Part shown: in pieces, positions 1 through 64,000 of the stretch
Numbering within the stretch: the first letter of the stretch is position 1
Layout of the letters: every line of letters begins with the position of its first letter
Origin: Streptomyces halstedii
GTDB taxonomy: Bacteria; Actinomycetota; Actinomycetes; Streptomycetales; Streptomycetaceae
DNA length: 64,000 nt
Direction: 5' to 3'
Assembly: GCA_000720535.1 (NCBI GenBank)
Contig: JOAZ01000001.1
Coordinates: forward strand, 310,001-374,000
Position numbers and translations under genes: made by a program
The notes under the pieces: generated by a model
Told to the model about the DNA's origin: nothing
What the model saw: only the letters and a program-made list of their open reading frames with translations
Databases searched by the model: none

Positions 1-782
1 CGCACTACGTGCTCCGGCACACCCTCGACCGCCCGGTGACCGCCGTCGAGGTCCGGCAGGGCTGCCTGGGCATGCTCTCCGCCCTGGAGATGGCCGCCTG
101 CCGCCTGACGGCCGTGCCCGAGCACCCGGCGGTCCTGCTGACCTCCGGGGACAACTTCTCCACCCCGCTGGTGGACCGCTGGCGCGCCTCGAAGCTCTTC
201 CTGCTGGGCGACGCCGGGGCCGCGGCCGTGGTGTCCCGCCGGGGCGGCTTCGCCCGGGTGCTCTCCGTGGGCTCGGTCTCCACCCCGTCGATGGAGGAGC
301 TGCACCGCGGCGGGGAGCCCATGTTCCCGCCCGGCCCCACCGTGGGACGCACCCTCAACCTGGAGGAGCGCAGGGAGTACTGGCGCCGCGAGTGGGCCCG
401 GGGGGTCCCGCCGCCCATGGGCAACTTCGGTGACACGGTCGCCGCCGCCGCCCGGCAGTCCCTCGCCGAGGCCGGAGCCACCATGGCGGACATCGCCCGC
501 GTCTGCCACCTCGGATTTTCCGAACTCCCCCTGCGAGCCTGCTTCCTGGACCCGCTGGACATCGACGAGAAGCGGGGCATCTGGGAGTTCACCCGCACGA
601 CCGGCCACCTGGGCGCCGCCGACCCGATCGCCGGTCCCCAACACCTGTGGCGGACCGGGCAGGTGGGAGCCGGCGACCTGGTGATGATCATCGGCGCCTC
701 ACCCGGCATGGAGGCGGGCTGCGCCGTCGTCGAGATCACCCGCTCCTTCGGCGGTGCGGACGAGGAGGACGGCCATGCTTGA
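1..782 (+). CDS. KAS III-like acyl/aryl transferase (5' partial)
   Basis: Partial: the reading frame enters the window at base 3 and ends at 782. The thiolase fold of the FabH/KAS III family is recognisable: active-site Cys in QGCLGM (codon 63-65), a LGDAGAAAVV strand and a C-terminal DLVMIIGASPG segment. The FabH His-Asn pair is not canonical: the His region reads VCHLGF and the Asn position is replaced in TTGHLGAADP. Such variants usually perform acyl transfer (C-O or C-N bond formation) instead of decarboxylative condensation (family knowledge). It overlaps the ligase start by 8 bp. In the benzoxazole A33853 pathway a 3-oxoacyl-ACP synthase homologue (BomK) joins the two aryl units; by context this gene is inferred to do the same. 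Confidence 0.85.
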   Translation, partial: HYVLRHTLDRPVTAVEVRQGCLGMLSALEMAACRLTAVPEHPAVLLTSGDNFSTPLVDRWRASKLFLLGDAGAAAVVSRRGGFARVLSVGSVSTPSMEELHRGGEPMFPPGPTVGRTLNLEERREYWRREWARGVPPPMGNFGDTVAAAARQSLAEAGATMADIARVCHLGFSELPLRACFLDPLDIDEKRGIWEFTRTTGHLGAADPIAGPQHLWRTGQVGAGDLVMIIGASPGMEAGCAVVEITRSFGGADEEDGHA

Positions 783-2448
783 GGGATGCACCCCCTGGCC
801 CGGGGAACGCGCGCGGCGCTACCGGGAGGCGGGCCACTGGCGGGGCGAGAACCTCGCGGACCTGCTGTCCACCACCGCCGCGGCGCACGCCGACCGCACC
901 GCGCTCGTGCTCGGAGGGCGCCGTCTCACCTTCGCCGAGCTCGACCGGCGGGTGGCCAGGACGGCCGCCGGGTTCGTGGAGCGGGGCATCGCGGCGGGGG
1001 ACCGGGTCGTCGTACAGCTGCCGAACGTGCCCGAGTTCGTCATCGTCTGCTTCGCCCTGTTCCGCATGGGCGCCAAGCCGGTGTTCTCGCTGGTCTCCCA
1101 CCGGGCCAACGAGATCCGGCACCTGTGCGGGATCTCCGGCGCCGTGGCCTACGTGGTGCCGGGCGAGTACCAGGGCTTCGACCACACGCGGCTGGCCCTG
1201 GACCTGGTGGAGGAGTACGCCGCCCTGCGGAAGGTCTTCGTCCTCGACGGGCGGGCCGTCGCCGGGGCCGCCGCCGCCCCGGCGGGGGTGCTCGTCGCGC
1301 TGGACGACGTGGACGCCGAACCGCTGCCGCTGCCCGCGCCCGACCCGTCCGACGTCGCGTTCTTCCTGCTGTCCGGGGGCACCACGGCGCTGCCCAAGCT
1401 GATCCCCAGGACCCACGACGACTACGCCTACCAGGTCAGGGCGGCCGCCGCCCTGCTCGAACTGGACCAGGACGCCGTCTACCTGGCGGTGCTCCCGGCG
1501 GAGTTCAACTTCACCTGGGGGTGCCCCGGTGTGGTGGGGACCCTGCTCTCCGGCGGCACCGTGGTCCTGGCGGACGCGCCCATCGCCGACGAGTGCTTCG
1601 AGACCGTGGAGCGCGAGGGCGTCACCTTCACCTCGCTGGTGCCGACCCTGGCCCAGCTGTGGGTGGAGGCGGCCGAGTGGAGCGAGGCCGACCTGTCGAG
1701 CCTGCGGCTCGTCCAGATCGGCGGCGCCCGGACGCACGGCTCGCTCGCCGAACGGATCGGCCCCGTCCTGGGCTGCCGGCTGCAACAGGTCTTCGGGATG
1801 GCGGAGGGCCTGCTCACCCTCTCCCGGCCCACCGACTCCGAGGAGCGGGTCCTGGCCACCCAGGGCCGGCCGCTCTCGCCCGACGACGAGGTGCGGATCG
1901 TCGGCCCCGGCGGTGACGACCTGCCGCCGGGCGGTACCGGCGAACTCCTGACCCGGGGCCCCTACACCCTCCAGGGCTACTACAAGGCGCCGGAACACAA
2001 CGCCCGCGCGTTCACCGCGGACGGCTTCTACCGCACCGGCGACCTCGCCCGCCTGACCGACGACGGCGACCTCGTCATCGAGGGCCGCATCAAGGACGTG
2101 ATCAACCGGGGCGGGGACAAGGTGTCCGCGCCGGAGGTGGAGGAACACCTGCTGGCCCATCCGGCGGTGGCGGAGGCCGCCGTCGTGCCGGTGCCCGACC
2201 CGTTCCTGGGCGAGCGGATCGGCGCCTACGTGGTCCCCGACGGCCCGCCGCCCGGACTGCGGGAGCTGAAGGAGGCACTGCACGCGGACGGCCTGGCCGA
2301 CTACAAGCTCCCCGACTGGCTGGCGATCGTCGAGGCGCTCCCGCTGACCGGCCTCGGCAAGGTCGACAAGAAGGCCCTCGCGGCCGACGCGGCGGCCAGG
2401 ATCCACGCGGCGGACACCGCGGCGCCCGACGCGGCGACCGTCCGATGA
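775..2448 (+). CDS. Aryl acid-AMP ligase (DhbE/EntE/YbtE family)
   Basis: 557 aa. Adenylates a hydroxy- or aminobenzoate and loads it on a carrier protein. ANL-family core motif SGGTTALPKLI, YKAPEHNARAF segment, GRIKDVINRGG hinge region and C-terminal catalytic Lys in LTGLGKVDKKAL are all present. The aryl pocket reads AEFNFTWGCPG: the Asn that contacts the 2-substituent in DhbE is kept, while the position of DhbE Ser240 is Cys, as in salicylate-activating YbtE/MbtA-type enzymes. Substrate is therefore inferred to be salicylate or a related acid such as 3-hydroxyanthranilate, less likely 2,3-dihydroxybenzoate. The ATG at 775 follows GAGGAGG with good spacing; an upstream in-frame start at 754 is less well placed. 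Confidence 0.92.
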   Translation: MLEGCTPWPGERARRYREAGHWRGENLADLLSTTAAAHADRTALVLGGRRLTFAELDRRVARTAAGFVERGIAAGDRVVVQLPNVPEFVIVCFALFRMGAKPVFSLVSHRANEIRHLCGISGAVAYVVPGEYQGFDHTRLALDLVEEYAALRKVFVLDGRAVAGAAAAPAGVLVALDDVDAEPLPLPAPDPSDVAFFLLSGGTTALPKLIPRTHDDYAYQVRAAAALLELDQDAVYLAVLPAEFNFTWGCPGVVGTLLSGGTVVLADAPIADECFETVEREGVTFTSLVPTLAQLWVEAAEWSEADLSSLRLVQIGGARTHGSLAERIGPVLGCRLQQVFGMAEGLLTLSRPTDSEERVLATQGRPLSPDDEVRIVGPGGDDLPPGGTGELLTRGPYTLQGYYKAPEHNARAFTADGFYRTGDLARLTDDGDLVIEGRIKDVINRGGDKVSAPEVEEHLLAHPAVAEAAVVPVPDPFLGERIGAYVVPDGPPPGLRELKEALHADGLADYKLPDWLAIVEALPLTGLGKVDKKALAADAAARIHAADTAAPDAATVR

Positions 2449-2531
2449 CCTCCCCCGCCGCCCCGGGACCGGCCCACGCCGCCGCTCCCGCCCACCCCCG
2501 TCCCGTCGAAGCCGAAGGACACAGGACCACG

Positions 2532-2822
2532 ATGCACACCACAGCACAGGACAGCGGAGGGCGGACCCCGGCGCAGGTGTCCGCCGCACTGCGCGAGGAC
2601 GTCGGGGCCATGATCGGCACCGACCCCGGGACCATCGGACAGGACGCCAACCTCGTCCACCTCGGACTCGGTTCGCTGGAGATGATGCGCCTGGTCAACC
2701 GGTGGCGCCGGGAAGGAGTGAAGGTCTCCTTCCGCGAGCTGGCGGCCGAGCCCACCCTCGGCGCCTGGCAGCGGCACCTCGACACCGTCGCGGCGGCCGG
2801 GCCCGAGGGGGACCGGGCGTGA
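2532..2822 (+). CDS. Stand-alone aryl/acyl carrier protein
   Basis: 96 aa. Phosphopantetheine attachment Ser in LGLGSLEMMRL, followed by a typical helix III region (FRELAAEPTLGAW). Probably accepts the acyl group from the upstream ligase. The frame is open from an ATG at 2445 that overlaps the ligase stop (ATGA), but the extra 29 residues are Pro/Ala-rich and the ATG at 2532 has an AAGGAC ribosome site, so 2532 is preferred. Its stop overlaps the GTG of the amidohydrolase gene. Confidence 0.88.
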   Translation: MHTTAQDSGGRTPAQVSAALREDVGAMIGTDPGTIGQDANLVHLGLGSLEMMRLVNRWRREGVKVSFRELAAEPTLGAWQRHLDTVAAAGPEGDRA

Positions 2823-4378
2823 GCGGGCCCGCGGGGCCGGACCCCGAGGGCCTGCCCGCCCGCCCGCCGGCCCTCCTCATCCGCGGCGGCCACCTCTGCA
2901 CGGCGGACGCCGAGGCCCGGGTGCACCCCACGGGGTCCGTACTCGTCGTGGACGACCGGATCGCCGCCGTGGGCCCCGACGGCGACGTGGCGGAGGCCGT
3001 CGCCCGCCTCACCCCCGGTCAGCGGGCCGGACTGCGCACACTCGACGCCCGGTCCATGCTCGTCATGCCCGGCTTCGTGAACAACCACTGGCACGACCTG
3101 TTCGCCGTCCGGCTGCCCTTCAAGGGCGCCCTTCGCACCCCCCAGGACCAGGCCGACGAGCCCGGCTTCATGGCCCTGGGAGGGGACATCGCCAAGGTCT
3201 CCGGCGGCTTCGAGGGATTCCGCCGGCTGACCGACGCCCTGGAGCCCGAGGAGGCACGGGCCGTCGCCCGGTACGCCCTGTGGACCCAGCTGCGCTCCGG
3301 CACCACCACGCTCGGCGACGTCGGATCCGTCAACCGGCCCGAGGCGCTGGCCGACGCGGCGCTGGACCTCGGCATCCGCTGTTCGGTGAGCGCCTGGGTC
3401 GGGGACATCCACTGCGGACCGGGCACCACGTCCCCCGAGCGCACCCGCGACACCGACACCGAACTGGAGCGGACCAGAAGGCTGCTGGACCGGTGCGCGG
3501 CGGACCGGACCGGCCGGCTGCGCGCCTGGCCCACGGCCCCCTACCTCACCAACATCAGCGACGAGCTCGGACGCGGCCTCGCCGCACTCTCGGCCGAGTA
3601 CGGCGTCCCCTTCGCCACCCACGTCGGGGCCCTGCGCCACGAGGCGGACGCGGTGCGCGCGCACTTCGGCACCACGCCCCTGCGCAGGCTGGACCGGCTC
3701 GGGCTCCTCAACGACCGGCTCATGGCGGTGCACTGCGCGTTCGCCGACGCCGAGGAGCGGCGGATGCTCCTCGACGCGGGCGTCCACATCAGCCACTCGC
3801 CCGCGAAGTACGGGCCCAACGGCGAGTCCGCGCTGACCGAGACCGGCCTCATCCCCGAGCTCAGACGGTCCGGCCTGGACGTGTCGCTGTCCACGGACGG
3901 GGGCGTGTTCCCCGTCATGGGCATGGCCGAGGAGATGCGGGCGGCCTGGCAGATGTACAACGAGATGGCGGCCGACCACACCACCCTGCCCGCGAGCGAG
4001 GCCCTGGCCATGGCCACCCGGATCGCGGCGCGCGGCCTCGGCTGGGAGCACGAGGTCGGCAGCCTGGAGGCGGGCAAACAGGCCGACCTGGTCCTCGTCC
4101 CGGTCGACGACTGGCGCTATCTGCTCAACCCCCGCCCGCTGGAGGCCTACCTGGCCCTGGGCGGCACCCGGGACGTGCACACCGTGCTGGTGGCGGGCCG
4201 GGTCCTGCTGGAGAACGGCCGCACCCCCCACCTCGACGAGGACGCCCTGCGCGACGCCTACCTGCGGGCCCTGCGCTCCTTCTCCGCCCGTGCCCTCGGC
4301 GTCGCCGAGAAGGACCTGACCGCGCTGTTCGACGACAACCCCCGGCCGCCGGCGCGCGCGAGCACCGTCCCGGCCTGA
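2819..4378 (+). CDS. Amidohydrolase-superfamily enzyme (candidate benzoxazole cyclase)
   Basis: 519 aa, TIM-barrel amidohydrolase of the cytosine deaminase/TRZ-ATZ type. Metal-site elements: a modified first motif NNHWHD (usual HxH), ATHVGA, AVHCAF and LSTDGG. Start is the GTG at 2819, giving a GTGA overlap with the carrier-protein stop. Homologues BomN (A33853) and NatAM (nataxazole) are amidohydrolase-like metalloenzymes; NatAM closes the benzoxazole ring from an ester intermediate (literature as I recall it). The position beside a KAS III-like gene and an aryl ligase makes the same role the leading inference here; a plain hydrolase acting on another intermediate is the alternative. Confidence 0.85.
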   Translation: MSGPAGPDPEGLPARPPALLIRGGHLCTADAEARVHPTGSVLVVDDRIAAVGPDGDVAEAVARLTPGQRAGLRTLDARSMLVMPGFVNNHWHDLFAVRLPFKGALRTPQDQADEPGFMALGGDIAKVSGGFEGFRRLTDALEPEEARAVARYALWTQLRSGTTTLGDVGSVNRPEALADAALDLGIRCSVSAWVGDIHCGPGTTSPERTRDTDTELERTRRLLDRCAADRTGRLRAWPTAPYLTNISDELGRGLAALSAEYGVPFATHVGALRHEADAVRAHFGTTPLRRLDRLGLLNDRLMAVHCAFADAEERRMLLDAGVHISHSPAKYGPNGESALTETGLIPELRRSGLDVSLSTDGGVFPVMGMAEEMRAAWQMYNEMAADHTTLPASEALAMATRIAARGLGWEHEVGSLEAGKQADLVLVPVDDWRYLLNPRPLEAYLALGGTRDVHTVLVAGRVLLENGRTPHLDEDALRDAYLRALRSFSARALGVAEKDLTALFDDNPRPPARASTVPA

Positions 4379-4445
4379 CGACCCGCCCGCCCGCGTCCCG
4401 CGCACGCTCCTTCATTCCCGTGTCCCGTACGGAGGTGGCGCCACC

Positions 4446-5678
4446 ATGCCCGACAACACCGCCCTGCTGCTCGCCGAGGACGAGGGCGCCGCCCTCTCCC
4501 TGGCCGAGTTACGCCGATGGCGTGCGCTGCCCGCCCGGCAGCAGCCCGACTGGCTCGACCACCCGGAACTCGACCCCACACGCGAACTCCTCGCCGCGCG
4601 GCCCGCGTTGGTCACGGGAGACGAGGTCGCCACGCTCCGCCTCCTGCTGGCCGAGGTCGCCCAGGGCCGCTGCCAGGTGGTCCAGGCGGGCGACTGCGCC
4701 GAGGACCCGGCGGAGTGCGCGGCCGGACCCGTCTCCCGCAAGGCCGACCTGCTCGACCGGCTCGCCACGGTGATGAGTTCCCGCTCCGGGGTGCCGGTGC
4801 TGCGGGTCGGCCGCATCGCCGGACAGTTCGCCAAGCCCCGGTCCCGGCCCACGGAGCACGTCGGTGAACGCGAACTGCCCGTCTACCGGGGACACATGGT
4901 CAACGCCCCGGCACCCGACGCCCGCGCCCGGCGCCCCGCGCCCTCCCGGATGACGGTGTGCTACGACGCCGCCGCCACGGCCGTGGACACCCTGCGCCTG
5001 CGCCGCACCGGCGACCCGGCCGCGCCGGACTCCCGGGTCTGGACCAGCCACGAGGCGCTCGTCCTCGACTACGAACTGCCGCTGACGCGCCGCGACCACG
5101 CCGGCCGGCTGCTGCTGACCTCCACCCACTGGCCGTGGATCGGTGAGCGCACCCGGCAGGCCGACGGGGCGCACGTGCGCCTGCTCGCCGCCGTGGACAA
5201 CCCCGTCGCCTGCAAGGTCGGACCGTCCGCCGCGGTGGACGACCTGCTGCGCCTGTGCGGGCTGCTCGACCCCGGACGGACGCCCGGCAGGCTCACGCTG
5301 ATCGCCCGGATGGGCGCCGAGGCCGTCACCGCGCGGCTGCCCGCGCTGGTGTCCGCCGTACGGGCGGCGGGGCATCCGGTCAGCTGGCTGTCCGACCCGA
5401 TGCACGGCAACACCGTCAGCGCGCCCGGAGGGCTGAAGACACGGCGCGTCGACACGATCGTCGCGGAGGTCGTCCGCTTCCAGGAGGCGGTCTCGGCGGC
5501 CGGCGGCGTCGCCGGTGGCCTGCACCTGGAGACGACCCCGCACGCCGTGACCGAATGCGTGGCGGACGCGTCCGGACAGGACCGGCTGGACGGCGCGTAC
5601 ACCACGCTGTGCGACCCGCGCCTCAACCCGTGGCAGGCCCACACGGTGGTCTCCGCCTGGCGGGGCCAGGACCGATGA
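4446..5678 (+). CDS. Type II DAHP synthase (pathway-specific, PhzC-like role)
   Basis: 410 aa. Condenses phosphoenolpyruvate with erythrose 4-phosphate, the entry step of the shikimate pathway. Class II (plant-type) signatures: QAGDCAEDP, RVGRIAGQFAKPRS, STHWPWIGERTRQ, SDPMHGNT and GLHLETTPHAVTEC. Slightly shorter than housekeeping actinobacterial AroG (about 450 aa). GGAGGT lies 7 bases before the ATG. Secondary-metabolite clusters that drain chorismate often carry such an extra copy; here it would feed PhzE downstream. Confidence 0.93.
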   Translation: MPDNTALLLAEDEGAALSLAELRRWRALPARQQPDWLDHPELDPTRELLAARPALVTGDEVATLRLLLAEVAQGRCQVVQAGDCAEDPAECAAGPVSRKADLLDRLATVMSSRSGVPVLRVGRIAGQFAKPRSRPTEHVGERELPVYRGHMVNAPAPDARARRPAPSRMTVCYDAAATAVDTLRLRRTGDPAAPDSRVWTSHEALVLDYELPLTRRDHAGRLLLTSTHWPWIGERTRQADGAHVRLLAAVDNPVACKVGPSAAVDDLLRLCGLLDPGRTPGRLTLIARMGAEAVTARLPALVSAVRAAGHPVSWLSDPMHGNTVSAPGGLKTRRVDTIVAEVVRFQEAVSAAGGVAGGLHLETTPHAVTECVADASGQDRLDGAYTTLCDPRLNPWQAHTVVSAWRGQDR

Positions 5679-5707
5679 CGCACGACGACACGAGAGGAGG
5701 ACCTCCG

Positions 5708-6478
5708 ATGAAGGACACGATCGCGGTGGTGACCGGTGCGGCGGGAGGCATCGGCGCGGCGGTGGCCGAGGCGCTCGCCGTACGCGGGGCGTCGGTCGCC
5801 CTGCTGGACCGGGACGCCGATCGGCTGGCGGTGGTGGCCAAGGAGCTGACCTCGGCCGGGCACCGGGCGACGGCCTTCCCGGCCGACGTCACCTCAGGCC
5901 AGGACGTCGAGGCGGTGATCGAGGCGGTCGAGGAGCGCCTCGGCCCGGTCGACCGGCTCGTCAACGCCGCCGGGGTGCTGCGCACCGGGCCCGCGCACGG
6001 GTTCGCGGACGAGGACTGGGAGGCGACGTTCGCCGTCAACACGACCGGGGTGTTCCACGTCTCCCGCGCCGTCGTACGCCGGATGCGGACACGGCGGCGC
6101 GGGGCCCTGGTCACCATCGCCTCCAACGCCGCCGGTACCGCGCGCACCGAGATGGCCGCGTACGCGGCGTCGAAGGCCGCGGCGTCCATGTTCACCAAGT
6201 GCCTCGGGCTGGAGAACGCCGCGTACGGCATCCGCTGCAACGTGGTCGCCCCCGGATCCACCGACACCCCCATGCTCACCGCGCTGTGGGACGACGCGTC
6301 CGCCGCCGACGCGTCGGTATCGGGCGTCCCGGAGGCGTTCCGGGTCGGCATCCCGCTGGCGAAGCTGGCCCGCCCGAAGGACGTCGCCGACGCCGTGCTG
6401 TTCCTGCTGTCCGACCAGGCCTCCCACATCACCATGCACCACCTCACCGTCGACGGCGGGGCCACGCTCGGCGTGTGA
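5708..6478 (+). CDS. SDR dehydrogenase, DhbA/EntA-like (2,3-dihydro-aryl acid dehydrogenase)
   Basis: 256 aa, classical short-chain dehydrogenase: NAD site TGAAGGIG, VNAAGV, catalytic YAASK, C-terminal HLTVDGGATLGV as in EntA/DhbA. EntA oxidises 2,3-dihydro-2,3-dihydroxybenzoate; next to PhzD and PhzE, and with no isochorismate synthase in view, the inferred substrate is trans-2,3-dihydro-3-hydroxyanthranilate, giving 3-hydroxyanthranilate. The ATG at 5708 follows GAGAGGAGGACCTCCG; the frame is open far upstream but overlaps the DAHP synthase gene there. Confidence 0.9.
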   Translation: MKDTIAVVTGAAGGIGAAVAEALAVRGASVALLDRDADRLAVVAKELTSAGHRATAFPADVTSGQDVEAVIEAVEERLGPVDRLVNAAGVLRTGPAHGFADEDWEATFAVNTTGVFHVSRAVVRRMRTRRRGALVTIASNAAGTARTEMAAYAASKAAASMFTKCLGLENAAYGIRCNVVAPGSTDTPMLTALWDDASAADASVSGVPEAFRVGIPLAKLARPKDVADAVLFLLSDQASHITMHHLTVDGGATLGV

Positions 6479-6502
6479 GCCCGCCCCGGAAAGGAGCCGG
6501 TT

Positions 6503-7153
6503 GTGGCCATCCCCACGATCGAGCCGTACCCGATGCCCACACAGGGCGACATGCCGGCCAACACGGCCTCGTGGTCGGTGGATCCGTCCCGCGCGGTCCT
6601 GCTCGTGCACGACATGCAGTACTACTTCCTGCGGCCGTTCCCCGCGGGCGCGTCGCCCGTGGACGACCTGCTCGGCAACACCGTCCGGCTCCGGCAGACC
6701 TGCGCCCGGCTGGGCGTCCCCGTCGCCTACACCGCCCAGCCCGGCGACATGACCGACGAACAGCGCGGCCTGCTCCGGGACTTCTGGGGACCGGGCATGT
6801 CCGCCGGACCGCGCGACCGCGCCGTCGTGGACGAACTCGCGCCGGGCCCCGACGACACGGTGTTCACCAAGTGGCGGCCGAGCGCCTTCTTCCGTACGGG
6901 CCTGCTGGACCTGCTCCGGGACACCGGGCGGGACCAGCTCATCGTGTGCGGTGTGTACGCCCACGTCGGCATCCTCATGACGACCGGTGAGGCCTGCGCC
7001 CACGACATCCAGACCTTCGTCGTGGGGGACGCCGTCGCCGACTTCACCCCGGCCGACCACCGCATGACCCTGGAGTACGTCGCCACCCGGTGCGGCATGA
7101 CCGTGACCACGAAGACCGTGCTGCGGCAACTGGAGGAGGCGAGCGGCACATGA
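6503..7153 (+). CDS. phzD: Isochorismatase-family hydrolase, PhzD-like
   Basis: 216 aa. Hydrolyses the vinyl ether of 2-amino-2-deoxyisochorismate (ADIC) to dihydro-3-hydroxyanthranilate plus pyruvate. Matches PhzD closely: catalytic Asp in [13 protein letters not shown] (about residue 37), catalytic Lys in [10 protein letters not shown], and [12 protein letters not shown]. No aryl carrier domain is fused, unlike EntB. GTG start after an AAGGAG site; overlaps the following phzE-like gene by ATGA. Confidence 0.93.
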
Positions 7154-9123
7154 ACCCCGGTGCCCCCGAGGCGTTCGCGGGCGGACCGGACCCGCTGCTG
7201 CGGCGGATCCTGGACGGCGAACCGCCGCCGTTCGCCCTGGTGCACCGGCCGCGGACCACCGGGCCCGACCGGCTCGAACTGATGGTGGGCACGCTCTCGC
7301 GGCCCGGTTCGCTCGCCGGACTGCCCCTGCCGCAGGGCCCCGGCACCTCCCGGCACGACGTCCTCGCCGTCCTGCCCTACCGGCTGCTGGCCGAACGCGG
7401 CTACACCTGCCCGGACGACGGCACACCCCTGCTCGCCCTCACGATCGAGGAACAACGCCTCCTGTCCCGCCGGGAGTTCCTCCGGCACGTCCCGGACCTG
7501 CCGCTGCGGATGGCGGAGCACGGCTTCGACCTCGACGACGACGCGTACGCCCGGACGGCGGGCCGGATCATCCGGGACGAGATCGGCCGGGGGACCGGCG
7601 CCAACTTCGTCTTCCGGCGCACCTACCGGGCGGACCTGGCGGACTGGGGCGTGGCCGCGGCCCTGGCGTTCTTCCGGCGCCTCCTGCGGCGGGAGTCCGG
7701 CGCCTACTGGACGTTCCTGATCCACACGGGCGACCGCTGCCTCGTCGGCGCCACCCCGGAACAGCATGTGGCGCTGTCCGGCGGGGCCGTGACGATGAAC
7801 CCGATCAGCGGCACCTACCGCTATCCGGAGAGCGGCGCCGACCCCGAGGGGGTGCTGGACTTCCTCCGGGACACCAAGGAGTCGGACGAACTGTTCATGG
7901 TCCTCGACGAGGAACTGAAGATGATGGGCCGGGTGTGCGACCGCGGGGGCCGGGTCCGCGGCCCGTACCTCAAGGAGATGGAGCGCCTCGCGCACACCGA
8001 GTACGTCATCGAGGGGTCCAGCGGCCGGGGCGTGCGCGACCTCCTCCGCGAGACGATGTTCGCGCCGACCGTGACCGGGAGCCCGCTGGAGAGCGCCTGC
8101 CGGGTCATCAACACGTACGAACCCCACGGACGCGGCTACTACAGCGGGGTGGCCGCCCTTATCGGCCGGGACGCCGACGGCGGCACCGTCCTGGACTCCT
8201 CGATCCTCATCCGCACCGCCGACATCGACCGGACGGGGAGCCTCTCCCTCGGCGTCGGCGCCACCCTCGTCCGGCACTCCTCCCCACGGGCCGAGGTGGC
8301 CGAGACCCACGCGAAGGCCGCCGGACTGCTCTCCGCCCTGCGCGCCGCACCCGACACCGGGCCCACGGCGGGACACGGCACCGGGGCCCCGGCGCGCGGA
8401 CCGGGACTGCGGGACCACCCGGACGTGCGGGCCGCGCTGGCGGGCCGCAACGCCACCCTGGCCGACTTCTGGCTGGCGGACCCCGACGACCGGGCCGAGC
8501 CCGTGGACCGGCTGGCCGGACGGCGGCTGCTCGTCGTGGACGGTGAGGACACCTTCACCTCCATGGCCCGGCACTGCCTCGCCGCGCTGGGCCTGGACGT
8601 GACGGTGCGCCGCTTCGACGAGCCGTACACGCTCGACGGCCAGGACTTCGTGATCGTGGGGCCCGGCCCCGGGGACCCGGCCCGGCACACCGACCCCAAG
8701 ATCGCCCACCTGCGGGACCTCACCGGGCGCCTGCTGCGCTCCCGGACGCCGTTCCTCGCGGTGTGCCTGGGCCACCAGGTGCTCAGCTCGCTGCTGGGAC
8801 TGGACCTCGTGCGCAGACCGGAGCCCAACCAGGGATCCCAGCAGAAGATCGACCTCTTCGGACGGCCGGAACTCGTCGGCTTCTACAACACGTTCGCCGC
8901 GCGCTCGCCCGGTGCCCCGCTGTCCTGCCCGTACCGGGGCGGCGCGGTCCGGGTCTGCCACGATCCGGGCAGCGGCGAGGTGCACGCGCTGCGCGGTCCC
9001 GGATACGCCTCCGTGCAGTTCCACCCGGCGTCCGTCCTGACGCGCAACGGGACCGCCCTCCTGCGTGACCTTCTGCTCGGCACGGTGCGGGACGGCTTCC
9101 CGCAGGAGGCCCGGGGCGCGTGA
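7150..9123 (+). CDS. phzE: 2-amino-2-deoxyisochorismate synthase (PhzE-like, fused glutamine amidotransferase)
   Basis: 657 aa. N-terminal chorismate-binding domain ([46 protein letters not shown]) fused to a class I glutamine amidotransferase (GPGPGDP, nucleophile Cys539 in CLGHQ). Converts chorismate and glutamine to ADIC. The His625 motif reads QFHPAS, so the usual triad Glu of QFHPES is Ala627; whether glutamine-dependent activity is reduced is unknown. ATG at 7150 overlaps the phzD stop; in-frame residues upstream of it would overlap phzD. Last gene of the operon, followed by a hairpin. Confidence 0.93.
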
Positions 9124-9130
9124 GCGTCCC

Positions 9131-9149
9131 GGGCCCGTGGCGCGGGCCC
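9131..9149 (+). terminator. GC-rich hairpin between convergent phzE and modC
   Basis: GGGCCCG, loop TGGCG, CGGGCCC: a 7-bp perfect stem 8 bases after the phzE stop, no T-run. Likely terminates the biosynthetic operon and may act on modC in the other direction too. Confidence 0.55.
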
Positions 9150-9170
9150 CGCGCCGGGCCCAGGCGCGGG

Positions 9171-10265
9171 TCAGGCCGGGTACGCGTGCGTCTGCACCGC
9201 CTTGACCGCCGCCCACACCGTCGCCCCCGGGTGGAGGTCGAGTTCGGCCGCAGCCACCGTCGTCAGGTCGGCGGCGAGGGGGAGTTCACCGGTGAGGTCG
9301 GCACGGATCCGGTCGCCGTGGGTCTCCAGACCGGCGACCTCGCACCGCCACAGGTTGCGCGCGCTGGAGGCCGTGGGCGGCTCGCGGTGCAGGGTCACGG
9401 CGCTCGGCGGGAACGCGACGAACACCGGCCCCGTCAGCTCCTCCGTGGTCGTGACCACCGGCCCGTCCCCGACCCGCACCGTCCGGCCCTCGGACCGCCC
9501 CTTGAAGAGGTTCAGGCCGACCAGGTGGGCGATGTAGTCGGTACGCGGCCGGCGGGCGATGTCGCCCGGGGCGCCCTCCTGGACGGTCCGGCCGTCCTCC
9601 ACCACGACGAGGTGGTCGGCCAGGACCATCGCGTCGAGGGGGTCGTGGGTGACGAGGACGGCGACGGCCTGGAAGTCGGCCAGATGCCGGCGGAGCTGGG
9701 CGCGCACGTCGAGGCGGGTACGGGCGTCGAGGGCGGCCAGCGGTTCGTCCAGCAGCAGGAGCCGGGGACGGGTGGCCAGGGCGCGGGCCAGGGCGACGCG
9801 CTGGGCCTGCCCGCCGGAGAGCTTCCGCGGCTTGGCGGCGGCGTGGCCGGCCAGGCCCATGCGGTCCAGCCACTCGGCGGCCTGGGCGCGGGCCGCCGCC
9901 TTGCCCGCCCCCTGGCAGCGGGGACCGAAGGCCACGTTGTCCAGGGCGCTCAGGTGCGGGAAGAGCAGATAGTCCTGGAAGACCACGCCGACCGGGCGGG
10001 ACTCGGGCGGGGTGCGCTCCAACGCGGCGCCGTCCAGCCGTAGATGGCCGCCGGTGAGCGGGACGAGTCCGGCCAGCGCGCGCAGGGCGGTGGTCTTCCC
10101 GGCGCCGTTGGGGCCGAGCAGGGCGACGACGTCCCCGGGCGCGGCCGTCAGCGCCACGTCGAGACGGAAGGCGCCGCGGTCGACGACCAGACGGGCGTCC
10201 AGCCCCTCCGCGCCCGGTTCCGGTGCGCCGCTCGTCGGGCGCGCGGTCTTTCCGACGTCGGTCAT
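9171..10265 (-). CDS. modC: Molybdate ABC transporter ATPase with TOBE domain
   Basis: 364 aa. Powers ModB for molybdate import. Walker A LLGPNGAGKTT, Q-loop VVFQDYLLF, signature KLSGGQAQR, Walker B LLLLDEPLAALD, then a C-terminal TOBE (molybdate/tungstate binding) region. The ATG at 10265 overlaps the modB stop (ATGA); an ATG five codons upstream is possible but would lie inside modB. Confidence 0.93.
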   Translation of the reverse strand: MTDVGKTARPTSGAPEPGAEGLDARLVVDRGAFRLDVALTAAPGDVVALLGPNGAGKTTALRALAGLVPLTGGHLRLDGAALERTPPESRPVGVVFQDYLLFPHLSALDNVAFGPRCQGAGKAAARAQAAEWLDRMGLAGHAAAKPRKLSGGQAQRVALARALATRPRLLLLDEPLAALDARTRLDVRAQLRRHLADFQAVAVLVTHDPLDAMVLADHLVVVEDGRTVQEGAPGDIARRPRTDYIAHLVGLNLFKGRSEGRTVRVGDGPVVTTTEELTGPVFVAFPPSAVTLHREPPTASSARNLWRCEVAGLETHGDRIRADLTGELPLAADLTTVAAAELDLHPGATVWAAVKAVQTHAYPA

Positions 10266-11122
10266 GAGGCGGTCATCCATCGGTCACGCAGCCCGGCCAG
10301 GACCGCGACGGACACGACCAGCAGCACCAGGCTGAGGGCGATCGCGGCGGCCGGGTCGCTCTGCAGGGCGAGGTAGACGGCGAGCGGCATGGTCTGCGTC
10401 CGGCCGGGGAAGTTCCCGGCGAAGGTGATCGTCGCCCCGAACTCGCCGAGCGCCCGCGCCCAGGCCAGGACGGCGCCCGCGGCGATACCGGGGGCGATGA
10501 GCGGCAGCGTGACCCGGCGGAACGCGGTGAAGCGGGAGGCCCCCAGGGTGGTGGCCGCCTCCTCGTACCGCGGATCGGCGGCCCGCAGCGTGCCCTCCAC
10601 GCTGATCACCAGGAACGGCATCGCCACGAACGCCTCGGCCAGCACCACACCCACCGTGGTGAACGGCAGCGTGATCCCGAACCAGGAGTCCAGATACCGC
10701 CCGACGACGCCGTTGCGGCCGAGCGCCATCAGCAGCGCCACACCGCCCACCACGGGGGGCAGGACGAGGGGGAGGGTCACCAGGGCCCGGACGAGGCCCC
10801 GGCCGGGGAACTCGACCCGGGCCAGCAGCCAGGCCAGCGGGACCCCGATCACCAGACTCACGGCGGTGGCCGCCGTCGCGCAGACCAGGGAGAGCCGGAG
10901 GGCCTGCCACACACCGGGGCTGGTCAGCTGGTCGGGGAGGCTGTGCCAGGGGGTCCGGATCAGCAGGGCGATCAGCGGCAGCACCAGGAACGCCAGCCCC
11001 AGCAGCGCCGGTACGAGCAACGGGAGCGGTACGCCCCGGCGGGAGCCCGGCCGGACCCGCCGCCGCGGCTCCCCGGCCGGGGGCGCGGCGACGGCGGCGG
11101 GCTCGTCGTGCGGGGAGGTCAC
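10262..11122 (-). CDS. modB: Molybdate ABC transporter permease
   Basis: 286 aa, integral membrane subunit with about six hydrophobic segments and the permease EAA-type loop EEAATTLGASRFTAFRRVTLP; ARALGEFGATI and GRTQTMPLAVY are typical of ModB. GTG at 11122 overlaps the modA stop (GTGA). Homologous sequence starts only after about 25 Pro/Arg-rich residues. Confidence 0.93.
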   Translation of the reverse strand: MTSPHDEPAAVAAPPAGEPRRRVRPGSRRGVPLPLLVPALLGLAFLVLPLIALLIRTPWHSLPDQLTSPGVWQALRLSLVCATAATAVSLVIGVPLAWLLARVEFPGRGLVRALVTLPLVLPPVVGGVALLMALGRNGVVGRYLDSWFGITLPFTTVGVVLAEAFVAMPFLVISVEGTLRAADPRYEEAATTLGASRFTAFRRVTLPLIAPGIAAGAVLAWARALGEFGATITFAGNFPGRTQTMPLAVYLALQSDPAAAIALSLVLLVVSVAVLAGLRDRWMTAS

Positions 11123-11934
11123 GGCTTCAGGAACCCGGCCCCGGTCAGGACCCGCTGGCCCTGGTCGGACCGCACCAGCTCGATGAACGCCTTGGCCGCC
11201 TCGGCGTTGGGCGCGTCCTTGAGGAGGGCGATCGGGTAGTCGTTGACGGCGTCGGCGGACTCGGGGAAGTCGACGCCCTCCACCTTGTCGCCCGCCGCCC
11301 GCACGTCGGTCTTGTAGACGACCGCGGCGTCCGCCTCCTTCAACTCCACCTTCGTCAGGGCGCTCTTGACGTCCTGCTCGTAGGAGACCGGGGTCAGCTT
11401 GAGTCCGCTGGCCGCCAGCGCCTTCTGCGCGGCGGAACCGCACGGCACCTCCTCGGCGCACAGCACGACCTTCAGGTCCGACTTGGTGAGGTCCTTCAGG
11501 GAGGAGATCTTGTCGGGGTTGCCCGGCAGGGTGGCGATCTCCAACTGGTTGCGGACGAAGGTCTCCGGGGCCCCGGAGGTGTCCCCCGCGTCGGTGACGA
11601 TCTTCATCGTCTTGGGGCTCGCCGCGGCGAACAGGTCCGCCGGTGCGCCGCCGGTGATGCTCGCGGCGAGGGAGTCGCTGCCGCCGAAGCTGAAGGTGAC
11701 CTTCGTGCCCGGGTGCTCCTTCTCGAACTGCTCGCCCAGCGTCGTGAAGCTCTCCTTCAGCGAGGCGGCGGCGAAGACGGTCACCGTGCCGGAGAGCTTC
11801 GGGGAGGAGGAGGACCTCGGCGCGGAGGAACCGGAGCCGGACGAGGAGTCGTCGGACGAGCAGGCGCTCAGGGCCAGCAGCGCGGCCGCTCCCACGGCGG
11901 CGACCTGCGTGGTCCGGCGCGCGGATCGGGTCAT
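11119..11934 (-). CDS. modA: Molybdate-binding lipoprotein
   Basis: 271 aa. Signal peptide with lipobox LSAC near residue 25, then a Ser-rich linker and the periplasmic-binding-protein fold: TVTVFAAASLKESF, GGSDSLAASI, GAPADLFAAAS, ending DQGQRVLTGAGF, as in ModA. First gene of modABC on the - strand. ATG at 11934 preceded by AGGGAG; a TTG one codon upstream is less likely. Confidence 0.93.
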   Translation of the reverse strand: MTRSARRTTQVAAVGAAALLALSACSSDDSSSGSGSSAPRSSSSPKLSGTVTVFAAASLKESFTTLGEQFEKEHPGTKVTFSFGGSDSLAASITGGAPADLFAAASPKTMKIVTDAGDTSGAPETFVRNQLEIATLPGNPDKISSLKDLTKSDLKVVLCAEEVPCGSAAQKALAASGLKLTPVSYEQDVKSALTKVELKEADAAVVYKTDVRAAGDKVEGVDFPESADAVNDYPIALLKDAPNAEAAKAFIELVRSDQGQRVLTGAGFLKP

Positions 11935-12150
11935 CAAGGATCTACTCCCTCTGCTTCTCGCGGTTGTCCGCGAACGCTCATCGGTGGTCTCCCGACGACC
12001 CCGTGGGCCGACGTGACGTGGGCCGCGAGGGCCGGCCCGGCGGCCCGCGCGTCGCGTTCCGCGGCGGGATTCCCGCCGTCGACCCGGTGCCCACCGGCCT
12101 CGGCGCCGACGCCGGGTACGGCGCCCACACCGCCGGTCCGGTAGGTGTTC

Positions 12151-12185
12151 ATACGCCGATCATACTTCCGCATATGCGAGGCGTA
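12151..12185. promoter_or_regulatory. Nested palindrome upstream of modABC
   Basis: In the 484-bp gene-free stretch between modA and the TOBE regulator gene, a perfect CGCATATGCG (12169-12178) is flanked by TACGCC (12152-12157) and GGCGTA (12180-12185). The surroundings are AT-richer than the coding DNA. Position suits a mod operator bound by a molybdate-responsive regulator such as the neighbouring TOBE protein; that is inference. No other gene was recognised in 11935-12418. Confidence 0.35.
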
Positions 12186-12418
12186 AGTCTCCTGTCACAT
12201 TGCATGAGCCTGGCCACTCATCCAAAGGGCTTGTATGTGCGTTTATACGGGCGTGCCCGGCGGGTACCGTCATCCGGGAGGTGGTAGCCCGTGAGCCGGT
12301 CCCTCACCGCCGCCGGGGCGACCGCCGGACCCGTGGCGGGGTTCGCCCTCACAGGTGACCTGGCCCGTCCGGCCCGCGCGGCCGCCCCGGCGGGCCGGAC
12401 TCCGGGGTCAGCCGTCCG

Positions 12419-12817
12419 TCACACCCGGTCGACGTGCACGTTCGTCGACTTCACCCGGGCGGTGGCCTCCATGCCGACCTCCAGCCCCAGCTCCTCCACC
12501 GCCTCGCGGGTGAGCAGCGACACCAGCCGGTGCGGTCCGGCCTGGATCTCCACCTGGGCGGCCACGTCACCGAGCTGGACGGCGGTGACGATGCCGGGGA
12601 AGGCGTTGCGCACCGACGTGGAGGAGGGGACGTCGGGCTGTCCGTGCCCGCCCTGGGCGAGTTCGACGGAGAAGGCGGCCAGGTCCTTCCCGTCCACGAG
12701 CCGGCGCCCGCCCTCGTCGCGATGGGTCGCTACCCTGCCCGCGTCCGCCCACCGTCGCGCGGTGTCCGGACTCACGCCGAGCAGCCGTGCCGCCTGGCCG
12801 ATCGTGTATGACGTCAT
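12419..12817 (-). CDS. HTH (MerR-like) regulator with TOBE molybdate-binding domain
   Basis: 132 aa. N-terminal excisionase/MerR-type helix-turn-helix (YTIGQAARLLGVSPDTARRWADAGRV) and a C-terminal TOBE/Mop-like domain (NAFPGIVTAVQLGDVAAQVEI ... MEATARVKSTNVHV). Functions like ModE in the sense of one DNA-binding and one oxyanion-binding domain, so control of modABC, which lies downstream on the same strand about 480 bp away, is plausible. ATG at 12817 chosen; a TTG at 12826 is in frame. Confidence 0.85.
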   Translation of the reverse strand: MTSYTIGQAARLLGVSPDTARRWADAGRVATHRDEGGRRLVDGKDLAAFSVELAQGGHGQPDVPSSTSVRNAFPGIVTAVQLGDVAAQVEIQAGPHRLVSLLTREAVEELGLEVGMEATARVKSTNVHVDRV

Positions 12818-12895
12818 GCGGGTCAAGATAGGCCACCGGCCGGTCCCACATGCCGGCCGGCCACGGCCGTACAGGCGTGTGACCGGGGGAAAGGA

Positions 12896-12930
12896 CGGGG
12901 AGGGGAGGCCGCCGCGGCCTCCCCTCCCCG
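12896..12930 (-). terminator. metE terminator
   Basis: Perfect 16-bp stem: CGGGGAGGGGAGGCCG (12896-12911), 3-base loop, CGGCCTCCCCTCCCCG (12915-12930), starting 13 bases past the metE stop. No T-run, typical of streptomycete terminators. Confidence 0.75.
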
Positions 12931-12942
12931 CTCCGCGTACGG

Positions 12943-15255
12943 CTAGGCGAGTTCCGCCCGTACGGTGCGGGCGGCGGCGACCAGGTTCTCCAGGGAGGCG
13001 CGCGTCTCGGGCCAGGCACGGGTCTTCAGACCGCAGTCCGGGTTGACCCAGAGGCGTTCGGCCGGGATGGCCTCAAGTCCCTTCCGCAGCAGAGCGGCCG
13101 CCTCCTCGGCGCTCGGGACGCGCGGGGAGTGGATGTCGTAGACGCCGGGTCCGGCCTCGCGCGGGTAGCCGTGGGCGGCCAGTTCGCGGGCGACCTGCAT
13201 GTGCGAGCGGGCGGCCTCCAGGCTGATGACGTCGGCGTCGAGGTCGTCGATGGCCTGGACGATGTCCCCGAACTCGGCGTAGCACATGTGCGTGTGGATC
13301 TGGGTGTCCGGGCGCACTCCGGCGGTGGTGAGACGGAACGCCTCGGTGGCCCAGTCGAGATAGGCGGGGCGGTCGGCGGCGCGCAGGGGCAGCGTCTCGC
13401 GCAGGGCGGGCTCGTCCACCTGGATGACCGAGGTCCCGGCCGCCTCCAGGTCGTCGACCTCGTCGCGCAGGGCGAGGGCCACCTGGCGGGCGGTGTCGCC
13501 GAGGGGCTGGTCGTCGCGGACGAAGGACCAGGCGAGCATGGTGACCGGGCCGGTCAGCATGCCCTTGACCGGCCGTTCGGTCAGGGAGTTGGCGTACGCG
13601 GTCCAGCGCACCGTCATCGGGTGCGGCCGGGAGATGTCCCCGGCGAGGACCGGCGGGCGGACGTAACGGGTGCCGTAGGACTGGACCCAGCCGTGCCGTG
13701 TGGCGAGGTAGCCCGTCAGCTGCTCGGCGAAGTACTGCACCATGTCGTTGCGTTCGGGCTCGCCGTGCACCAGGACATCGATACCGGCCTTCTCCTGGAA
13801 GGCGAGGACGTCGCGGATCTCGTTCTCGATGCGCCGCTCGTATCCGGCGGTGTCGATCCGGCCGGCGCGCAGGTCGGCGCGGGCGGTGCGCAGTTCGGTG
13901 GTCTGCGGGAACGAGCCGATGGTGGTCGTCGGCAGCAGCGGCAGTCCGAGGTGGGCGCGCTGGGCGGCGGTGCGCTCGGCGTACGGCTGGGAGCGGCGGC
14001 CGTCCGCGTCGGTGACGGCGGCGGCCCTGGCCCGTACGGCGGGGTCGCGGGTGATCGGGGACCGGGCACGGGAGGCCAGGTCGGCCCGGTTGGCGGCGAG
14101 TTCGGCGGAGACGGCACCGGTGCCCTCGGACAGGCCCCGGGCGAGGGTGACGATCTCCGCCGTCTTCTGCCGGGCGAAGGCGAGCCAGCGAAGGATCTGC
14201 GGGTCGATGTCCCGCTCCGCCGCCGCGTCGAGCGGGACGTGCAGCAGGGAGCAGGAGGCGGCCACGTCCACCTGGCCGGCCAGGCCGAGGAGCGTCCCCA
14301 GCGTGGACAGGGACTTCTCCAGGTCGTTGATCCAGATGTTGCGGCCGTTGACGACACCGGCGATCAGACGCTTGCCGGGCAGTCCGCCGACGGCGGCGAG
14401 GGCGTCGAGGTTGGCCGCGGCGGAGTCGGTGAAGTCGAGGGCGAGACCGTCGACGGGCGCCTTCGCCAGGACGGGCAGGGCGTCACCGAGCCGGTCGAAG
14501 TAGGAGGCGACGAGGAGCTGGGGGCGGTCGGTGAGGCCGCCCAGGTCGCGGTAGGCGCGGCCGGCGGCGTTCAGCTCGGCCGGGGTGCGGTCCTGGACGA
14601 GGGCGGGCTCGTCGAGCTGGATCCACTCGGCACCGGCGGCCCGCAGGTCGGCCAGCACCTCGGCGTAGACGGGCAGCAGCCGGTCCAGGAGGGTCAGCGG
14701 CTCGAAGTCGGCGGCCACACCCGGCGCGGGCTTGGCCAGCAGGAGGTAGGTGACGGGGCCGACCAGCACGGGACGGGCGGCGAGGCCGAGCGCGAGGGCT
14801 TCCTTCAGCTCGGTGACCTGCCGGGTGGAGTCGGCCGTGAAGACGGTGTCCGGACCCAGTTCGGGCACCAGGTAGTGGTAGTTGGTGTCGAACCACTTGG
14901 TCATCTCCAGGGGCGCCACGTCCTGGGTCCCGCGGGCCATCGCGAAGTAGCCGTCGAGGGCGTCGGCGCCGACGGCCGCCCGGTGCCGCCCGGGGATCGC
15001 GCCGACCATGACACTGGTGTCCAGCACATGGTCGTAGTACGAGAAGTCGCCGGTCGGCACCTCGTGGACACCGGCGTCGGCGAGCTGCCGCCAGTTGCTC
15101 CGGCGGAGCTCCGCGGCGGTCTCCCGGAGGGCGTCGGCGGTGACCCGGCCCTTCCAGTAGCCCTCGACGGCCTTCTTCAGCTCCCGGTCGGGGCCTTGGC
15201 GGGGGTAGCCGTACACGGTGGCGCGTGCTGCCGCGGCTGCGGGCTGTGCTGTCAC
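12943..15255 (-). CDS. metE: Cobalamin-independent methionine synthase
   Basis: 770 aa, full length for the family. Transfers methyl from 5-methyltetrahydrofolate to homocysteine without B12. Duplicated barrel; C-terminal zinc site includes HTHMCYAEF and NPDCGLKTR; GSFPQT begins the catalytic half. GTG at 15255 follows GAAGGAG at normal spacing. A cobalamin riboswitch precedes it, so the gene should be silenced when B12 is available and the B12-dependent MetH can work. Confidence 0.97.
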   Translation of the reverse strand: MTAQPAAAAARATVYGYPRQGPDRELKKAVEGYWKGRVTADALRETAAELRRSNWRQLADAGVHEVPTGDFSYYDHVLDTSVMVGAIPGRHRAAVGADALDGYFAMARGTQDVAPLEMTKWFDTNYHYLVPELGPDTVFTADSTRQVTELKEALALGLAARPVLVGPVTYLLLAKPAPGVAADFEPLTLLDRLLPVYAEVLADLRAAGAEWIQLDEPALVQDRTPAELNAAGRAYRDLGGLTDRPQLLVASYFDRLGDALPVLAKAPVDGLALDFTDSAAANLDALAAVGGLPGKRLIAGVVNGRNIWINDLEKSLSTLGTLLGLAGQVDVAASCSLLHVPLDAAAERDIDPQILRWLAFARQKTAEIVTLARGLSEGTGAVSAELAANRADLASRARSPITRDPAVRARAAAVTDADGRRSQPYAERTAAQRAHLGLPLLPTTTIGSFPQTTELRTARADLRAGRIDTAGYERRIENEIRDVLAFQEKAGIDVLVHGEPERNDMVQYFAEQLTGYLATRHGWVQSYGTRYVRPPVLAGDISRPHPMTVRWTAYANSLTERPVKGMLTGPVTMLAWSFVRDDQPLGDTARQVALALRDEVDDLEAAGTSVIQVDEPALRETLPLRAADRPAYLDWATEAFRLTTAGVRPDTQIHTHMCYAEFGDIVQAIDDLDADVISLEAARSHMQVARELAAHGYPREAGPGVYDIHSPRVPSAEEAAALLRKGLEAIPAERLWVNPDCGLKTRAWPETRASLENLVAAARTVRAELA

Positions 15256-15424
15256 GGAAATCTCCTTCGCGAGACGACTCCTTGAGATCCCGGAGACGGG
15301 ACACGGGCGCGAAGGGGTGACGGACCGGACGGAACACACGCCCTGTGCGGGAGGTTCCGTCTGGTATGTACGCCGACCCGCCCACGAGGTCACCGGGATG
15401 TCCGCACGCGATCGTTCGCGTACG

Positions 15425-15630
15425 GGCAACAGGCAGGTCTTCGGACTCGTGGGCACGTCTGCCGGGGCAGACACCTACTGGCCGTCGCTTCCCAGGTCCG
15501 TGCGGACCCAGTGCGTATGACGGCGGTCGTTCCCACTCACCGCTGCGGGGCAGTCCCGGATTCCCACCGGGTTCCCTCTTACGACGCGCCTGCCTGGCGG
15601 ACAGGGCGAACCAGCTGCACCGGTCAGCCT
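15425..15630 (-). promoter_or_regulatory. Cobalamin riboswitch (metE leader)
   Basis: Read on the - strand, the leader contains the conserved GGTGGGAATCCGGG core at about 15560, GACTGCCCCGCAGCGGTGAG, and the late conserved AGTCCGAAGACCTGCC around 15440. These are hallmarks of the Rfam cobalamin riboswitch. It lies between the promoter region and the metE ribosome site; limits are approximate. Confidence 0.93.
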
Positions 15631-15713
15631 AGAGGGCGGATCACGAACCGGGCGCCACTGTTCACATGCCGGACCGGGATATGAGACACCGGGCGGCCGC
15701 GTACGGCGGCGCC

Positions 15714-15758
15714 ACACGCCGGGCGCGGCGGCCTCCCGCCCGACGGCGCCCGGCGTGT
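15714..15758 (-). terminator. Terminator of the transcobalamin-like gene
   Basis: 13-bp perfect inverted repeat ACACGCCGGGCGC (15714-15726) / GCGCCCGGCGTGT (15746-15758), downstream of the gene ending at 15900 on the - strand. The interval 15631-15899 holds further GC-rich inverted repeats (for example around 15868-15893) but no gene. Confidence 0.6.
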
Positions 15759-15899
15759 CGCGGGACGTCTCCGCCCGGTGGGGGACGTGTGCGGCGGCCG
15801 GGGCGACGCGCCGGTGGTCCTCCGGCGGCCGGGCCCCGGCCGTCGGGGCCCCGGCCGCCGCCGCTCACGTCCGGTCCCGGCCGCGCGGCCGGACGCCGG

Positions 15900-17312
15900 T
15901 CAGGCGCCCCAGCGCAGGGCCAGGGTGTCGCCCGCGTGGACGACCGTGCCCCGGGTGGCCGCCGTGAAGGCCGCGCCGTCGGCGCTGACCCGCCAACTGC
16001 CGGAAGCGCTGTTGGCCTTGCCGTTGAGCGCGGTGACGGTGCCCGTCCCGGACGACGGGGTCACCGACGAGACACAGCCGGACGGGGCGGCGGAGCCGGT
16101 CGCCGCGTCGAGCACCGCGCCCAGCGTGGTCGTGGTCCCCGTCGGCGTGAACGAGACGGAGCACACCTTCAGACCGCCGGCGCCGTCGTCGACGGTGAGG
16201 GCCAGCTTCGCGGCCGTACCGGAGGTGAAGGAGCTCTGGGCCACCCAGCGGGGCGCGCCCGAGGTGGCCGGCACCGGGGGAGCGGCGGTGAAGCCGCCGC
16301 CCGCCACGGCACGCAGCCCGTCGACGGAGGCGTAGGCGGAGGGGGTGGTGTCGGAGGGCTGGTACTTGAAGCCGCCGCCCGGGTTGAACTGCTGGGCTAT
16401 CAGGAAGTCGACGGGGGTCTTGCCGGCCGAGGTGAGGAAGTCGCCGGTCTGCGCGTCGATGCCGCAGGCGTTCAGACCGGACACCGCCCAGCCGTTGGAG
16501 TCGGTGTTGACGCCGAACATGGCGTTGAAGGCACCGCTGCCCGGTACCAGCTTGCTCTTCAGGAACGCCTTGGCCCGGGTGATGCCGCTGTCGGTGTGCG
16601 GGACGCCGGAGACGCACAGCGCGGCCATCGCCGCACCGGTCATGTCGATGTCGCTGGTGGTGCCGAGCTGCCCCGGATCGCCCTCGGCCTTGCCGTAGTT
16701 CCAGCCGCCGTCGTCGTGCTGGTTGGCCCGGACACGGGTGACCAGCCGGTCGAGCAGGGCCTGCGGGACGCGTGGGGTCCCCGCTTGGGTGGCGGCGCCG
16801 CCGAGGGCGAGTGCGGCGAAGACGGTGCCGTTGAAGTTGGCGGACGGGCCGAAGTAGCCGGGCTCGGCGTTCTGCCAGTAGCCGTAGATGTCGGCGACCA
16901 GGTTGCGGGAGGCGGAGACGCGGGCCGGGTCGATACCGGCGGCGTAGGCGTTGAGGGCCGCCCGCTCGTAGTCGGTGACCACCGGGGTCGCCGACGGCCA
17001 GCTCGCCGTGGACAGCAGGGCGCGGTAGACGGTTCTCGCGTTCTTCGTGGTGTCCCCGCCCGGGGTGACGTCCACGGCGGCCGTGCCCGCGGCCGCGAAC
17101 GCGCTGAACGCCCACTCGTTCGAGAGCCCCGGGCCGGCGTACGAACCGTCGGCGGCCTGGAGGGATGTGAGGTACGCGACACCGTTGGTCTTCGAGGTGG
17201 CGATCTGCGCGGGCGTCGCGGTGGCGGCCGCGGGCACGACGGTCAGACAGAGGGCGCCGAGGGCCGCGGCCGCGACGAACACCGGACGGCGGGAGGACGA
17301 AAGACGGGGCAT
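15900..17312 (-). CDS. Secreted transcobalamin-like protein (alpha-toroid plus DUF4430 beta domain)
   Basis: 470 aa. Sec signal peptide (hydrophobic run ending near PAAATATPA). Residues about 35-320 are alpha/alpha-toroid repeats of the prenyltransferase/squalene-cyclase fold (DDGGWNYGKAEGD, DIDMTGAAM, NPGGGFKYQ). Residues about 350-470 resemble DUF4430, the beta domain of transcobalamin and intrinsic factor (TTLGAVLDAATG, GWRVS-like core, HAGDTLALRW). The order toroid then beta domain is that of animal B12 carriers. No cyclase DxDD catalytic motif was seen. A B12 riboswitch precedes it. Inferred role: extracellular corrinoid capture. ATG at 17312 follows AAGGAG. Confidence 0.82.
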   Translation of the reverse strand: MPRLSSSRRPVFVAAAALGALCLTVVPAAATATPAQIATSKTNGVAYLTSLQAADGSYAGPGLSNEWAFSAFAAAGTAAVDVTPGGDTTKNARTVYRALLSTASWPSATPVVTDYERAALNAYAAGIDPARVSASRNLVADIYGYWQNAEPGYFGPSANFNGTVFAALALGGAATQAGTPRVPQALLDRLVTRVRANQHDDGGWNYGKAEGDPGQLGTTSDIDMTGAAMAALCVSGVPHTDSGITRAKAFLKSKLVPGSGAFNAMFGVNTDSNGWAVSGLNACGIDAQTGDFLTSAGKTPVDFLIAQQFNPGGGFKYQPSDTTPSAYASVDGLRAVAGGGFTAAPPVPATSGAPRWVAQSSFTSGTAAKLALTVDDGAGGLKVCSVSFTPTGTTTTLGAVLDAATGSAAPSGCVSSVTPSSGTGTVTALNGKANSASGSWRVSADGAAFTAATRGTVVHAGDTLALRWGA

Positions 17313-17409
17313 GGCCTGCTCCTTGGATGAGGAGGCGCCGACCGGACCCGTGTCCTCGGAAGTGCGGGAGCAGCGGGCAGGGCCGCCGCCCGAACGCGTG
17401 GACCGGCTT

Positions 17410-17555
17410 CCTGTGGTGCGTCGCCGCACGGGCATTCGGGCTCGGCACGACGTCCCGTCGTGCCATACCGCTGCGCGTCAGCCCTGGACTCCCACCAGGT
17501 TCCCCCATGTGGCAGCCCAGGACGCTACCCGAGGGGCACGACTCCCGCCAGAAGG
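17410..17555 (-). promoter_or_regulatory. Cobalamin riboswitch, - strand
   Basis: On the - strand the leader of the secreted toroid protein reads GGGAACCTGGTGGGAGTCC, then GGGCTGACGCGCAGCGGTA and a distal hairpin GGCACGACGGGACGTCGTGCC, followed by GAGCCCGAATGCCCG. This fits the B12 core (GGGAA..GGTG..A.TCC..CTG.CGC.GC..GT). Limits approximate; more compact than the metE switch. Confidence 0.85.
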
Positions 17556-17631
17556 CCCCCGGAGCGCCCGCGCCCGCCGGGGACCGCACCTTGACGGCGT
17601 CCGTGGACGCGTGCTCAAATCCGCCTGATAC

Positions 17632-17735
17632 GCACTGAGTTCCAGGGGAAGCCGGTCGAAACCCGGCGCTGACCCGCAACCGTAGGCCCGGCACCGCCGG
17701 GCGAGCCGGAACACCTGGGACGAGATCTTCAGCGA
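17632..17735 (+). promoter_or_regulatory. Cobalamin riboswitch, + strand
   Basis: Contains GGGGAAGCCGGTCGAAACCC, GGCGCTGACCCGCAACCGTAGG, a GC-rich P-stem GCCCGGCACCGCCGGGC and GAGCCGGAACACCTGGGA, the hallmark sequence of B12 riboswitches. It leads into the wall-anchored toroid gene and ECF operon. A small hairpin ACGCCGT/ACGGCGT (17739-17760) directly after it could be part of the expression platform. The interval 17313-17853 holds this divergent riboswitch pair and its promoters, no gene. Confidence 0.9.
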
Positions 17736-17853
17736 GAAACGCCGTCGCGGACTACGGCGTGGTCGACCAGCCCTGCCGTGCGGCACACGCCCCCGCGGTC
17801 AAGGCCCTTCGCCACGTTCGTGTGCCCGCGGACATCAGGACGAGGGGGCCGCG

Positions 17854-20664
17854 GTGGGGACCGGAAGACGAAGAGGCGCACGGCGCGGGGCCACGGGCCT
17901 GTCGGCGCTGCTGTCGGCGGTGGGCCTCGTGGTCGCCGCCTGCACGACGTTCGTCACCGCCGCGCCGGCGGCGGCCGCTCCCCTCGACGCCTGCACCGCG
18001 ACGAAGGGCGCCGTGGTCGCCGTGGACTTCGGTCCCTTCGGCGGGACGGTCCGGCGCGGCTGCGACACCACACCGACGACCGGCTACGAACTCCTCCACG
18101 AAGCGGGCTTCACCACGACCGGCACCCAGCACGACGGGCCCGCCTTCATCTGCCGCATCGGCTACGGCTCCGAGGTCCAGCAGCCCACCGAGGACAAGGA
18201 GTCCTGCGTCCTCACCCCGCAGGCCACCGCCTACTGGTCGTACTGGATCGCCTCGCCCGGCCAGGACACCTGGCGCTACAGCCCGTACGGCGCCATGGCC
18301 CGCACGCTCCGGGACGGTGACGTGGACGCCTGGGTGTTCGGCGGCACCGACATCGGCGGCACCACGGGCGGACCCGCCTTCACCCCCGACGACGTGCGGA
18401 CCGGCGGCGGTACGACACCCGGCCCCGGCACCACCCCCACGGTCCCGGCCGGGCGGATCGACGTACCGGCCGCGGCGACCTGGGTCAGGAGCGGCCTGAC
18501 GGACGGGGAGCGCGTCGTCGACGAGGGCGCCGGCACCGCCAGCCTGCCGCTGACCACGGAGGCCGCGTACGCCCTGGCCGCGGCGGACGGCGCGAGTGCC
18601 ACCCTGGACAAGGTCACGTCCTTCCTCGCCGCCCGCACCGACGCCTACGCCTACCCGGCGGGCGCGGACCAGGCCCCCGACGCGACCGCCGCCGCCCGCC
18701 TGGCCCTGCTCGCGGACATCACGGAAGCCGATCCGCGCGACTTCGGGGGACACGACCTGGTCGGCGACCTGGCCGCCCACGTCTGCGCCTCCGGGCCCGG
18801 TTCCGGCGGCGGCCCCACGCCCGGCTGCACCGCCGAGGGCGACTTCCGGAACGCGACGTACGCCGACGGCCAGGCGCTGGCCGTGCTGGCGCTGCTGCGG
18901 GCCGGTGTGAAGCCCCCGGCCGCCACCGTGGACCGGCTGACCCAGGTGCAGTGCGACGACGGCGGCGTCACCAGCATCCTGATCCGCCCCGGCGAGTACT
19001 GCGACGGCGACCCCGCCACCACCGGCCTGGTGACCCTGGCCCTGCACCGGGCGGGCGGCCAGGACGCGGCCGTCGCCAAGGCCCGGACCTATCTCGGCAA
19101 GGCCCAGCGCGAGGACGGCTCGTTCCCCGGCTGGACGGGATCCACGACCGGCAGCGTCACGGCCACCGCCCACGCGGCACAGGCCCTCCGCGCGCTGGGC
19201 GACACCGAGCGGTCGGACGCGGCCGTCTCCTGGCTCGCCGGTGAGCAACTGGCGGGCGGAGGCTTCGGGTTCGAGGAGGGTGCCACCGACCCCGCCCTGT
19301 ACCCGACGGCCCCCGCCGTCCTCGCCGGTACGGGAACCGACCTGGCGCGGCTGACGACGGCGGCACCCGAGCCCACCGACCCGCCGACCACCGAGCCGCC
19401 CGTCACCGTGCCGCCCGTCACCGTGCCGCCCACGACCGGGCCGCCCACCACCGGCCCCACCGCACCGGCGGACGGGGGCCCCGACCTCGCCAGGGGCGTC
19501 GCCTACCTCACCGCCCCCGCCCAGCTCGCGCGGGGCCGCTACTACCCGGCCGTACCCGGCTCGGACCGCGCGGACTTCGGTCTCACCGTCGACGGCGCCT
19601 ACGCGCTCGCCGCCACCGGGCTCGACGACAACGCGCTGCGCGGCATCGTCGACTTCCTCGACGACGGCGGCAAGGACGGCGAGGGCCGCACCGTGCGCGA
19701 CTGGACCGGGATCGACACGCCGTACGTCCTCGGAGGGCAGCTCGGCAAGGCGGCCCTGCTGGCCCAGGTGGTCGGCCGCGACCCCCGGAACTTCGGCGGC
19801 GGAGACCTGATCGCCGCACTCGACGCGGCCGTGTGCGCCGCGCCGGCCAAGAGCCCGGACCGGAGGTGCGCCGCCGAGGGGGCGTACACCTACACGGAGT
19901 CCGTGTTCGGCCAGTCCCTCGGGGTCATGGCCCAGTCGCGCGCGGGCGAGGAGGCGGCCGTGCGGAAGCCGCTCGCCTACCTGGAGAGCCTTCAGCTGGA
20001 CAGCGGCGCGTGGCCCAGCCTGATCCCCTCCACCGGGGACGCCGACGTCGACTCCACCGCCATCGCCGCGATGGCCCTGGACCTGGCGGGCGGCGAGGAG
20101 GCACGGGCGGCCGTGGCCGAGGCGCTCGACTGGATCGCGGGCCGGCAGCTTCCCGACGGCGGGTTCCCCGGCGCGGCGGGCAACTCGGTCAACTCCGCCG
20201 CCCTCGCCGTCCAGGGACTCTCGCTCGACGCGCCGAAGTACGCCGACCGGATCGCGAAGGCGCGGGCGTTCCTGGCCTCCCAGCAGAACGCCGACGGCGG
20301 CTTCAACGTCGCCAAGGAGGGCCAGCGGGGTTCCGACGTGCGGGCGTCCACCCAGGCCGTCGGCGGATCCACCGGCATCTCCTTCGGGGCCCTGAACCGC
20401 GATCTGACCGGCACCACCCCGCCGCCCACGCCCGGCGCGACCCCCTCCGCACCCGTCATCGTCACCCCCGGCGGCACGGAGGGCGGCACCGGCGGCATCG
20501 TCGACACCGGCATCGCCGACACCGGCGCGGGCGGCGGCGGGGCGCTCGCCTCCACCGGCGTACAGGCGGGTCTCCTCGCGGCGTGCGGGGTGGCGCTCGT
20601 CGCCGCGGGCCGGGCCGCCGTGGTCCTCGCCCGCCGCCGCACGGCCGCAGGGGGGCGGCCATGA
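17854..20664 (+). CDS. Wall-anchored DUF4430-like/double alpha-toroid protein (putative corrinoid receptor)
   Basis: 936 aa. Signal peptide (ends near AAPAAAAP), a Cys-rich beta domain at about 45-175 (TGYELLHEAGF, AFICRIGYG, AYWSYW), then two alpha-toroid blocks (about 190-490 and 545-850; EDGSFPGW, PDGGFPGAAG, ADGGFNV) joined by a Pro/Thr-rich linker (PPTTEPPVTVPP). C-terminus: LASTG at 898-902, hydrophobic segment, RRR tail: an LAxTG class E sortase signal, so covalent attachment to peptidoglycan is expected. First gene of a B12-riboswitch operon; overlaps the next gene by ATGA. Ligand is inferred, not shown. GTG start; weak upstream GAGGGGG. Confidence 0.82.
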   Translation: MGTGRRRGARRGATGLSALLSAVGLVVAACTTFVTAAPAAAAPLDACTATKGAVVAVDFGPFGGTVRRGCDTTPTTGYELLHEAGFTTTGTQHDGPAFICRIGYGSEVQQPTEDKESCVLTPQATAYWSYWIASPGQDTWRYSPYGAMARTLRDGDVDAWVFGGTDIGGTTGGPAFTPDDVRTGGGTTPGPGTTPTVPAGRIDVPAAATWVRSGLTDGERVVDEGAGTASLPLTTEAAYALAAADGASATLDKVTSFLAARTDAYAYPAGADQAPDATAAARLALLADITEADPRDFGGHDLVGDLAAHVCASGPGSGGGPTPGCTAEGDFRNATYADGQALAVLALLRAGVKPPAATVDRLTQVQCDDGGVTSILIRPGEYCDGDPATTGLVTLALHRAGGQDAAVAKARTYLGKAQREDGSFPGWTGSTTGSVTATAHAAQALRALGDTERSDAAVSWLAGEQLAGGGFGFEEGATDPALYPTAPAVLAGTGTDLARLTTAAPEPTDPPTTEPPVTVPPVTVPPTTGPPTTGPTAPADGGPDLARGVAYLTAPAQLARGRYYPAVPGSDRADFGLTVDGAYALAATGLDDNALRGIVDFLDDGGKDGEGRTVRDWTGIDTPYVLGGQLGKAALLAQVVGRDPRNFGGGDLIAALDAAVCAAPAKSPDRRCAAEGAYTYTESVFGQSLGVMAQSRAGEEAAVRKPLAYLESLQLDSGAWPSLIPSTGDADVDSTAIAAMALDLAGGEEARAAVAEALDWIAGRQLPDGGFPGAAGNSVNSAALAVQGLSLDAPKYADRIAKARAFLASQQNADGGFNVAKEGQRGSDVRASTQAVGGSTGISFGALNRDLTGTTPPPTPGATPSAPVIVTPGGTEGGTGGIVDTGIADTGAGGGGALASTGVQAGLLAACGVALVAAGRAAVVLARRRTAAGGRP

Positions 20665-21620
20665 GCGTCCCGCCCTCGCGGCGAGCGGCCCGGCTGACGG
20701 CCGCGCTCGCCCTGGCCTTCGCCGCCCTGACCACGGGCGCGGCACCCGCCGGGGCCGCCCCGCAGCCGATGGGGCGGTGCACCACCGGCTCGGGGGCGGT
20801 GCTCGCCGTCGACTTCAGCCGATGGGGCGGGCCCATCTACCGCTCCTGCGGCTCGACGCCCACCACCGGCTACGAACTGCTCAACCAGGGAGGCTGGCGC
20901 ACCACCGGTACCGGGCACGACGGACCGGCGTTCATCTGCCGCATCGGATACAGCGGTTACCGGAACGGCACGCAGTTCCCGCCGCCCGAGCAGGACGACT
21001 GCGTCCTCACCCCGCCCGCCTCGGCCTACTGGTCCTACTGGCACGCCGGGCCCGGGGCGGACGACTGGGAGTACAGCCAGCTCGGCGCCATGCTCTACAA
21101 GCCGAAGCCGGGCAGCGTGGACCTGTGGATCTTCGGCGGCACCGACATCGGGGGCACCCAGGGCCGCCCCCAGGTCACGCCCGACCAGCTCCGGGCCCAC
21201 AACACCAGGCCCAGCGGCGGGGGCGAACCGGCCTCCACCGCGCGCGCTCCCGCGCTGCCGCCCGGCACCGACACCGGCCCGGCCCCGGTGAGGACGGAGC
21301 CGGAGCGGCCGACGTCCCCCACGGCCCCGGAACCGCCCGCGAGCCCGTCACCCACCGCGTCCCCCAGCCCCTCGGCCGGCGAGACCGGTGAACCGAGCGA
21401 GTCCGCCGAGCCCACCGGGTCCGCCGAGGTGTCACCGCCCGCCACGACCGGTCCGGCGGGCGGGTCCGGCGGCGACACCCGGGTCGTCGACGCCGCCCCG
21501 GCGGCGGACGCGAAGCACGACGCGGGGTCGATGGTGCCGGTGGCGGCGGGCGGCGCGCTGGTCCTGCTCGTGGGCGTGGCGGCCGTGTTCGCGGCCCGGC
21601 ACAGACGCCGCGGCGCGTAA
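20661..21620 (+). CDS. Membrane-anchored extracellular DUF4430-like protein
   Basis: 319 aa. Signal peptide (AAPAGAAPQ), a beta domain (about 35-170) paralogous to the N-terminal domain of the upstream protein (CTTGSGAVLAVDF, TGYELLNQGGW, HDGPAFICRIGY, SAYWSYWHA, four conserved Cys), a long Pro/Ser/Thr-rich stalk, then one transmembrane helix (VPVAAGGALVLLVGVAAVF) and RHRRRGA. No sortase motif, so tethered by the helix. Lies between the wall-anchored receptor and EcfT; inferred to pass corrinoid to the ECF importer. Confidence 0.8.
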   Translation: MSVPPSRRAARLTAALALAFAALTTGAAPAGAAPQPMGRCTTGSGAVLAVDFSRWGGPIYRSCGSTPTTGYELLNQGGWRTTGTGHDGPAFICRIGYSGYRNGTQFPPPEQDDCVLTPPASAYWSYWHAGPGADDWEYSQLGAMLYKPKPGSVDLWIFGGTDIGGTQGRPQVTPDQLRAHNTRPSGGGEPASTARAPALPPGTDTGPAPVRTEPERPTSPTAPEPPASPSPTASPSPSAGETGEPSESAEPTGSAEVSPPATTGPAGGSGGDTRVVDAAPAADAKHDAGSMVPVAAGGALVLLVGVAAVFAARHRRRGA

Positions 21621-21625
21621 CGGCC

Positions 21626-22855
21626 GTGGCCCGCACCGACCCCGGCCCCGCCGAATCGCCCCCGCCCGGCCCCGGCACGCCCCCGCCCGGCCCGGGTGTG
21701 CCCCCGCCCGGCCGCGCCGCCCCGGACACCGGGGGGCGCCGGCTGCCCCGGATCCTGCATCCGGTCGCCTGGTGGATCTGGGCGCTCGCCCTGGCCACCG
21801 CCGTCAGCCGCACCAACAACCCGCTGCTGCTGTTCCTGGTGCTCGCGGTCCTCGGTTACGTCGTGACCGCCCGCCGCACCGAGGCACCCTGGGCCAGGGG
21901 CTTCGTGTACTACCTCTACCTGGCCGCCACCGTCGTGGCGATCCGCGTCCTGTTCCGGGCCGTCTTCGCCACCGGCATCACCCCGCACGACCACTTCCTC
22001 TTCGCGCTTCCGCACATCCCGACCCCCGACTGGTACGCGGGCATCCAGCTCGGCGGACCCGTCTCCCTGGAGGCCCTCCTGTCGGCCGCCACCGACGGGC
22101 TCCGGCTGGCCTGCATGCTCTGCTGCATCGGCGCCGCCAACACCCTCGCCAACCCCAAACGCGCCCTGCGGGTGCTGCCCGGCGCCCTGCACGAACTCGG
22201 CGTCGCCGTCACCGTCGCGATCAGCGTCGCCCCCCAACTCGTCCAGAGCGTACGGCGCGTGGCCCGCGCCCGTCGGCTGCGCGCCGGCCGGAGCAAGGGC
22301 CTCACAGCGCTGCGGGGCATCGTCGTACCCGTCCTGGAGGACGCCCTCGAACGCTCCCTGCGCCTCGCCGCCGGGATGGACTCCCGGGGCTACGGGCGCG
22401 CCGGCACCGCGAGCCGCCGCTCCCGCCGGGTGACCGGGGCCCTGATGCTGCTCGGCATGTGCGGACTGTGCGCCGGGGCCTACGGGCTCCTCGACGCCAC
22501 CGCGCCCGCCTTCCTCGGGCTGCCCGCCCTGGGCGTCGGCGCCCTGCTGTGCGTGGGCGGACTGCGCACCGGCGGCCGCCGGGTCACCCGCACCACCTAC
22601 CGCCCCGACCCGTGGCGCCTGCCCGAATGGGCGGTCGCCGGGACGGGCGTACTCTCCGCGCTCCTGCTGTTCGCGAACATCGGGTACGACGCCGCCGAGC
22701 TGAACCCCTCCATCTACCCGCTGAGCTGGCCGACCCTGCCGCCGGTGCCGACCCTGGCGATCCTGCTCGCCGGAACGGCCGGGTTCCTCGCCCCGCCGCC
22801 GACCGAGCCGCGCGCCGTGCCCGCGCGGCGCACGGAGAAAGCCGCGACCACGTGA
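21626..22855 (+). CDS. ecfT: ECF transporter transmembrane subunit EcfT
   Basis: 409 aa with an unusual Pro-rich N-terminal extension (about 35 residues) and about seven hydrophobic segments. The EcfT coupling region is visible: an Arg-rich stretch RRVARARRLRAGR and GMDSRGYGR, the usual short-motif contact to the ATPases. GTG start 5 bases after the upstream stop; overlaps the ATPase gene by GTGA. Couples ATP hydrolysis in EcfA to the S component. Confidence 0.88.
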   Translation: MARTDPGPAESPPPGPGTPPPGPGVPPPGRAAPDTGGRRLPRILHPVAWWIWALALATAVSRTNNPLLLFLVLAVLGYVVTARRTEAPWARGFVYYLYLAATVVAIRVLFRAVFATGITPHDHFLFALPHIPTPDWYAGIQLGGPVSLEALLSAATDGLRLACMLCCIGAANTLANPKRALRVLPGALHELGVAVTVAISVAPQLVQSVRRVARARRLRAGRSKGLTALRGIVVPVLEDALERSLRLAAGMDSRGYGRAGTASRRSRRVTGALMLLGMCGLCAGAYGLLDATAPAFLGLPALGVGALLCVGGLRTGGRRVTRTTYRPDPWRLPEWAVAGTGVLSALLLFANIGYDAAELNPSIYPLSWPTLPPVPTLAILLAGTAGFLAPPPTEPRAVPARRTEKAATT

Positions 22856-24540
22856 TCACCTTCGAACAGGTCTCCGTCCGGTACGACGACACGGACCGGC
22901 CCGCGCTGAGAGACGTCGACCTCACCGTCGAGGAGGGCGAACTCTGCCTGGTCGTCGGGCACACCGGCGTCGGCAAGTCCACCCTCCTCGGCACCGTCAA
23001 CGGCCTCGTCCCGCACTTCACCGGCGGCACCCTGTACGGCAGGGTCACCGTCGACGGCCGGGACACCGCCCACCACCCGCCCCGCGAACTCGCCGATGTG
23101 GTCGGTGTCGTCGGCCAGGACCCGCTGGACGGATTCGTCACCGACACCGTCGAGGAGGAACTCGCCTACACGATGGAGCAGTTGGCCATCGCCCCGCACG
23201 TCATGCGTAAGCGGGTCGAGGAGACCCTGGACCTGCTGGGCCTCGCCGACCTGCGCCGCCGCGCGCTGTACGAACTCTCCGGCGGCCAGCAGCAGCGGGT
23301 CGCCATCGGGGCCGTCCTCACCGCCCACCCCCGCGTCCTCGTCCTGGACGAACCCACCTCGGCCCTCGACCCCAGCGCGGCGGAGGAGGTCCTCGCGGCC
23401 GTCACCCGCCTCGTCCACGACCTCGGCGTCACCGTCCTGATGGCCGAACACCGCCTGGAACGCGTCGTCCAGTACGCCGACCGGGTGCTCCACCTCCCCG
23501 GCGACGGACGGGTGGTGGACGGACCGCCCGCCGAGATCTTCCGTACGTCGTCCATCGCGCCCCCGATCGTGGACCTCGGCCGCGCGGCCGGCTGGTCCCC
23601 CCTCCCGCTCTCCATCCGCGACGCCCGCCGCGCCGCGGCCCCCCTGCGAGGCCGCCTCGCCGGACAACCGCCCCCGCCCGCCGCGGCCCCCCGTGGCGCG
23701 GGCCGGGCGGCGGAAGCCCTGCTGAAGGCGCGGGGCGTCACCGTCAGCTACCAGGGGGTCCCCGCCGTACGGGAGGTCGGCCTCGACCTGCGCGGCGGCC
23801 AGGTCACCGCGCTGATGGGACGCAACGGATCGGGGAAGTCCTCCCTGCTGTGGGCCCTCCAGGGCTCGGGCCCCCGCACCTCGGGGACCGTCGAGGTCGC
23901 CGCCGCGGCGGACGGGAAGGCGCCGGGGGACCCCCACACCATGGCCCCGGCCCTGGCGCGCCGCGCCGTCGGACTCGTCCCGCAGACCCCGTCCGACCTC
24001 CTCTACCTGGAGAGCGTCCAGCAGGAACTCGCCCAGGCCGACCGGGAATCGGCCGCCGCCGGGCCGGGGGCCGGGACCGCCCGCGCCCTCCTCGACCGGC
24101 TCGCGCCCGGCATCGACGGCGCCACTCACCCCCGGGACCTGTCGGAGGGCCAGAAGCTCGCCCTGGTCCTGGCGATCCAGCTGTCGGCCGCGCCCCGGGT
24201 GCTGCTCCTCGACGAACCCACCCGCGGACTCGACTACCGGGCCAAGACGGAGCTGATCCGGATCGTCGGCACGCTCGCCGGGGAAGGCCGGGCCGTGGTG
24301 ATCGCCACCCACGACGTCGAGTTCGTCGCCCGCGCGGCGGACCGCGTCGTCGTCATGGCCCAGGGGGACGTCGTCGCCGACGGGCCGACCCGCGACGTCA
24401 TCGTCGCCTCACCCGTCTTCGCCCCGCAGACGGCCAAGATCCTCGCCCCCCTGCCGTTCCTCACCGTCGACCAGGTCACCACCGCCCTCGACCGGCTCGC
24501 CACCGGCCCGGCGGGCCCCGGAAGCGGGGCGGACGCGTGA
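22852..24540 (+). CDS. ecfA: Fused double ATPase of the ECF transporter (EcfA-EcfA')
   Basis: 562 aa with two complete ABC domains. First: Walker A GHTGVGKSTLL, signature YELSGGQQQR, Walker B VLVLDEPTSALD. Second (from about residue 290): GRNGSGKSSLL, degenerate signature DLSEGQKLA, Walker B VLLLDEPTRGLD. Most ECF modules use two separate ATPases; here they are one polypeptide. GTG start within the ecfT stop. Confidence 0.92.
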   Translation: MITFEQVSVRYDDTDRPALRDVDLTVEEGELCLVVGHTGVGKSTLLGTVNGLVPHFTGGTLYGRVTVDGRDTAHHPPRELADVVGVVGQDPLDGFVTDTVEEELAYTMEQLAIAPHVMRKRVEETLDLLGLADLRRRALYELSGGQQQRVAIGAVLTAHPRVLVLDEPTSALDPSAAEEVLAAVTRLVHDLGVTVLMAEHRLERVVQYADRVLHLPGDGRVVDGPPAEIFRTSSIAPPIVDLGRAAGWSPLPLSIRDARRAAAPLRGRLAGQPPPPAAAPRGAGRAAEALLKARGVTVSYQGVPAVREVGLDLRGGQVTALMGRNGSGKSSLLWALQGSGPRTSGTVEVAAAADGKAPGDPHTMAPALARRAVGLVPQTPSDLLYLESVQQELAQADRESAAAGPGAGTARALLDRLAPGIDGATHPRDLSEGQKLALVLAIQLSAAPRVLLLDEPTRGLDYRAKTELIRIVGTLAGEGRAVVIATHDVEFVARAADRVVVMAQGDVVADGPTRDVIVASPVFAPQTAKILAPLPFLTVDQVTTALDRLATGPAGPGSGADA

Positions 24541-25370
24541 GCATCCGCCCCGCCTCGGCGATCCGCCTCACCCCGCGTGCCGGAGTGGTCATCGCCCTCG
24601 CCGCGTTCCTCGGAGTGGTCGCCTTCTTCTGGCCGTTCGTCGTCGCGCCCGGGACGTTCGGCTCGAACTACGCGCCGCCGCTGATCTTCGGCGTCCTGCT
24701 CGTCCTCGTCCTGTGCGTCGTGCTCTCCGAGATCGCCGAAGGGGGCATCGACTCCAAGGCGCTGGCGATGCTCGGCGTGCTGTCCGCCGTCAACGCCGCC
24801 CTGCGCCCGCTGGGTGCGGGAACGGCGGGCATCGAGACCGTCTTCTTCGTCCTCGTCCTGGCCGGACGGGTCTACGGCCCCGGCTTCGGCTTCACCCTCG
24901 GCTGCACCTCCCTGTTCACCTCCGCGCTGATCACCGGCGGGGTGGGCCCGTGGATGCCGTACCAGATGTTCGGCTGCGCCTTCGTCGGCATGCTCGCCGG
25001 ATTCCTGCCCCGCGCCACCGGGCGGCGCGAAGTGGTCATGCTGGCCGTCTACGGCTCACTGTCCGGCTATCTCTTCGGGTTCCTGCTCAACCTGTCCTTC
25101 TGGCCGTTCTCCCTCGACCCGAACAGCTCGATCGCCTACCTGCCCGGCCTGCCCTTCACCGAGCAGTGGCACCGCTACGTGGCCTTCGACGTCGCCACCT
25201 CACTCGGCTGGGACACCGGCCGTGCCGTCACCAACCTGGTCTGCGTCCTCCTCGCCGGACCGGCGGTCCTCACCACCTTCCGCCGGGCCGCCCGCCGCGC
25301 CCGCTTCCAGGCCCCCGTCCGCTTCCGGGAGCCGGAGGCCGCCAGGGCGACGGAGCGGCCCGAGGGGTGA
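24537..25370 (+). CDS. ECF transporter substrate-binding (S) component, predicted cobalamin-specific
   Basis: 277 aa, six or so membrane helices, with the glycine-rich GFTLGCTSLFTSALITGGVGPWMPYQMFGC segment typical of S components in the CbrT/HtsT group. CbrT in Lactobacillus is a B12 S component (known). Specificity here rests on the B12 riboswitch at the head of the operon. GTG start overlaps the ecfA stop. Last gene; ends 13 bases from a convergent gene. Confidence 0.83.
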   Translation: MSIRPASAIRLTPRAGVVIALAAFLGVVAFFWPFVVAPGTFGSNYAPPLIFGVLLVLVLCVVLSEIAEGGIDSKALAMLGVLSAVNAALRPLGAGTAGIETVFFVLVLAGRVYGPGFGFTLGCTSLFTSALITGGVGPWMPYQMFGCAFVGMLAGFLPRATGRREVVMLAVYGSLSGYLFGFLLNLSFWPFSLDPNSSIAYLPGLPFTEQWHRYVAFDVATSLGWDTGRAVTNLVCVLLAGPAVLTTFRRAARRARFQAPVRFREPEAARATERPEG

Positions 25371-25382
25371 GGGCCGCGAGGC

Positions 25383-25892
25383 TCAGGCGGTCAGCCGGAC
25401 CCCGGTGACCAGATCGGGGCTGATGCGCACCGCGGCCTCCATCGGCCGGTCCGGCCACGGCCTGATCAGCCTCTGGTAGCGCAGCAGCGCCTCCGGATCG
25501 GTGACGGGGTGGCAGTACCCCGTGGCCACGACGCTCCAGCCCAGATGGGTCAACGGGTCGATGTCGTCGGCCTGGTAGGCCACCACCACCCCCTGCCCGC
25601 CGTGCTGCCGGGCCTGGTGGAACAGTTCCGAGTCCCGGTGGGTACGGATGACGATCCGGCCGCCGTCCAGCAGGTGGTTCACCGGGCGGATGGCCGGCAG
25701 CGCGCGGCGGGTGAAGACGATCCGGCCCAGCGGCGCGCCGGCGAGCAGCGCCATCGCCTGCGGTGCCGTCAGCTCGACCGTGTGCCGGGGCGTGAGGGGG
25801 CCCGGTGGCGCCGGAGGCGGGGACGGCGCCGCGCGTGGGGACCTCGCCGTACGCGCGGACGTACGGGGCGACTGATGCCGTGGGTGGATCAT
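25383..25892 (-). CDS. PNPOx-like flavin-binding protein
   Basis: 169 aa. Split-barrel fold related to pyridoxamine 5'-phosphate oxidase: APLGRIVFTRRALPAIRPVNHLLDGGRIVIRT and QADDIDPLTHLGWSVVATG. Basic, Pro-rich first 35 residues. Such proteins are common members of the DevR/OsdR regulon (known for actinobacteria). Divergent from the SLOG-VKOR operon, with two DosR-like boxes 69-97 bases upstream of its ATG. Confidence 0.85.
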   Translation of the reverse strand: MIHPRHQSPRTSARTARSPRAAPSPPPAPPGPLTPRHTVELTAPQAMALLAGAPLGRIVFTRRALPAIRPVNHLLDGGRIVIRTHRDSELFHQARQHGGQGVVVAYQADDIDPLTHLGWSVVATGYCHPVTDPEALLRYQRLIRPWPDRPMEAAVRISPDLVTGVRLTA

Positions 25893-25960
25893 GGTGCGGC
25901 CTCGTCTCCTGTGTGTGCCGGCCTCCGCACGAGTACACCGCGCGCCGCCGCCCGGCGACA

Positions 25961-25989
25961 GGGCCGAACGGCCCGGGGCCGAACGGCCC
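25961..25989. promoter_or_regulatory. Tandem DosR/OsdR-box-like palindromes
   Basis: GGGCCGAACGGCCC occurs twice, at 25961-25974 and 25976-25989, centres 15 bp apart, in the divergent promoter region of the PNPOx-like gene and the SLOG gene. A third near-copy is at 28760. Shape and spacing resemble the mycobacterial DosR box (GGGACTTTNGNCCC). Confidence 0.65.
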
Positions 25990-26026
25990 TAGCCGGGGCG
26001 GGGCCACCCTGGGTTCACTGCCCTGT

Positions 26027-26083
26027 GTCGCATGCCGCGGACCGGTCCTACGGCGGCACCGGTGCCGGTCCGCGGCATGCGAC
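26027..26083 (+). repeat. 19-bp perfect inverted repeat in the SLOG gene leader
   Basis: GTCGCATGCCGCGGACCGG (26027-26045) and its exact reverse complement (26065-26083) with a 19-base loop. It lies 47 bases upstream of the GTG at 26131, so any transcript from the DosR-like boxes would carry this hairpin in its 5' leader. Possible mRNA stabiliser, attenuator or operator; function unknown. Confidence 0.7.
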
Positions 26084-26130
26084 GCGGCCCGCCGGGTGGG
26101 CGGGACGAAGACACGCGGGAGGGGAACGCG

Positions 26131-26610
26131 GTGATCGCGGTCGTCGGGCACAGGGACCTCAGCAACAGAACCCTGGAGCTGGTGGAGGCGGAGCTGAGAA
26201 CGCGGCTGGAACGGCTGGCGGAGGGCGCGGCCGCGCTCGTACGGGCCGGATCGGGGCTGCCCCTGGTGTTCGGGCGGGCGGCCCGGGAGACCGGCCGGAA
26301 GCTGACCGTGCTGCTGCCGGCCCAGGGCGTGGTGCCCGCCGCGCTGCCCGAGCCGGACCGGCTCGCCGCCGGTGAACTGCTGGTGCTGGCCGAGCAGGTA
26401 CGGCTGCTGGCCTTCGACCCGGCCGACCGCGACGCCTGTGTCGGCGCCGACGAACGCCTGGTCAAGGAGAGCGGGACGCTGTTCGCCGTATGGGACGGCT
26501 CGCACTCCAACGGCCGGGACGCCACCGCCCACCTGGTCGCCTTCGCCCGTACCCGGGGCATCCCGGTCGAGGTCGTCTGGCCCGAGGGCTCCGTACGGGA
26601 GCCGGCATGA
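26131..26610 (+). CDS. SLOG-like (nucleotide-sensing Rossmann) protein
   Basis: 159 aa. Begins VIAVVGHRDLS, the GHR signature of the SLOG superfamily (LOG/DprA-like Rossmann domains that bind nucleotides or nucleosides); later LVKESGTLFAVWDGS matches the fold's second loop, where a Gly-rich/Asp segment binds ligand. No catalytic activity can be assigned. GTG chosen because GGGAGGGG precedes it; an in-frame ATG at 26032 would start inside the hairpin. Overlaps VKOR by ATGA, suggesting a shared redox or dormancy role. Confidence 0.7.
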   Translation: MIAVVGHRDLSNRTLELVEAELRTRLERLAEGAAALVRAGSGLPLVFGRAARETGRKLTVLLPAQGVVPAALPEPDRLAAGELLVLAEQVRLLAFDPADRDACVGADERLVKESGTLFAVWDGSHSNGRDATAHLVAFARTRGIPVEVVWPEGSVREPA

Positions 26611-27257
26611 CGGTGACCGAACGCGGGCCGGAGACCGGCGCGGCGCGGGAGACGGGCCAGGGCGAGACCCCCGAGGACTTCGGAGCGCGCCGGGGGTTCG
26701 GCCTGCTGCTGGTGGTCATGGCGTCCCTGGGCCTGGCGGCCTCCTTCATGATCACCGTCGACAAGTTCGAACTGCTCGCCGACCCCGGCTTCGTGCCCGC
26801 CTGCACCCTCAACCCCGTACTGTCCTGCACGGACGTGATGCGCAGTGAGCAGGCGTCGGTGTTCGGCTTCCCCAACCCCCTCATCGGGCTGATCGGCTTC
26901 TCGGTGGTCCTGGCGACCGGCGCGGGCCTGCTGGCCGGCGCCCGCCACCGGGCCTGGTACTGGCTGGGGCTGAACCTCGGCACGCTGGCCGGCGCCGTCT
27001 TCTGCATGTGGCTGATGACCCAGGCGCTCTACGACATCGGCGCGCTGTGCCTGTGGTGCGTGCTCGTGTGGATGGTCACCGTCTTCCTGTTCTGGCACAC
27101 CACCCTGCACAACCTGCGCCACGGCGTGCTCCCCGCGCCGCGCGCCCTGGTGGCGGCGGCGCTGGAGTTCCCGCTCGTGGTACCGGTGACCTGGTGCCTG
27201 GTCGTCGTCACGCTGATAGGGACCCGGTTCTGGTCGTACTGGCAGACGCTGCTGTGA
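26607..27257 (+). CDS. Vitamin K epoxide reductase (VKOR) family protein
   Basis: 216 aa, four to five membrane helices. Conserved loop cysteines in ACTLNPVLSC and active-site CxxC in ALCLWCVLVW, plus NPLIGLIGF with the family Ser replaced in this stretch. VKOR homologues reoxidise a DsbA-like thiol oxidase using quinone; no DsbA partner gene is nearby. Its 3' end overlaps the convergent haemoglobin-like gene by 50 bp. Confidence 0.9.
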   Translation: MTVTERGPETGAARETGQGETPEDFGARRGFGLLLVVMASLGLAASFMITVDKFELLADPGFVPACTLNPVLSCTDVMRSEQASVFGFPNPLIGLIGFSVVLATGAGLLAGARHRAWYWLGLNLGTLAGAVFCMWLMTQALYDIGALCLWCVLVWMVTVFLFWHTTLHNLRHGVLPAPRALVAAALEFPLVVPVTWCLVVVTLIGTRFWSYWQTLL

Positions 27258-28542
27258 CGTCCGCGACCCCGGAGACGTCCTGGTGGATCTGTGCCTCGGG
27301 CACCCCGGCGGCGGCCAGTCCGGCCGCGACCGCCCGCGCCGGTTCGGCCGTGGACGCCTCCGGGGCCAGGGCCAGGAAGGCGTGCGGCGGCCGGGAGGCC
27401 CCGGGGTGAGGAGGCAACACCCCGTTCAGGACCCGCAGCGCACCCCCCGCCGCGTGCACCGCCGAGTGGGTCGGCAGGACGGTCAGCCAGGGGCGCCCGC
27501 GCCGGAACGCCTCCAGGTAGGCCGTGTCGTACATGCCCGCGGCCGAGCGGGAGTCCTCCGGGGCGCCGGCCTCCAGCAGCAGCCGCACCCGCGTGCCGGG
27601 CGAGGACGCGGCGTCGATCTCCTGGAGCAGGGCCTTCATCGGCGCCCAGCCCGTGCCGGAGGCGATCAGCAGGAGGTCGCCGGACACCGCGTCGTCGGGC
27701 AGCGCCAGCATGCCGCGGGGGGCGCCGAGCCGGAGGGTGTCGCCCGGCCGGGTGCCGTGCGCCAGGGCGTCGCTGACCCCGCCGGCGCGGCGCGCCCGTA
27801 CATGGAATTCGAGCTCCCCGTCCTGGTGCGGGGCCCGCGCCAGGTAGTACGGACGCCAGGCCTGCTCCAGCAGCGGGGTCTCCAGCGAGGCGTACTGCCC
27901 GGCGCGGAAGGGGTAGGGCTGCTGGGGCCGCACCCGCAGGACCGCGAGATCGGGGGTGCGCAGCTCATGGGCGGTCACCGTGGCGTCCCAGCTGGAGAGT
28001 TCGGCGATCGCCTCGTACTCGCCCCGGACCATCGAGGACACCGCCAGCCGCAGCATCCGCAGCCAGGCGTCCTCCAGCGGCCCGGTCCACCGCGCCCCGC
28101 CCCGGGCGCGCAGCGCCTCGACGAGCGCTCCCTCGAACGCGGCGAAATGCGCCGGGCGCACACCGAGCTTGCGGTGGTCGCGCCCCAACTGGGTGAAGCG
28201 CTCGGCCACCGCGTCCGTCCGGTGCAGATCGCCGATCAGATACCGGAAGGCGGCGGCCAGATGGGCCTGCTGGAAGGCCATCGACTCGGGGAACAGCGCG
28301 CGCAGGTACGGATGCCGGTCGAACAGCGCCCGGTACAGATCCCCGATCAGCTCCTCCAACGGACCCACCAGCGGCAGGAAGTCCTCGATGAGCCGCTGGT
28401 CGGCCGTCCCGTCGTACGTCTGCGGAGGGGCCGGACGCCCTGCCTCACCGGAACTCCCCTCCGGGGTCAGGATGCGCCGGCGCAGCCGCATCGCGTCGTG
28501 CCGCGCGAGCAGTGCGTGGTAGTCCTCGCTCGGGGTGTTCAT
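27208..28542 (-). CDS. Flavohaemoglobin-like protein (globin plus FAD/NAD reductase)
   Basis: 444 aa. Globin domain at about 50-190 (DRHPYLRALFPESMAFQ, LGRDHRKLGVRPAHF with the proximal His region) followed by a ferredoxin-NADP reductase-like domain: PYPFRAGQYASLE, RPYYLARAP, GDTLRLGAPRGML, IASGTGWAPMKALL. Such proteins dioxygenate nitric oxide or reduce bound ligands. A charged 45-residue N-terminal extension precedes the globin. Divergent from the response regulator gene, sharing a promoter region with a DosR-like box. Confidence 0.9.
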   Translation of the reverse strand: MNTPSEDYHALLARHDAMRLRRRILTPEGSSGEAGRPAPPQTYDGTADQRLIEDFLPLVGPLEELIGDLYRALFDRHPYLRALFPESMAFQQAHLAAAFRYLIGDLHRTDAVAERFTQLGRDHRKLGVRPAHFAAFEGALVEALRARGGARWTGPLEDAWLRMLRLAVSSMVRGEYEAIAELSSWDATVTAHELRTPDLAVLRVRPQQPYPFRAGQYASLETPLLEQAWRPYYLARAPHQDGELEFHVRARRAGGVSDALAHGTRPGDTLRLGAPRGMLALPDDAVSGDLLLIASGTGWAPMKALLQEIDAASSPGTRVRLLLEAGAPEDSRSAAGMYDTAYLEAFRRGRPWLTVLPTHSAVHAAGGALRVLNGVLPPHPGASRPPHAFLALAPEASTAEPARAVAAGLAAAGVPEAQIHQDVSGVADVTAASASTTRTGSLSA

Positions 28543-28759
28543 GGGCAGGTGGCTCCTCGGGACAGCGCGGTGGGGGTGCGGGGCGTCCCCCTGGCGGGCG
28601 CGCTCGGGCGGCTGCGGCACCGCACAGCACGACCGGGGCGCCCGGAGACCAGGGACGGTGGGACGGCCCTCGGCCGCACTGGGACGTCCGTGGGGTACGG
28701 ACTGTGCGGGCGGCGTCAGTATGGCACCGCGTGTCTCGTGCTGACCGGCCCAGGTCACA

Positions 28760-28773
28760 GGGCCTTTCGGCCC
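28760..28773. promoter_or_regulatory. DosR/OsdR-box-like palindrome (third copy)
   Basis: GGGCCTTTCGGCCC, which is GGGCCGAAAGGCCC on the other strand: one base different from the tandem boxes at 25961. It sits between the divergent flavohaemoglobin (218 bases) and regulator (107 bases) starts. Directly upstream is TGACCGGCCCAGGTCA (28742-28757), another dyad. Nothing else was recognised in the 338-bp gap 28543-28880. Confidence 0.6.
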
Positions 28774-28880
28774 CTTCCGCGACCCGTGCCGCCGTGCTGC
28801 GGAACCCCGCCGCCGACCGGTGCGCGGGTGCCCACATACTGGTTCCGGTCCGACCCGATTCCCGACCGATCGAGCATGGT

Positions 28881-29624
28881 GTGAACGACGATCCCGCGCA
28901 GTCCCGGACGAGCCCGCCCTCGTCACCGCCCGCCGCCCCGGTGCGCGTGTTCATCCTCGACGACCACGAGGTCGTACGGCGTGGTGTGCGCGACCTGCTG
29001 GAGGCCGACGGCGGTATCGAGGTCGTCGGTGAGGCGTCCGACGCCCGTGAGGCGCTGGCCCGGGTGCCGGCCGCCGCGCCGCAGGTCGCGGTGCTGGACG
29101 TACGGCTCGGCGACGACCGGGGCGGCGACCACGCCGGTATCGAGGTGTGCCGGGAACTGCGCGCCCGGATGCCGGACCTGGCCTGTCTGATGCTGACGTC
29201 CTTCGACGACGACGAGGCGCTGTTCGACGCCATCATGGCCGGGGCGGCGGGCTACGTGCTGAAGCAGATCAACGGCGCCGGCCTGGTCGCCGCCGTGCAC
29301 ACGGTCGCCTCCGGCACGTCCATGCTCGATCCGCGCACCACCGCCCGGGTGATGGCCCGCCTGCGCGGTGCCGAGAACCCGCCCGCCCCCGAGGTCTCGG
29401 AGCTGGACCGGCTCACCCCCAGGGAGCGTCAGATCCTCGACCTCATCGGTGAGGGGCTCACCAACCGGGAGATCGCCGAGCGCCTCTTCCTGGCCGAGAA
29501 GACCGTCAAGAACCGTATCTCCGCGATCCTCGCCAAACTGGGTGTGGGCCGCCGGATCCAGGCCGCGATGCTCGCAGGCCGCATCCGGGAACGCCAGGGC
29601 CGGCCCCCGGCCCAGGGGCGCTGA
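28881..29624 (+). CDS. NarL/LuxR response regulator, DevR/OsdR type
   Basis: 247 aa. Receiver domain (VFILDDHEVVRRG, phospho-acceptor Asp in VAVLDVRLGDD, MLTSFDDDEALFDAIMAGAAGYVLKQ) and LuxR-type HTH (LTPRERQILDLIGEGLTNREIAERLFLAEKTVKNRISAILAKLG). The wording is very close to mycobacterial DevR. In S. coelicolor the orthologous pair OsdK/OsdR governs oxygen stress and development (known). GTG start after ATGGT; an N-terminal Pro/Ser tail of about 20 residues precedes the receiver. Confidence 0.92.
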   Translation: MNDDPAQSRTSPPSSPPAAPVRVFILDDHEVVRRGVRDLLEADGGIEVVGEASDAREALARVPAAAPQVAVLDVRLGDDRGGDHAGIEVCRELRARMPDLACLMLTSFDDDEALFDAIMAGAAGYVLKQINGAGLVAAVHTVASGTSMLDPRTTARVMARLRGAENPPAPEVSELDRLTPRERQILDLIGEGLTNREIAERLFLAEKTVKNRISAILAKLGVGRRIQAAMLAGRIRERQGRPPAQGR

Positions 29625-29664
29625 CCGGCGGCTGACGGCCCGGCGGACCACCGGCCCGGCGCGG

Positions 29665-31503
29665 TCAGTCGAGCGGGGCGCGCCAGCTGATCCGGGTGCC
29701 GCCCCCGGCGGGCCGCTCGACGGTCAGGGTGCCCCCGCACAGCTCGGCCCGCTTGCGCATGTTGGCCAGCCCCCCGCCACGCCGGACCCCGTCCGCGTCC
29801 GCGCCCCCACCGGGGCCGGAGGTCTCCTCGGCGGGGGACCCGATCCCGACGCCGTCGTCCGTGACGGTCAGCGTCACCGCCTCGTCCGCGGAGAGCGCGA
29901 TGTCGATACGGCTCGCACGAGCATGCCGGGACGCGTTGGACACCGCCTCGGCGGCGACCGCCACCACATGCTCCGCCAGCTCGTCGGGGACCACGGAGTC
30001 CACCGGACCGTCGATCCGCACGGACGGCCGGAAACCGAGGGCGCGGGACGCCGTACGGGCGGTCTCCGCGATCCGGTGCCGCAGCCCCCCGTGGCCCGGA
30101 CCGTCCGTCGTGCGCAGGTCGAAGATGGTGGACCGGACGATCCGTATCGTGGTGTCCAGGTCGTCCACCGCGCGCCTGACGCGTTCGGCCGCCTCCGGGC
30201 GGTCCGCGATCGCCCGGGTGGTGCTCTGGAGCGTCATCCCGGTCGCGAACAGGCGCTGGATCGCCAGGTCGTGCAGATCGCGGGCGATCCGGTCCCGGTC
30301 GTGCATGACCGCGAGTTCCTCCGACTCCGCCCGCCCGCGCGCCAGTTCCAGGGCGATGGCCGCCTGGTCGGCGAAGCCGGAGACGAGCGCGACCTCGGAG
30401 TCGTCGAACGGCGGCCGTCCCGCCGGACGCCCCAGCCGCAGCGCGCCCCGCGCCCCCGTACCCACCCGCAACGGCACGGCGACCACCGGGCCGAGCCCCT
30501 CGTCGGCGCCGCCGAACGGATGGGCCCGGGGGTCCGTCCGCACATCGGCACAGTGCACCGGAGTCCCGGTGCGGGCGGCGAGCCCGGCCAGCGACCCCGG
30601 CGCCGGGACGGACAGGCCGCGTACCCGGTCGGCGTCCCGGCCGTGGGCGACAAAGACGGTGAGGCGGTCGGGCGCGGCCGGGACCTCCGGCTGGACGGGG
30701 GCCCCCGGAAGCGACGGCGGCAGCAGGATCGCCGCCCGGTCGGCGCCCGCCACCTCCATCGCCCGCTCGGCCACCAGATGCAGCACCTCGTCGGCGTCGG
30801 TCCCCGACAGCAGGGCGCGGGTGATCTCGCCCAGCGCCTCCAGCCGCTGCTCCCGGCGGCGGCTCTCCTCGTACATCCTGGCGTTGTCGATGGCGACCCC
30901 GGCGGCGATCGACAGGGTGGTCAGCACCGCCTCGTCGTCGGCGTCGAAGCTCCGGCCGCCGCGCTTCTCGGTGAGGTACAGATTGCCGAAGACCTCCTCG
31001 CGCACCCGCACCGGGACACCGAGGAAGCTGTGCATCGGCGGATGGTGGGGCGGGAAGCCGTAGCTGTGCGGATGGCTGCTCAGGTCCGTCAGCCGCAGGG
31101 GCTCGGGGTGGTGGATCAGCTCACCGAGGATGCCGCGCCCGCACGGCGTCTGGCCGATCCTGGCGGTCATCTCCGGCGACATGCCGACCGTCAGGAACTC
31201 CTGGAGGGTCTGCCCGTCGCCGACGATGCCGAGCGCGCCGTACTCCGCGTCGGTCAGGGCGACCGCCGCCTCGACGATCCCGCGCAGCACCTCGGGCAGT
31301 TCCAGCCCCCGGCCCAGGCTCATCACCGCGTCCAGCAGGCCGCGCATCCGGTCCGGCCGGCTGGGCTGCGGCCAGGTGCCGGGACCGGCGTCCGGAGCGG
31401 AACCCGCGCCCGTGACCGGGCACACGGGTCGCGGTGTGCCGGGGACGGGAGCGGGGGAGGAGGCGCCGGGGGAGTGGGGCACCGGGCATGCTGCGTCTGT
31501 CAT
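29665..31503 (-). CDS. GAF-GAF sensor histidine kinase, DevS/OsdK type
   Basis: 612 aa. GAF-A (about 60-200) contains GFPPHHPPMHSFLGVPVRVR, the region holding the haem-ligating His in DevS; GAF-B follows (about 230-400); then a HisKA_3 dimer domain with the phospho-acceptor His in IARDLHDLAIQRLFATGM and an HATPase domain (DDGVGIG, GGGLANMRKRA). Likely senses O2, NO or CO through haem and phosphorylates the convergent response regulator, whose stop is 40 bp away. AGAGAG ribosome site before ATG 31503. Confidence 0.92.
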   Translation of the reverse strand: MTDAACPVPHSPGASSPAPVPGTPRPVCPVTGAGSAPDAGPGTWPQPSRPDRMRGLLDAVMSLGRGLELPEVLRGIVEAAVALTDAEYGALGIVGDGQTLQEFLTVGMSPEMTARIGQTPCGRGILGELIHHPEPLRLTDLSSHPHSYGFPPHHPPMHSFLGVPVRVREEVFGNLYLTEKRGGRSFDADDEAVLTTLSIAAGVAIDNARMYEESRRREQRLEALGEITRALLSGTDADEVLHLVAERAMEVAGADRAAILLPPSLPGAPVQPEVPAAPDRLTVFVAHGRDADRVRGLSVPAPGSLAGLAARTGTPVHCADVRTDPRAHPFGGADEGLGPVVAVPLRVGTGARGALRLGRPAGRPPFDDSEVALVSGFADQAAIALELARGRAESEELAVMHDRDRIARDLHDLAIQRLFATGMTLQSTTRAIADRPEAAERVRRAVDDLDTTIRIVRSTIFDLRTTDGPGHGGLRHRIAETARTASRALGFRPSVRIDGPVDSVVPDELAEHVVAVAAEAVSNASRHARASRIDIALSADEAVTLTVTDDGVGIGSPAEETSGPGGGADADGVRRGGGLANMRKRAELCGGTLTVERPAGGGTRISWRAPLD

Positions 31504-31663
31504 CGGGGTGCCGCTCTCTGGGATCCGTGTGCCGTAGGCCGGGCATCGCTCACCGGCTCACCGCGGGGGCTGGGACCGGTCCACGGGCGGTCAGTTTACG
31601 GCAGCCGGCGCGCCGGGCCCCGGGCGGCCGGGACCCGGCGGCGCCCGGCTCGTACACCGGAAC

Positions 31664-31706
31664 GGGACGCACGGCCGGCCACCCGCGGCGGCCGGCCGTG
31701 CGTCCC
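31664..31706. repeat. 17-bp perfect inverted repeat in the kinase/ctaD divergent region
   Basis: GGGACGCACGGCCGGCC (31664-31680), 9-base loop, exact reverse complement (31690-31706). Terminator-like, yet it lies between two divergent genes (kinase start 31503, ctaD start 31964) where no upstream transcript needs ending. May insulate the two promoters or mark a missed small RNA. Confidence 0.65.
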
Positions 31707-31810
31707 GCACCAGGGCCGGTCGGCCCTGTCCGCGGGTCCCCCCGGCCCCCGGCGGAGGTGTCCCCCGGCCCCGCCCCACGGTGCCCGTCGGCCCCTGGAG
31801 ACCACCGCGG

Positions 31811-31836
31811 CCCGGCCGCACCATGGTGCGGCCGGG
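31811..31836. repeat. 26-bp perfect palindrome upstream of ctaD
   Basis: CCCGGCCGCACCA followed immediately by its reverse complement, centre between 31823 and 31824, 128 bases before the ctaD start. With no loop it looks more like a dimeric protein's operator than a terminator. The 460-bp stretch 31504-31963 contains this and the hairpin at 31664, no gene. Confidence 0.6.
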
Positions 31837-31963
31837 AAGGTCGGCTCCGTCCCCCGCGTGATCGCGGACCTTCCCGGCCGCACCCCCTCCCCGCCGCTCC
31901 CGTCCCGGGCGGGCGGGCCGGGGGTGTGCAGGGAGAACCGCACGAGGTGGAGGACACGGTCCG

Positions 31964-33760
31964 GTGGACGCAACGGAATCGCAGGGCAGCAAGGCCGCTG
32001 GAACACAGGGCCCCAAGCCCCCCGGCGGACGAGGGCCCGACGGCCCGGAACCGGCGGGCCTCCGGGATCCGCTCCCCGGCCCGGGGGCCGGCACGGCGGC
32101 GGTGCCACGCGAGCGCGCGGGCCGGACCTCGCGCGGACGGCTCGTCGTCTCGTGGCTCACCACGACCGACCACAAGCAGATCGGCACCCTCTACCTCGTC
32201 GCCGCCTTCGCCTTCTTCCTGATCGGCGGGGTGATGGCGCTGGTCATGCGCGCCGAACTCGCCCGGCCCGGCACGCAGATCATCTCCAACGAGCAGTTCA
32301 ACCAGGCATTCACGATGCACGGTTCGATCATGCTGCTGCTGTTCGCGATGCCCTTGTTCACCGGGTTCGCCAACTGGCTGATGCCCCTCCAGATCGGCGC
32401 GCCGGACGTGGCCTTCCCGCGCCTGAACATGCTGGCCTTCTGGCTGTTCCTCTTCGGTTCGCTGATCGCCGCGGCCGGCTTCCTCACCCCGCAGGGGGCC
32501 GCCGACTTCGGGTGGTTCGCCTACGCCCCGCTGTCCGACGCCACGCACTCCCCGGGCGTCGGCGCCGACATGTGGATCATGGGGGTGGCGCTGTCCGGAT
32601 TCGGGTCCATCCTCGGAGCGGTCAACTTCATCACCACCATCATCTGCATGCGCGCCCCCGGCATGACCATGTTCCGGATGCCGATCTTCACCTGGAACGT
32701 GCTGCTGACCGCGCTGCTCGTCCTCCTGGTCTTCCCGGTGCTGGCCGCCGCGCTCTTCGCGCTGGAGATGGACCGCAAGTTCGGCTCGCACATCTTCGAC
32801 CCCGCCAACGGGGGCGCGCTGCTGTGGCAGCACCTCTTCTGGTTCTTCGGCCATCCCGAGGTCTACGTCCTCGCCCTCCCCTTCTTCGGCATCGTCTCCG
32901 AGATCGTTCCCGTCTTCTCCCGGAAGCCGATGTTCGGCTACGTCGGTCTCATCGCCGCCACGATGTCCATCGCCGGTCTGTCCGTGACCGTGTGGGCGCA
33001 CCACATGTACGTCACGGGCGGGGTGCTGCTGCCGTTCTTCGCCTTCATGACCTTCCTGATCGCCGTGCCGACCGGGGTGAAGTTCTTCAACTGGATCGGC
33101 ACGATGTGGAAGGGGTCCCTGTCCTTCGAGACACCGATGCTCTGGGCCACGGGCTTCCTGGTGACCTTCCTCTTCGGCGGTCTGACCGGCGTGATCCTCG
33201 CCTCCCCGCCGCTGGACTTCCACGTCTCCGACTCCTACTTCGTGGTGGCCCACTTCCACTACACGCTCTTCGGGACCGTCGTGTACGCGATGTTCGCCGG
33301 ATTCCACTTCTGGTGGCCCAAGTTCACCGGGAAGATGCTCGACGAGCGCCTCGGGAAGATCACCTTCTGGGTGCTGACGGCGGGCTTCCACCTCACCTTC
33401 CTCGTACAGCACTGGCTGGGCGCCGAGGGCATGCCCCGCCGGTACGCGGACTACCTCGCGGCCGACGGGTTCACCGCGCTCAACACCATCTCCACGGTGG
33501 GGTCGTTCCTGCTGGGCCTGTCGTTCCTGCCCTTCTTCTACAACATCTGGAAGACCTCCCAGTACGGCGAGAAGGTGGAGGTCGACGACCCCTGGGGCTA
33601 CGGCCGTTCGCTGGAGTGGGCCACCTCGTGTCCCCCTCCCCGGCACAACTTCACGGCGCTTCCCCGGATCCGCAGCGAGTCCCCGGCGTTCGACCTGCAC
33701 CACCCGGAGATCGCCGCACTCGACCAAGCGGAACTCGACCACGCCGCCGCCCGGCCCTGA
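31964..33760 (+). CDS. ctaD: Cytochrome c oxidase subunit I (orphan copy)
   Basis: 598 aa, twelve membrane helices. Haem and CuB ligands are intact: [17 protein letters not shown] (with the His-Tyr crosslink pair), HHMYVTG and [10 protein letters not shown]. An extra hydrophilic N-terminus of about 55 residues precedes [12 protein letters not shown]. No ctaC, ctaE or ctaF accompanies it, so it must share subunits with the main oxidase or form a variant. GTG start with GAGGTGGAGG upstream. Belongs with the oxygen-sensing genes. Confidence 0.95.
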
Positions 33761-33812
33761 CCTGGCGGCCGTACGACCGGCCGCTGTGCGGGCGCCCCGT
33801 CCCCCGCCCCCC

Positions 33813-33905
33813 CGTACGACCGATCCGATCCGTACGACCGATCCGATCCGATCCGTATGACCGTTCCGCCGTCCCGTATGACCGATCCGCCGTCCCGCAC
33901 GGCCG
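33813..33905 (+). repeat. Degenerate tandem repeat in ctaD-33927 spacer
   Basis: Four to five imperfect units of about 18-23 bases, CGTACGACCGATCCGATC, the same with an extra CGATC, then CGTATGACCGTTCCGCCGTC and CGTATGACCGATCCGCCGTC. They fill the spacer immediately upstream of the small membrane protein gene. Confidence 0.7.
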
Positions 33906-33926
33906 ACCCGAGGAGAGTGCCGTCCG

Positions 33927-34349
33927 ATGTCCCACGGTGTCCTGGCACTGGGAGTCACCGTCGTCTGCCTGGCGGGCAACGTCTGGTATCTGCCCGCCTG
34001 CGTCGATCTGCGCGCCGGCGGGGACCGGCCGCATTCCCGGCGGGCGGGAGCCGCCGCAGTGGTGGCCGGCTGGGGGTGCGCCGCCCTCACGGCGCTCCTC
34101 CTGCTGACCCCGGTCCCGCTCGTCGCGGTCGCGGGGGTGGCGGCCTCGGGCGCCACCGCCGTGGCCGGACTGGCGATCGGGGCGTGGCTGCTGCGGGGAC
34201 GGGAGCGGCGCGAGATGGAGGCGTGCATGGCGGCGTTCGGCCACGGCCGCGGTCCGGGCCCGCGCCGCTCGCGCGGGCCGCACCGGGAGGCCCACCGGCG
34301 GCCGGCCGGGAAGCGCGCCGCGTCCGACCCGGCCGAGCGTGAGCGCTGA
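33927..34349 (+). CDS. Small membrane protein of unknown function
   Basis: 140 aa. Three predicted membrane helices (LALGVTVVCLAGNVWYL, AAAVVAGWGCAALTALLLL, VAVAGVAASGATAVAGLAIG) and a strongly basic, hydrophilic C-terminal tail of about 40 residues. GAGGAGAG ribosome site 9 bases before the ATG. Family not recognised. Position 166 bp after ctaD suggests an oxidase-associated or stress-related role, but that is inference. Confidence 0.7.
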   Translation: MSHGVLALGVTVVCLAGNVWYLPACVDLRAGGDRPHSRRAGAAAVVAGWGCAALTALLLLTPVPLVAVAGVAASGATAVAGLAIGAWLLRGRERREMEACMAAFGHGRGPGPRRSRGPHREAHRRPAGKRAASDPAERER

Positions 34350-34451
34350 GCCGTTCCCGTGCGGGGCGGCCGGCCGAGCGCACCGAGCGGGGCGTGACCG
34401 GCCACGGCCGGCCGGCCCGGCGGGCGTACCGCCGTGACCGGCCGGGGTCCG

Positions 34452-37400
34452 TCAGCCGATCTCGATGAGCAGGTCGCCGGCCTCGACCTGCTGGATCCCG
34501 CCGATCGCCAGCCGCCGTACCGTCCCGGCCGCCTGCGCGGTGATCGACGCCTCCATCTTCATCGCCTCGATGGTGGCCACCGTCTGACCGGCCGTCACCG
34601 AAGCGCCCTCCTCCACCTGCAACGTGACGACCCCGGCGAACGGCGCCGCGACATGGCGGTCGTTGCCGCGGTCCGCCTTCTCCGCCGCCTTGACCGCGGT
34701 GGCCACGGACCTGTCCCGCACCGACACCGGCCTCAACTGCCCGTTGAGCGTGGCCAGTACGCTGCGGTACCCGCGCTCGTCGGCCTCCGAGACCGCCTCC
34801 AGCTCGATCAGCAGGGTGACCCCGGGTTCGAGCGTGACGGTGTGCTCGGTCTCCGTCTCCAGCCCGTACAGGAAGTCCCGCGTAGGAAGGACGGAGGTGT
34901 CCCCGTACGCCTCGCGGTGGGCCGTGAACTCCTTGGTGGGGCCGGGGAAGAGGAGCCGGTTCAGGGTCTCGCGCGGTGAGCGTGCCAGCCCCTCGCGGTC
35001 CTCGTCCGTCAGCCGCGGCACCCCCGCCTTCGCCGGGCGGCCCTGGAGCGCCCGGGTGCGGAACGGCTCGGGCCAGCCGCCGGGCGGGTCGCCCAGCTCG
35101 CCGCGCAGGAACCCGATCACGGAGTCCGGTACGTCGAACCTGCCGGGATCCGCCTCGAAGTCCGCGGCCCGGACCCCGGCGCCCACCAGGTGCAGCGCCA
35201 GGTCACCGACCACCTTCGAGGAGGGGGTGACCTTCACCAGGCGGCCGAGCATGCGGTCGGCGGCGGCGTAGCACTCCTCGATGAGTTCGAAGCGGTCGCC
35301 CAGGCCGAGCGCGATGGCCTGCTGGCGCAGGTTGGAGAGCTGACCGCCGGGGATCTCGTGGTGGTAGATCCGGCCGGTGGGCGAGGCGAGCCCCGACTCG
35401 AAGGGGGCGTACACCTTGCGGGTCGCCTCCCAGTAGGGCTCCAGGTCGCCCACGGCCTGGAGCGAGAGGCCGGTCGCGCGCCCGGTGTGGTCGGTGGCGG
35501 CGACCAGCGCCGACAGCGGGGGCTGGCTGGTCGTACCGGCCATCGAGGCGACGGCCGCGTCGACCGCGTCCACCCCCGCGTCGACGGCGGCGATCAGGGT
35601 GGCGAGCTGCCCGCCCGCGGTGTCGTGGGTGTGCAGGTGGACCGGCAGGTCGAACCGCTCGCGCAGCGCGGTGACCAGCGTGCGGGCGGCGGGCGGACGC
35701 AGCAGCCCGGCCATGTCCTTGACGGCGAGGACGTGCGCGCCCGCCTCCACGATCTGCTCGGCGAGCCGGAGGTAGTAGTCCAGGGTGTACAGGGACTCGG
35801 CGGGGTCGGAGAGGTCGGCCGTGTAGCAGAGGGCGACCTCGGCGACCGAGGTACCGGTGGCGCGCACGGCGTCGATCGCCGGGCGCATCTGGGAGACGTC
35901 GTTGAGGGCGTCGAAGATCCGGAAGATGTCCATCCCGGTGGCCGCCGCCTCCGCGACGAACGCCTCGGTGACCTCGGTGGGGTAGGGCGTGTACCCGACC
36001 GTGTTGCGGCCGCGCAGCAGCATCTGCGTACAGATGTTGGGCACCGCCTCCCGGATCGCGGCCAGCCGCTCCCACGGGTCCTCGGCGAGGAAGCGCAGCG
36101 CCACGTCGTACGTGGCGCCTCCCCAGCACTCGACGCTGAGCAGCTCCGGGGCGGTCCGGGCGACGTGCGGCGCGACGGCCAGCAGATCGCGGGTACGGAC
36201 CCGGGTCGCCAGCAGCGACTGGTGCGCGTCGCGGAACGTGGTGTCGGTGACGGCGACGGCCGACCGGGCGCGCAGGTCGGCGGCGAAGGCCTCCGGGCCG
36301 AGGGCCGCCAGGCGCTGCCGGGACCCGGCCGGCGGGGTCCCGGGCGGCAGGGCGGGCAGCTTGTCCGCGGGGTCGATGACGGGCGGTCGCGGACCGTAGG
36401 GCCGGTTGACGGTGGTCTCGGCCAGGTAGCTGAGCATGCGGCTGCCCCGGTCGGCCGACGGACGGGCCCGGATCAGCTCCGGGTGCTCGTCGATGAAGGA
36501 GGTCGTGAGGTGCCCCGCCCGGAAGTCGGGGTGGTCGAGCACGGCCCCCAGGAACGGCAGGTTGGTGGCGACCCCGCGGATGCGGAACTCCGCGACGGCC
36601 CGCCGCGCCCGCCGCGCCGCGTTGGCGAAGTCGTGCCCGTGGCAGGTGAGTTTCACCAGCATCGAGTCGAAGTGGGCGGAGACCTCGGCGCCGGTGTGGA
36701 CCGTCCCGCCGTCCAGCCGGACACCGGGCCCGCCGGGCGAGCGGTAGGCGGAGATGGTGCCGGTGTCGGGCCGGAAGCCGTTGGCCGGGTCCTCGGTGGT
36801 GATGCGGCACTGGAGGGCGGTGCCGGTCAGCCTGATGTCGTCCTGGGTGAGCCGCAGTCCGGGCAGGGTCATCCCGGCGGCGACGCGCAGTTGCGCGATC
36901 ACCAGGTCGCGTCCGGTGACCTGCTCGGTCACGGTGTGCTCGACCTGGATGCGCGGGTTCATCTCGATGAACACGTGGTTGCCGCGCTCGTCCACGAGGA
37001 ACTCGACGGTGCCCGCGTTCACGTAGCCGATGTGGCGCGCGAAGGCGACGGCGTCCGCGCAGATCCGCTCCCGCAGCTCCGGGTCGAGGTTCGGGGCGGG
37101 CGCGATCTCGACGACCTTCTGATGGCGCCGCTGCATCGAGCAGTCCCGCTCGTAGAGATGGACGACGTTGCCCTCGGCGTCGGCGAGGATCTGCACCTCG
37201 ATGTGGCGCGGGTTGATCACCGCCTGTTCCAGGAAGACCGTCGCGTCGCCGAACGCGGAGCGCGCCTCCCGCATCGCCGCGTCGATCGCCTCACGCAGCT
37301 CCCCGGCCTCGGCGACCCGGCGCATGCCGCGTCCTCCGCCACCGGCGACGGCCTTGACGAAGACCGGGAAGCCGATGTCGCCGGAGGCCGCGACGAGCGT

Positions 37401-37826
37401 GTCGACGTCCTCGGACGGCTGGGAGGACTTGAGCACCGGCACGCCCGCCTCGCGCGCGGCCGCGACCGCGCGGGACTTGTTGCCGGTCAGGTTCAGCACG
37501 GCCGCGGGCGGCCCGACGAACGTGATCCCGGCCTCGGAGCAGGCCGCCGCGAGGTCCGGGTTCTCCGACATGAAGCCGTACCCCGGGTAGACGGCGTCGG
37601 CGCCCGCCTTCCGGGCGGCCCTGATCACCTCGTCCACCGAGAGGTAGGCCCGCACGGGGTGTCCGGGGTCCCCGATCTGGTACGCCTCGTCGGCCTTGGC
37701 CCGGTGCAGGGAGTTGCGGTCCTCGTACGGGTACACGGCCACGGTGGAGATCCCGAGCTCGAACGCCGCTCGGAACGCGCGGATCGCGATCTCTCCCCGG
37801 TTGGCGACCAATACCTTCTCGAACAT
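34452..37826 (-). CDS. pyc: Pyruvate carboxylase
   Basis: 1124 aa, full length. Biotin carboxylase domain (MFEKVLVANRGEIAIRAFRA, GGGGRGMRR, EMNPRIQVEHTVTE), carboxyltransferase domain (TTFRDAHQSLLATR, HTHDTAGGQ), and C-terminal biotinyl domain with the biotin Lys in IEAMKMEASI. Makes oxaloacetate from pyruvate and bicarbonate. Monocistronic in this view; no regulatory element seen. Confidence 0.97.
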   Translation of the reverse strand: MFEKVLVANRGEIAIRAFRAAFELGISTVAVYPYEDRNSLHRAKADEAYQIGDPGHPVRAYLSVDEVIRAARKAGADAVYPGYGFMSENPDLAAACSEAGITFVGPPAAVLNLTGNKSRAVAAAREAGVPVLKSSQPSEDVDTLVAASGDIGFPVFVKAVAGGGGRGMRRVAEAGELREAIDAAMREARSAFGDATVFLEQAVINPRHIEVQILADAEGNVVHLYERDCSMQRRHQKVVEIAPAPNLDPELRERICADAVAFARHIGYVNAGTVEFLVDERGNHVFIEMNPRIQVEHTVTEQVTGRDLVIAQLRVAAGMTLPGLRLTQDDIRLTGTALQCRITTEDPANGFRPDTGTISAYRSPGGPGVRLDGGTVHTGAEVSAHFDSMLVKLTCHGHDFANAARRARRAVAEFRIRGVATNLPFLGAVLDHPDFRAGHLTTSFIDEHPELIRARPSADRGSRMLSYLAETTVNRPYGPRPPVIDPADKLPALPPGTPPAGSRQRLAALGPEAFAADLRARSAVAVTDTTFRDAHQSLLATRVRTRDLLAVAPHVARTAPELLSVECWGGATYDVALRFLAEDPWERLAAIREAVPNICTQMLLRGRNTVGYTPYPTEVTEAFVAEAAATGMDIFRIFDALNDVSQMRPAIDAVRATGTSVAEVALCYTADLSDPAESLYTLDYYLRLAEQIVEAGAHVLAVKDMAGLLRPPAARTLVTALRERFDLPVHLHTHDTAGGQLATLIAAVDAGVDAVDAAVASMAGTTSQPPLSALVAATDHTGRATGLSLQAVGDLEPYWEATRKVYAPFESGLASPTGRIYHHEIPGGQLSNLRQQAIALGLGDRFELIEECYAAADRMLGRLVKVTPSSKVVGDLALHLVGAGVRAADFEADPGRFDVPDSVIGFLRGELGDPPGGWPEPFRTRALQGRPAKAGVPRLTDEDREGLARSPRETLNRLLFPGPTKEFTAHREAYGDTSVLPTRDFLYGLETETEHTVTLEPGVTLLIELEAVSEADERGYRSVLATLNGQLRPVSVRDRSVATAVKAAEKADRGNDRHVAAPFAGVVTLQVEEGASVTAGQTVATIEAMKMEASITAQAAGTVRRLAIGGIQQVEAGDLLIEIG

Positions 37827-38186
37827 CGGACTCCCCAGCTCGTGTCACAGGCGCGCGGTCAAGGCGCGCGGTCAACAGGACGGGCGGCGACGTCGCACGG
37901 GATGCCTGGCTCGGCATCCGCGGTGGTCACGTGGTGGCGATGGCGCCCCGGCGGTGGTCCTCGGGCCCGGAGCGTTCGACACCGTACCGGAGTCCTTCCC
38001 GGAGATCGCCGGTGCGAGACGACGGTCTGCGTCACGTCCGGCCGGCGGGTGGCGGGGCCTGGGGAGAGGCCGCGGGGGCCTCCGTGGGCGGGCCGTACGT
38101 CCTTCCGCCGCCCGTCCCGCGCCCGGGTGCCCCGCCGTCTGTTCCGTGCCCCGGTGCCCGCCGCCTGTCCTGTGCCCCGGTGCCCC

Positions 38187-38423
38187 TCAGTGCAGCTTCC
38201 AGGTGAGCTTGCCGCCGCCCACCCATCGGACCGAGGCCGGGTCGTCCAGGTCGTCGATCCGGATCCCGGCGGCCGTGGCGAGGACCACCACATCCGTCAT
38301 CCCGAACGCGACCCCGGTGATCTCTCCGTCGATCTCCACGAGACGGAACGGCGGATCACCCGGCTCGACGGGCAGAACGGTGATCCGCGGCTGGTTGAGT
38401 TGGGGGCTCTGGCTCTCGGTCAT
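38187..38423 (-). CDS. Small conserved hypothetical protein
   Basis: 78 aa, starting MTESQSPQLNQPRITV. No signal peptide or membrane helix; mixed strand/helix composition (FRLVEIDGEITGVAFGMTDVVVLATAAG) ending WVGGGKLTWKLH. Family not recognised. The ATG at 38423 is preferred; the frame is open upstream to 38498. It is followed on the - strand by pyc, about 360 bp away. The AT-rich stretch at 38480-38520 is probably its promoter region. Confidence 0.6.
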   Translation of the reverse strand: MTESQSPQLNQPRITVLPVEPGDPPFRLVEIDGEITGVAFGMTDVVVLATAAGIRIDDLDDPASVRWVGGGKLTWKLH

Positions 38424-38719
38424 GCGGGACCGGTTCCACCGACGCGACCGCTCTATGCCTGTACGGCCATCAGTGAACCGTATGCCCGATTTAATCATTT
38501 AAGTGTTATTCATTGTGTTATTGGATGGGCGTCGGCGCTCTCGCCGGTGCCAGGGCTCGTGGTGCGCAAATCGCCCGTATCGGACGCAGTGACCAGGGTC
38601 ACCCCGCGCGCCGCGGACGTCCGGGAGGGGGTGGCGGTTCCCTTCTGTGCCGGAGGATTTGGCGCGGCCGTGTGCGCCCGGTTACACGAATTCCTGTGAA
38701 TTGATCATGCGGATGAATT

Positions 38720-38768
38720 GTGATCACGAATTCCGGGCTTGTTCCCTTCGGCATTTCTCGCCTACGGT
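38720..38768 (+). promoter_or_regulatory. Promoter and Crp-like dyad upstream of the c-di-AMP riboswitch
   Basis: A -35/-10 pair TTGTTC (38739-38744), 18-base spacer, TACGGT (38763-38768). Just upstream is the dyad GTGATCAC (38720-38727), and the 10-mer CACGAATTCC occurs twice (38685-38694 and 38725-38734). GTGATCAC is reminiscent of a Crp half-site pair; cAMP-Crp control of muralytic genes is known in Streptomyces. The stretch 38500-38719 has no recognised gene. Confidence 0.5.
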
Positions 38769-38779
38769 CACCCTCATTC

Positions 38780-38957
38780 CGGATGGAACGCCGAATCCTG
38801 CCGCCGTCCGGGAACCCGACCACATCTCGTACGGCAGGAGCGGGGGACCCAGGTAAGTGCCGATCCGGTATCCGGAGCGGCTCGGGGTGAAGCCGCAGTC
38901 ATCTGCGGCCGGGCATCTCCAGCTCGAACCCGACAGCTCACTTCGTAGGCGACGGAG
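38780..38957 (+). promoter_or_regulatory. c-di-AMP (ydaO/yuaA) riboswitch
   Basis: Conserved ydaO elements in order: GCCGAATCC and CCGGGAACCCG near the 5' end, GGGGGACCCAGGTAAGTG, CGGGGTGAAGCC, CGAACCCGACAGCTCACTTCGTAGGCG and the closing GACGGAGAGG that also carries the ribosome site. This class binds c-di-AMP and in actinobacteria commonly precedes cell-wall hydrolase genes, as here. Limits approximate. Confidence 0.93.
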
Positions 38958-38968
38958 AGGAATTCAGC

Positions 38969-39835
38969 ATGCCCGCAATGGCCAATCGCCGTCGTTCCAA
39001 GCGCAGTTCACTCACTCGCGGTGTCATAGCCGTGACCACGGGTGGAGCCGCCCTCGCCCTTCCCGTGATCGGCGCCACCGGTGCCTTCGCCGCCCCGGCC
39101 CAGCCGGCCGCGGCCGAAAAGGCGGCGGTCTCGGCCCCCGTCTCCGGCAAGACGATCTCCGGAAAGAACTCGGAGACCGCCACCTATTCCGTGATCTTGG
39201 GTGACTCCCTTGCCAAGATCGCCCGCGACCATTCCGTGAGCGGTGGCTGGCAGCAGCTGTACAAGGACAACCGAAAGGTCGTCGGCGGTAATCCCGACCT
39301 CATTCACCCGGGCCTGAAGCTCACCCTCGGATCCGCGGCGAACAAGGCCGCCGGGACCGAGAACAAGGCGGCGGACACGTCCGCGTCCGAGGCCTCGGAT
39401 TCCGCGGTCCGCACGGAGAGCGCCGACCGCGCCGACCGTTCGGAGCGCGCCGGCAACGAGGTCGTCGCGCAGGGCACCCCCGTCGCCGCGGTCGAGGCCG
39501 CCCCGGTCGCGTACACCAACGACCTGGACGGCTGGATCAAGGAGTCGCTGGCGGTCATGGCCCAGCACGGCATCCCCGGCACCTACGAGGGCATCCACCG
39601 CAACATCATGCGTGAGTCCTCCGGCAACCCGCTGGCCATCAACAACTGGGACATCAACGCGATCAACGGCGTCCCGTCGAAGGGCCTGCTCCAGGTCATC
39701 GACCCGACCTTCCAGGCCTACCACGTGCCCGGTACGTCGATGGACAGCTACGACCCGGTCGCCAACATCACGGCCGCGTGCAACTACGCCGCCGACCGCT
39801 ACGGCTCGATCGACAACGTCTTCGGGGCGTACTGA
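38969..39835 (+). CDS. Secreted LysM/SLT cell-wall lytic protein
   Basis: 288 aa. Signal peptide (GVIAVTTGGAALALPVIGATGAFAAPA), LysM peptidoglycan-binding motif at about 70-115 (YSVILGDSLAKIARDHSV ... NPDLIHPGLKLTL), an Ala/Asp-rich linker, and a lytic transglycosylase (SLT) domain at about 200-288 with the catalytic Glu in NIMRESSGNP and GLLQVIDPTFQ. Related to the RpfA/Swl group of spore and vegetative wall hydrolases. Expression should respond to c-di-AMP through the leader riboswitch. Confidence 0.93.
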   Translation: MPAMANRRRSKRSSLTRGVIAVTTGGAALALPVIGATGAFAAPAQPAAAEKAAVSAPVSGKTISGKNSETATYSVILGDSLAKIARDHSVSGGWQQLYKDNRKVVGGNPDLIHPGLKLTLGSAANKAAGTENKAADTSASEASDSAVRTESADRADRSERAGNEVVAQGTPVAAVEAAPVAYTNDLDGWIKESLAVMAQHGIPGTYEGIHRNIMRESSGNPLAINNWDINAINGVPSKGLLQVIDPTFQAYHVPGTSMDSYDPVANITAACNYAADRYGSIDNVFGAY

Positions 39836-39862
39836 GTCGTCACCGCCCGAGGGTGGACACAC

Positions 39863-39910
39863 GGCCGCCGGGCGGCGCGGGTTCTTCGGAACCGGCGCCG
39901 CCCGGCGGCC
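39863..39910 (+). terminator. Strong terminator after the LysM/SLT gene
   Basis: GGCCGCCGGGCGGCGC (39863-39878) pairs with 39895-39910; inside, GGTTC-TTCG-GAACC extends the stem across one G-G mismatch and ends in a stable TTCG tetraloop. No T-run. Confidence 0.8.
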
Positions 39911-39914
39911 GTTC

Positions 39915-39986
39915 CGCGTCACGGGGCCTCCGTGCCGTACGCGCGCGTCACGGGGCCTGCGCGCTGTACACGCGCGTCACGGGGCC
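39915..39986 (+). repeat. 29-bp tandem repeat (two full units plus a part)
   Basis: CGCGTCACGGGGCC recurs at 39915, 39944 and 39973, exactly 29 bp apart; the rest of each unit is similar (CGTGCCGTACGCG versus CGCGCTGTACACG). In the 294-bp gap between the terminator and the next gene. Purpose unknown. Confidence 0.75.
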
Positions 39987-40093
39987 GTCGCGTCCCGCTG
40001 GTCGCGACCGGGCGGGCCGGGGGCGGCGTGTCCCGGGGCGGCCCGGAGGGGCATACGGTCACCCGGTGGCGGCCGGGCGGGCAGCGGGGCGAC

Positions 40094-40122
40094 TGGTCAC
40101 GTACAGGTTCGTCGTCCATACT
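40094..40122 (+). promoter_or_regulatory. Promoter of a leaderless transcript
   Basis: TGGTCA (40094-40099), 17-base spacer, CATACT (40117-40122), then 7 bases to the GTG at 40130. Transcription would start at or next to the start codon, fitting the absence of a ribosome site. The same arrangement precedes hen1 at 52764-52792. Confidence 0.55.
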
Positions 40123-40129
40123 GCCCGCC

Positions 40130-40732
40130 GTGGAGCAGCGCATAGAGTCACCCAACAAGTCCGAGTTCGCCGCGGGAACCGACCCGGCGTTCATCCCCGG
40201 CCTGACGGCCCCTGTCCCGGTGGCCGCCGGGGAGGGGGCGAAGAAGGCGCCGAAGGGCCCGGAGGAGCAGCCCGAGGCGTCCGGCGGGCCCGCGGAGGAG
40301 ACCGCCGGAGACGCGTCACCGGCCGCCACCGGTGCGGGCGGGGCGGCGGCCTCCCCGGACGCGAAGGAGACCGACGCGCTCCCGGACCAGGACCAGGTAA
40401 AGGACCAGGACCAGGGACAGGCCCAGGGCCCGGACCGGGAGGCGGCCGAGGACGGCCCCGTCTTCGAGGTCAGCGACCGGCGCGGGTCCATCCGGGTGAA
40501 CCGTGAGGGAGTCCGCTTCCAGCTGGACGACCAGGAGGCGGAGTTCGACTGGTCGGAGATCGGCGCCGTCGAGGTCAAGACCTCGCGCTTCGGCCGCCGG
40601 TTCACCGTGACGGTGCACCTGTCGAGCCGCCGGTGGTTCAACGCCGAGGTCGAGGCGGAGGCCAGGGGCAGGCTCAAGGAGTGGACGGCGGAGCTCGACG
40701 CGGCGCTGGACGCCTACTTCGAGGAGGACTGA
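40130..40732 (+). CDS. Hypothetical protein with disordered N-terminus and PH-like C-terminal domain
   Basis: 200 aa. First 105 residues are Ala/Glu/Gly/Pro-rich and probably disordered (several DQDQ repeats). The last 90 residues form a compact strand-rich region (FEVSDRRGSIRVNREGVRFQLDD, FDWSEIGAVEVKTSRFGRRFTVTVHL) and an amphipathic C-terminal helix, resembling a bacterial PH-like domain. No signal or membrane helix. Function unknown. GTG start is supported by the leaderless promoter just upstream. Confidence 0.72.
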   Translation: MEQRIESPNKSEFAAGTDPAFIPGLTAPVPVAAGEGAKKAPKGPEEQPEASGGPAEETAGDASPAATGAGGAAASPDAKETDALPDQDQVKDQDQGQAQGPDREAAEDGPVFEVSDRRGSIRVNREGVRFQLDDQEAEFDWSEIGAVEVKTSRFGRRFTVTVHLSSRRWFNAEVEAEARGRLKEWTAELDAALDAYFEED

Positions 40733-40783
40733 CCTCGGTCCGGGTCCTCGTCTCCGCGTACGGGGGCCGGGCCGCCGCGCCGT

Positions 40784-40832
40784 GAGAGCGGGCGGCGGCG
40801 GCCCTCGGCATCCGCCGCCCGGCCGCGCTCTC
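40784..40832. terminator. Hairpin between convergent genes
   Basis: GAGAGCG plus GGCGGCGG (40784-40798) pair with CCGCCGCC (40812-40819) and CGCTCTC (40826-40832), with a 6-base bulge. Lies between the + gene ending at 40732 and the - gene ending at 40961. Confidence 0.45.
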
Positions 40833-40960
40833 CCGTGTGCCCGTGCGGGCCCTGCTCACCCGCACACCGGGCCCGGACGACGAGCACGCGCACCCGGCCC
40901 GGCCCGAACCGCAGGGCCCGGCCCGGCCCGTACCCCCCACCGCCCACAGGTGCGCACCGC

Positions 40961-41848
40961 TCAGGCGTCGGCGTCCAGGACCACCGAGCGGGTCAGGTGC
41001 CTCGGGAGGTCGGGGTCGAGGCCGCGGGCCACCGCGCGGGCGATCGCGAGCCGCTGGATCCTGACCAGCTCGGCCAGCGGGTCCAGGCCGCTCTCCACCC
41101 AGCGGGCTCCCGTCGCCCGCACCTGCTCCGCCAGGCCCTCCGGCGCCGCGCCGAGCATCCACGTCGCCGTCCCGGCCGTGGCGATGCTGATGGGACCGTG
41201 GCGGTACTCCATGGCCGGATACGACTCCGTCCAGGACAGGGACGCCTCCTTCATCTTCAGCGCCGCCTCGTTGGCCAGCCCGACCGTCCAGCCGCGTCCC
41301 AGGAAGCTGAACTGGGTGCACTCCGGCAGACCTTCGGGCAGCGGCTCGGCCAGCGCGGTCTCCGCGTCCCGTACGACCGCGTCCGTGTGCAGTCCGAGAT
41401 GGGCGCGGAACAGGGTGAGGGCGCTGGTCGCGAACCGCGTCTGCACGACGGAACGTTCGTCGGCGAAGTCGAGCACCACCAGCTCGTCGGCGGCCTCCCG
41501 CACGGGCGTCCCGGGGTCGGCGGTCACCGCGACCGTGCGCGTACCGCCACGCGGCCGGGCCAGCAGTTCGAGCACCTCGGTCGTCGTCCCCGAGCGGGTG
41601 AGCGCGACCACACGGTCGTACGCCCGGCCGGCGGGGAACTCCGAGGCGGCGAACGCGTCCGTCTCGCCCTGGCCGGACTCCTCGCGGAGCGCCGCGTAGG
41701 CCTGGGCCATGTAGTACGACGTGCCGCAGCCGACCACGGCCACGCGCTCACCGGCCGCGGGCAGGGCGTCCGCCCGCTCGGCGGCCACCTCCGCGGCGCG
41801 GCGCCAGCACGCCGGCTGATCGGCTGTCTCGGTCTCGACGTGGGACAT
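40961..41848 (-). CDS. SIS-domain sugar isomerase/deaminase (AgaS/GlmS C-terminal type)
   Basis: 295 aa, two SIS folds without a glutaminase domain. Typical motifs: VAVVGCGTSYYMAQAY, ALTRSGTTTEVLELL, FLGRGWTVGLANEAALKMKEAS, YRHGPISIA. Such proteins isomerise or deaminate phosphorylated amino sugars; the exact substrate is not evident. ATG at 41848 follows GGAGTG. Divergent from the beta-lactamase-fold gene; an inverted repeat lies upstream. Confidence 0.87.
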   Translation of the reverse strand: MSHVETETADQPACWRRAAEVAAERADALPAAGERVAVVGCGTSYYMAQAYAALREESGQGETDAFAASEFPAGRAYDRVVALTRSGTTTEVLELLARPRGGTRTVAVTADPGTPVREAADELVVLDFADERSVVQTRFATSALTLFRAHLGLHTDAVVRDAETALAEPLPEGLPECTQFSFLGRGWTVGLANEAALKMKEASLSWTESYPAMEYRHGPISIATAGTATWMLGAAPEGLAEQVRATGARWVESGLDPLAELVRIQRLAIARAVARGLDPDLPRHLTRSVVLDADA

Positions 41849-41901
41849 GTCTCTGCACTCCGCTTCCGCTGCTGCCGCACCTGGATGAACGCGTCGCATA
41901 T

Positions 41902-41937
41902 TGTTCAATTCTGCATGCTACAGGGGTCAATTGAGCA
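41902..41937. promoter_or_regulatory. Inverted repeat, possible operator of the SIS gene
   Basis: TGTTCAATT (41902-41910) and AATTGAGCA (41929-41937), 8 of 9 bases complementary, 18 bases apart, in an unusually AT-rich stretch 54-89 bases upstream of the SIS start. TTGAGCA-type half sites are seen with DeoR-family sugar regulators, but no such regulator gene is adjacent. The rest of 41849-42253 shows no gene. Confidence 0.4.
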
Positions 41938-42241
41938 AGAACAAGCAAGAGGTGCAGGACGGAGATGTGAGGGCGGGGTCGATTTCCGGTCATGTCTCAT
42001 CGCTGGACGGCTCGATCTGATTCCGTTGCCGCCGAGCGGGTATCTGTCGCCCCGGCCACCGTTTCCTCGTCCGCATTCCCTGTCATCCAGGCCATCCAGG
42101 GAGGAATCGTCCGGGCGGGACCGGCTCCGCCAGGCTCGTACGCTCACCCCGCGGAGGCGGTTCAGGCCGCAGGGGCGGCGATTTCGCGTCATTCATGGGG
42201 CGGGTTGGCCGAGTTCGAACGTGCGGACGGTTCGGGGTGGT

Positions 42242-42247
42242 CATAAT
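42242..42247 (+). promoter_or_regulatory. Possible -10 of a leaderless transcript
   Basis: CATAAT ends 6 bases before the ATG at 42254, and no ribosome site is present. No convincing -35 was found, so support is moderate. Confidence 0.35.
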
Positions 42248-42253
42248 CGGCGC

Positions 42254-43249
42254 ATGTCGATCACGGGTGGGGACGTCGTTGACCTCGGCACGGGCTTGTA
42301 CGCCTGGCTGCCTCCGCAACGCGGCTGGGGGCTGGCCAACTGCGGTCTGCTCGTCTCACCGCGTGGGGCGCTCTGGATCGACACCCCGTACGACCCGGTG
42401 CTCGCCGGCCAGTTCCTCGCCGAGAGCCGGAAGCGGCTGCCCGAAGGCGTGAGCGTCGACCGCGTCGTCGTCACCCATGCCAACGGCGACCACTTCTGGG
42501 GCGCCGGTGTGCTTCCGGACGCGGAGATCATCGCGACCCGGGAGGCCCGGGAGCACATCCACTACGACCCGACTCCGCAGCAGCAGCACGCCCTGGTGAC
42601 GGGGAGCGACCCGGCCACCCCGCTCGGCGCCTACCTCGGCCGCCACTTCGGCGCCTTCGACTGGTCGGCCACCGAACCGGTGCGGCCCACGACGTACTTC
42701 ACCGGGGAGCTCGAACTGACCCTGGGCGACTACGCGGTCGAGATCACGGCTCTGCCGCCCGCGCACACCACCGGCGACCTCATGGTCCATCTGCCCGCCC
42801 AGCGCACGGTGTTCAGCGGCGACGTCATCTTCTCCTCCACCGAGGACCGGCCGGGGGACCACCCGGTGCACTGGGCCGGCCCCCTGAGCAACGTGATCGG
42901 CGCGTGCGAGCGGGTCCTCGCCACCGGCGCCGACGTGATCGTGCCCGGCCACGGGCCGGTGCTCGACCGGGCCGGGGTGCGTGAACACATCGGCTACCTC
43001 TCCTACGTACGCGAACGCGCCCACGCCCTCCACGCGGCCGGGGTTCCCGCGACCGAGGCCGCCCGCAGGGTGATCGCCGAGGGCCGCTACCCGGCGCTCG
43101 GACTGCCCGAACGGCTGGTGGTGACCATCGGGAGCGAGTACCGCGACCTCGACGGCACCGACCTGCCCGGCGTCCTCCAGGTGATGTCCGAGGTGGCGGC
43201 CGTCGCCCACGCGACGGAGCCCGCCGTGACCGGTGGCGGCCCCGAGTGA
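42254..43249 (+). CDS. Metallo-beta-lactamase-fold hydrolase
   Basis: 331 aa. Metal-binding pattern of the family in modified form: THANGDHFWG (first His of HxHxDH replaced by the HxxGDH form), PPAHTTGDL, VFSGDVIF, VPGHGPV. Similar to quinoprotein-relay or SoxH-type MBL proteins that act on thioesters or small esters; substrate unknown. No signal peptide. Start supported by the closely spaced CATAAT. Confidence 0.87.
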   Translation: MSITGGDVVDLGTGLYAWLPPQRGWGLANCGLLVSPRGALWIDTPYDPVLAGQFLAESRKRLPEGVSVDRVVVTHANGDHFWGAGVLPDAEIIATREAREHIHYDPTPQQQHALVTGSDPATPLGAYLGRHFGAFDWSATEPVRPTTYFTGELELTLGDYAVEITALPPAHTTGDLMVHLPAQRTVFSGDVIFSSTEDRPGDHPVHWAGPLSNVIGACERVLATGADVIVPGHGPVLDRAGVREHIGYLSYVRERAHALHAAGVPATEAARRVIAEGRYPALGLPERLVVTIGSEYRDLDGTDLPGVLQVMSEVAAVAHATEPAVTGGGPE

Positions 43250-43330
43250 CGGCCCGCCGGAGAGGGACCCGGACCCCCGGCCCCCTCGGGGCGCGCGCAC
43301 CCCGCCCGACGACGAAGACGCGGTGACACC

Positions 43331-44911
43331 GTGCTCCCCTGGATCGTGACACTCGCCGCCGTCGCCGTGTCCGTCTGGTACGGCGTACGGGCCTACCAGG
43401 CCGGACGCGACGCCTACGCGGCCTCGGCGCGCGCCGAACTCGCCGACCGCCAGGCGCGGGCCGCCGAGGCGCGCACCCTCGCCCTGACCGAGGAGATACG
43501 CCAGCTCGCCCGGAAGCGGATCCCCGCCGCGGCCACCGCCCTGTCCCACCGGTCCGCGCCCGTTCCCGGGCTGCGGGAGGCGGGCGACGTCGAGGGCGAC
43601 GCCGCCCGCCTGCTGAGCGACGCCGTCCAGGCCGCCCGCACGGCGATCCTCGAAGAACGCGGACGGGTCGACGCCGCCGCCAGGTCGGCCATGCGCGGCA
43701 CCTCGGCCCAGATCCAGTCACTCCTCAATCAGTCCCAGCACCTGCTGCACGAACTCCAGCACGAGTACGACGACCCGCGCATCCTCCAGCTCGACTTCCG
43801 CAACGAACTGGCGCTGCGCCGCACCCAGGCCACCGCGGTGCTCTGCGACGCCTGGCCGGGGCTCGCCCGGCAGAACTCCCCCCTCGTCGAGATCGTGCTG
43901 GGCGCCCAGTCCCGTGTCGGCGGCTACGAGCGGATCAGGGTCGCCAACCACCTGCGCCAGGAGCGGCTGGCCCTGGTCGCCCGCGCCGCCGAACCCCTGG
44001 CGATCGCGCTCGCCGAGCTGATGGCCAACGCCACGGCGTACTCGCATCCGGACACCGAGGTGCCGGTGACGGTCCAGCAGACCGCGGGCCGCGGCGCGCT
44101 GGTGCTGGTCGACGACGCCGGGATCGGCATGGACGACGACGCGCTGAAGCGGGCCCGAGCCCTGCTGTCGGGCCCCTCGGAGGTGCTGCTGACCGAGCTG
44201 GGCGACCCGCCGCAGACCGGCTTCGCCGTGGTGGGACGGCTGGTGGCGCGTTACGGCTTCACCTGCCACATCGAACCGTCGCCGTACGGGGGCATGCGGG
44301 CGATGCTGCGGGTCCCGGCCCATCTGCTGACCGTGATGGACGACGACCGCACCCTGTCCGTGCTCGCCCCGTCCCCGGTGCACGCCCGCCCGCCCGGCCG
44401 GGACGGCGGCACGGCGGGCGGCGAGGCCCGAGGCGACGGCACGGCCCGGAGCGACGACGGGCACACGCCCGCGGGCGGCGACGGCGACAGGGACAGGGGC
44501 TCGGACGTGAGGCGAGCGGGTCCGGACGTGAGGCGCGCGGCCTCGGACGTGAGGCGCGCGGGCGGGGCCACTGGTGGGGACGCGGCCGGTGGAGCGGCCG
44601 GTACCGCCGGACCGGGCCGGCCCGCCGCCCCGGCGGACCCGGCCCCCGCCGCGCCGGCGGCCACCACCGGCTTCTCCGGCCCGGCCCCGGCCCCCGCGCT
44701 GCCCAGCCGCCGCCGCAGGGCCCGCCTGACGGCGGCTCCCGAGGCCGCCGGGCCCGCCCGGACGGGGGAGGAGGCCGAGGAGGCGGTTCTCCGTACGCCC
44801 GAACGGGCCGGTGCCTCCTGGACCGCCCTCCAGCGGGGCACGCTCGACGGCCGAAGCGCGACCACGCCCCCAGCATCCTCAACGGACGACCAAGGAGACG
44901 ACGAGACGTGA
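43331..44911 (+). CDS. cvnA: Conservon histidine-kinase-like ATPase
   Basis: 526 aa. One N-terminal membrane segment (WIVTLAAVAVSVWYGV), a coiled region (about 30-130), then an HATPase-like domain (ALAELMANATAYSHPDTEVPVTVQ, VDDAGIGMDD, TGFAVVGRLVARYG). No phospho-acceptor HisKA is evident. The last 150 residues are low-complexity Gly/Ala/Arg with an RRAxxDV repeat. First gene of a cvnABCDE operon, which in Streptomyces forms a membrane-associated complex resembling eukaryotic GPCR signalling (known). Overlaps cvnB by GTGA. Confidence 0.93.
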   Translation: MLPWIVTLAAVAVSVWYGVRAYQAGRDAYAASARAELADRQARAAEARTLALTEEIRQLARKRIPAAATALSHRSAPVPGLREAGDVEGDAARLLSDAVQAARTAILEERGRVDAAARSAMRGTSAQIQSLLNQSQHLLHELQHEYDDPRILQLDFRNELALRRTQATAVLCDAWPGLARQNSPLVEIVLGAQSRVGGYERIRVANHLRQERLALVARAAEPLAIALAELMANATAYSHPDTEVPVTVQQTAGRGALVLVDDAGIGMDDDALKRARALLSGPSEVLLTELGDPPQTGFAVVGRLVARYGFTCHIEPSPYGGMRAMLRVPAHLLTVMDDDRTLSVLAPSPVHARPPGRDGGTAGGEARGDGTARSDDGHTPAGGDGDRDRGSDVRRAGPDVRRAASDVRRAGGATGGDAAGGAAGTAGPGRPAAPADPAPAAPAATTGFSGPAPAPALPSRRRRARLTAAPEAAGPARTGEEAEEAVLRTPERAGASWTALQRGTLDGRSATTPPASSTDDQGDDET

Positions 44912-45330
44912 GCGCCACCCCTACCACCGGTGATCTCGCCTGGGTGCTGATACCGCTGCTGGAACTCCCGGGTGTCCAGCACGCGGTGGTCGCCACCGGC
45001 GACGGGCTCGTCGAAGGCGCGTCGCCGGGTCTGGAGCGCGCCTCCGCCGAGCGAGTCGCCGCGATGACCGCCACGCTGCACGCCGCCGCCCGCGCCTTCA
45101 CCACCGCCTTCACCGACGTGGAGGCACCGCGCCTGGCCCAGACGGTCGTGGAGTCCGACCTCGGTTTCGCCGTCGTCGTACCCGCCGGCCGGAACACCAC
45201 CCTGGCCCTGTTCGCCGCCCCCGACGCCCACCTGGGCAACATCGCCTACCAGATGCAGGTGCAGGTCACCGCGCTGACCCGGGCGATGCACGCACCCACC
45301 CGCCGTCCGGACGCCGCCACCCGGCCATGA
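44908..45330 (+). CDS. cvnB: Roadblock/LC7 domain protein of conservon
   Basis: 140 aa, roadblock/LC7 fold: LLELPGVQHAVVATGDGLVEGASPGLERASAERVAAMTATLHAAAR. Such proteins regulate or recruit the small GTPase (CvnD). GTG overlaps cvnA stop; cvnC ATG overlaps its own stop. Confidence 0.93.
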   Translation: MSATPTTGDLAWVLIPLLELPGVQHAVVATGDGLVEGASPGLERASAERVAAMTATLHAAARAFTTAFTDVEAPRLAQTVVESDLGFAVVVPAGRNTTLALFAAPDAHLGNIAYQMQVQVTALTRAMHAPTRRPDAATRP

Positions 45331-45680
45331 ACCCCGGCCCAGGACGCCGTCTGATACCCGCCTACCTGGTCACCGGGGGCCGCTCCGCGCCCTCCGGTCC
45401 CGCGCTCGACCGGCTCGCCGTGCTCATCCGTACGGACACGGACCTGCCGACGGGCACCGGTGCGGAACAGCGCCGGCTGTGCGAACTCCTGGCCCCGGGA
45501 GCCCTCACGGTCGTCGAGTGCGCCGCCCATCTGGACCTGCCGGCCGGCGCCACCGTGTTCCTGGCCACGGATCTCGTGGCCTCCGGACACCTGCGCGCCC
45601 GGCCACCGATACCCCGTGCCGGTGAGATCGACCGGTCGCTCGTCGAGAGGCTGCTCGTTGGACTCCGTTCCCTCCACTGA
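45327..45680 (+). CDS. cvnC: DUF742 protein of conservon
   Basis: 117 aa, DUF742 winged-helix-like: RLIPAYLVTGGR, LCELLAPGALTVVECAAHLDLPAGATVFLATDLVASGHL. Scaffold or DNA-binding-like subunit of the Cvn complex. Starts within the cvnB stop and its 3' end overlaps the start of cvnD by 23 bp. Confidence 0.93.
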   Translation: MNPGPGRRLIPAYLVTGGRSAPSGPALDRLAVLIRTDTDLPTGTGAEQRRLCELLAPGALTVVECAAHLDLPAGATVFLATDLVASGHLRARPPIPRAGEIDRSLVERLLVGLRSLH

Positions 45681-46272
45681 CCGGGGCGGCGTCGGCTATC
45701 TGCCGAGTGCCGCCGAGACCCTGATGAAGCTCGTCGTCACGGGTCCCTTCGGCGTGGGCAAGACGACCCTGATCCGTACCCTCTCGGAGATCGAGACCCT
45801 GCACACCGAGGAGACGATGACGCAGGCCGGCGCGGGACTCGACGACACCGCCGGGCTGCCGGAGAAGACCACGACGACGGTCGCCGTCGACTTCGGCCGG
45901 CTCACCGTCCAGGACGACCTGGTGCTCTACATGTTCGGCACCCCCGGGCAGGAGCGTTTCCTCCCCCTGTGGGAGGACATCGCCCGGGGTGCCCTCGGCG
46001 CGCTGGTCATGGTCGACACCCGCCGCCTGGGGGACTCCTTCGCCGTCATGGACCTGGTGGAGGAGCAGGGCCTGCCGTACGCCGTCGCCGTCAACCGGTT
46101 CCCGGACGCGCCCGCCCATCCGGACGAGGTCCTGCGCAAGCACCTCGACCTCGACCCCGGCACCCCGCTGGTGCAGTGCGACGCCCGCGAGCGGCGCGGC
46201 AGCATCGACGCCCTGATCGCGCTCGCCGAACACGCGCTGACCCGCCTCCCCGCGTCCCAGGAACCCTCATGA
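45658..46272 (+). CDS. cvnD: Ras-like/MglA-type GTPase of conservon
   Basis: 204 aa. G1 GPFGVGKTTLI, switch region EETMTQAG, G3-like FGTPGQERF, and VNRFPDA in place of the canonical NKxD. The start is a TTG at 45658 within cvnC, giving MDSVPSTDRGG, which matches the usual CvnD beginning, with GAGAGG 7 bases upstream. Binds GTP and likely cycles under control of CvnB. Confidence 0.93.
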   Translation: MDSVPSTDRGGVGYLPSAAETLMKLVVTGPFGVGKTTLIRTLSEIETLHTEETMTQAGAGLDDTAGLPEKTTTTVAVDFGRLTVQDDLVLYMFGTPGQERFLPLWEDIARGALGALVMVDTRRLGDSFAVMDLVEEQGLPYAVAVNRFPDAPAHPDEVLRKHLDLDPGTPLVQCDARERRGSIDALIALAEHALTRLPASQEPS

Positions 46273-47573
46273 CCCCGGCCCGTACCCCCTTCCCCGGCCC
46301 CTCGTCCTCCCCGTACGAGCCGCTGGCGCTCTACGGCCCCGACTTCGCCGCCGACCCGCACGGTCACTACCGCCGGCTCCGCGCCCAGGGCCCGCTCGGC
46401 CGGGTCCGTATCGCTCCCGGCGTCGACGCCCTCCTGGTCACCGACTACCAGGCGGCCGTCGATCTGCTGCGCGACACCGACACCTTCTCCAAGGACCCGC
46501 GCGTCTGGCAGGCGGGCATCCCGGCCGACTCGCCGGTCCTGCCCGTGCTCGGCCACCGGCCGACCGCCCTCTTCTCCGACGGGGCCGTGCACGCCCGTTA
46601 CCGCGAGTCCGTCACCGACACGCTCGCCCTGCTCGAACCCCACCTGCTGAGGGCCGACGTCGGCCGGGCCGCCCGGCGGCTGATCGGAGCGTTCTCGGCG
46701 ACCGGCACCGGCGACCTGATCTCCCAGTACGCCACCCTGCTCCCGCTGCACGTCTTCACGACCTGCTTCGGCGTGGCCCACGAGGACCGCGAACGGCTGC
46801 TGGAGGGCATCGCGGGCATGATGGACTCCGCCGAGAACGCGGCCGCCGCCTACGCCGACTTCGTCGCGGTCGTCACCGGCCTCGTCGCGGAGCGCAGGGC
46901 GCGGCCCGGCCGGGACCTCACCACCTATCTGCTCGCGCACCCGGCCGGTCTGGACGACGACGAGGTCGTGCGCCAGATCACGCTCATCATGAGCGCGGGC
47001 CACAACCCGACGACCAACCTGATCGGCAACGCGCTGCTGCGGATGCTCAGCGACACCGGCTACGGGGGCTCCCTGCACGGCGGCGCCATGACGGCACGTG
47101 AGGCGATCGACGAGGTGCTGTGGCGGGACCCTCCCCTGGCCAACATGGGCGCCCACTACCCGCGGCACGACACCGAGTTCCACGGCGTCCCGCTGCGCGC
47201 CGGGCAACTGGTCCTGGTCTCGTTCGCCGCCGCCAACACCCAGTCCCCGCCCACGGTTTCGGACCCGGCGGTGCGGTCGGGCGACGGGGCGCACCTGGCC
47301 TGGTCGACCGGGCCCCACCGGTGTCCGGCCAAGCAGCCCGCCCTGCTGATGGCGACGACCGCCATCGAGCAGATCACCAGCCAGCTGTGCGACCTGGAAC
47401 TGGCCGTCGAGCCCTCGGAACTGCTCTGGCGGCCGGGCCCCTTCCACCGCGCGCCGGCGCATCTGCCGGTACGGTTCACACCGCTCGACACCCTCGCCGG
47501 GACGGCCACCGGTACCGGACAGAATGGCGCCGATCCCGTTCCGGCCCGTGTCGGTGGTACGCCGAACGGGTGA
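46269..47573 (+). CDS. cvnE: Cytochrome P450, CYP157-like (conservon)
   Basis: 434 aa. Haem-ligating Cys352 in STGPHRCPAK and an I-helix SAGHNPTTN (non-canonical, His-Asn-Pro in place of the acid-alcohol pair). The K-helix motif ExxR reads E282-V-L-W285, so the normally invariant Arg is Trp. The same E-x-x-W is documented for CYP157C1 of S. coelicolor, also in a conservon. Starts within the cvnD stop (ATGA). Substrate unknown; the protein may have a signalling or non-catalytic role. Confidence 0.93.
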   Translation: MTPARTPFPGPSSSPYEPLALYGPDFAADPHGHYRRLRAQGPLGRVRIAPGVDALLVTDYQAAVDLLRDTDTFSKDPRVWQAGIPADSPVLPVLGHRPTALFSDGAVHARYRESVTDTLALLEPHLLRADVGRAARRLIGAFSATGTGDLISQYATLLPLHVFTTCFGVAHEDRERLLEGIAGMMDSAENAAAAYADFVAVVTGLVAERRARPGRDLTTYLLAHPAGLDDDEVVRQITLIMSAGHNPTTNLIGNALLRMLSDTGYGGSLHGGAMTAREAIDEVLWRDPPLANMGAHYPRHDTEFHGVPLRAGQLVLVSFAAANTQSPPTVSDPAVRSGDGAHLAWSTGPHRCPAKQPALLMATTAIEQITSQLCDLELAVEPSELLWRPGPFHRAPAHLPVRFTPLDTLAGTATGTGQNGADPVPARVGGTPNG

Positions 47574-47648
47574 GGGACGAGAGAATTGCCCGATGAACAG
47601 CGAGCGCAGCCGGCGCACAGCCAACCGGCATACGGACGGGGTGGTTCT

Positions 47649-48047
47649 GTGAGCAGGTACGACAGGTACGACGCCACCGACGAGCAGTGGGAGGGTCTCG
47701 CCCAGGTCGTACCCCTCCGGGGCCGGAACGAGTGGCCGTCCAGAGTGGACCACCGCACGGTCCCGGAACAGCGGGAAGAGGCCGAGCAGCGGCGGTTGGT
47801 CGTGCTGAGGGTGCAGGTCTTCGCGGACGCCCGCGAGGTGGCCGAGTACCTGGTGGCGCAGATCCCGGTCCTGCTCGACCTGACCGGCGCGGAGGGCGAC
47901 GTGGCCAAGCGGATCCTGGACTTCAGCAGTGGCGTGGTCTTCGGGCTCGGCAGCGGCATGCACCGCGTCGACCGCAACGTCTTCCTGCTGGCACCGGTCG
48001 GCATGGAGGTCGAGGGGGTCACCGCGGCGGGCGTACCCCAATCGTAG
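47649..48047 (+). CDS. SepF-like cell division protein (paralogue)
   Basis: 132 aa, DUF552/SepF core (VVLRVQVFADAREVAEYLVAQIPVLLDLTGAEGDVAKRILDFSSGVVFGLGSGMHRVDRNVFLLAPVGMEVE). SepF bundles or anchors FtsZ. This is a short form lacking the amphipathic membrane-targeting N-terminus of housekeeping SepF; Streptomyces carry such paralogues. GTG at 47649 chosen because SRYDRYDATDEQW is the typical beginning. Confidence 0.88.
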   Translation: MSRYDRYDATDEQWEGLAQVVPLRGRNEWPSRVDHRTVPEQREEAEQRRLVVLRVQVFADAREVAEYLVAQIPVLLDLTGAEGDVAKRILDFSSGVVFGLGSGMHRVDRNVFLLAPVGMEVEGVTAAGVPQS

Positions 48048-48102
48048 GAAGGTCGGGCGGAGGGAACGGTTCGCCGCTCACCGGCGTGCGTACGGTCCGC
48101 TC

Positions 48103-49365
48103 ATGACTGTGATCCCCGCGGGGAGTTCCACCCCGTCGCCGCCATCGGACCCCCTCACGACGTCGCCGCCCCCGCCGAAGGCGTCCGTGCCGGCGCCGTC
48201 GTCCACGCCGGCGGTCTCCGTGCCGCCACGGACCGCGTCCGGGGGCGCGGCGCGTCCCGTCGTCAGTGAGCTGCGGCTCGACTCCTTCGCGTCGCACCGG
48301 CGTGCCGTCATCCCGCTCGGCCCGTTCACCCTGCTGACAGGGGCGAGCGGCAGCGGGAAGTCGACCGCGCTGTGCGGGTACGAGGCGCTGGCCCGGCTCG
48401 CCGCGGGCGATCCGCTGGAGGAGGTGTTCCCGGACCCCGGGGCCTGGGTGCCCGAACGGTCCGGCGCCGACGCCCAGGGGCGGCGGGGCTTCCGGCTCGG
48501 CTGCACCGTGGACGGCCCGGCCGGGCCGGTGACGCTCGAACTGGCCGTGCAGGCGCAGCCCGTCCCGCGCATCGTCGGTGAGCGGCTCTCCGGGCGCGGC
48601 GGGACGCTGCTGAACACGGCGCTGCGGGATCCGCGCCGGTCCTCGGTACAGGCCGCCTGGCACACGGCGGGGGCGGTGTCCGTCACGCGGGCGCCGTTCC
48701 CCGACGACCGGCTCGCCACCGCGCTGCTGCCCCTGCGGGTGGCGGGGACGACGGAGGGCGAACTGCGGGTGCTGGCCGCCGCCGAGCAGGTGGTGGTGGC
48801 GCTGCGGTCGGCCTTCGCCTGCGACCCGCGACCGCACGGGATGCGGGGCGCGGTGCCGCTGGGCGAGGGGCGGCTGACCTCCTCCTGCGCCAACCTGGCC
48901 GACGTGCTCCACCGCACCCGCGGCCAGTGTGCGCAACGGCACGCCCGGCTGGTGGCCGCCGCCGACGCGGGGTGCGCGGGCCCGGTGACGGGGCTGGGCG
49001 TCGAGTGCCTGGCGGACGGCACGGTGCGGGCCCGCGCCGAACGCGGTCCCGGGCGCGGTACACCCCTGGGCCGCCTCGGAGACGGGGAACTGCGGTATCT
49101 GGCCCTCGCCCTCGTCCTGCTGACGGGCCCGCACGTCCTGGTGGTGGAACCGGCGGCGGAGGTCCCCGAGGCGATGCAGGCGCTGACGGTCCTGGCCGAC
49201 GGGTTCGACCGGAGTATGGACGCCCGGCAGGCACGGGAGTTGCTGACGCTGGCGGCCTCCATCTGCGCCGGAGGACACATGCGCCTGCTGGGTACGGTCA
49301 CGGAGGCCACGGCGGCGGTGGCCCGCGCGACGGCGGGTGTCGCGGTGGTAGACCTGACCCCGTGA
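48103..49365 (+). CDS. AAA-family ATPase (OLD/RecF-like)
   Basis: 420 aa. Pro/Ser-rich 50-residue start, then SELRLDSFASHRRAVIPLGPFTLLTGASGSGKST (Walker A), and a C-terminal signature-like LGRLGDGELRYLALALVLL with HVLVVEPAAEV in the Walker B place: the Glu is kept but the preceding Asp is Val. Resembles AAA_21/RecF-like ATPases of unknown function. Its stop overlaps the MazG-like start (GTGA), implying a shared role, perhaps nucleotide surveillance. Confidence 0.8.
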   Translation: MTVIPAGSSTPSPPSDPLTTSPPPPKASVPAPSSTPAVSVPPRTASGGAARPVVSELRLDSFASHRRAVIPLGPFTLLTGASGSGKSTALCGYEALARLAAGDPLEEVFPDPGAWVPERSGADAQGRRGFRLGCTVDGPAGPVTLELAVQAQPVPRIVGERLSGRGGTLLNTALRDPRRSSVQAAWHTAGAVSVTRAPFPDDRLATALLPLRVAGTTEGELRVLAAAEQVVVALRSAFACDPRPHGMRGAVPLGEGRLTSSCANLADVLHRTRGQCAQRHARLVAAADAGCAGPVTGLGVECLADGTVRARAERGPGRGTPLGRLGDGELRYLALALVLLTGPHVLVVEPAAEVPEAMQALTVLADGFDRSMDARQARELLTLAASICAGGHMRLLGTVTEATAAVARATAGVAVVDLTP

Positions 49366-49856
49366 GGGAACGCGACAGGACGGGGCGGGACGGGGCGGGT
49401 CGGGACGGGGCCGCGAAGGATCCGGCGGGCCGGGAGACGGTCGGGTGGGAGACGGCCGGGCGGGACGGGGCCGCGGGAGATCCGGCCGGCGGGGGACCGC
49501 CGGGACCGGATCTGGCCGAACTACGGCTCAGGCTGGCCGATTTCGCGTCGGCCCGGGACTGGGGCCGGTACCACACCCCCAAGAACCTGGTGGCCGCGCT
49601 GAGCGTGGAGGCCTCCGAACTGCTGGAGATCTTCCAGTGGCTGACGCCTGAGCAGTCGTCGCGGGTGATGGAGGACGCCGCCGGCGCGCACCGGGTGGAG
49701 GACGAGGTCGCGGACGTCCTGGCGTATCTGCTGCAGTTCTGCGAGGTGCTCGGCATCGATCCGCTGGCCGCCCTGGCGGCCAAGATCGAGCGGAACGAGA
49801 CGCGTTTCCCGGTCCCGGACCGCACAGACTGCCGCCACCGTCACTCTTCGGAGTGA
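49362..49856 (+). CDS. MazG-like nucleotide pyrophosphohydrolase
   Basis: 164 aa. Domain begins at about residue 50: LRLRLADFASARDWGRYHTPKNLVAALSVEASELLEIFQWL, with the metal-binding EASELLEIFQW and EDEVADVLAYLLQFCEVLGID helices of the RS21-C6/dCTPase group. The first 48 residues are Gly/Arg/Asp repeats (GRDGAA, KDPAGR), encoded by an imperfect GC-rich DNA repeat; this may be a recent expansion. No later start codon is available. GTG overlaps the ATPase stop. Confidence 0.87.
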   Translation: MRERDRTGRDGAGRDGAAKDPAGRETVGWETAGRDGAAGDPAGGGPPGPDLAELRLRLADFASARDWGRYHTPKNLVAALSVEASELLEIFQWLTPEQSSRVMEDAAGAHRVEDEVADVLAYLLQFCEVLGIDPLAALAAKIERNETRFPVPDRTDCRHRHSSE

Positions 49857-49861
49857 TCCAC

Positions 49862-49939
49862 TTATCCACCATCGGCTTCCTGTCCACAGATTACCGATTT
49901 CCTCTGGATTTCCGGTGGCGGTCAACTCACTGTGGGTAA
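49862..49939. promoter_or_regulatory. Cluster of DnaA-box-like 9-mers
   Basis: TTATCCACC (49862-49870), CTGTCCACA (49880-49888) and, on the other strand, TTACCCACA (49931-49939): each one base from a DnaA box (TTATCCACA or TTGTCCACA). In a comparatively AT-rich 145-bp gap after the MazG-like gene. Confidence 0.4.
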
Positions 49940-50001
49940 TGGAAGAAGAGAGCGGAATGCGCGGACGGCGGAGACAGCGGTGAAGACGACGGGGGAGACC
50001 A

Positions 50002-50598
50002 ATGGAAGCGGTGCGGCTGATCGAGGCGGGCAGGCGGGCTCTGGCGGTCACCGGGGGAGCACCTGACGTCATGGCGGAGGCCTGGCAGGCCCAGGCTCTC
50101 GCCGGGGCGGTCGGCGGACGGCTGGCGCGGTGCGGACCGGCGGAGTTGCGGACGGAGGCGCGCCAGCTCGGCGAGATCGGCGGGCTGGGCACCGTGGTGG
50201 CGCTCGACGGCCCGGCGGTGCCGGTGGGCGTGGTGAGGGCGTCCCTGCTCACCGAAGTCACCGACGTCCACCGGGCACTGACGGCTCTCGGCGATCTCCT
50301 CGGGGAGGTGGGGATCGCGCTGGTCGGTGTCGCCTGTGACACGGAGGACGGGCTCTACTGGCAGTGCATCGAGGCGATAGACGCGGTCGACGAGTCGCTG
50401 GACCGGGTGCACGCCATGCTGAGACGGCTCGCGGAGCCGCCCTCTGAGTACGGCCACGAGCGCGGGACCGACGGGGAGCACGGCGGGGACCGCTCGGGGG
50501 AGCCCCGCCCCGAAGGGGGGCGGGCGCCGGGCCATGAGCGGGACGGCCCGCGCGCGGTGGTCCGGGGCGCGGCGGAATCCGTGGCCCGTCCCTCCTGA
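50002..50598 (+). CDS. Hypothetical protein, DUF6099-like
   Basis: 198 aa. Helix-rich N-terminal 145 residues (MEAVRLIEAGRRALA, AWQAQALAGAVGGRLA, TEVTDVHRALTALGDLLGEVGIALV, DTEDGLYWQCIEAIDAVDESLDRVHAML) and a charged, disordered tail. Looks like a Streptomyces-restricted family (DUF6099 is my best match, from memory). No known function. GGGGGAGA before the ATG. Confidence 0.6.
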   Translation: MEAVRLIEAGRRALAVTGGAPDVMAEAWQAQALAGAVGGRLARCGPAELRTEARQLGEIGGLGTVVALDGPAVPVGVVRASLLTEVTDVHRALTALGDLLGEVGIALVGVACDTEDGLYWQCIEAIDAVDESLDRVHAMLRRLAEPPSEYGHERGTDGEHGGDRSGEPRPEGGRAPGHERDGPRAVVRGAAESVARPS

Positions 50599-50741
50599 GC
50601 CGGACGGCCGGGAGCCGCCGGGCCGTTCGGCGGTCCCCCCGGTGTCCGCTCCACGCGGCGGCCGGCCCCCTCGCCCCGCCACGAGGGGAGGCGCGGCACG
50701 GGGGAGGGCGTGCCCCGGGCCCGAAGGTGCAGGATGGAGGC

Positions 50742-51665
50742 ATGGATCTTCGAATTTTCACCGAGCCCCAGCAGGGGGCGAGCTACGACACCCTGCTCAG
50801 TGTCGCCAAGGCCACCGAGGACCTCGGCTTCGACGCCTTCTACCGGTCCGACCACTATCTGCGCATGGGCTCCGGGGACGGGTTGCCCGGACCCACCGAC
50901 GCGTGGATCACCCTGGCGGGGCTGGCCCGTGAGACCAGGCGCATCCGTCTCGGGACCCTGATGACGGCGGGCACGTTCCGGCTGCCCGGTGTCCTCGCCA
51001 TCCAGGTGGCCCAGGTCGACCAGATGTCCGGCGGCCGGGTCGAGCTGGGCCTGGGCGCGGGCTGGTTCGAGGAGGAGCACAAGGCATACGGCATTCCGTT
51101 CCCGAAGGAGAAGTTCGGCCGGCTGGAGGAGCAGTTGGCGATCGTCACCGGTCTGTGGGGGACCGAGGTCGGCAAGACCTTCAGCTACGACGGCGCGTAC
51201 TACCAGCTCACCGACTCGCCCGCGCTGCCCAAGCCGGCCCAGGCCAAGGTGCCGATCCTGATCGGCGGGCACGGAGCGGTCCGCACCCCGCGGCTCGCCG
51301 CCCAGTACGCGGACGAGTTCAACATCCCCTTCGCGTCCATCGAGGACAGCGAGAAGCAGTTCGGCCGGGTCAGGGACGCGGCCAGGGCGGCCGGCCGCGC
51401 CCCGGACGACCTGGTGTACTCCAACGCCCTGGTGGTCTGTGTCGGGAAGGACGACGCGGAGGTGGCACGCCGGGCCTCCGCCATCGGCCGGGAGGCCGAG
51501 GACCTCCGGGCCAACGGACTGGCCGGCTCGCCCGCCGAGGTGGTCGACAAGATCGGCCGGTACGCGGCCATCGGGGCGTCCCGGATCTACCTCCAGGTCC
51601 TGGACCTGGACGACCTGGACCACCTGGAGCTGATCTCCTCGCAGGTCCAGTCCCAGCTGGACTGA
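50742..51665 (+). CDS. LLM-class F420-dependent oxidoreductase
   Basis: 307 aa, luciferase-like monooxygenase barrel: MDLRIFTEPQQGASY, FYRSDHY, TDAWITLAGLARET, GRVELGLGAGWFEEEH, PILIGGHG. Uses reduced F420 (or FMN) to reduce or oxygenate an unknown substrate; the family is typical of actinobacteria. Start chosen for homology; CAGGAT 6 bases upstream could be a -10 of a leaderless transcript. Confidence 0.9.
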   Translation: MDLRIFTEPQQGASYDTLLSVAKATEDLGFDAFYRSDHYLRMGSGDGLPGPTDAWITLAGLARETRRIRLGTLMTAGTFRLPGVLAIQVAQVDQMSGGRVELGLGAGWFEEEHKAYGIPFPKEKFGRLEEQLAIVTGLWGTEVGKTFSYDGAYYQLTDSPALPKPAQAKVPILIGGHGAVRTPRLAAQYADEFNIPFASIEDSEKQFGRVRDAARAAGRAPDDLVYSNALVVCVGKDDAEVARRASAIGREAEDLRANGLAGSPAEVVDKIGRYAAIGASRIYLQVLDLDDLDHLELISSQVQSQLD

Positions 51666-51818
51666 ACCCGGGCCCGGGCCGCCCCGGTGCGGACCAGGGG
51701 CGGCCGGGCGCGGCCCGCGGCGTGCGCGGCAGTGAGGCCGTGGCGCGGCCCGCGGTGCGGCCGGGCCGGGCCGGGCCGGAGCGGGGTGCCGGACAGACCG
51801 AGGAAGGGAACGAACACC

Positions 51819-52769
51819 GTGACGGACGCGGCCAAGAGGCTGTGCGGCCCGCCCCGCCGCGCACTCGGCGACGTACTCGCCAAGGAGACCGTGCCGCTGG
51901 ACGGGGGGCTCTCCGGCCAACTGCGGGCGCAGGGCTGCGATCTCTCCGACGCGCTGTGGTCGGCACGTCTGCTGGCCGACGCGCCCCAGCAGATCGAAGC
52001 GGCCCACGCGGCGTACGTCCGGGCCGGTGCCCGGGTGCTCATCACCGCCTCCTACCAGGCGACGTTCGAAGGGTTCGGGCGTCGGGGCATCGGGCGGGAG
52101 CGTGCCGCGGAGCTGATGGCCGACAGCGTGGCGCTGGCCCGCCGGGCCGCCTCGGGGACCGGCCACGAGGTATGGGTCGCCGCCTCGGTCGGTCCGTACG
52201 GGGCGATGCTCGCGGACGGCAGTGAGTACCGCGGCCGCTACGGACGGACCGTGCGGGAGCTGGAGCGGTTCCACCGCCCCAGGGTGGAGGCGCTGGCCGA
52301 GGCGGCTCCCGACGTGCTGGCCCTGGAGACGGTGCCGGACACCGACGAGGCCGAGGCGCTGCTGCGGGCCGTGCGGGGGTGCGGGGTGCCGGTCTGGCTC
52401 TCGTACACCGTGGCGGGGGAGCGCACCCGGGCCGGGCAGCCGCTGGAGGAGGCCTTCGGCCTGGTCACCGGCGAGGACCAGGTGGTGGCGGTGGGGGTCA
52501 ACTGCTGTGACCCGGCGGACGCGGACCGCGCGGTGGAGGTGGCCGCCGCCGTGACCGGGAAGCCCGTCGTCGTCTACCCCAACAGCGGGGAGGCGTGGGA
52601 CGCGGCGGCCAGAGGGTGGACGGGGCACGGCACCTTCGACCCGCGAAGGGCCGGGGCCTGGCGGCGGGCCGGCGCCCGGCTGGTCGGGGGCTGCTGCCGG
52701 GTCGGCCCGTCGGACATCAGGGAACTGGCCGCCGCGCTGGCCGCGTCGGGTGAGGAAAATGCCTGGTAG
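51819..52769 (+). CDS. mmuM: Homocysteine S-methyltransferase
   Basis: 316 aa, MmuM/Yagd type. Transfers methyl from S-methylmethionine or SAM to homocysteine. Zinc-ligand cysteines in VGVNCCDP and LVGGCCRVGP; LDGGLSGQLRAQG at the N-terminus; ETVPDTDEAEALL. GTG start preceded by AGGAAGG. The 153-bp upstream gap is extremely GC-rich with short GGGCC runs but no identifiable element. Confidence 0.92.
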   Translation: MTDAAKRLCGPPRRALGDVLAKETVPLDGGLSGQLRAQGCDLSDALWSARLLADAPQQIEAAHAAYVRAGARVLITASYQATFEGFGRRGIGRERAAELMADSVALARRAASGTGHEVWVAASVGPYGAMLADGSEYRGRYGRTVRELERFHRPRVEALAEAAPDVLALETVPDTDEAEALLRAVRGCGVPVWLSYTVAGERTRAGQPLEEAFGLVTGEDQVVAVGVNCCDPADADRAVEVAAAVTGKPVVVYPNSGEAWDAAARGWTGHGTFDPRRAGAWRRAGARLVGGCCRVGPSDIRELAAALAASGEENAW

Positions 52770-52792
52770 GGGGAGGGAGCCGGCGCCATACT
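52764..52792 (+). promoter_or_regulatory. Leaderless promoter of hen1-pnkp
   Basis: TGGTAG (52764-52769, overlapping the mmuM stop codon), 17-base spacer, CATACT (52787-52792), then 7 bases to the GTG at 52800. Same layout as the promoter at 40094. Confidence 0.55.
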
Positions 52793-52799
52793 CGGACGG

Positions 52800-54320
52800 G
52801 TGTTCCTGACCATCAGCACGACCGGCAGCCCTGAACGCCCCGCCACCGACCTCGGATTCCTGCTGCACAAGCATCCCGGCAAGGCGCAGGCGTTCTCCAC
52901 CTCGCACGGCACCGCCCACGTCTTCTACCCGGAGGCGTCCGAGCGGCGCTGCACGGCGGCCCTGCTCCTTGAGGTGGATCCCGTGGCGCTGGTGCGGCGC
53001 GGGAAGGGCAAGGGCCGGGGCGGTGCCCCGGACGCCGCGCTCGCGCGGTACGTCAACGACCGGCCGTACGCCGCGTCCTCGCTGCTCTCGGTCGCGATGG
53101 CCGCGGTGTTCGGCTCCGCGCTGAACGGGGTCTGCCGGGCGATGCCGGACCGGGCGGGGGAAGCGCTGCCCCTGCGGATCGAGGTGCCCGCCCTCCCGGC
53201 CCGGGGAGGCACCGAGCTGGTGCGGAAGCTCTTCGGGCCGCTCGGCTGGACCCGGGTCGAGGCCGTGGCCGTGCCGCTGGACGAGCGGTTCCCCCAGTGG
53301 GGCGACTCACGGTACGTACGGCTCGTGCTGGAAGGGGAGATGAGGCTCGCGCACGCCCTGCGCCAGTTGTACGTGCTCCTGCCGGTGCTCGACGACGCCA
53401 AGCACTACTGGGTCGCGCCCGACGAGGTGGACAAGCTGCTGCGGGCCGGAGAGGGCTGGCTGGCCGAGCACCCCGAGCAGCAGCTGATCGCCGGCCGGTA
53501 CCTCTCCCGGCGCCGGGGGCTGACCCGGCAGGCCATGGAGCGCCTGGAGCTGGTCCGGCTGGCCGAGTCGGACGACCTGGAGGTGGAGAGCGTCGACAAC
53601 GCGGTGGACGAGACCACCGACACCGAGGAGAGGCCGGTGCCGCTGGCCGAGCGGCGCCGCGAGGCGATCCTGACGGCGCTGCGTACCGCCGGGGCGAGCC
53701 GGGTGCTGGACCTCGGGTGCGGGCAGGGCCAGTTGACGCAGGCACTCCTCAAGGATCCGCGGTTCACGGAGATCGTCGGCCTCGACGTGTCGATGCGCGC
53801 CCTGACCGTGGCCGCGCGCCGGCTCAAGCTGGACAGGATGGGGGAGCGGCAGTCCAGCCGCCTGGCCCTGTGGCAGGGGTCGCTGACCTACACCGACAAG
53901 CGGCTCGCGGGGTACGACGCGGCGGTGCTCAGCGAGGTGATCGAGCACCTGGACCTGGAGCGGCTGCCCGCCCTGGAGTACGCGGTCTTCGGCGCGGCCC
54001 GGCCCGGGACCGTCCTGGTGACCACACCGAACGCCGAGTACAACGTCCGCTGGGAGACGCTCCCGGCCGGGCACGTACGCCACGGGGACCACCGCTTCGA
54101 GTGGACCCGCGCGGAGTTCGGGGAGTGGGCGCGCGCGGTGGCCGGACGCCACGGGTACGAGGTGGAGTTCGTGCCGGTCGGCCCGGACGACCCCGAGGTG
54201 GGCCCGCCCACGCAGATGGCCGTGTTCACCCTGGACGCGGCCGGTACGACCGCCGGGAGGACACCCGGCCGGACCGGCGACCGGACCACCGGGAAGACGA
54301 AGGAGGCGAAGGCCGCGTGA
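52800..54320 (+). CDS. hen1: 3'-terminal RNA ribose 2'-O-methyltransferase Hen1
   Basis: 506 aa. N-terminal Hen1-specific domain (FLTISTTGSPERPATDLGFLLHKHPGKAQ, FYPEASERRCTAALLLEVD) and C-terminal SAM methyltransferase (VLDLGCGQGQL, metal ligands in SEVIEHLDLERL, VTTPNAEYNV, HRFEWTRAEF). Methylates the 2'-OH at the repaired RNA end, protecting it from repeated cleavage. Partner Pnkp gene overlaps its stop (GTGA). GTG start fits the leaderless promoter. Low-complexity Thr/Gly/Arg tail. Confidence 0.96.
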   Translation: MFLTISTTGSPERPATDLGFLLHKHPGKAQAFSTSHGTAHVFYPEASERRCTAALLLEVDPVALVRRGKGKGRGGAPDAALARYVNDRPYAASSLLSVAMAAVFGSALNGVCRAMPDRAGEALPLRIEVPALPARGGTELVRKLFGPLGWTRVEAVAVPLDERFPQWGDSRYVRLVLEGEMRLAHALRQLYVLLPVLDDAKHYWVAPDEVDKLLRAGEGWLAEHPEQQLIAGRYLSRRRGLTRQAMERLELVRLAESDDLEVESVDNAVDETTDTEERPVPLAERRREAILTALRTAGASRVLDLGCGQGQLTQALLKDPRFTEIVGLDVSMRALTVAARRLKLDRMGERQSSRLALWQGSLTYTDKRLAGYDAAVLSEVIEHLDLERLPALEYAVFGAARPGTVLVTTPNAEYNVRWETLPAGHVRHGDHRFEWTRAEFGEWARAVAGRHGYEVEFVPVGPDDPEVGPPTQMAVFTLDAAGTTAGRTPGRTGDRTTGKTKEAKAA

Positions 54321-56953
54321 ACGGCACCACCGACGTGAACGGCACCACCGAGGAGAACGGCGCCGCCCGCACCCCCGGCGCCGCCCGCACCCCCCGCAGG
54401 CTGCCCGTGACCGACCTCTCCCTCGTCGTGCTCGTCGGCGCCACCGGCTCGGGCAAGTCCACCTTCGCCCGCGCCCACTTCAAGCCCACCGAGGTCATCT
54501 CCTCCGACTTCTGCCGCGGCCTGGTCGCCGACGACGAGAACGACCAGAGCGCCAGCGGTGACGCCTTCGACGTCCTGCACCACATCGCGGGCAAACGGCT
54601 GGCCGCCGGGCGGCTGACCGTCATCGACGCCACCAACGTCCAGTCCGAGAGCCGTAAGCGGCTCGTCCGGCTGGCCCGGGAACACGACGTCCTGCCCATC
54701 GCCATCGTGCTGGACCTCCCGGAGGAGGTCTGCCTCGCCCGTAACGCCGAGCGCCCCGAACGGGCGGGCATGCCCGGCCATGTCGTCCGGCGGCACCGCG
54801 GCGAACTGCGCCGTTCGCTGCGCACCCTGGAGCGCGAGGGCTTCCGCAAGGTGCACGTCCTGCGGGGCGAGGACGAGGTGTCCACCGCCGAAGTCGTCCT
54901 GGAGCGCCGCTACAACGACCTCCGCCACCTCACCGGCCCCTTCGACATCATCGGTGACGTCCACGGCTGCCGCTCCGAACTGGACACCCTGCTCGGCACG
55001 CTGGGATACGTGGACGGCGCGCACCCCGAGGGGCGTACCGCCGTGTTCGTCGGCGACCTGGTCGACCGGGGCCCCGACAGCCCCGGTGTGCTGCGCCGTG
55101 TGATGTCCATGGTCGCCTCCGGCGACGCCCTCTGCGTCCCCGGCAACCACGAGAACAAGCTCGGCCGTTACCTCAGGGGACGCACGGTCCGGCACACCCA
55201 CGGACTGGCCGAGACCGTCGAGCAGCTGGAGCGGGAGGACGCCGTGGACCCCGAGTTCCGCGCGCGCGTCGCGGAGTTCATCGACGGACTGGTCAGCCAC
55301 TACGTCCTGGACGACGGCAAGCTGGTCGTCTGCCACGCGGGGCTGCCCGAGAAGTACCACGGCCGGACCTCCGGCCGGGTGCGGTCGCACGCGCTGTACG
55401 GGGACACGACGGGCGAGACCGACGAGTTCGGCCTGCCGGTGCGCTACCCGTGGGCCGAGGAGTACCGGGGCCGCGCCGCCGTGGTCTACGGGCACACCCC
55501 CACGCCCACCGCCTCCTGGGTCAACAACACGCTCTGCCTGGACACCGGGGTGGTCTTCGGCGGCACGATGACCGCGCTGCGCTGGCCGGAGCGCGAGATC
55601 GTCGGCGTACCGGCCGAGCGCGTCTGGTACGAGCCGGTGAAGCCGCTGACCACCGAGGCGCCCGGGGGCCGGGACGGCCGTCCGCTGGACCTCGCGGACG
55701 TGCGGGGCCGCCGCGTCGTGGAGACCCGTCACATGGGCCGGGTCGCGGTGCGCGAGGAGAACGCGGCGGCGGCGCTGGAGGTGATGAGCCGGTTCGCCGT
55801 GGACCCCAGGCTGCTGGCCTACCTCCCGCCGACCATGGCCCCGACCGCCACCTCGCGGGAGGAGGGCTTTCTGGAGCACCCGGCGGAGGCGTTCGACCGG
55901 TACCGGGCCGACGGCGTCACCCGGGTCGTGTGCGAGGAGAAGCACATGGGCTCCCGTGCGGTGGTCCTGGTCTGCCGCGACGCGGACGCCGCCCGTGCCC
56001 GCTTCGGCACCGGGGGCCCCTCCCACGGTCCCGGCCGCGGGGCGGCCCCCACCGGTTCGCTGTACACGCGCACCGGGCGGCCCTTCCTGGACGACACGGC
56101 CCTCACCGAGGCGGTCCTGGACCGGCTCCGCGCCGCGCTGACGGCGGCGGGGCTCTGGGAGGAGTGGGACACCGACTGGGTGCTGCTGGACGCCGAGCTG
56201 ATGCCCTGGTCCCTCAAGGCGGCCGGACTGCTGCGCTCGCAGTACGCAGCGGTGGGCGCCGCCTCCGGCGCGGTCCTGCCGGTGGCCGGCGCGGCCCTCG
56301 CCGCGGCGGCGGCCCGGGGCGTGGACGTGGGCGCCCTGGCCGTCCGGCAGCGGGAGCGGGTGGCGGACGCGGCCGCGTTCACCGAGGCCTACCGCCGTTA
56401 CTGCTGGAGCACCGAGGGGCTCGACGGTGTCCGGATCGCACCGTTCCAGGTCCTCGCCGTCCAGGGCCGCTCGCTGGCCGCCGTACCGCACGACGAACAA
56501 CTCGCCTGGCTGGACCGCCTGGTCGAGCACGACCCGACCGGGCTGCTCCAGGTCACCCGGCGGCTGGTCGTCGACACCGGGGACGAGTCCTCCGTGCGCT
56601 CCGGTGTCGACTGGTGGCTGGAGATGACGGGGCGCGGCGGCGAGGGCATGGTCGTCAAGCCGCTCGGCGCTCTCGTCCGGGACGCCAGGGGCAGGCTCGT
56701 CCAGCCGGGCGTCAAGGTGCGCGGCCGGGAGTACCTGCGGATCGTCTACGGCCCGGAGTACACCCGGCCGGAGAATCTGGAGCGGCTGCGTTCCCGGTCC
56801 CTGGGCCACAAGCGGTCGCTGGCCCTGCGGGAGTACGCCCTCGGGCTGGAGGCGCTGGACCGGCTGGCCGAGGGGGAGCCGCTGTGGCGGGTCCACGAGG
56901 CGGTGTTCGCCGTGCTCGCCCTCGAATCGGAGCCGGTCGACCCCCGGCTGTGA
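54317..56953 (+). CDS. pnkp: Polynucleotide kinase-phosphatase-ligase (bacterial Pnkp)
   Basis: 878 aa, three modules: 5'-kinase (P-loop GATGSGKST, residues 41-49), metallophosphoesterase that removes 2',3'-cyclic phosphate or 3'-phosphate (GDVHG near 212, VGDLVDRGPDS, PGNHENK), and a C-terminal nucleotidyltransferase with the adenylated Lys542 in EEKHMGS. With Hen1 it heals and seals RNAs cut by ribotoxins. About 28 low-complexity N-terminal residues. GTG inside the hen1 stop. Confidence 0.96.
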   Translation: MNGTTDVNGTTEENGAARTPGAARTPRRLPVTDLSLVVLVGATGSGKSTFARAHFKPTEVISSDFCRGLVADDENDQSASGDAFDVLHHIAGKRLAAGRLTVIDATNVQSESRKRLVRLAREHDVLPIAIVLDLPEEVCLARNAERPERAGMPGHVVRRHRGELRRSLRTLEREGFRKVHVLRGEDEVSTAEVVLERRYNDLRHLTGPFDIIGDVHGCRSELDTLLGTLGYVDGAHPEGRTAVFVGDLVDRGPDSPGVLRRVMSMVASGDALCVPGNHENKLGRYLRGRTVRHTHGLAETVEQLEREDAVDPEFRARVAEFIDGLVSHYVLDDGKLVVCHAGLPEKYHGRTSGRVRSHALYGDTTGETDEFGLPVRYPWAEEYRGRAAVVYGHTPTPTASWVNNTLCLDTGVVFGGTMTALRWPEREIVGVPAERVWYEPVKPLTTEAPGGRDGRPLDLADVRGRRVVETRHMGRVAVREENAAAALEVMSRFAVDPRLLAYLPPTMAPTATSREEGFLEHPAEAFDRYRADGVTRVVCEEKHMGSRAVVLVCRDADAARARFGTGGPSHGPGRGAAPTGSLYTRTGRPFLDDTALTEAVLDRLRAALTAAGLWEEWDTDWVLLDAELMPWSLKAAGLLRSQYAAVGAASGAVLPVAGAALAAAAARGVDVGALAVRQRERVADAAAFTEAYRRYCWSTEGLDGVRIAPFQVLAVQGRSLAAVPHDEQLAWLDRLVEHDPTGLLQVTRRLVVDTGDESSVRSGVDWWLEMTGRGGEGMVVKPLGALVRDARGRLVQPGVKVRGREYLRIVYGPEYTRPENLERLRSRSLGHKRSLALREYALGLEALDRLAEGEPLWRVHEAVFAVLALESEPVDPRL

Positions 56954-57012
56954 CCCACGGTGGTGACCCCCGGTTGTGACCGCCGGTGGTGACTCCCGGC
57001 TGTGACCCCGGG
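56941..57012 (+). repeat. Short imperfect tandem repeat after pnkp
   Basis: About five copies of a 13-15-base unit of the form CCGGYKGTGACC (CCCGGCTGTGACC, ACGGTGGTGACC, CCGGTTGTGACC, GCCGGTGGTGACT, CCGGCTGTGACC), starting inside the pnkp stop region. Each contains a GTGAC core. Confidence 0.6.
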
Positions 57013-57081
57013 GGCCGCGGCCGGTGGAAGTGGCGGGCGATTCGCGGGGTGAACGGGGTGCCGGGTGGTGAGGATGAAGGT

Positions 57082-58314
57082 ATGGGATTCCATGTCGACT
57101 CCGAGGCCGGGCGGCTCCGCCGCGTCATCCTTCATCGCCCCGATCTGGAGCTGAAGCGGCTCACCCCGACCAACAAGGACGCGCTCCTCTTCGACGACGT
57201 GCTGTGGGTGCGCCGTGCCAAGGAGGAGCACGACGGCTTCGCCGGGGTGCTGCGCGACCGCGGTGTGGAGGTGCACCTCTTCGGTGACCTGCTCCGCGAG
57301 TCGCTCGGCATCCCGGCGGCCCGGCGGCTCGTGCTCGACCGGGTCTTCGACGAGAAGGCGTACGGACCGCTCGCCACCGAGCACCTGCGCGCCGCGTTCG
57401 AGGAACTGCCCCCGGCCGAGCTGACCGAGGCCCTGGTCGGCGGGATGACCAAGCGGGAGTTCCTGGAGCGGTACGCGGAGCCGACCTCGGTCCGGTTCCA
57501 CGTCATGGACCTGGACGACTTCCTGCTCGACCCGCTGCCCAACCACCTGTTCACCCGGGACACCTCGGCCTGGATCTACGACGGGGTGTCCATCAACGCG
57601 ATGCGCTGGCCCGCCCGGCAGCGCGAGACCGTGCACTTCGAGGCGATCTACCGGCACCACCCGCTCTTCACCGGCCCCGACGCGGGCGTCTTCCACCACT
57701 GGTCCCAGGGGCAGGACGACTACCCGTCGACGATCGAGGGCGGCGACGTCCTCGTCATCGGCCAGGGCGCGGTCCTCATCGGGATGAGCGAGCGCACCAC
57801 CCCGCAGGCCGTGGAGATGCTCGCGCGGGGCCTCTTCGACGCCGGTTCGGCGCGCACCATCGTGGCCCTCGACATGCCCAAGCGCCGGGCGTTCATGCAC
57901 CTCGACACGGTCATGACGATGATCGACGGCGACACCTTCACCCAGTACGCGGGCCTGGGCATGCTCCGCTCCTACACGATCGAGCCCGGCAGCGGCCCCC
58001 GTGAGCTGAAGGTCACCGACCACCCGCCGGAGCACATGCACCGGGCCATGGCCGCCGCGCTCGGACTGGACTCCGTCCGGGTGCTCACCGCCACCCAGGA
58101 CGTGCACGCCGCCGAGCGCGAGCAGTGGGACGACGGCTGCAACGTGCTGGCGGTGGAGCCCGGGGTGGTCGTCGCCTACGAGCGCAACGCCACCACCAAC
58201 GGCTATCTGCGCCGCGAGGGCATCGAGGTCATCGAGATCCAGGGCAGCGAACTGGGCCGGGGCCGGGGCGGCCCCCGCTGCATGAGCTGCCCGGTGGTCC
58301 GCGACCCCGTCTGA
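57082..58314 (+). CDS. arcA: Arginine deiminase
   Basis: 410 aa. Hydrolyses arginine to citrulline and ammonia. Family motifs: [37 protein letters not shown], and the catalytic Cys in PRCMSCP near the C-terminus. GAGGATGAAGG just before the ATG. Followed 160 bp later by ornithine carbamoyltransferase; no carbamate kinase gene in the window. Confidence 0.96.
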
Positions 58315-58414
58315 CCCCCCTCGCACCGTCCCCGGCGCGGGCGCCCAGCCTCCGGCGGGGCAGGAGCGCGCAGGGGGCACGGGTCCGCACAGCGGCCTGT
58401 ATAGCGATGCGGGT

Positions 58415-58447
58415 GCTCGTATACACTTCCAGGGAGAGTGTACGAGC
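58415..58447. promoter_or_regulatory. Inverted repeat upstream of argF
   Basis: GCTCGTATACACT and AGTGTACGAGC face each other (two-base asymmetry), separated by TTCCAGGGAG, 29-61 bases before the argF ATG. Possible operator (ArgR-type or oxygen-responsive); it does not fit an ARG box cleanly. Confidence 0.4.
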
Positions 58448-58475
58448 GCCCGCGTCAGACCCAGGAGCAGTCACC

Positions 58476-59495
58476 ATGGCCATAGACCTCGCAGGCCGCC
58501 ACTTCCTCAAGGAGCTGGACTTCACGGCCGAGGAGTTCCGCGGCCTGATCGCCCTGGCGGCCGAGCTCAAGGCCGCCAAGAAGGCGGGCCGCGAGGTGCG
58601 CAGGCTGTGCGGCCGGAACATCGCGCTGATCTTCGAGAAGACGTCCACCCGCACCCGGTGCGCCTTCGAGGTGGCCGCCGCCGACCAGGGCGCCTCCACC
58701 ACCTACCTCGACCCCTCGGGCTCGCAGATGGGGCACAAGGAGTCGGTGAAGGACACCGCCCGTGTGCTCGGGCGGATGTTCGACGGCATCGAGTACCGGG
58801 GTGACAGCCAGCGGGCGGTGGAGGAGTTGGCCGCGTACGCCGGGGTGCCGGTCTTCAACGGGCTCACCGACGACTGGCACCCCACGCAGATGCTCGCCGA
58901 CGTTCTCACGATGACCGAGCACACCGCGAAGCCGCTGGAGGAGACGGCCTTCGCCTACCTCGGGGACGCCCGGTTCAACATGGGCAACTCCTACCTGGTC
59001 ACCGGGGCCCTGCTCGGCATGGACGTGCGTGTCGTCGCCCCCGCCGCCTACTGGCCGGCGCGGGACGTCGTGGACCGGGCCCGGGAGCTCGCCGCGGTGA
59101 GCGGTGCGCGCGTCACCCTCACCGAGGACGTCACCGAAGGCGTCCGGGGCGCCGACTTCGTCGCCACCGACGTGTGGGTCTCCATGGGCGAGCCCAAGGA
59201 GGTCTGGGACGAGCGGATCACCGCGCTGGCGCCGTACGCCGTGACCATGGACGTGCTGCGGGCCAGCGGCAACGACGCGGTGAAGTTCCTCCACTGCCTG
59301 CCGGCCTTCCACGACCTCGGCACCACGGTGGGCCGGGAGATCCACGCGCGGTACGGGCTCGCGGAGCTGGAGGTCACCGACGAGGTGTTCGAGTCCCCGC
59401 ACTCCGTCGTCTTCGACGAGGCCGAGAACCGGATGCACACGATCAAGGCCGTCCTGGTCGCCACCCTGGCCGGGAGCGACGCCCAGCCCGCATGA
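58476..59495 (+). CDS. argF: Ornithine carbamoyltransferase
   Basis: 339 aa. Carbamoyl-phosphate site STRTRCAF, ornithine-loop [10 protein letters not shown], catalytic HCLPAFHD. In the biosynthetic direction makes citrulline; beside arginine deiminase it may run as the catabolic ArcB (phosphorolysis of citrulline). AGGAG 8 bases before ATG 58476. Confidence 0.96.
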
Positions 59496-59530
59496 ACATG
59501 CGCCCAATTGGGTGAATATGCACGCATGCG
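59489..59530. promoter_or_regulatory. Palindrome cluster after argF
   Basis: CGCATGAACATGCG (overlapping the argF stop), CCCAATTGGG (59503-59512) and TGAATATGCACGCATGCGG follow one another. TGAATATGCACGCAT is loosely like ArgR half sites (TGAAT...CAT). Possible operator for the downstream permease. Confidence 0.35.
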
Positions 59531-59550
59531 GCTACGATGGTGGCACTTGG

Positions 59551-59584
59551 TGGGGTCCGGGCTCGCACGTCCGGACCCCATTTT
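59551..59584 (+). terminator. Rho-independent terminator after argF
   Basis: TGGGGTCCGG (59551-59560), 10-base loop, CCGGACCCCA (59571-59580), then TTTT: a perfect 10-bp stem with a short T-run, unusual in this GC-rich DNA. It lies 70 bases upstream of the permease start and could also act as an attenuator for it. Confidence 0.75.
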
Positions 59585-59654
59585 CCGTTCACGGGCCCAC
59601 CCCACAGCCCGTCGACGCCCCCCACGCAGCGCGCCAGAGAAGAGACACGTCCGC

Positions 59655-61139
59655 ATGAGCCCGGCCCCCCGCAGCCCCCGGAAACCCATGAGCCCGTCAC
59701 GTGGGCCGGGGGCCCGCGTCAAGAGCCCCGAGCTGCTGCTCGCGGAGTCGGGCACCGACCTCGAAGGGCACGGCCTCAGGCGCACGATGGGGCTTTTCCA
59801 GCTGGTCTGTTTCGGGGTCGGCGCGATCGTCGGCACCGGTATCTTCGTCGGTCTCTCCGACAGCGTCGCCGAGGCGGGCCCGGCCGTGGTCGTCTCCTTC
59901 GTCCTCGCCGCGACCACCTGCGTCTTCACCGCGTTCTCCTTCGCCGAGCTGGGCGGTGCCGTCCCGGTGTCCGGCAGCTCGTACTCCTTCGCCTACGTCA
60001 CCCTCGGGGAGCGCGTCGCGTTCCTGGTCGGCTGGTGCCTGCTCCTGGAGTACGGCGTGTCCGTCTCCGCGGTCGCGGTCGGCTGGAGCCAGTACGTGAA
60101 CGAGCTGCTGGACAGCCTGGTCGGCCTGCACCTGCCCACCGCCCTCTCGGCGGGGCCCGGCGACGGGGGCGTGATCAACCTTCCGGCCGTCGTCGTGGTG
60201 ATGATGGCGGCCACCCTGCTGGTGCGCGGCATCCGCGAGAGCGCCGGTGCCACCGCCGCGATGGCCGTCCTGAAGATCGGCATCCTCGTCGCGTTCTGCG
60301 CCATCGCCTTCACCGCGTTCGAGGACGGACACCTCTCGCCGTTCACCCCCCACGGCATGGCCGGGGTCACCGCGGGCGCCTCGGTGGCCTTCTTCTCGTA
60401 CATCGGGTTCGACGCCATCACCACGGCGGGCGAGGAGGTCAAGAACCCCCGGCGGAACATCCCGGTCGCGATCCTGATCTGCATCGGCCTCGTCACGCTG
60501 CTCTACTGCGCCGTCGCCCTCGGCGCCATCGGCGCACTGGGCGCGGACCCCGTCTCCGGCAGGCCGGCCGCGCTCTCGCTGGTCGTCGACCAGGTCACCG
60601 GCTCGTCCGTGGGCGGTGGGATCATCGCCTTCGGTGCCGTCGTCGCCATCGCCTCCGTGGTGCTCGCCGTGATGTACGGCCAGACCCGCATCCTGATGTC
60701 GATGTCCCGCGACGGGCTGATCCCCCGGATCTTCGAGCGCGTCTCGCCCCGGACCCACACCCCGGTGGCGAACACCTGGATCGTGGCCGTCCTCTTCGCC
60801 CTCCCCGCCGCCTTCTCCTCCCTCGACGTCGTGGTGAACCTGACGACCATCGGCACCCTCGCCGTCATGGCCGTGGTGAACATCGCGGTCATCGCCCTGC
60901 GCCGCGGCCACCCCGCGCTGCCGCGCTCCTTCCGGGTCCCGCTGTACCCGCTCAGCCCCGTCGTGGGCGTCGGCTTCTGCGCGTACCTCATGTACGGCAC
61001 GGGCTGGACGACCTGGGCGCAGTTCGCCCTCTTCCTGGCCGTCGGCGCGCTGGTCTACTCCTGCTACGGGCGTGGCAGGTCGCGGCTGGTCAGCTCCGCG
61101 GCGACGGCCCCGGCTGCGACGGGATCGCCGGAAGCGTGA
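59655..61139 (+). CDS. APC-family amino acid permease
   Basis: 494 aa, about twelve membrane helices; cationic amino-acid transporter (CAT/YfnA-like) features: FGVGAIVGTGIFVGL, SFSFAELGGAVPVSGSSYSFAY, SYIGFDAITTAGEEVKNPRRNIP, MYGQTRILMSMSRDGL. Location after arcA-argF suggests arginine/ornithine uptake or exchange (inference). ATG at 59655; weak AGAGAAG ribosome site. Its last 50 bases overlap the convergent ATPase gene. Confidence 0.9.
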   Translation: MSPAPRSPRKPMSPSRGPGARVKSPELLLAESGTDLEGHGLRRTMGLFQLVCFGVGAIVGTGIFVGLSDSVAEAGPAVVVSFVLAATTCVFTAFSFAELGGAVPVSGSSYSFAYVTLGERVAFLVGWCLLLEYGVSVSAVAVGWSQYVNELLDSLVGLHLPTALSAGPGDGGVINLPAVVVVMMAATLLVRGIRESAGATAAMAVLKIGILVAFCAIAFTAFEDGHLSPFTPHGMAGVTAGASVAFFSYIGFDAITTAGEEVKNPRRNIPVAILICIGLVTLLYCAVALGAIGALGADPVSGRPAALSLVVDQVTGSSVGGGIIAFGAVVAIASVVLAVMYGQTRILMSMSRDGLIPRIFERVSPRTHTPVANTWIVAVLFALPAAFSSLDVVVNLTTIGTLAVMAVVNIAVIALRRGHPALPRSFRVPLYPLSPVVGVGFCAYLMYGTGWTTWAQFALFLAVGALVYSCYGRGRSRLVSSAATAPAATGSPEA

Positions 61140-61551
61140 ACCAGACCGCCTTGCCGTGCTCCGTGGTGCGGTGACCGCAGGCGGAACTGAGCGTGCGGAT
61201 CAGCAGCAGCCCCCGGCCGTGCTCCTGCCACGGGTCGGGCGTGCCGCCGGGTCCCGGCCGGGACAGATCACCGGGCGGGACCGGATCGCGGTCGTGCACC
61301 TCCACCTGGCAGCCGGTGGCCATCAGCTCGACGACCAGCTCGATCGGCCCGGCGCCACCGGTGTGTTCCACGGCGTTGGCGACCAGCTCGGCGGTGAGCA
61401 GCTCGGCCGTGTCACTGTCCGCCACCGCCGTGATGTCCGCCAGCGCGGTACGGACGAGGGCGCGGGCGATCGGTACGGCGGCCGTGGAGTGCGGCAGGGC
61501 GATACGCCAGGAGGCCGGCGAGGGAAGGGGAGCGGGGGTGTCGGGCGGCAA
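61090..61551 (-). CDS. Anti-sigma-like (RsbW/HATPase_c_2) ATP-binding protein; start uncertain
   Basis: About 153 aa from a TTG at 61551. ATP-binding motifs: LLTAELVANAVEHT (N box), LVVELMATGCQVEVHDRDPVPP (G1), EHGRGLLLIRTLSSACG (G2). Streptomyces have many such soluble ATPases, usually paired with anti-anti-sigma or XRE/DUF397 proteins. No ATG or GTG lies close upstream in frame and no good ribosome site precedes the TTG; the frame stays open into the repeats at 61581-61630, so a longer N-terminus (for example from about 61760) is possible. Confidence 0.75.
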   Translation of the reverse strand: MPPDTPAPLPSPASWRIALPHSTAAVPIARALVRTALADITAVADSDTAELLTAELVANAVEHTGGAGPIELVVELMATGCQVEVHDRDPVPPGDLSRPGPGGTPDPWQEHGRGLLLIRTLSSACGHRTTEHGKAVWFTLPAIPSQPGPSPRS

Positions 61552-61580
61552 GGCGGGGATCCGTTCGGGAGCGAGACATC

Positions 61581-61630
61581 CTGTACCCAGGACCTCTGTT
61601 CCGGCACTGCTGTTCCAGGACCGCTGTACC
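61581..61630 (-). repeat. Four phased CTGTWCC repeats upstream of the ATPase gene
   Basis: On the + strand CTGTACC at 61581, CTGTTCC at 61596, CTGTTCC at 61610 and CTGTACC at 61624 (spacing 15, 14, 14 bp; a weak fifth, CCGTGCC, at 61638). The phasing and symmetry (ACC, TCC, TCC, ACC) suggest a multimeric regulator's operator. The rest of 61552-61943 contains the monooxygenase terminator and no recognised gene. Confidence 0.65.
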
Positions 61631-61875
61631 GGGACAACCGTGCCGTCGAGGACCGGAAGGGGACTGTGTGTTCCCGACCCTACGAAGTGCGACGGCCGGG
61701 GCCCAGGGGCGGCCGACCGGTACAAACGGGACCTTCGACACCACGGTCTCACGGATCGTTTATCCCGCGCCTGTGACTCACGACACGCGTCCGCCCCGGT
61801 CAGCCCGGCTCCGCGCACCGGGATTCCGGCGCCGTGCGGGCAGGACACGGCCGTGGACGGCGTACGGGTACGCCG

Positions 61876-61918
61876 GAGCCGGGGGCGGCGGGGAAGGCGC
61901 GCCCACCGCCCCCGGCTC
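61876..61918 (-). terminator. Terminator of the FAD monooxygenase gene
   Basis: GAGCCGGGGGCGG (61876-61888) and its exact reverse complement (61906-61918), 17-base loop, just past the monooxygenase stop at 61944 on the - strand. Confidence 0.7.
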
Positions 61919-61943
61919 GGGACGTACCGGGACCGGCGAGGGG

Positions 61944-63077
61944 TCAGTAGGGCTTGACCAGCACGTGGGCGGCGCCGGGGATGCCGGTCTTCAGGAGCTC
62001 GTCCTCCTCGGGGGTCGTCGCCACGCCCATCTCCTCCTTGAGGATCGCCCGCGAGAGGTTCTGCACGAACATGGCACGCGGCCTGCGGCGGGCCTCCCAC
62101 GCGGCGAGCGCGGCGGCCACGTCCTCCTCGGCGTCCAGCGACCGCGCCAGGACGAGCGCGTCCTCCACCGCCATCGCCGCCCCCTGGGCGAGGTGCGGGG
62201 TGCTCGCGTGCGCGGCGTCACCGGCGAGGACGACCCGGCCGACGTGCCAGGGCTCCTCCACCGTGACCTGGGAGATGCGCGAGTAGACGACGGCGTCGGG
62301 GTCCTTGACGTGCGAGAGCGCCTCGGCCACCGGCCCGCCGAAGGCGGCGAGCCGCTCCGCGAGCTGTTCGTGCGCGCGCTCCGGGTCCGGACGGAAGCCG
62401 GGCTCCTCGGCGAAGACCGCGCCCAGGTACATCAGCTCGTCCGTGATCGGGGTGAGCAGCGCCTTGGCGGACTGGTTGCCCGTGCTCATGACGACGCCCC
62501 GGACCTCGGGCAGGCGCGGCACGGTGACGCGCCAGTTGGCGAAGCCGGTGTACTCGGGGGAGAAGCGGTCGCCGTGGAGCCGGGTCCGCAGCGGTGAGCC
62601 GATGCCGTCGAAGCCGACGACCAGGTCCCAGCGGGCGGACGAACCGTCGGAGAGGGTCACCTCGACACCGGAACCGTCGTCGGACAGTTCACTGATCGTC
62701 GTGCCGAAGCGGATCCGGACCCCGGCGGCCGCGGTGGCGTCACCGAGCACCTCGGCCAGGGCGGGACGGGGTATGCCGTTGCAGGCCGGCGCCCCGTCCA
62801 TCCGGGGCTGCGGGATCGTGGCGAGGGTCGCGCCGACCGGGTCGCAGATGGTCAGCACGTCCCACGCGAAGCCGGCCGTGACACACGCGTCGAGCAGGCC
62901 GATCTCGCGCATGACGTGCAGCGCGTTCGACGGCTGGATGATGCCGACGCCGAGGGCGTCCAGCTCGTCGCGGAGCTCGGCGACCTCGACGGTGTGGCCG
63001 TGCCGGGCGAGCGCGACGGCCGCGGTCAGGCCGCCGATGCCGCCGCCGTGGACCAGGACACGCAAGGGGGTTGTCAT
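61944..63077 (-). CDS. FAD-dependent aromatic-type monooxygenase
   Basis: 377 aa, group A flavoprotein hydroxylase: dinucleotide-binding VLVHGGGIGGLTAAVALARHG, the DG motif in VGFDGIGSPLRTRL, and the second FAD motif GRVVLAGDAAHASTPHLAQGA. Similar to salicylate/6-hydroxynicotinate-type hydroxylases; substrate unknown. GGAGAG 7 bases before ATG 63077. Lies 47 bp after the conservon GTPase and probably shares its transcript, taking the place that P450 (cvnE) has in other conservons. Confidence 0.9.
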   Translation of the reverse strand: MTTPLRVLVHGGGIGGLTAAVALARHGHTVEVAELRDELDALGVGIIQPSNALHVMREIGLLDACVTAGFAWDVLTICDPVGATLATIPQPRMDGAPACNGIPRPALAEVLGDATAAAGVRIRFGTTISELSDDGSGVEVTLSDGSSARWDLVVGFDGIGSPLRTRLHGDRFSPEYTGFANWRVTVPRLPEVRGVVMSTGNQSAKALLTPITDELMYLGAVFAEEPGFRPDPERAHEQLAERLAAFGGPVAEALSHVKDPDAVVYSRISQVTVEEPWHVGRVVLAGDAAHASTPHLAQGAAMAVEDALVLARSLDAEEDVAAALAAWEARRRPRAMFVQNLSRAILKEEMGVATTPEEDELLKTGIPGAAHVLVKPY

Positions 63078-63124
63078 CTCAGAACTCTCCAGGCGGGAGG
63101 AGCGGGAAGGGGCGGGGCCGGCGG

Positions 63125-63694
63125 TCAGCCGGCCGCGGCGGGCAGGCTCATCAGGTGGTCGACCAGCGCCAGGAGCACATCCCGCCCGAACGGCCGCAGC
63201 CGGACGTCGCCGATCAGCAGCGGGACGTGCGGATCCAGGTCGAGGGCCGCCCGGATCTCCTCGGCGGTGCGGGTGTTGTGGCCGTGGAAGCAGTTGATCG
63301 CCACCACGAAGGGGATGTCGCGGCTCTCGAAGAAGTCGATCGAGGCGAAACTGGTGTCGAGCCTGCGGGTGTCGGCGATGACGACCCCGCCGAGCGCGCC
63401 GTTGACCAGGTCGTTCCACATGAACCAGAAACGCTCCTGGCCGGGTGTGCCGAACAGGTAGACCACCAGTTCCGGGCTGACCGTGATACGGCCGAAGTCC
63501 AGGGCCACGGTGGTGGTGTCCTTCTGGCCGATACCCGCCAGGTCGTCGACACCGACGCTCGCCTTGGTGAGGTATTCCTCGGTGCGCAGCGGAGCGACCT
63601 CGCTGACGGCGCCCACCAGGGTGGTCTTCCCGACGCCGAATCCGCCGGCGACGAGGATCTTGACGGCGGCAGGCGCCGTCTGGCTGGTTGTCAT
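63125..63694 (-). CDS. cvnD: Ras-like/MglA-type GTPase of a second conservon
   Basis: 189 aa. G1 GGFGVGKTTLV, switch-like EEYLTKASVG, FGTPGQERFWFMW, and AINCFHG in the NKxD position. Homologous to the cvnD at 45658. Directly follows the DUF742 gene (6-base gap). Confidence 0.93.
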   Translation of the reverse strand: MTTSQTAPAAVKILVAGGFGVGKTTLVGAVSEVAPLRTEEYLTKASVGVDDLAGIGQKDTTTVALDFGRITVSPELVVYLFGTPGQERFWFMWNDLVNGALGGVVIADTRRLDTSFASIDFFESRDIPFVVAINCFHGHNTRTAEEIRAALDLDPHVPLLIGDVRLRPFGRDVLLALVDHLMSLPAAAG

Positions 63695-63700
63695 CTTGGG

Positions 63701-64000
63701 TCAGAGTCTCCGGAGTCCGTCACGTACGGCGGCCAGCAGGCCCATGTCGGCCCCGCCGGATGCCCGTGCCACCGTCAGGGGGGCGCGGGCGAGCAGCAGT
63801 CCCTGGCCGACCAGGTCCGCCAGCAGGATCTTGGTCACCGAGACCGGCAGGTCGAGGCCCGCGGCCACCTCGGCCACGGCGGCCGGCCGCCGGCACCGGT
63901 CGAGGATCATGCGGTGCTCGGGCTGGAGTCGGCCCGCGCGCAGCGGGACACCGTGCTCGTCCAACGGCTCACCGGCCGTGGTCAGCACGGTGATGAGGCT
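63701..64000 (-). CDS. cvnC: DUF742 protein of a second conservon (5' partial)
   Basis: Partial: the start lies beyond the right edge. About 100 C-terminal residues visible: HRMILDRCRRPAAVAEVAAGLDLPVSVTKILLADLVGQGLLLARAP, the DUF742 helix-turn-helix-like core. The frame reads SLITVLTTAGE at the edge. cvnA and cvnB are expected immediately outside the window. Confidence 0.92.
   Translation of the reverse strand, partial: SLITVLTTAGEPLDEHGVPLRAGRLQPEHRMILDRCRRPAAVAEVAAGLDLPVSVTKILLADLVGQGLLLARAPLTVARASGGADMGLLAAVRDGLRRL

Follow-up and report, generated by a model that had tools for sequence, protein, structure and literature searches.

A cobalamin-riboswitch locus of Streptomyces halstedii that encodes transcobalamin-like exported proteins beside a putative dedicated ECF importer

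In importers of the ECF type, the S component is usually taken as the sole binding protein. CbrTUV was reportedly predicted by Rodionov et al. in 2009 to be a group I ECF transporter that is under a B12 riboswitch and has its own A and T components, and we know of no account of it that includes transcobalamin-like partners. The crystal structure of ECF-CbrT from Lactobacillus delbrueckii has been published (Santos et al. 2018, PMC5997447). The work on actinobacterial cobamide uptake that we met concerns mycobacteria, with BacA (PMC10960864) and M. marinum (PMC11237697) as the subjects. A search of open papers, with subscription journals and preprints mostly outside its scope, found no published account of a bacterial transcobalamin.

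In the window, which is the whole stretch of 64,000 nucleotides that was analysed, positions 15900-25370 hold genes for three exported proteins and for all parts of an ECF transporter (EcfT, a fused EcfAA' and an S component), arranged in two divergent transcripts. The features are listed below, with metE and its riboswitch as context.

12943-15474, minus strand: metE, B12-independent methionine synthase, context (PF01717, 3.8e-152)
15415-15630, minus strand: third cobalamin riboswitch, heading metE, context (RF00174, 92.7 bits)
15900-17312, minus strand: P0001, exported protein of 470 aa, signal peptide judged by eye
about 15903-16268, minus strand: C-terminal beta domain of P0001, by fold
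about 16446-17111, minus strand: alpha-toroid of P0001, by profile and fold
17430-17505, minus strand: core of the cobalamin riboswitch 5' of P0001 (RF00174, 33.5 bits)
17612-17717, plus strand: cobalamin riboswitch 5' of the P0002-P0003-ECF operon (RF00174, 32.2 bits)
17854-20664, plus strand: P0002, exported protein of 936 aa
about 17989-18366, plus strand: N-terminal beta domain of P0002
about 18502-19341 and 19534-20364, plus strand: two alpha-toroids of P0002 (PF13243, 1.3e-13)
20661-21620, plus strand: P0003, exported protein of 319 aa
about 20772-21170, plus strand: beta domain of P0003, with the transcobalamin beta-domain fold
21626-22855, plus strand: EcfT (PF02361, CbiQ, 3.5e-9)
22852-24540, plus strand: fused EcfAA' ATPase with two ABC domains
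24537-25370, plus strand: ECF S component dedicated to the operon (PF12822, ECF_trnsprt, 6.6e-8; family alignment)

This confirms the gene layout given in an earlier note on this DNA, with the open reading frames in place. Neighbours among the five operon genes either share 4 bases or are separated by 5. Both riboswitches of the divergent transcripts exceed the RF00174 gathering score only just (33.5 and 32.2 against 31.5 bits). They are nevertheless unlikely to be chance matches, because the back-to-back pair is kept in all 14 of the fetched loci that carry a relative of P0001, as found with a riboswitch model trained on 15 sequences, two of which are the window's own. The claim that a B12 riboswitch heads each transcript therefore holds, and both transcripts belong to the cobalamin-riboswitch regulon.

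The earlier note had also proposed comparing the folds of the exported proteins with transcobalamin, and when this was done the models of P0001 and P0003 matched animal B12 carriers first. An alpha-toroid is present in P0002 by Pfam and in P0001 by profile and fold, and a fold search of predicted structures places a beta domain with the transcobalamin fold in P0001 and P0003. For the toroid of P0001, Pfam gives a weak match (0.012) and a toroid profile a strong one (1e-42), the latter E-value being flattered by iteration of the profile on the same set of frames. In a Foldseek search of the PDB with the P0001 model, each of the top 15 matches was a chain of transcobalamin, haptocorrin or intrinsic factor. 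Of these, 14 reached E<=0.001, and the alignments spanned 440-491 columns, gaps included. The model itself is mediocre (pLDDT 60.8) and its global superposition on the animal carriers is poor, with TM scores of 0.27-0.33 and an rmsd of about 20 A. No significant sequence match to the animal carriers was found among solved chains. Neither an L[AP]xTG motif nor a membrane-like tail was seen in any of the 15 P0001-type proteins, and since no anchor was seen, P0001 is probably released from the cell.

P0002 ends in an LASTG tail and a membrane helix, a probable wall anchor, and in P0003 the beta domain is followed by a linker rich in Pro, Ser and Thr and then by a C-terminal membrane helix. The beta domain of P0003 was predicted with a pLDDT of 93. 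Animal transcobalamin or haptocorrin made up 15 of its 16 top Foldseek matches in the PDB, several being different entries of the same protein, at weak E-values (best 0.018, none at or below 0.001). The remaining match, 3u7z, is presumably a DUF4430 protein. The earlier description of the three proteins by toroids and/or DUF4430-like beta domains thus stands for the toroids and the transcobalamin-like folds, and fails for DUF4430 as a Pfam name for the beta domains of P0002 and P0003. None of 54 domains of the P0002/P0003 type matches PF14478 (DUF4430), and therefore it is by fold that they are linked to transcobalamin. Their profile also gave no significant match to that of the P0001 C-terminal domain (hhalign probability 0.2, E 0.35), and we keep DUF4430 only as a name for the same fold. 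Among the 15 P0001 relatives, 9 match PF14478 with E-values of 1 or lower, the best being 2e-4, but PF14478 did not match the window's own P0001 and gave no match in a search of its genome. P0002 and P0003 are distant relatives of the NCBIfam SCO2321/SCO2322 families, with P0002 scoring 125.5 against NF053823 (cut-off 300) and P0002 and P0003 scoring 18.5 and 21.1 against NF040672 (cut-off 85). These families take their names from SCO2321 and SCO2322 of S. coelicolor, and the names give no function. A second locus of this type lies on contig C21 of the same genome.

EcfT, both ATPase halves and the S component are encoded together, and each half of EcfAA' has Walker A, signature and Walker B, so the nucleotide motifs are intact. 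By these features the operon is predicted to encode an ECF transporter with a dedicated ATPase/T module (group I). What had been described as EcfT, fused EcfA and a CbrT-like S component is thus an ECF importer by Pfam, while "CbrT-like" is unsupported at the sequence level: the profile of the S family found no PDB chain at E<=1, in a PDB copy that may not include the CbrT chain. The only recurrent NCBIfam match of the family is a folate-type S family (14 of 31 members), against which the window's S component scores 19.7 bits, with a cut-off of 60. A locus of the same genus, L048, has an S component that is 88% identical, lacks EcfT and has neither a beta nor a toroid gene; its EcfAA' match covers only the later part (residues 226-546).

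The survey of co-occurrence across actinobacteria suggested earlier was carried out on the 87 neighbourhoods of the S family with enough upstream DNA. A beta gene was present in 83, a toroid in 68 and a riboswitch in 81. The toroid is not obligatory, because 19 of the 87 loci have none detected. Among 197 genomes of the class, 108 have the S component, 98 have the beta domain and 93 have both. With the S family in so many genomes, this locus type is a candidate route by which actinobacteria could widely take up cobamides. Three of the five beta-only genomes are short contigs with ecfT adjoining the beta gene, and two small genomes (G125 and G155) have a lone beta gene without S. Relatives were found across many actinobacterial families, so the earlier framing "in Streptomyces" was too narrow. 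The P0001 type was found in only 1 of the 197 class genomes (its own) and in 22 of 199 of the genus, and we rejected P0001 as a common partner of the system. Fused frames comprise 23 with beta then toroid(s), 15 with a toroid and a P0001-type C-terminal domain, and two with toroid then beta, L100 being the clean example of these. L[AP]xTG occurs in 18 of the 23 beta-toroid frames and a membrane-like tail in 85 of 114 beta-only frames, supporting a predicted split of the binders into unanchored, wall and membrane forms.

We consider it likely that the locus is a corrinoid capture-and-import system, in which released P0001, wall-bound P0002 and membrane-bound P0003 feed the dedicated ECF importer. 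We infer corrinoid as the ligand bound and transported, with the following order of hand-over. At low intracellular cobalamin, both back-to-back riboswitches would permit expression. P0001 would be secreted and released, and its toroid and C-terminal beta domain may hold a corrinoid between them in a transcobalamin-like way. P0002, held at the wall by its sortase-type tail, and P0003, tethered to the membrane, would have half-sites of the same two kinds, with P0003 limited to the beta half. They would relay the corrinoid inwards, where the S component would receive it and EcfT with EcfAA' would power import. This route cannot be said to operate instead of BtuF/BtuCD, as had been proposed, because the genome carries two BtuF-like genes under cobalamin riboswitches (PF01497, 4.6e-34 and 1.7e-33; a family that we take to include siderophore binders as well), together with cobN, cobD and a riboswitch-headed cbtB.

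The importer might take up another item of the B12 pathway, such as cobalt or a lower-ligand base (e.g., dimethylbenzimidazole or alpha-ribazole), with the exported proteins binding that item. The Pfam name of EcfT, CbiQ or 'cobalt transport', would fit this, and cobalamin riboswitches also control transporters of cobalt and of precursors (PMC3766115). We think this unlikely, as Pfam found no CbiM/CbiN cobalt S component among the operon proteins, the genome already has the riboswitch-headed cbtB, and the exported proteins, judged from their models, resemble binders of whole corrinoids. It also seems improbable that the exported proteins bind corrinoids to deny them to competitors or to buffer them and do not feed the importer. 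The lack of an anchor on P0001, its accessory occurrence (22 of 199 genus genomes) and the lone beta genes of G125 and G155 would agree with such a role, but the beta gene is tightly linked to EcfT, A and S, and for 93 of the 109 beta matches an S match is found no more than 9 kb away.

Pfam names the toroids squalene-hopene cyclase or prenyltransferase, so the toroid proteins could in principle be exported enzymes related to terpene cyclases and prenyltransferases, or structural proteins of the wall, that are merely co-regulated. We regard this as very improbable. The toroid proteins are exported, and the DxDD motif of class II terpene cyclases is absent from P0001 and P0002; of 103 toroid frames, just 3 have it within the toroid region. 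Moreover, the P0001 structure search puts 15 animal B12-carrier chains above the first cyclase. The missing motif in P0001 and P0002 and this fold ranking led us to reject a class II terpene cyclase identity.

The capture-and-import reading suggests that ECF importers may have extracellular helpers, and it points to a bacterial route of B12 scavenging whose components are of the sort that animals use to carry B12. The location of the animal B12-carrier fold in bacterial B12-regulated operons bears on the origin of those carriers. A bolder proposal, which we hold only tentatively and at somewhat less than even chances, is that actinobacteria possess true counterparts of transcobalamin, with P0001 as a soluble carrier that is retrieved by tethered split transcobalamins and delivered to the ECF importer, and that the animal carriers either derive from such bacterial modules or have a common ancestor with them. 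If this is true, P0001 would play for B12 the part of a released scavenger and the importer would be an ECF transporter with dedicated extracellular carriers, of which we know no other example.

Animal transcobalamin, intrinsic factor and haptocorrin resemble P0001 in that one secreted protein holds first a toroid and then a beta domain, the latter with the same fold in both; the L100 frame has this order too. Otherwise, the bacterial domains are mostly split over separate or reordered proteins with wall or membrane anchors, and whereas the animal carriers lead to receptor endocytosis, the bacterial set adjoins an ECF importer. The transporter part of the window operon is probably CbrTUV. ECF-CbrT of L. 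delbrueckii is likewise a cobalamin importer of the ECF type, but in that paper the S component itself is named the substrate-binding protein, while the window operon adds exported proteins, and a single ECF module serves the group II S components, while in the window T, AA' and S lie in one operon (PMC5997447). BtuG of Bacteroides is also a surface-exposed protein that captures B12 ahead of an importer, and it differs from the window's binders in being a Bacteroides lipoprotein (PMC6143338).

The candidate B12 capture system is organized as two divergent transcripts, both of which begin between 17312 and 17854. The leftward transcript encodes the exported protein P0001, and the rightward operon encodes the exported proteins P0002 and P0003, followed by the importer parts EcfT, fused EcfAA' and the S component; adjacent genes of this operon either overlap or are separated by 5 bases. 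The Walker A, signature and Walker B motifs are kept in both EcfAA' halves. The earlier note therefore described the region correctly.

15415-15630, minus strand: strong cobalamin riboswitch (Rfam), preceding the neighbouring metE
15900-17312, minus strand: P0001, leftward transcript
17430-17505, minus strand: cobalamin riboswitch (Rfam, barely over the cut-off)
17612-17717, plus strand: cobalamin riboswitch (Rfam, barely over the cut-off)

A c-di-AMP riboswitch (38779-38966, plus strand) also lies in the window, ahead of 38969-39835, which encodes an exported protein with a LysM-like domain (assigned by eye), and appears ordinary.

To check whether these cobalamin riboswitches are genuine, we used a sequence-only riboswitch core model trained on 15 examples (2 from the window, 8 from six of the loci searched later and 5 from elsewhere in the same genome). 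Across 1.74 Mb of related loci it matched 135 sites at E<=0.05. A back-to-back pair, minus on the P0001 side and plus on the operon side as in the window, was found in all 14 fetched loci with a P0001 relative. Independently of this model, a scan of 18 loci with Rfam at its gathering thresholds detected cobalamin-clan riboswitches in 12; they lie upstream on the operon strand in 10 of these, and on the opposite strand in L054 and L057. At L054, a further protein, a candidate corrinoid or precursor binder, is divergent from the related ECF operon.

L054:6983-8542, minus strand: SBP_bac_5 peptide-type ABC binding protein, headed by a cobalamin riboswitch at 8575-8768 (minus strand)

The beta domain of P0003 was modelled with high confidence (pLDDT 93, pTM 0.89; alignment of 54 sequences) and compared with 350,542 PDB chains. 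The first 13 matches are all transcobalamin, several entries being the same proteins, and they include 5np4, in which the human beta domain alone is seen with cyanocobalamin. Rank 14 is the bacterial structure 3u7z, a DUF4430 protein, and ranks 15 and 16 are transcobalamin and haptocorrin; among the 50 matches listed, the only one below rank 16 to exceed a probability of 0.13 is a second 3u7z chain (0.44). The E-values are weak (best 0.018, none passing 0.001); the claim of a predicted transcobalamin fold is carried by the unanimity of the matches and the probabilities of the first 13 (0.97-1.00), in agreement with the likeness proposed in the earlier note.

The sequence evidence for this link is thinner. 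With Pfam DUF4430, to which the beta domains had been likened, 9 of the 15 relatives of P0001 give a match at E<=1, the best of them at 2e-4; the window's own P0001 gives none at E<=1, nor does any of 54 P0002/P0003-type domains, and the same genome as a whole has no match. Over the curated cut-off, DUF4430 occurs in 2 of 148 genomes, one of them of the same genus, where it is a separate small protein directly behind a related operon.

L146:889-1653, plus strand (same region as L054:15370-16134): small exported DUF4430 protein (6.5e-8), directly after the ECF operon and the toroid protein that follows it

Sequence searches did not find the animal B12 carriers, and the P0002/P0003-type domains and the P0001-type C-domain did not align significantly with each other. 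The two bacterial beta-domain families and the animal carriers are therefore treated here as same-fold families, not proven homologues.

Of the 197 genomes sampled from the class, 108 carry a relative of the S component, and at least 585 such relatives were confirmed in the species-genome collection. The best 80 of these come from Streptomyces, Kitasatospora, Actinacidiphila, Amycolatopsis, Micromonospora, Nocardioides, Janibacter, Tessaracoccus, Lentzea, Knoellia and other genera. We examined the neighbourhoods of these 80 and of 20 more, including the second copy in the same genome, and excluded 13 whose upstream side was too short. In the remaining 87, many of them close relatives of one another, S has a beta gene upstream on its own strand in 83, a toroid gene nearby in 68, and a same-strand upstream riboswitch in 81 (six of the 87 also trained the riboswitch model). 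Because these loci were collected by S, its presence in them is no evidence. In a count over whole genomes, beta domains are found in 98 of 197, with S and beta together in 93, S alone in 15, beta alone in 5 and neither in 84 (Fisher p 4e-33, counting genomes as independent and ignoring kinship). At L048 (G039:C8:216000-232500), where S is 88% identical to that of the window, the match to EcfAA' covers only its later part, and upstream of S neither EcfT nor a toroid or beta gene was found; this is possibly a broken or rearranged operon.

The genome that holds the window (7.74 Mb) contains 14 cobalamin riboswitches. For nine of these, a family scan assigned what they head: metE, two BtuF-like binding proteins, an aldehyde dehydrogenase, nrdI, a ribonucleotide reductase, cobD, cobN and cbtB. 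The remaining five head the window's two transcripts, a toroid gene in the second operon (contig C21), an FhuF-like protein, possibly a corrinoid or ferric reductase, and one small ORF without a family assignment. On a 30-kb contig, a cobalamin riboswitch (L009:1501-1653, plus strand) precedes a 124-aa frame that matches nothing in Pfam.

L006:2110-2841, plus strand: FhuF-type [2Fe-2S] protein, preceded by a cobalamin riboswitch and divergent from nrdI

The organism thus carries individual B12 biosynthesis genes, not necessarily a whole pathway, and both BtuF-like genes (PF01497) are followed by a FecCD-type permease (identified by eye). The window's system therefore looks like an additional scavenging route, and the proposal that it acts instead of BtuF/BtuCD is not supported.

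Gene content, predicted folds, riboswitches and linkage are established here; the ligand and its hand-over are deduced from fold and regulation. The most likely mechanism is capture and import. Low cobalamin would lift the riboswitches, P0001 would catch cobamides outside the cell, wall-held P0002 and membrane-held P0003 would offer them to S, and EcfT-AA' would power import. The protein tails fit three such stages, released, wall-bound and membrane-bound: an anchor-like tail is found in none of 15 P0001-type proteins, L[AP]xTG (LAxTG is a class E sortase signal of Streptomyces) ends 18 of 23 beta-toroid frames, and 85 of 114 beta-only frames have a membrane-like terminal segment. Less probably, the system handles other ligands of the B12 pathway; the carrier-like folds speak for cobamides.

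That the toroid protein is instead an enzyme is unlikely, although the P0002 toroids do match squalene-hopene cyclase models (1.3e-13); a profile seeded from P0002 recognizes the P0001 toroid (1e-42, an overly favourable value, the profile having been iterated on these very frames). In the structure search with P0001, transcobalamin, haptocorrin and intrinsic factor fill the top 15 places, 14 of them at E<=0.001, with alignments of 440-491 columns, all ranked before the first terpene cyclase; this points to a carrier-like fold in P0001 as well. The P0001 model is weaker than that of P0003 (pLDDT 60.8, the C-domain mostly about 80) and its global superposition on the carriers is poor (TM 0.27-0.33), so domain closure is at most conjectural. 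It is also conceivable that the binders withhold corrinoid instead of feeding the importer. Of the five beta-only genomes, three are short contigs with ecfT adjoining the beta gene; the other two, of 1.2 Mb, have a lone beta gene near an aldo/keto reductase-like gene (by eye), and in small genomes related to them this neighbour flanks the operon in its full form.

L148:7162-7686, minus strand: lone exported beta-domain protein without ECF importer, 1.2-Mb actinobacterial genome
L149:7179-7703, plus strand: lone exported beta-domain protein without ECF importer, 1.2-Mb actinobacterial genome

Capture and import remains our preferred reading. The ECF half was reportedly predicted as CbrTUV in 2009, and NCBIfam families exist for SCO2321 and SCO2322 under names that give no function. 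In the open literature we found no account of bacterial transcobalamin-like proteins or of their coupling to an ECF importer; what appears new is a putative B12 ECF importer with extracellular partners of predicted transcobalamin fold. A tally of architectures across the loci, by stop-to-stop frame, gave beta only (114), single toroid (54), double toroid (9), beta-toroid (14), beta-toroid-toroid (9), toroid with P0001-type C-domain (15) and toroid-beta (2). A toroid-beta frame at L099 has a wall-anchor-like segment between its two domains and may be two adjoining genes read as one, and the toroid-beta frame at L100 has the same domain order as transcobalamin.
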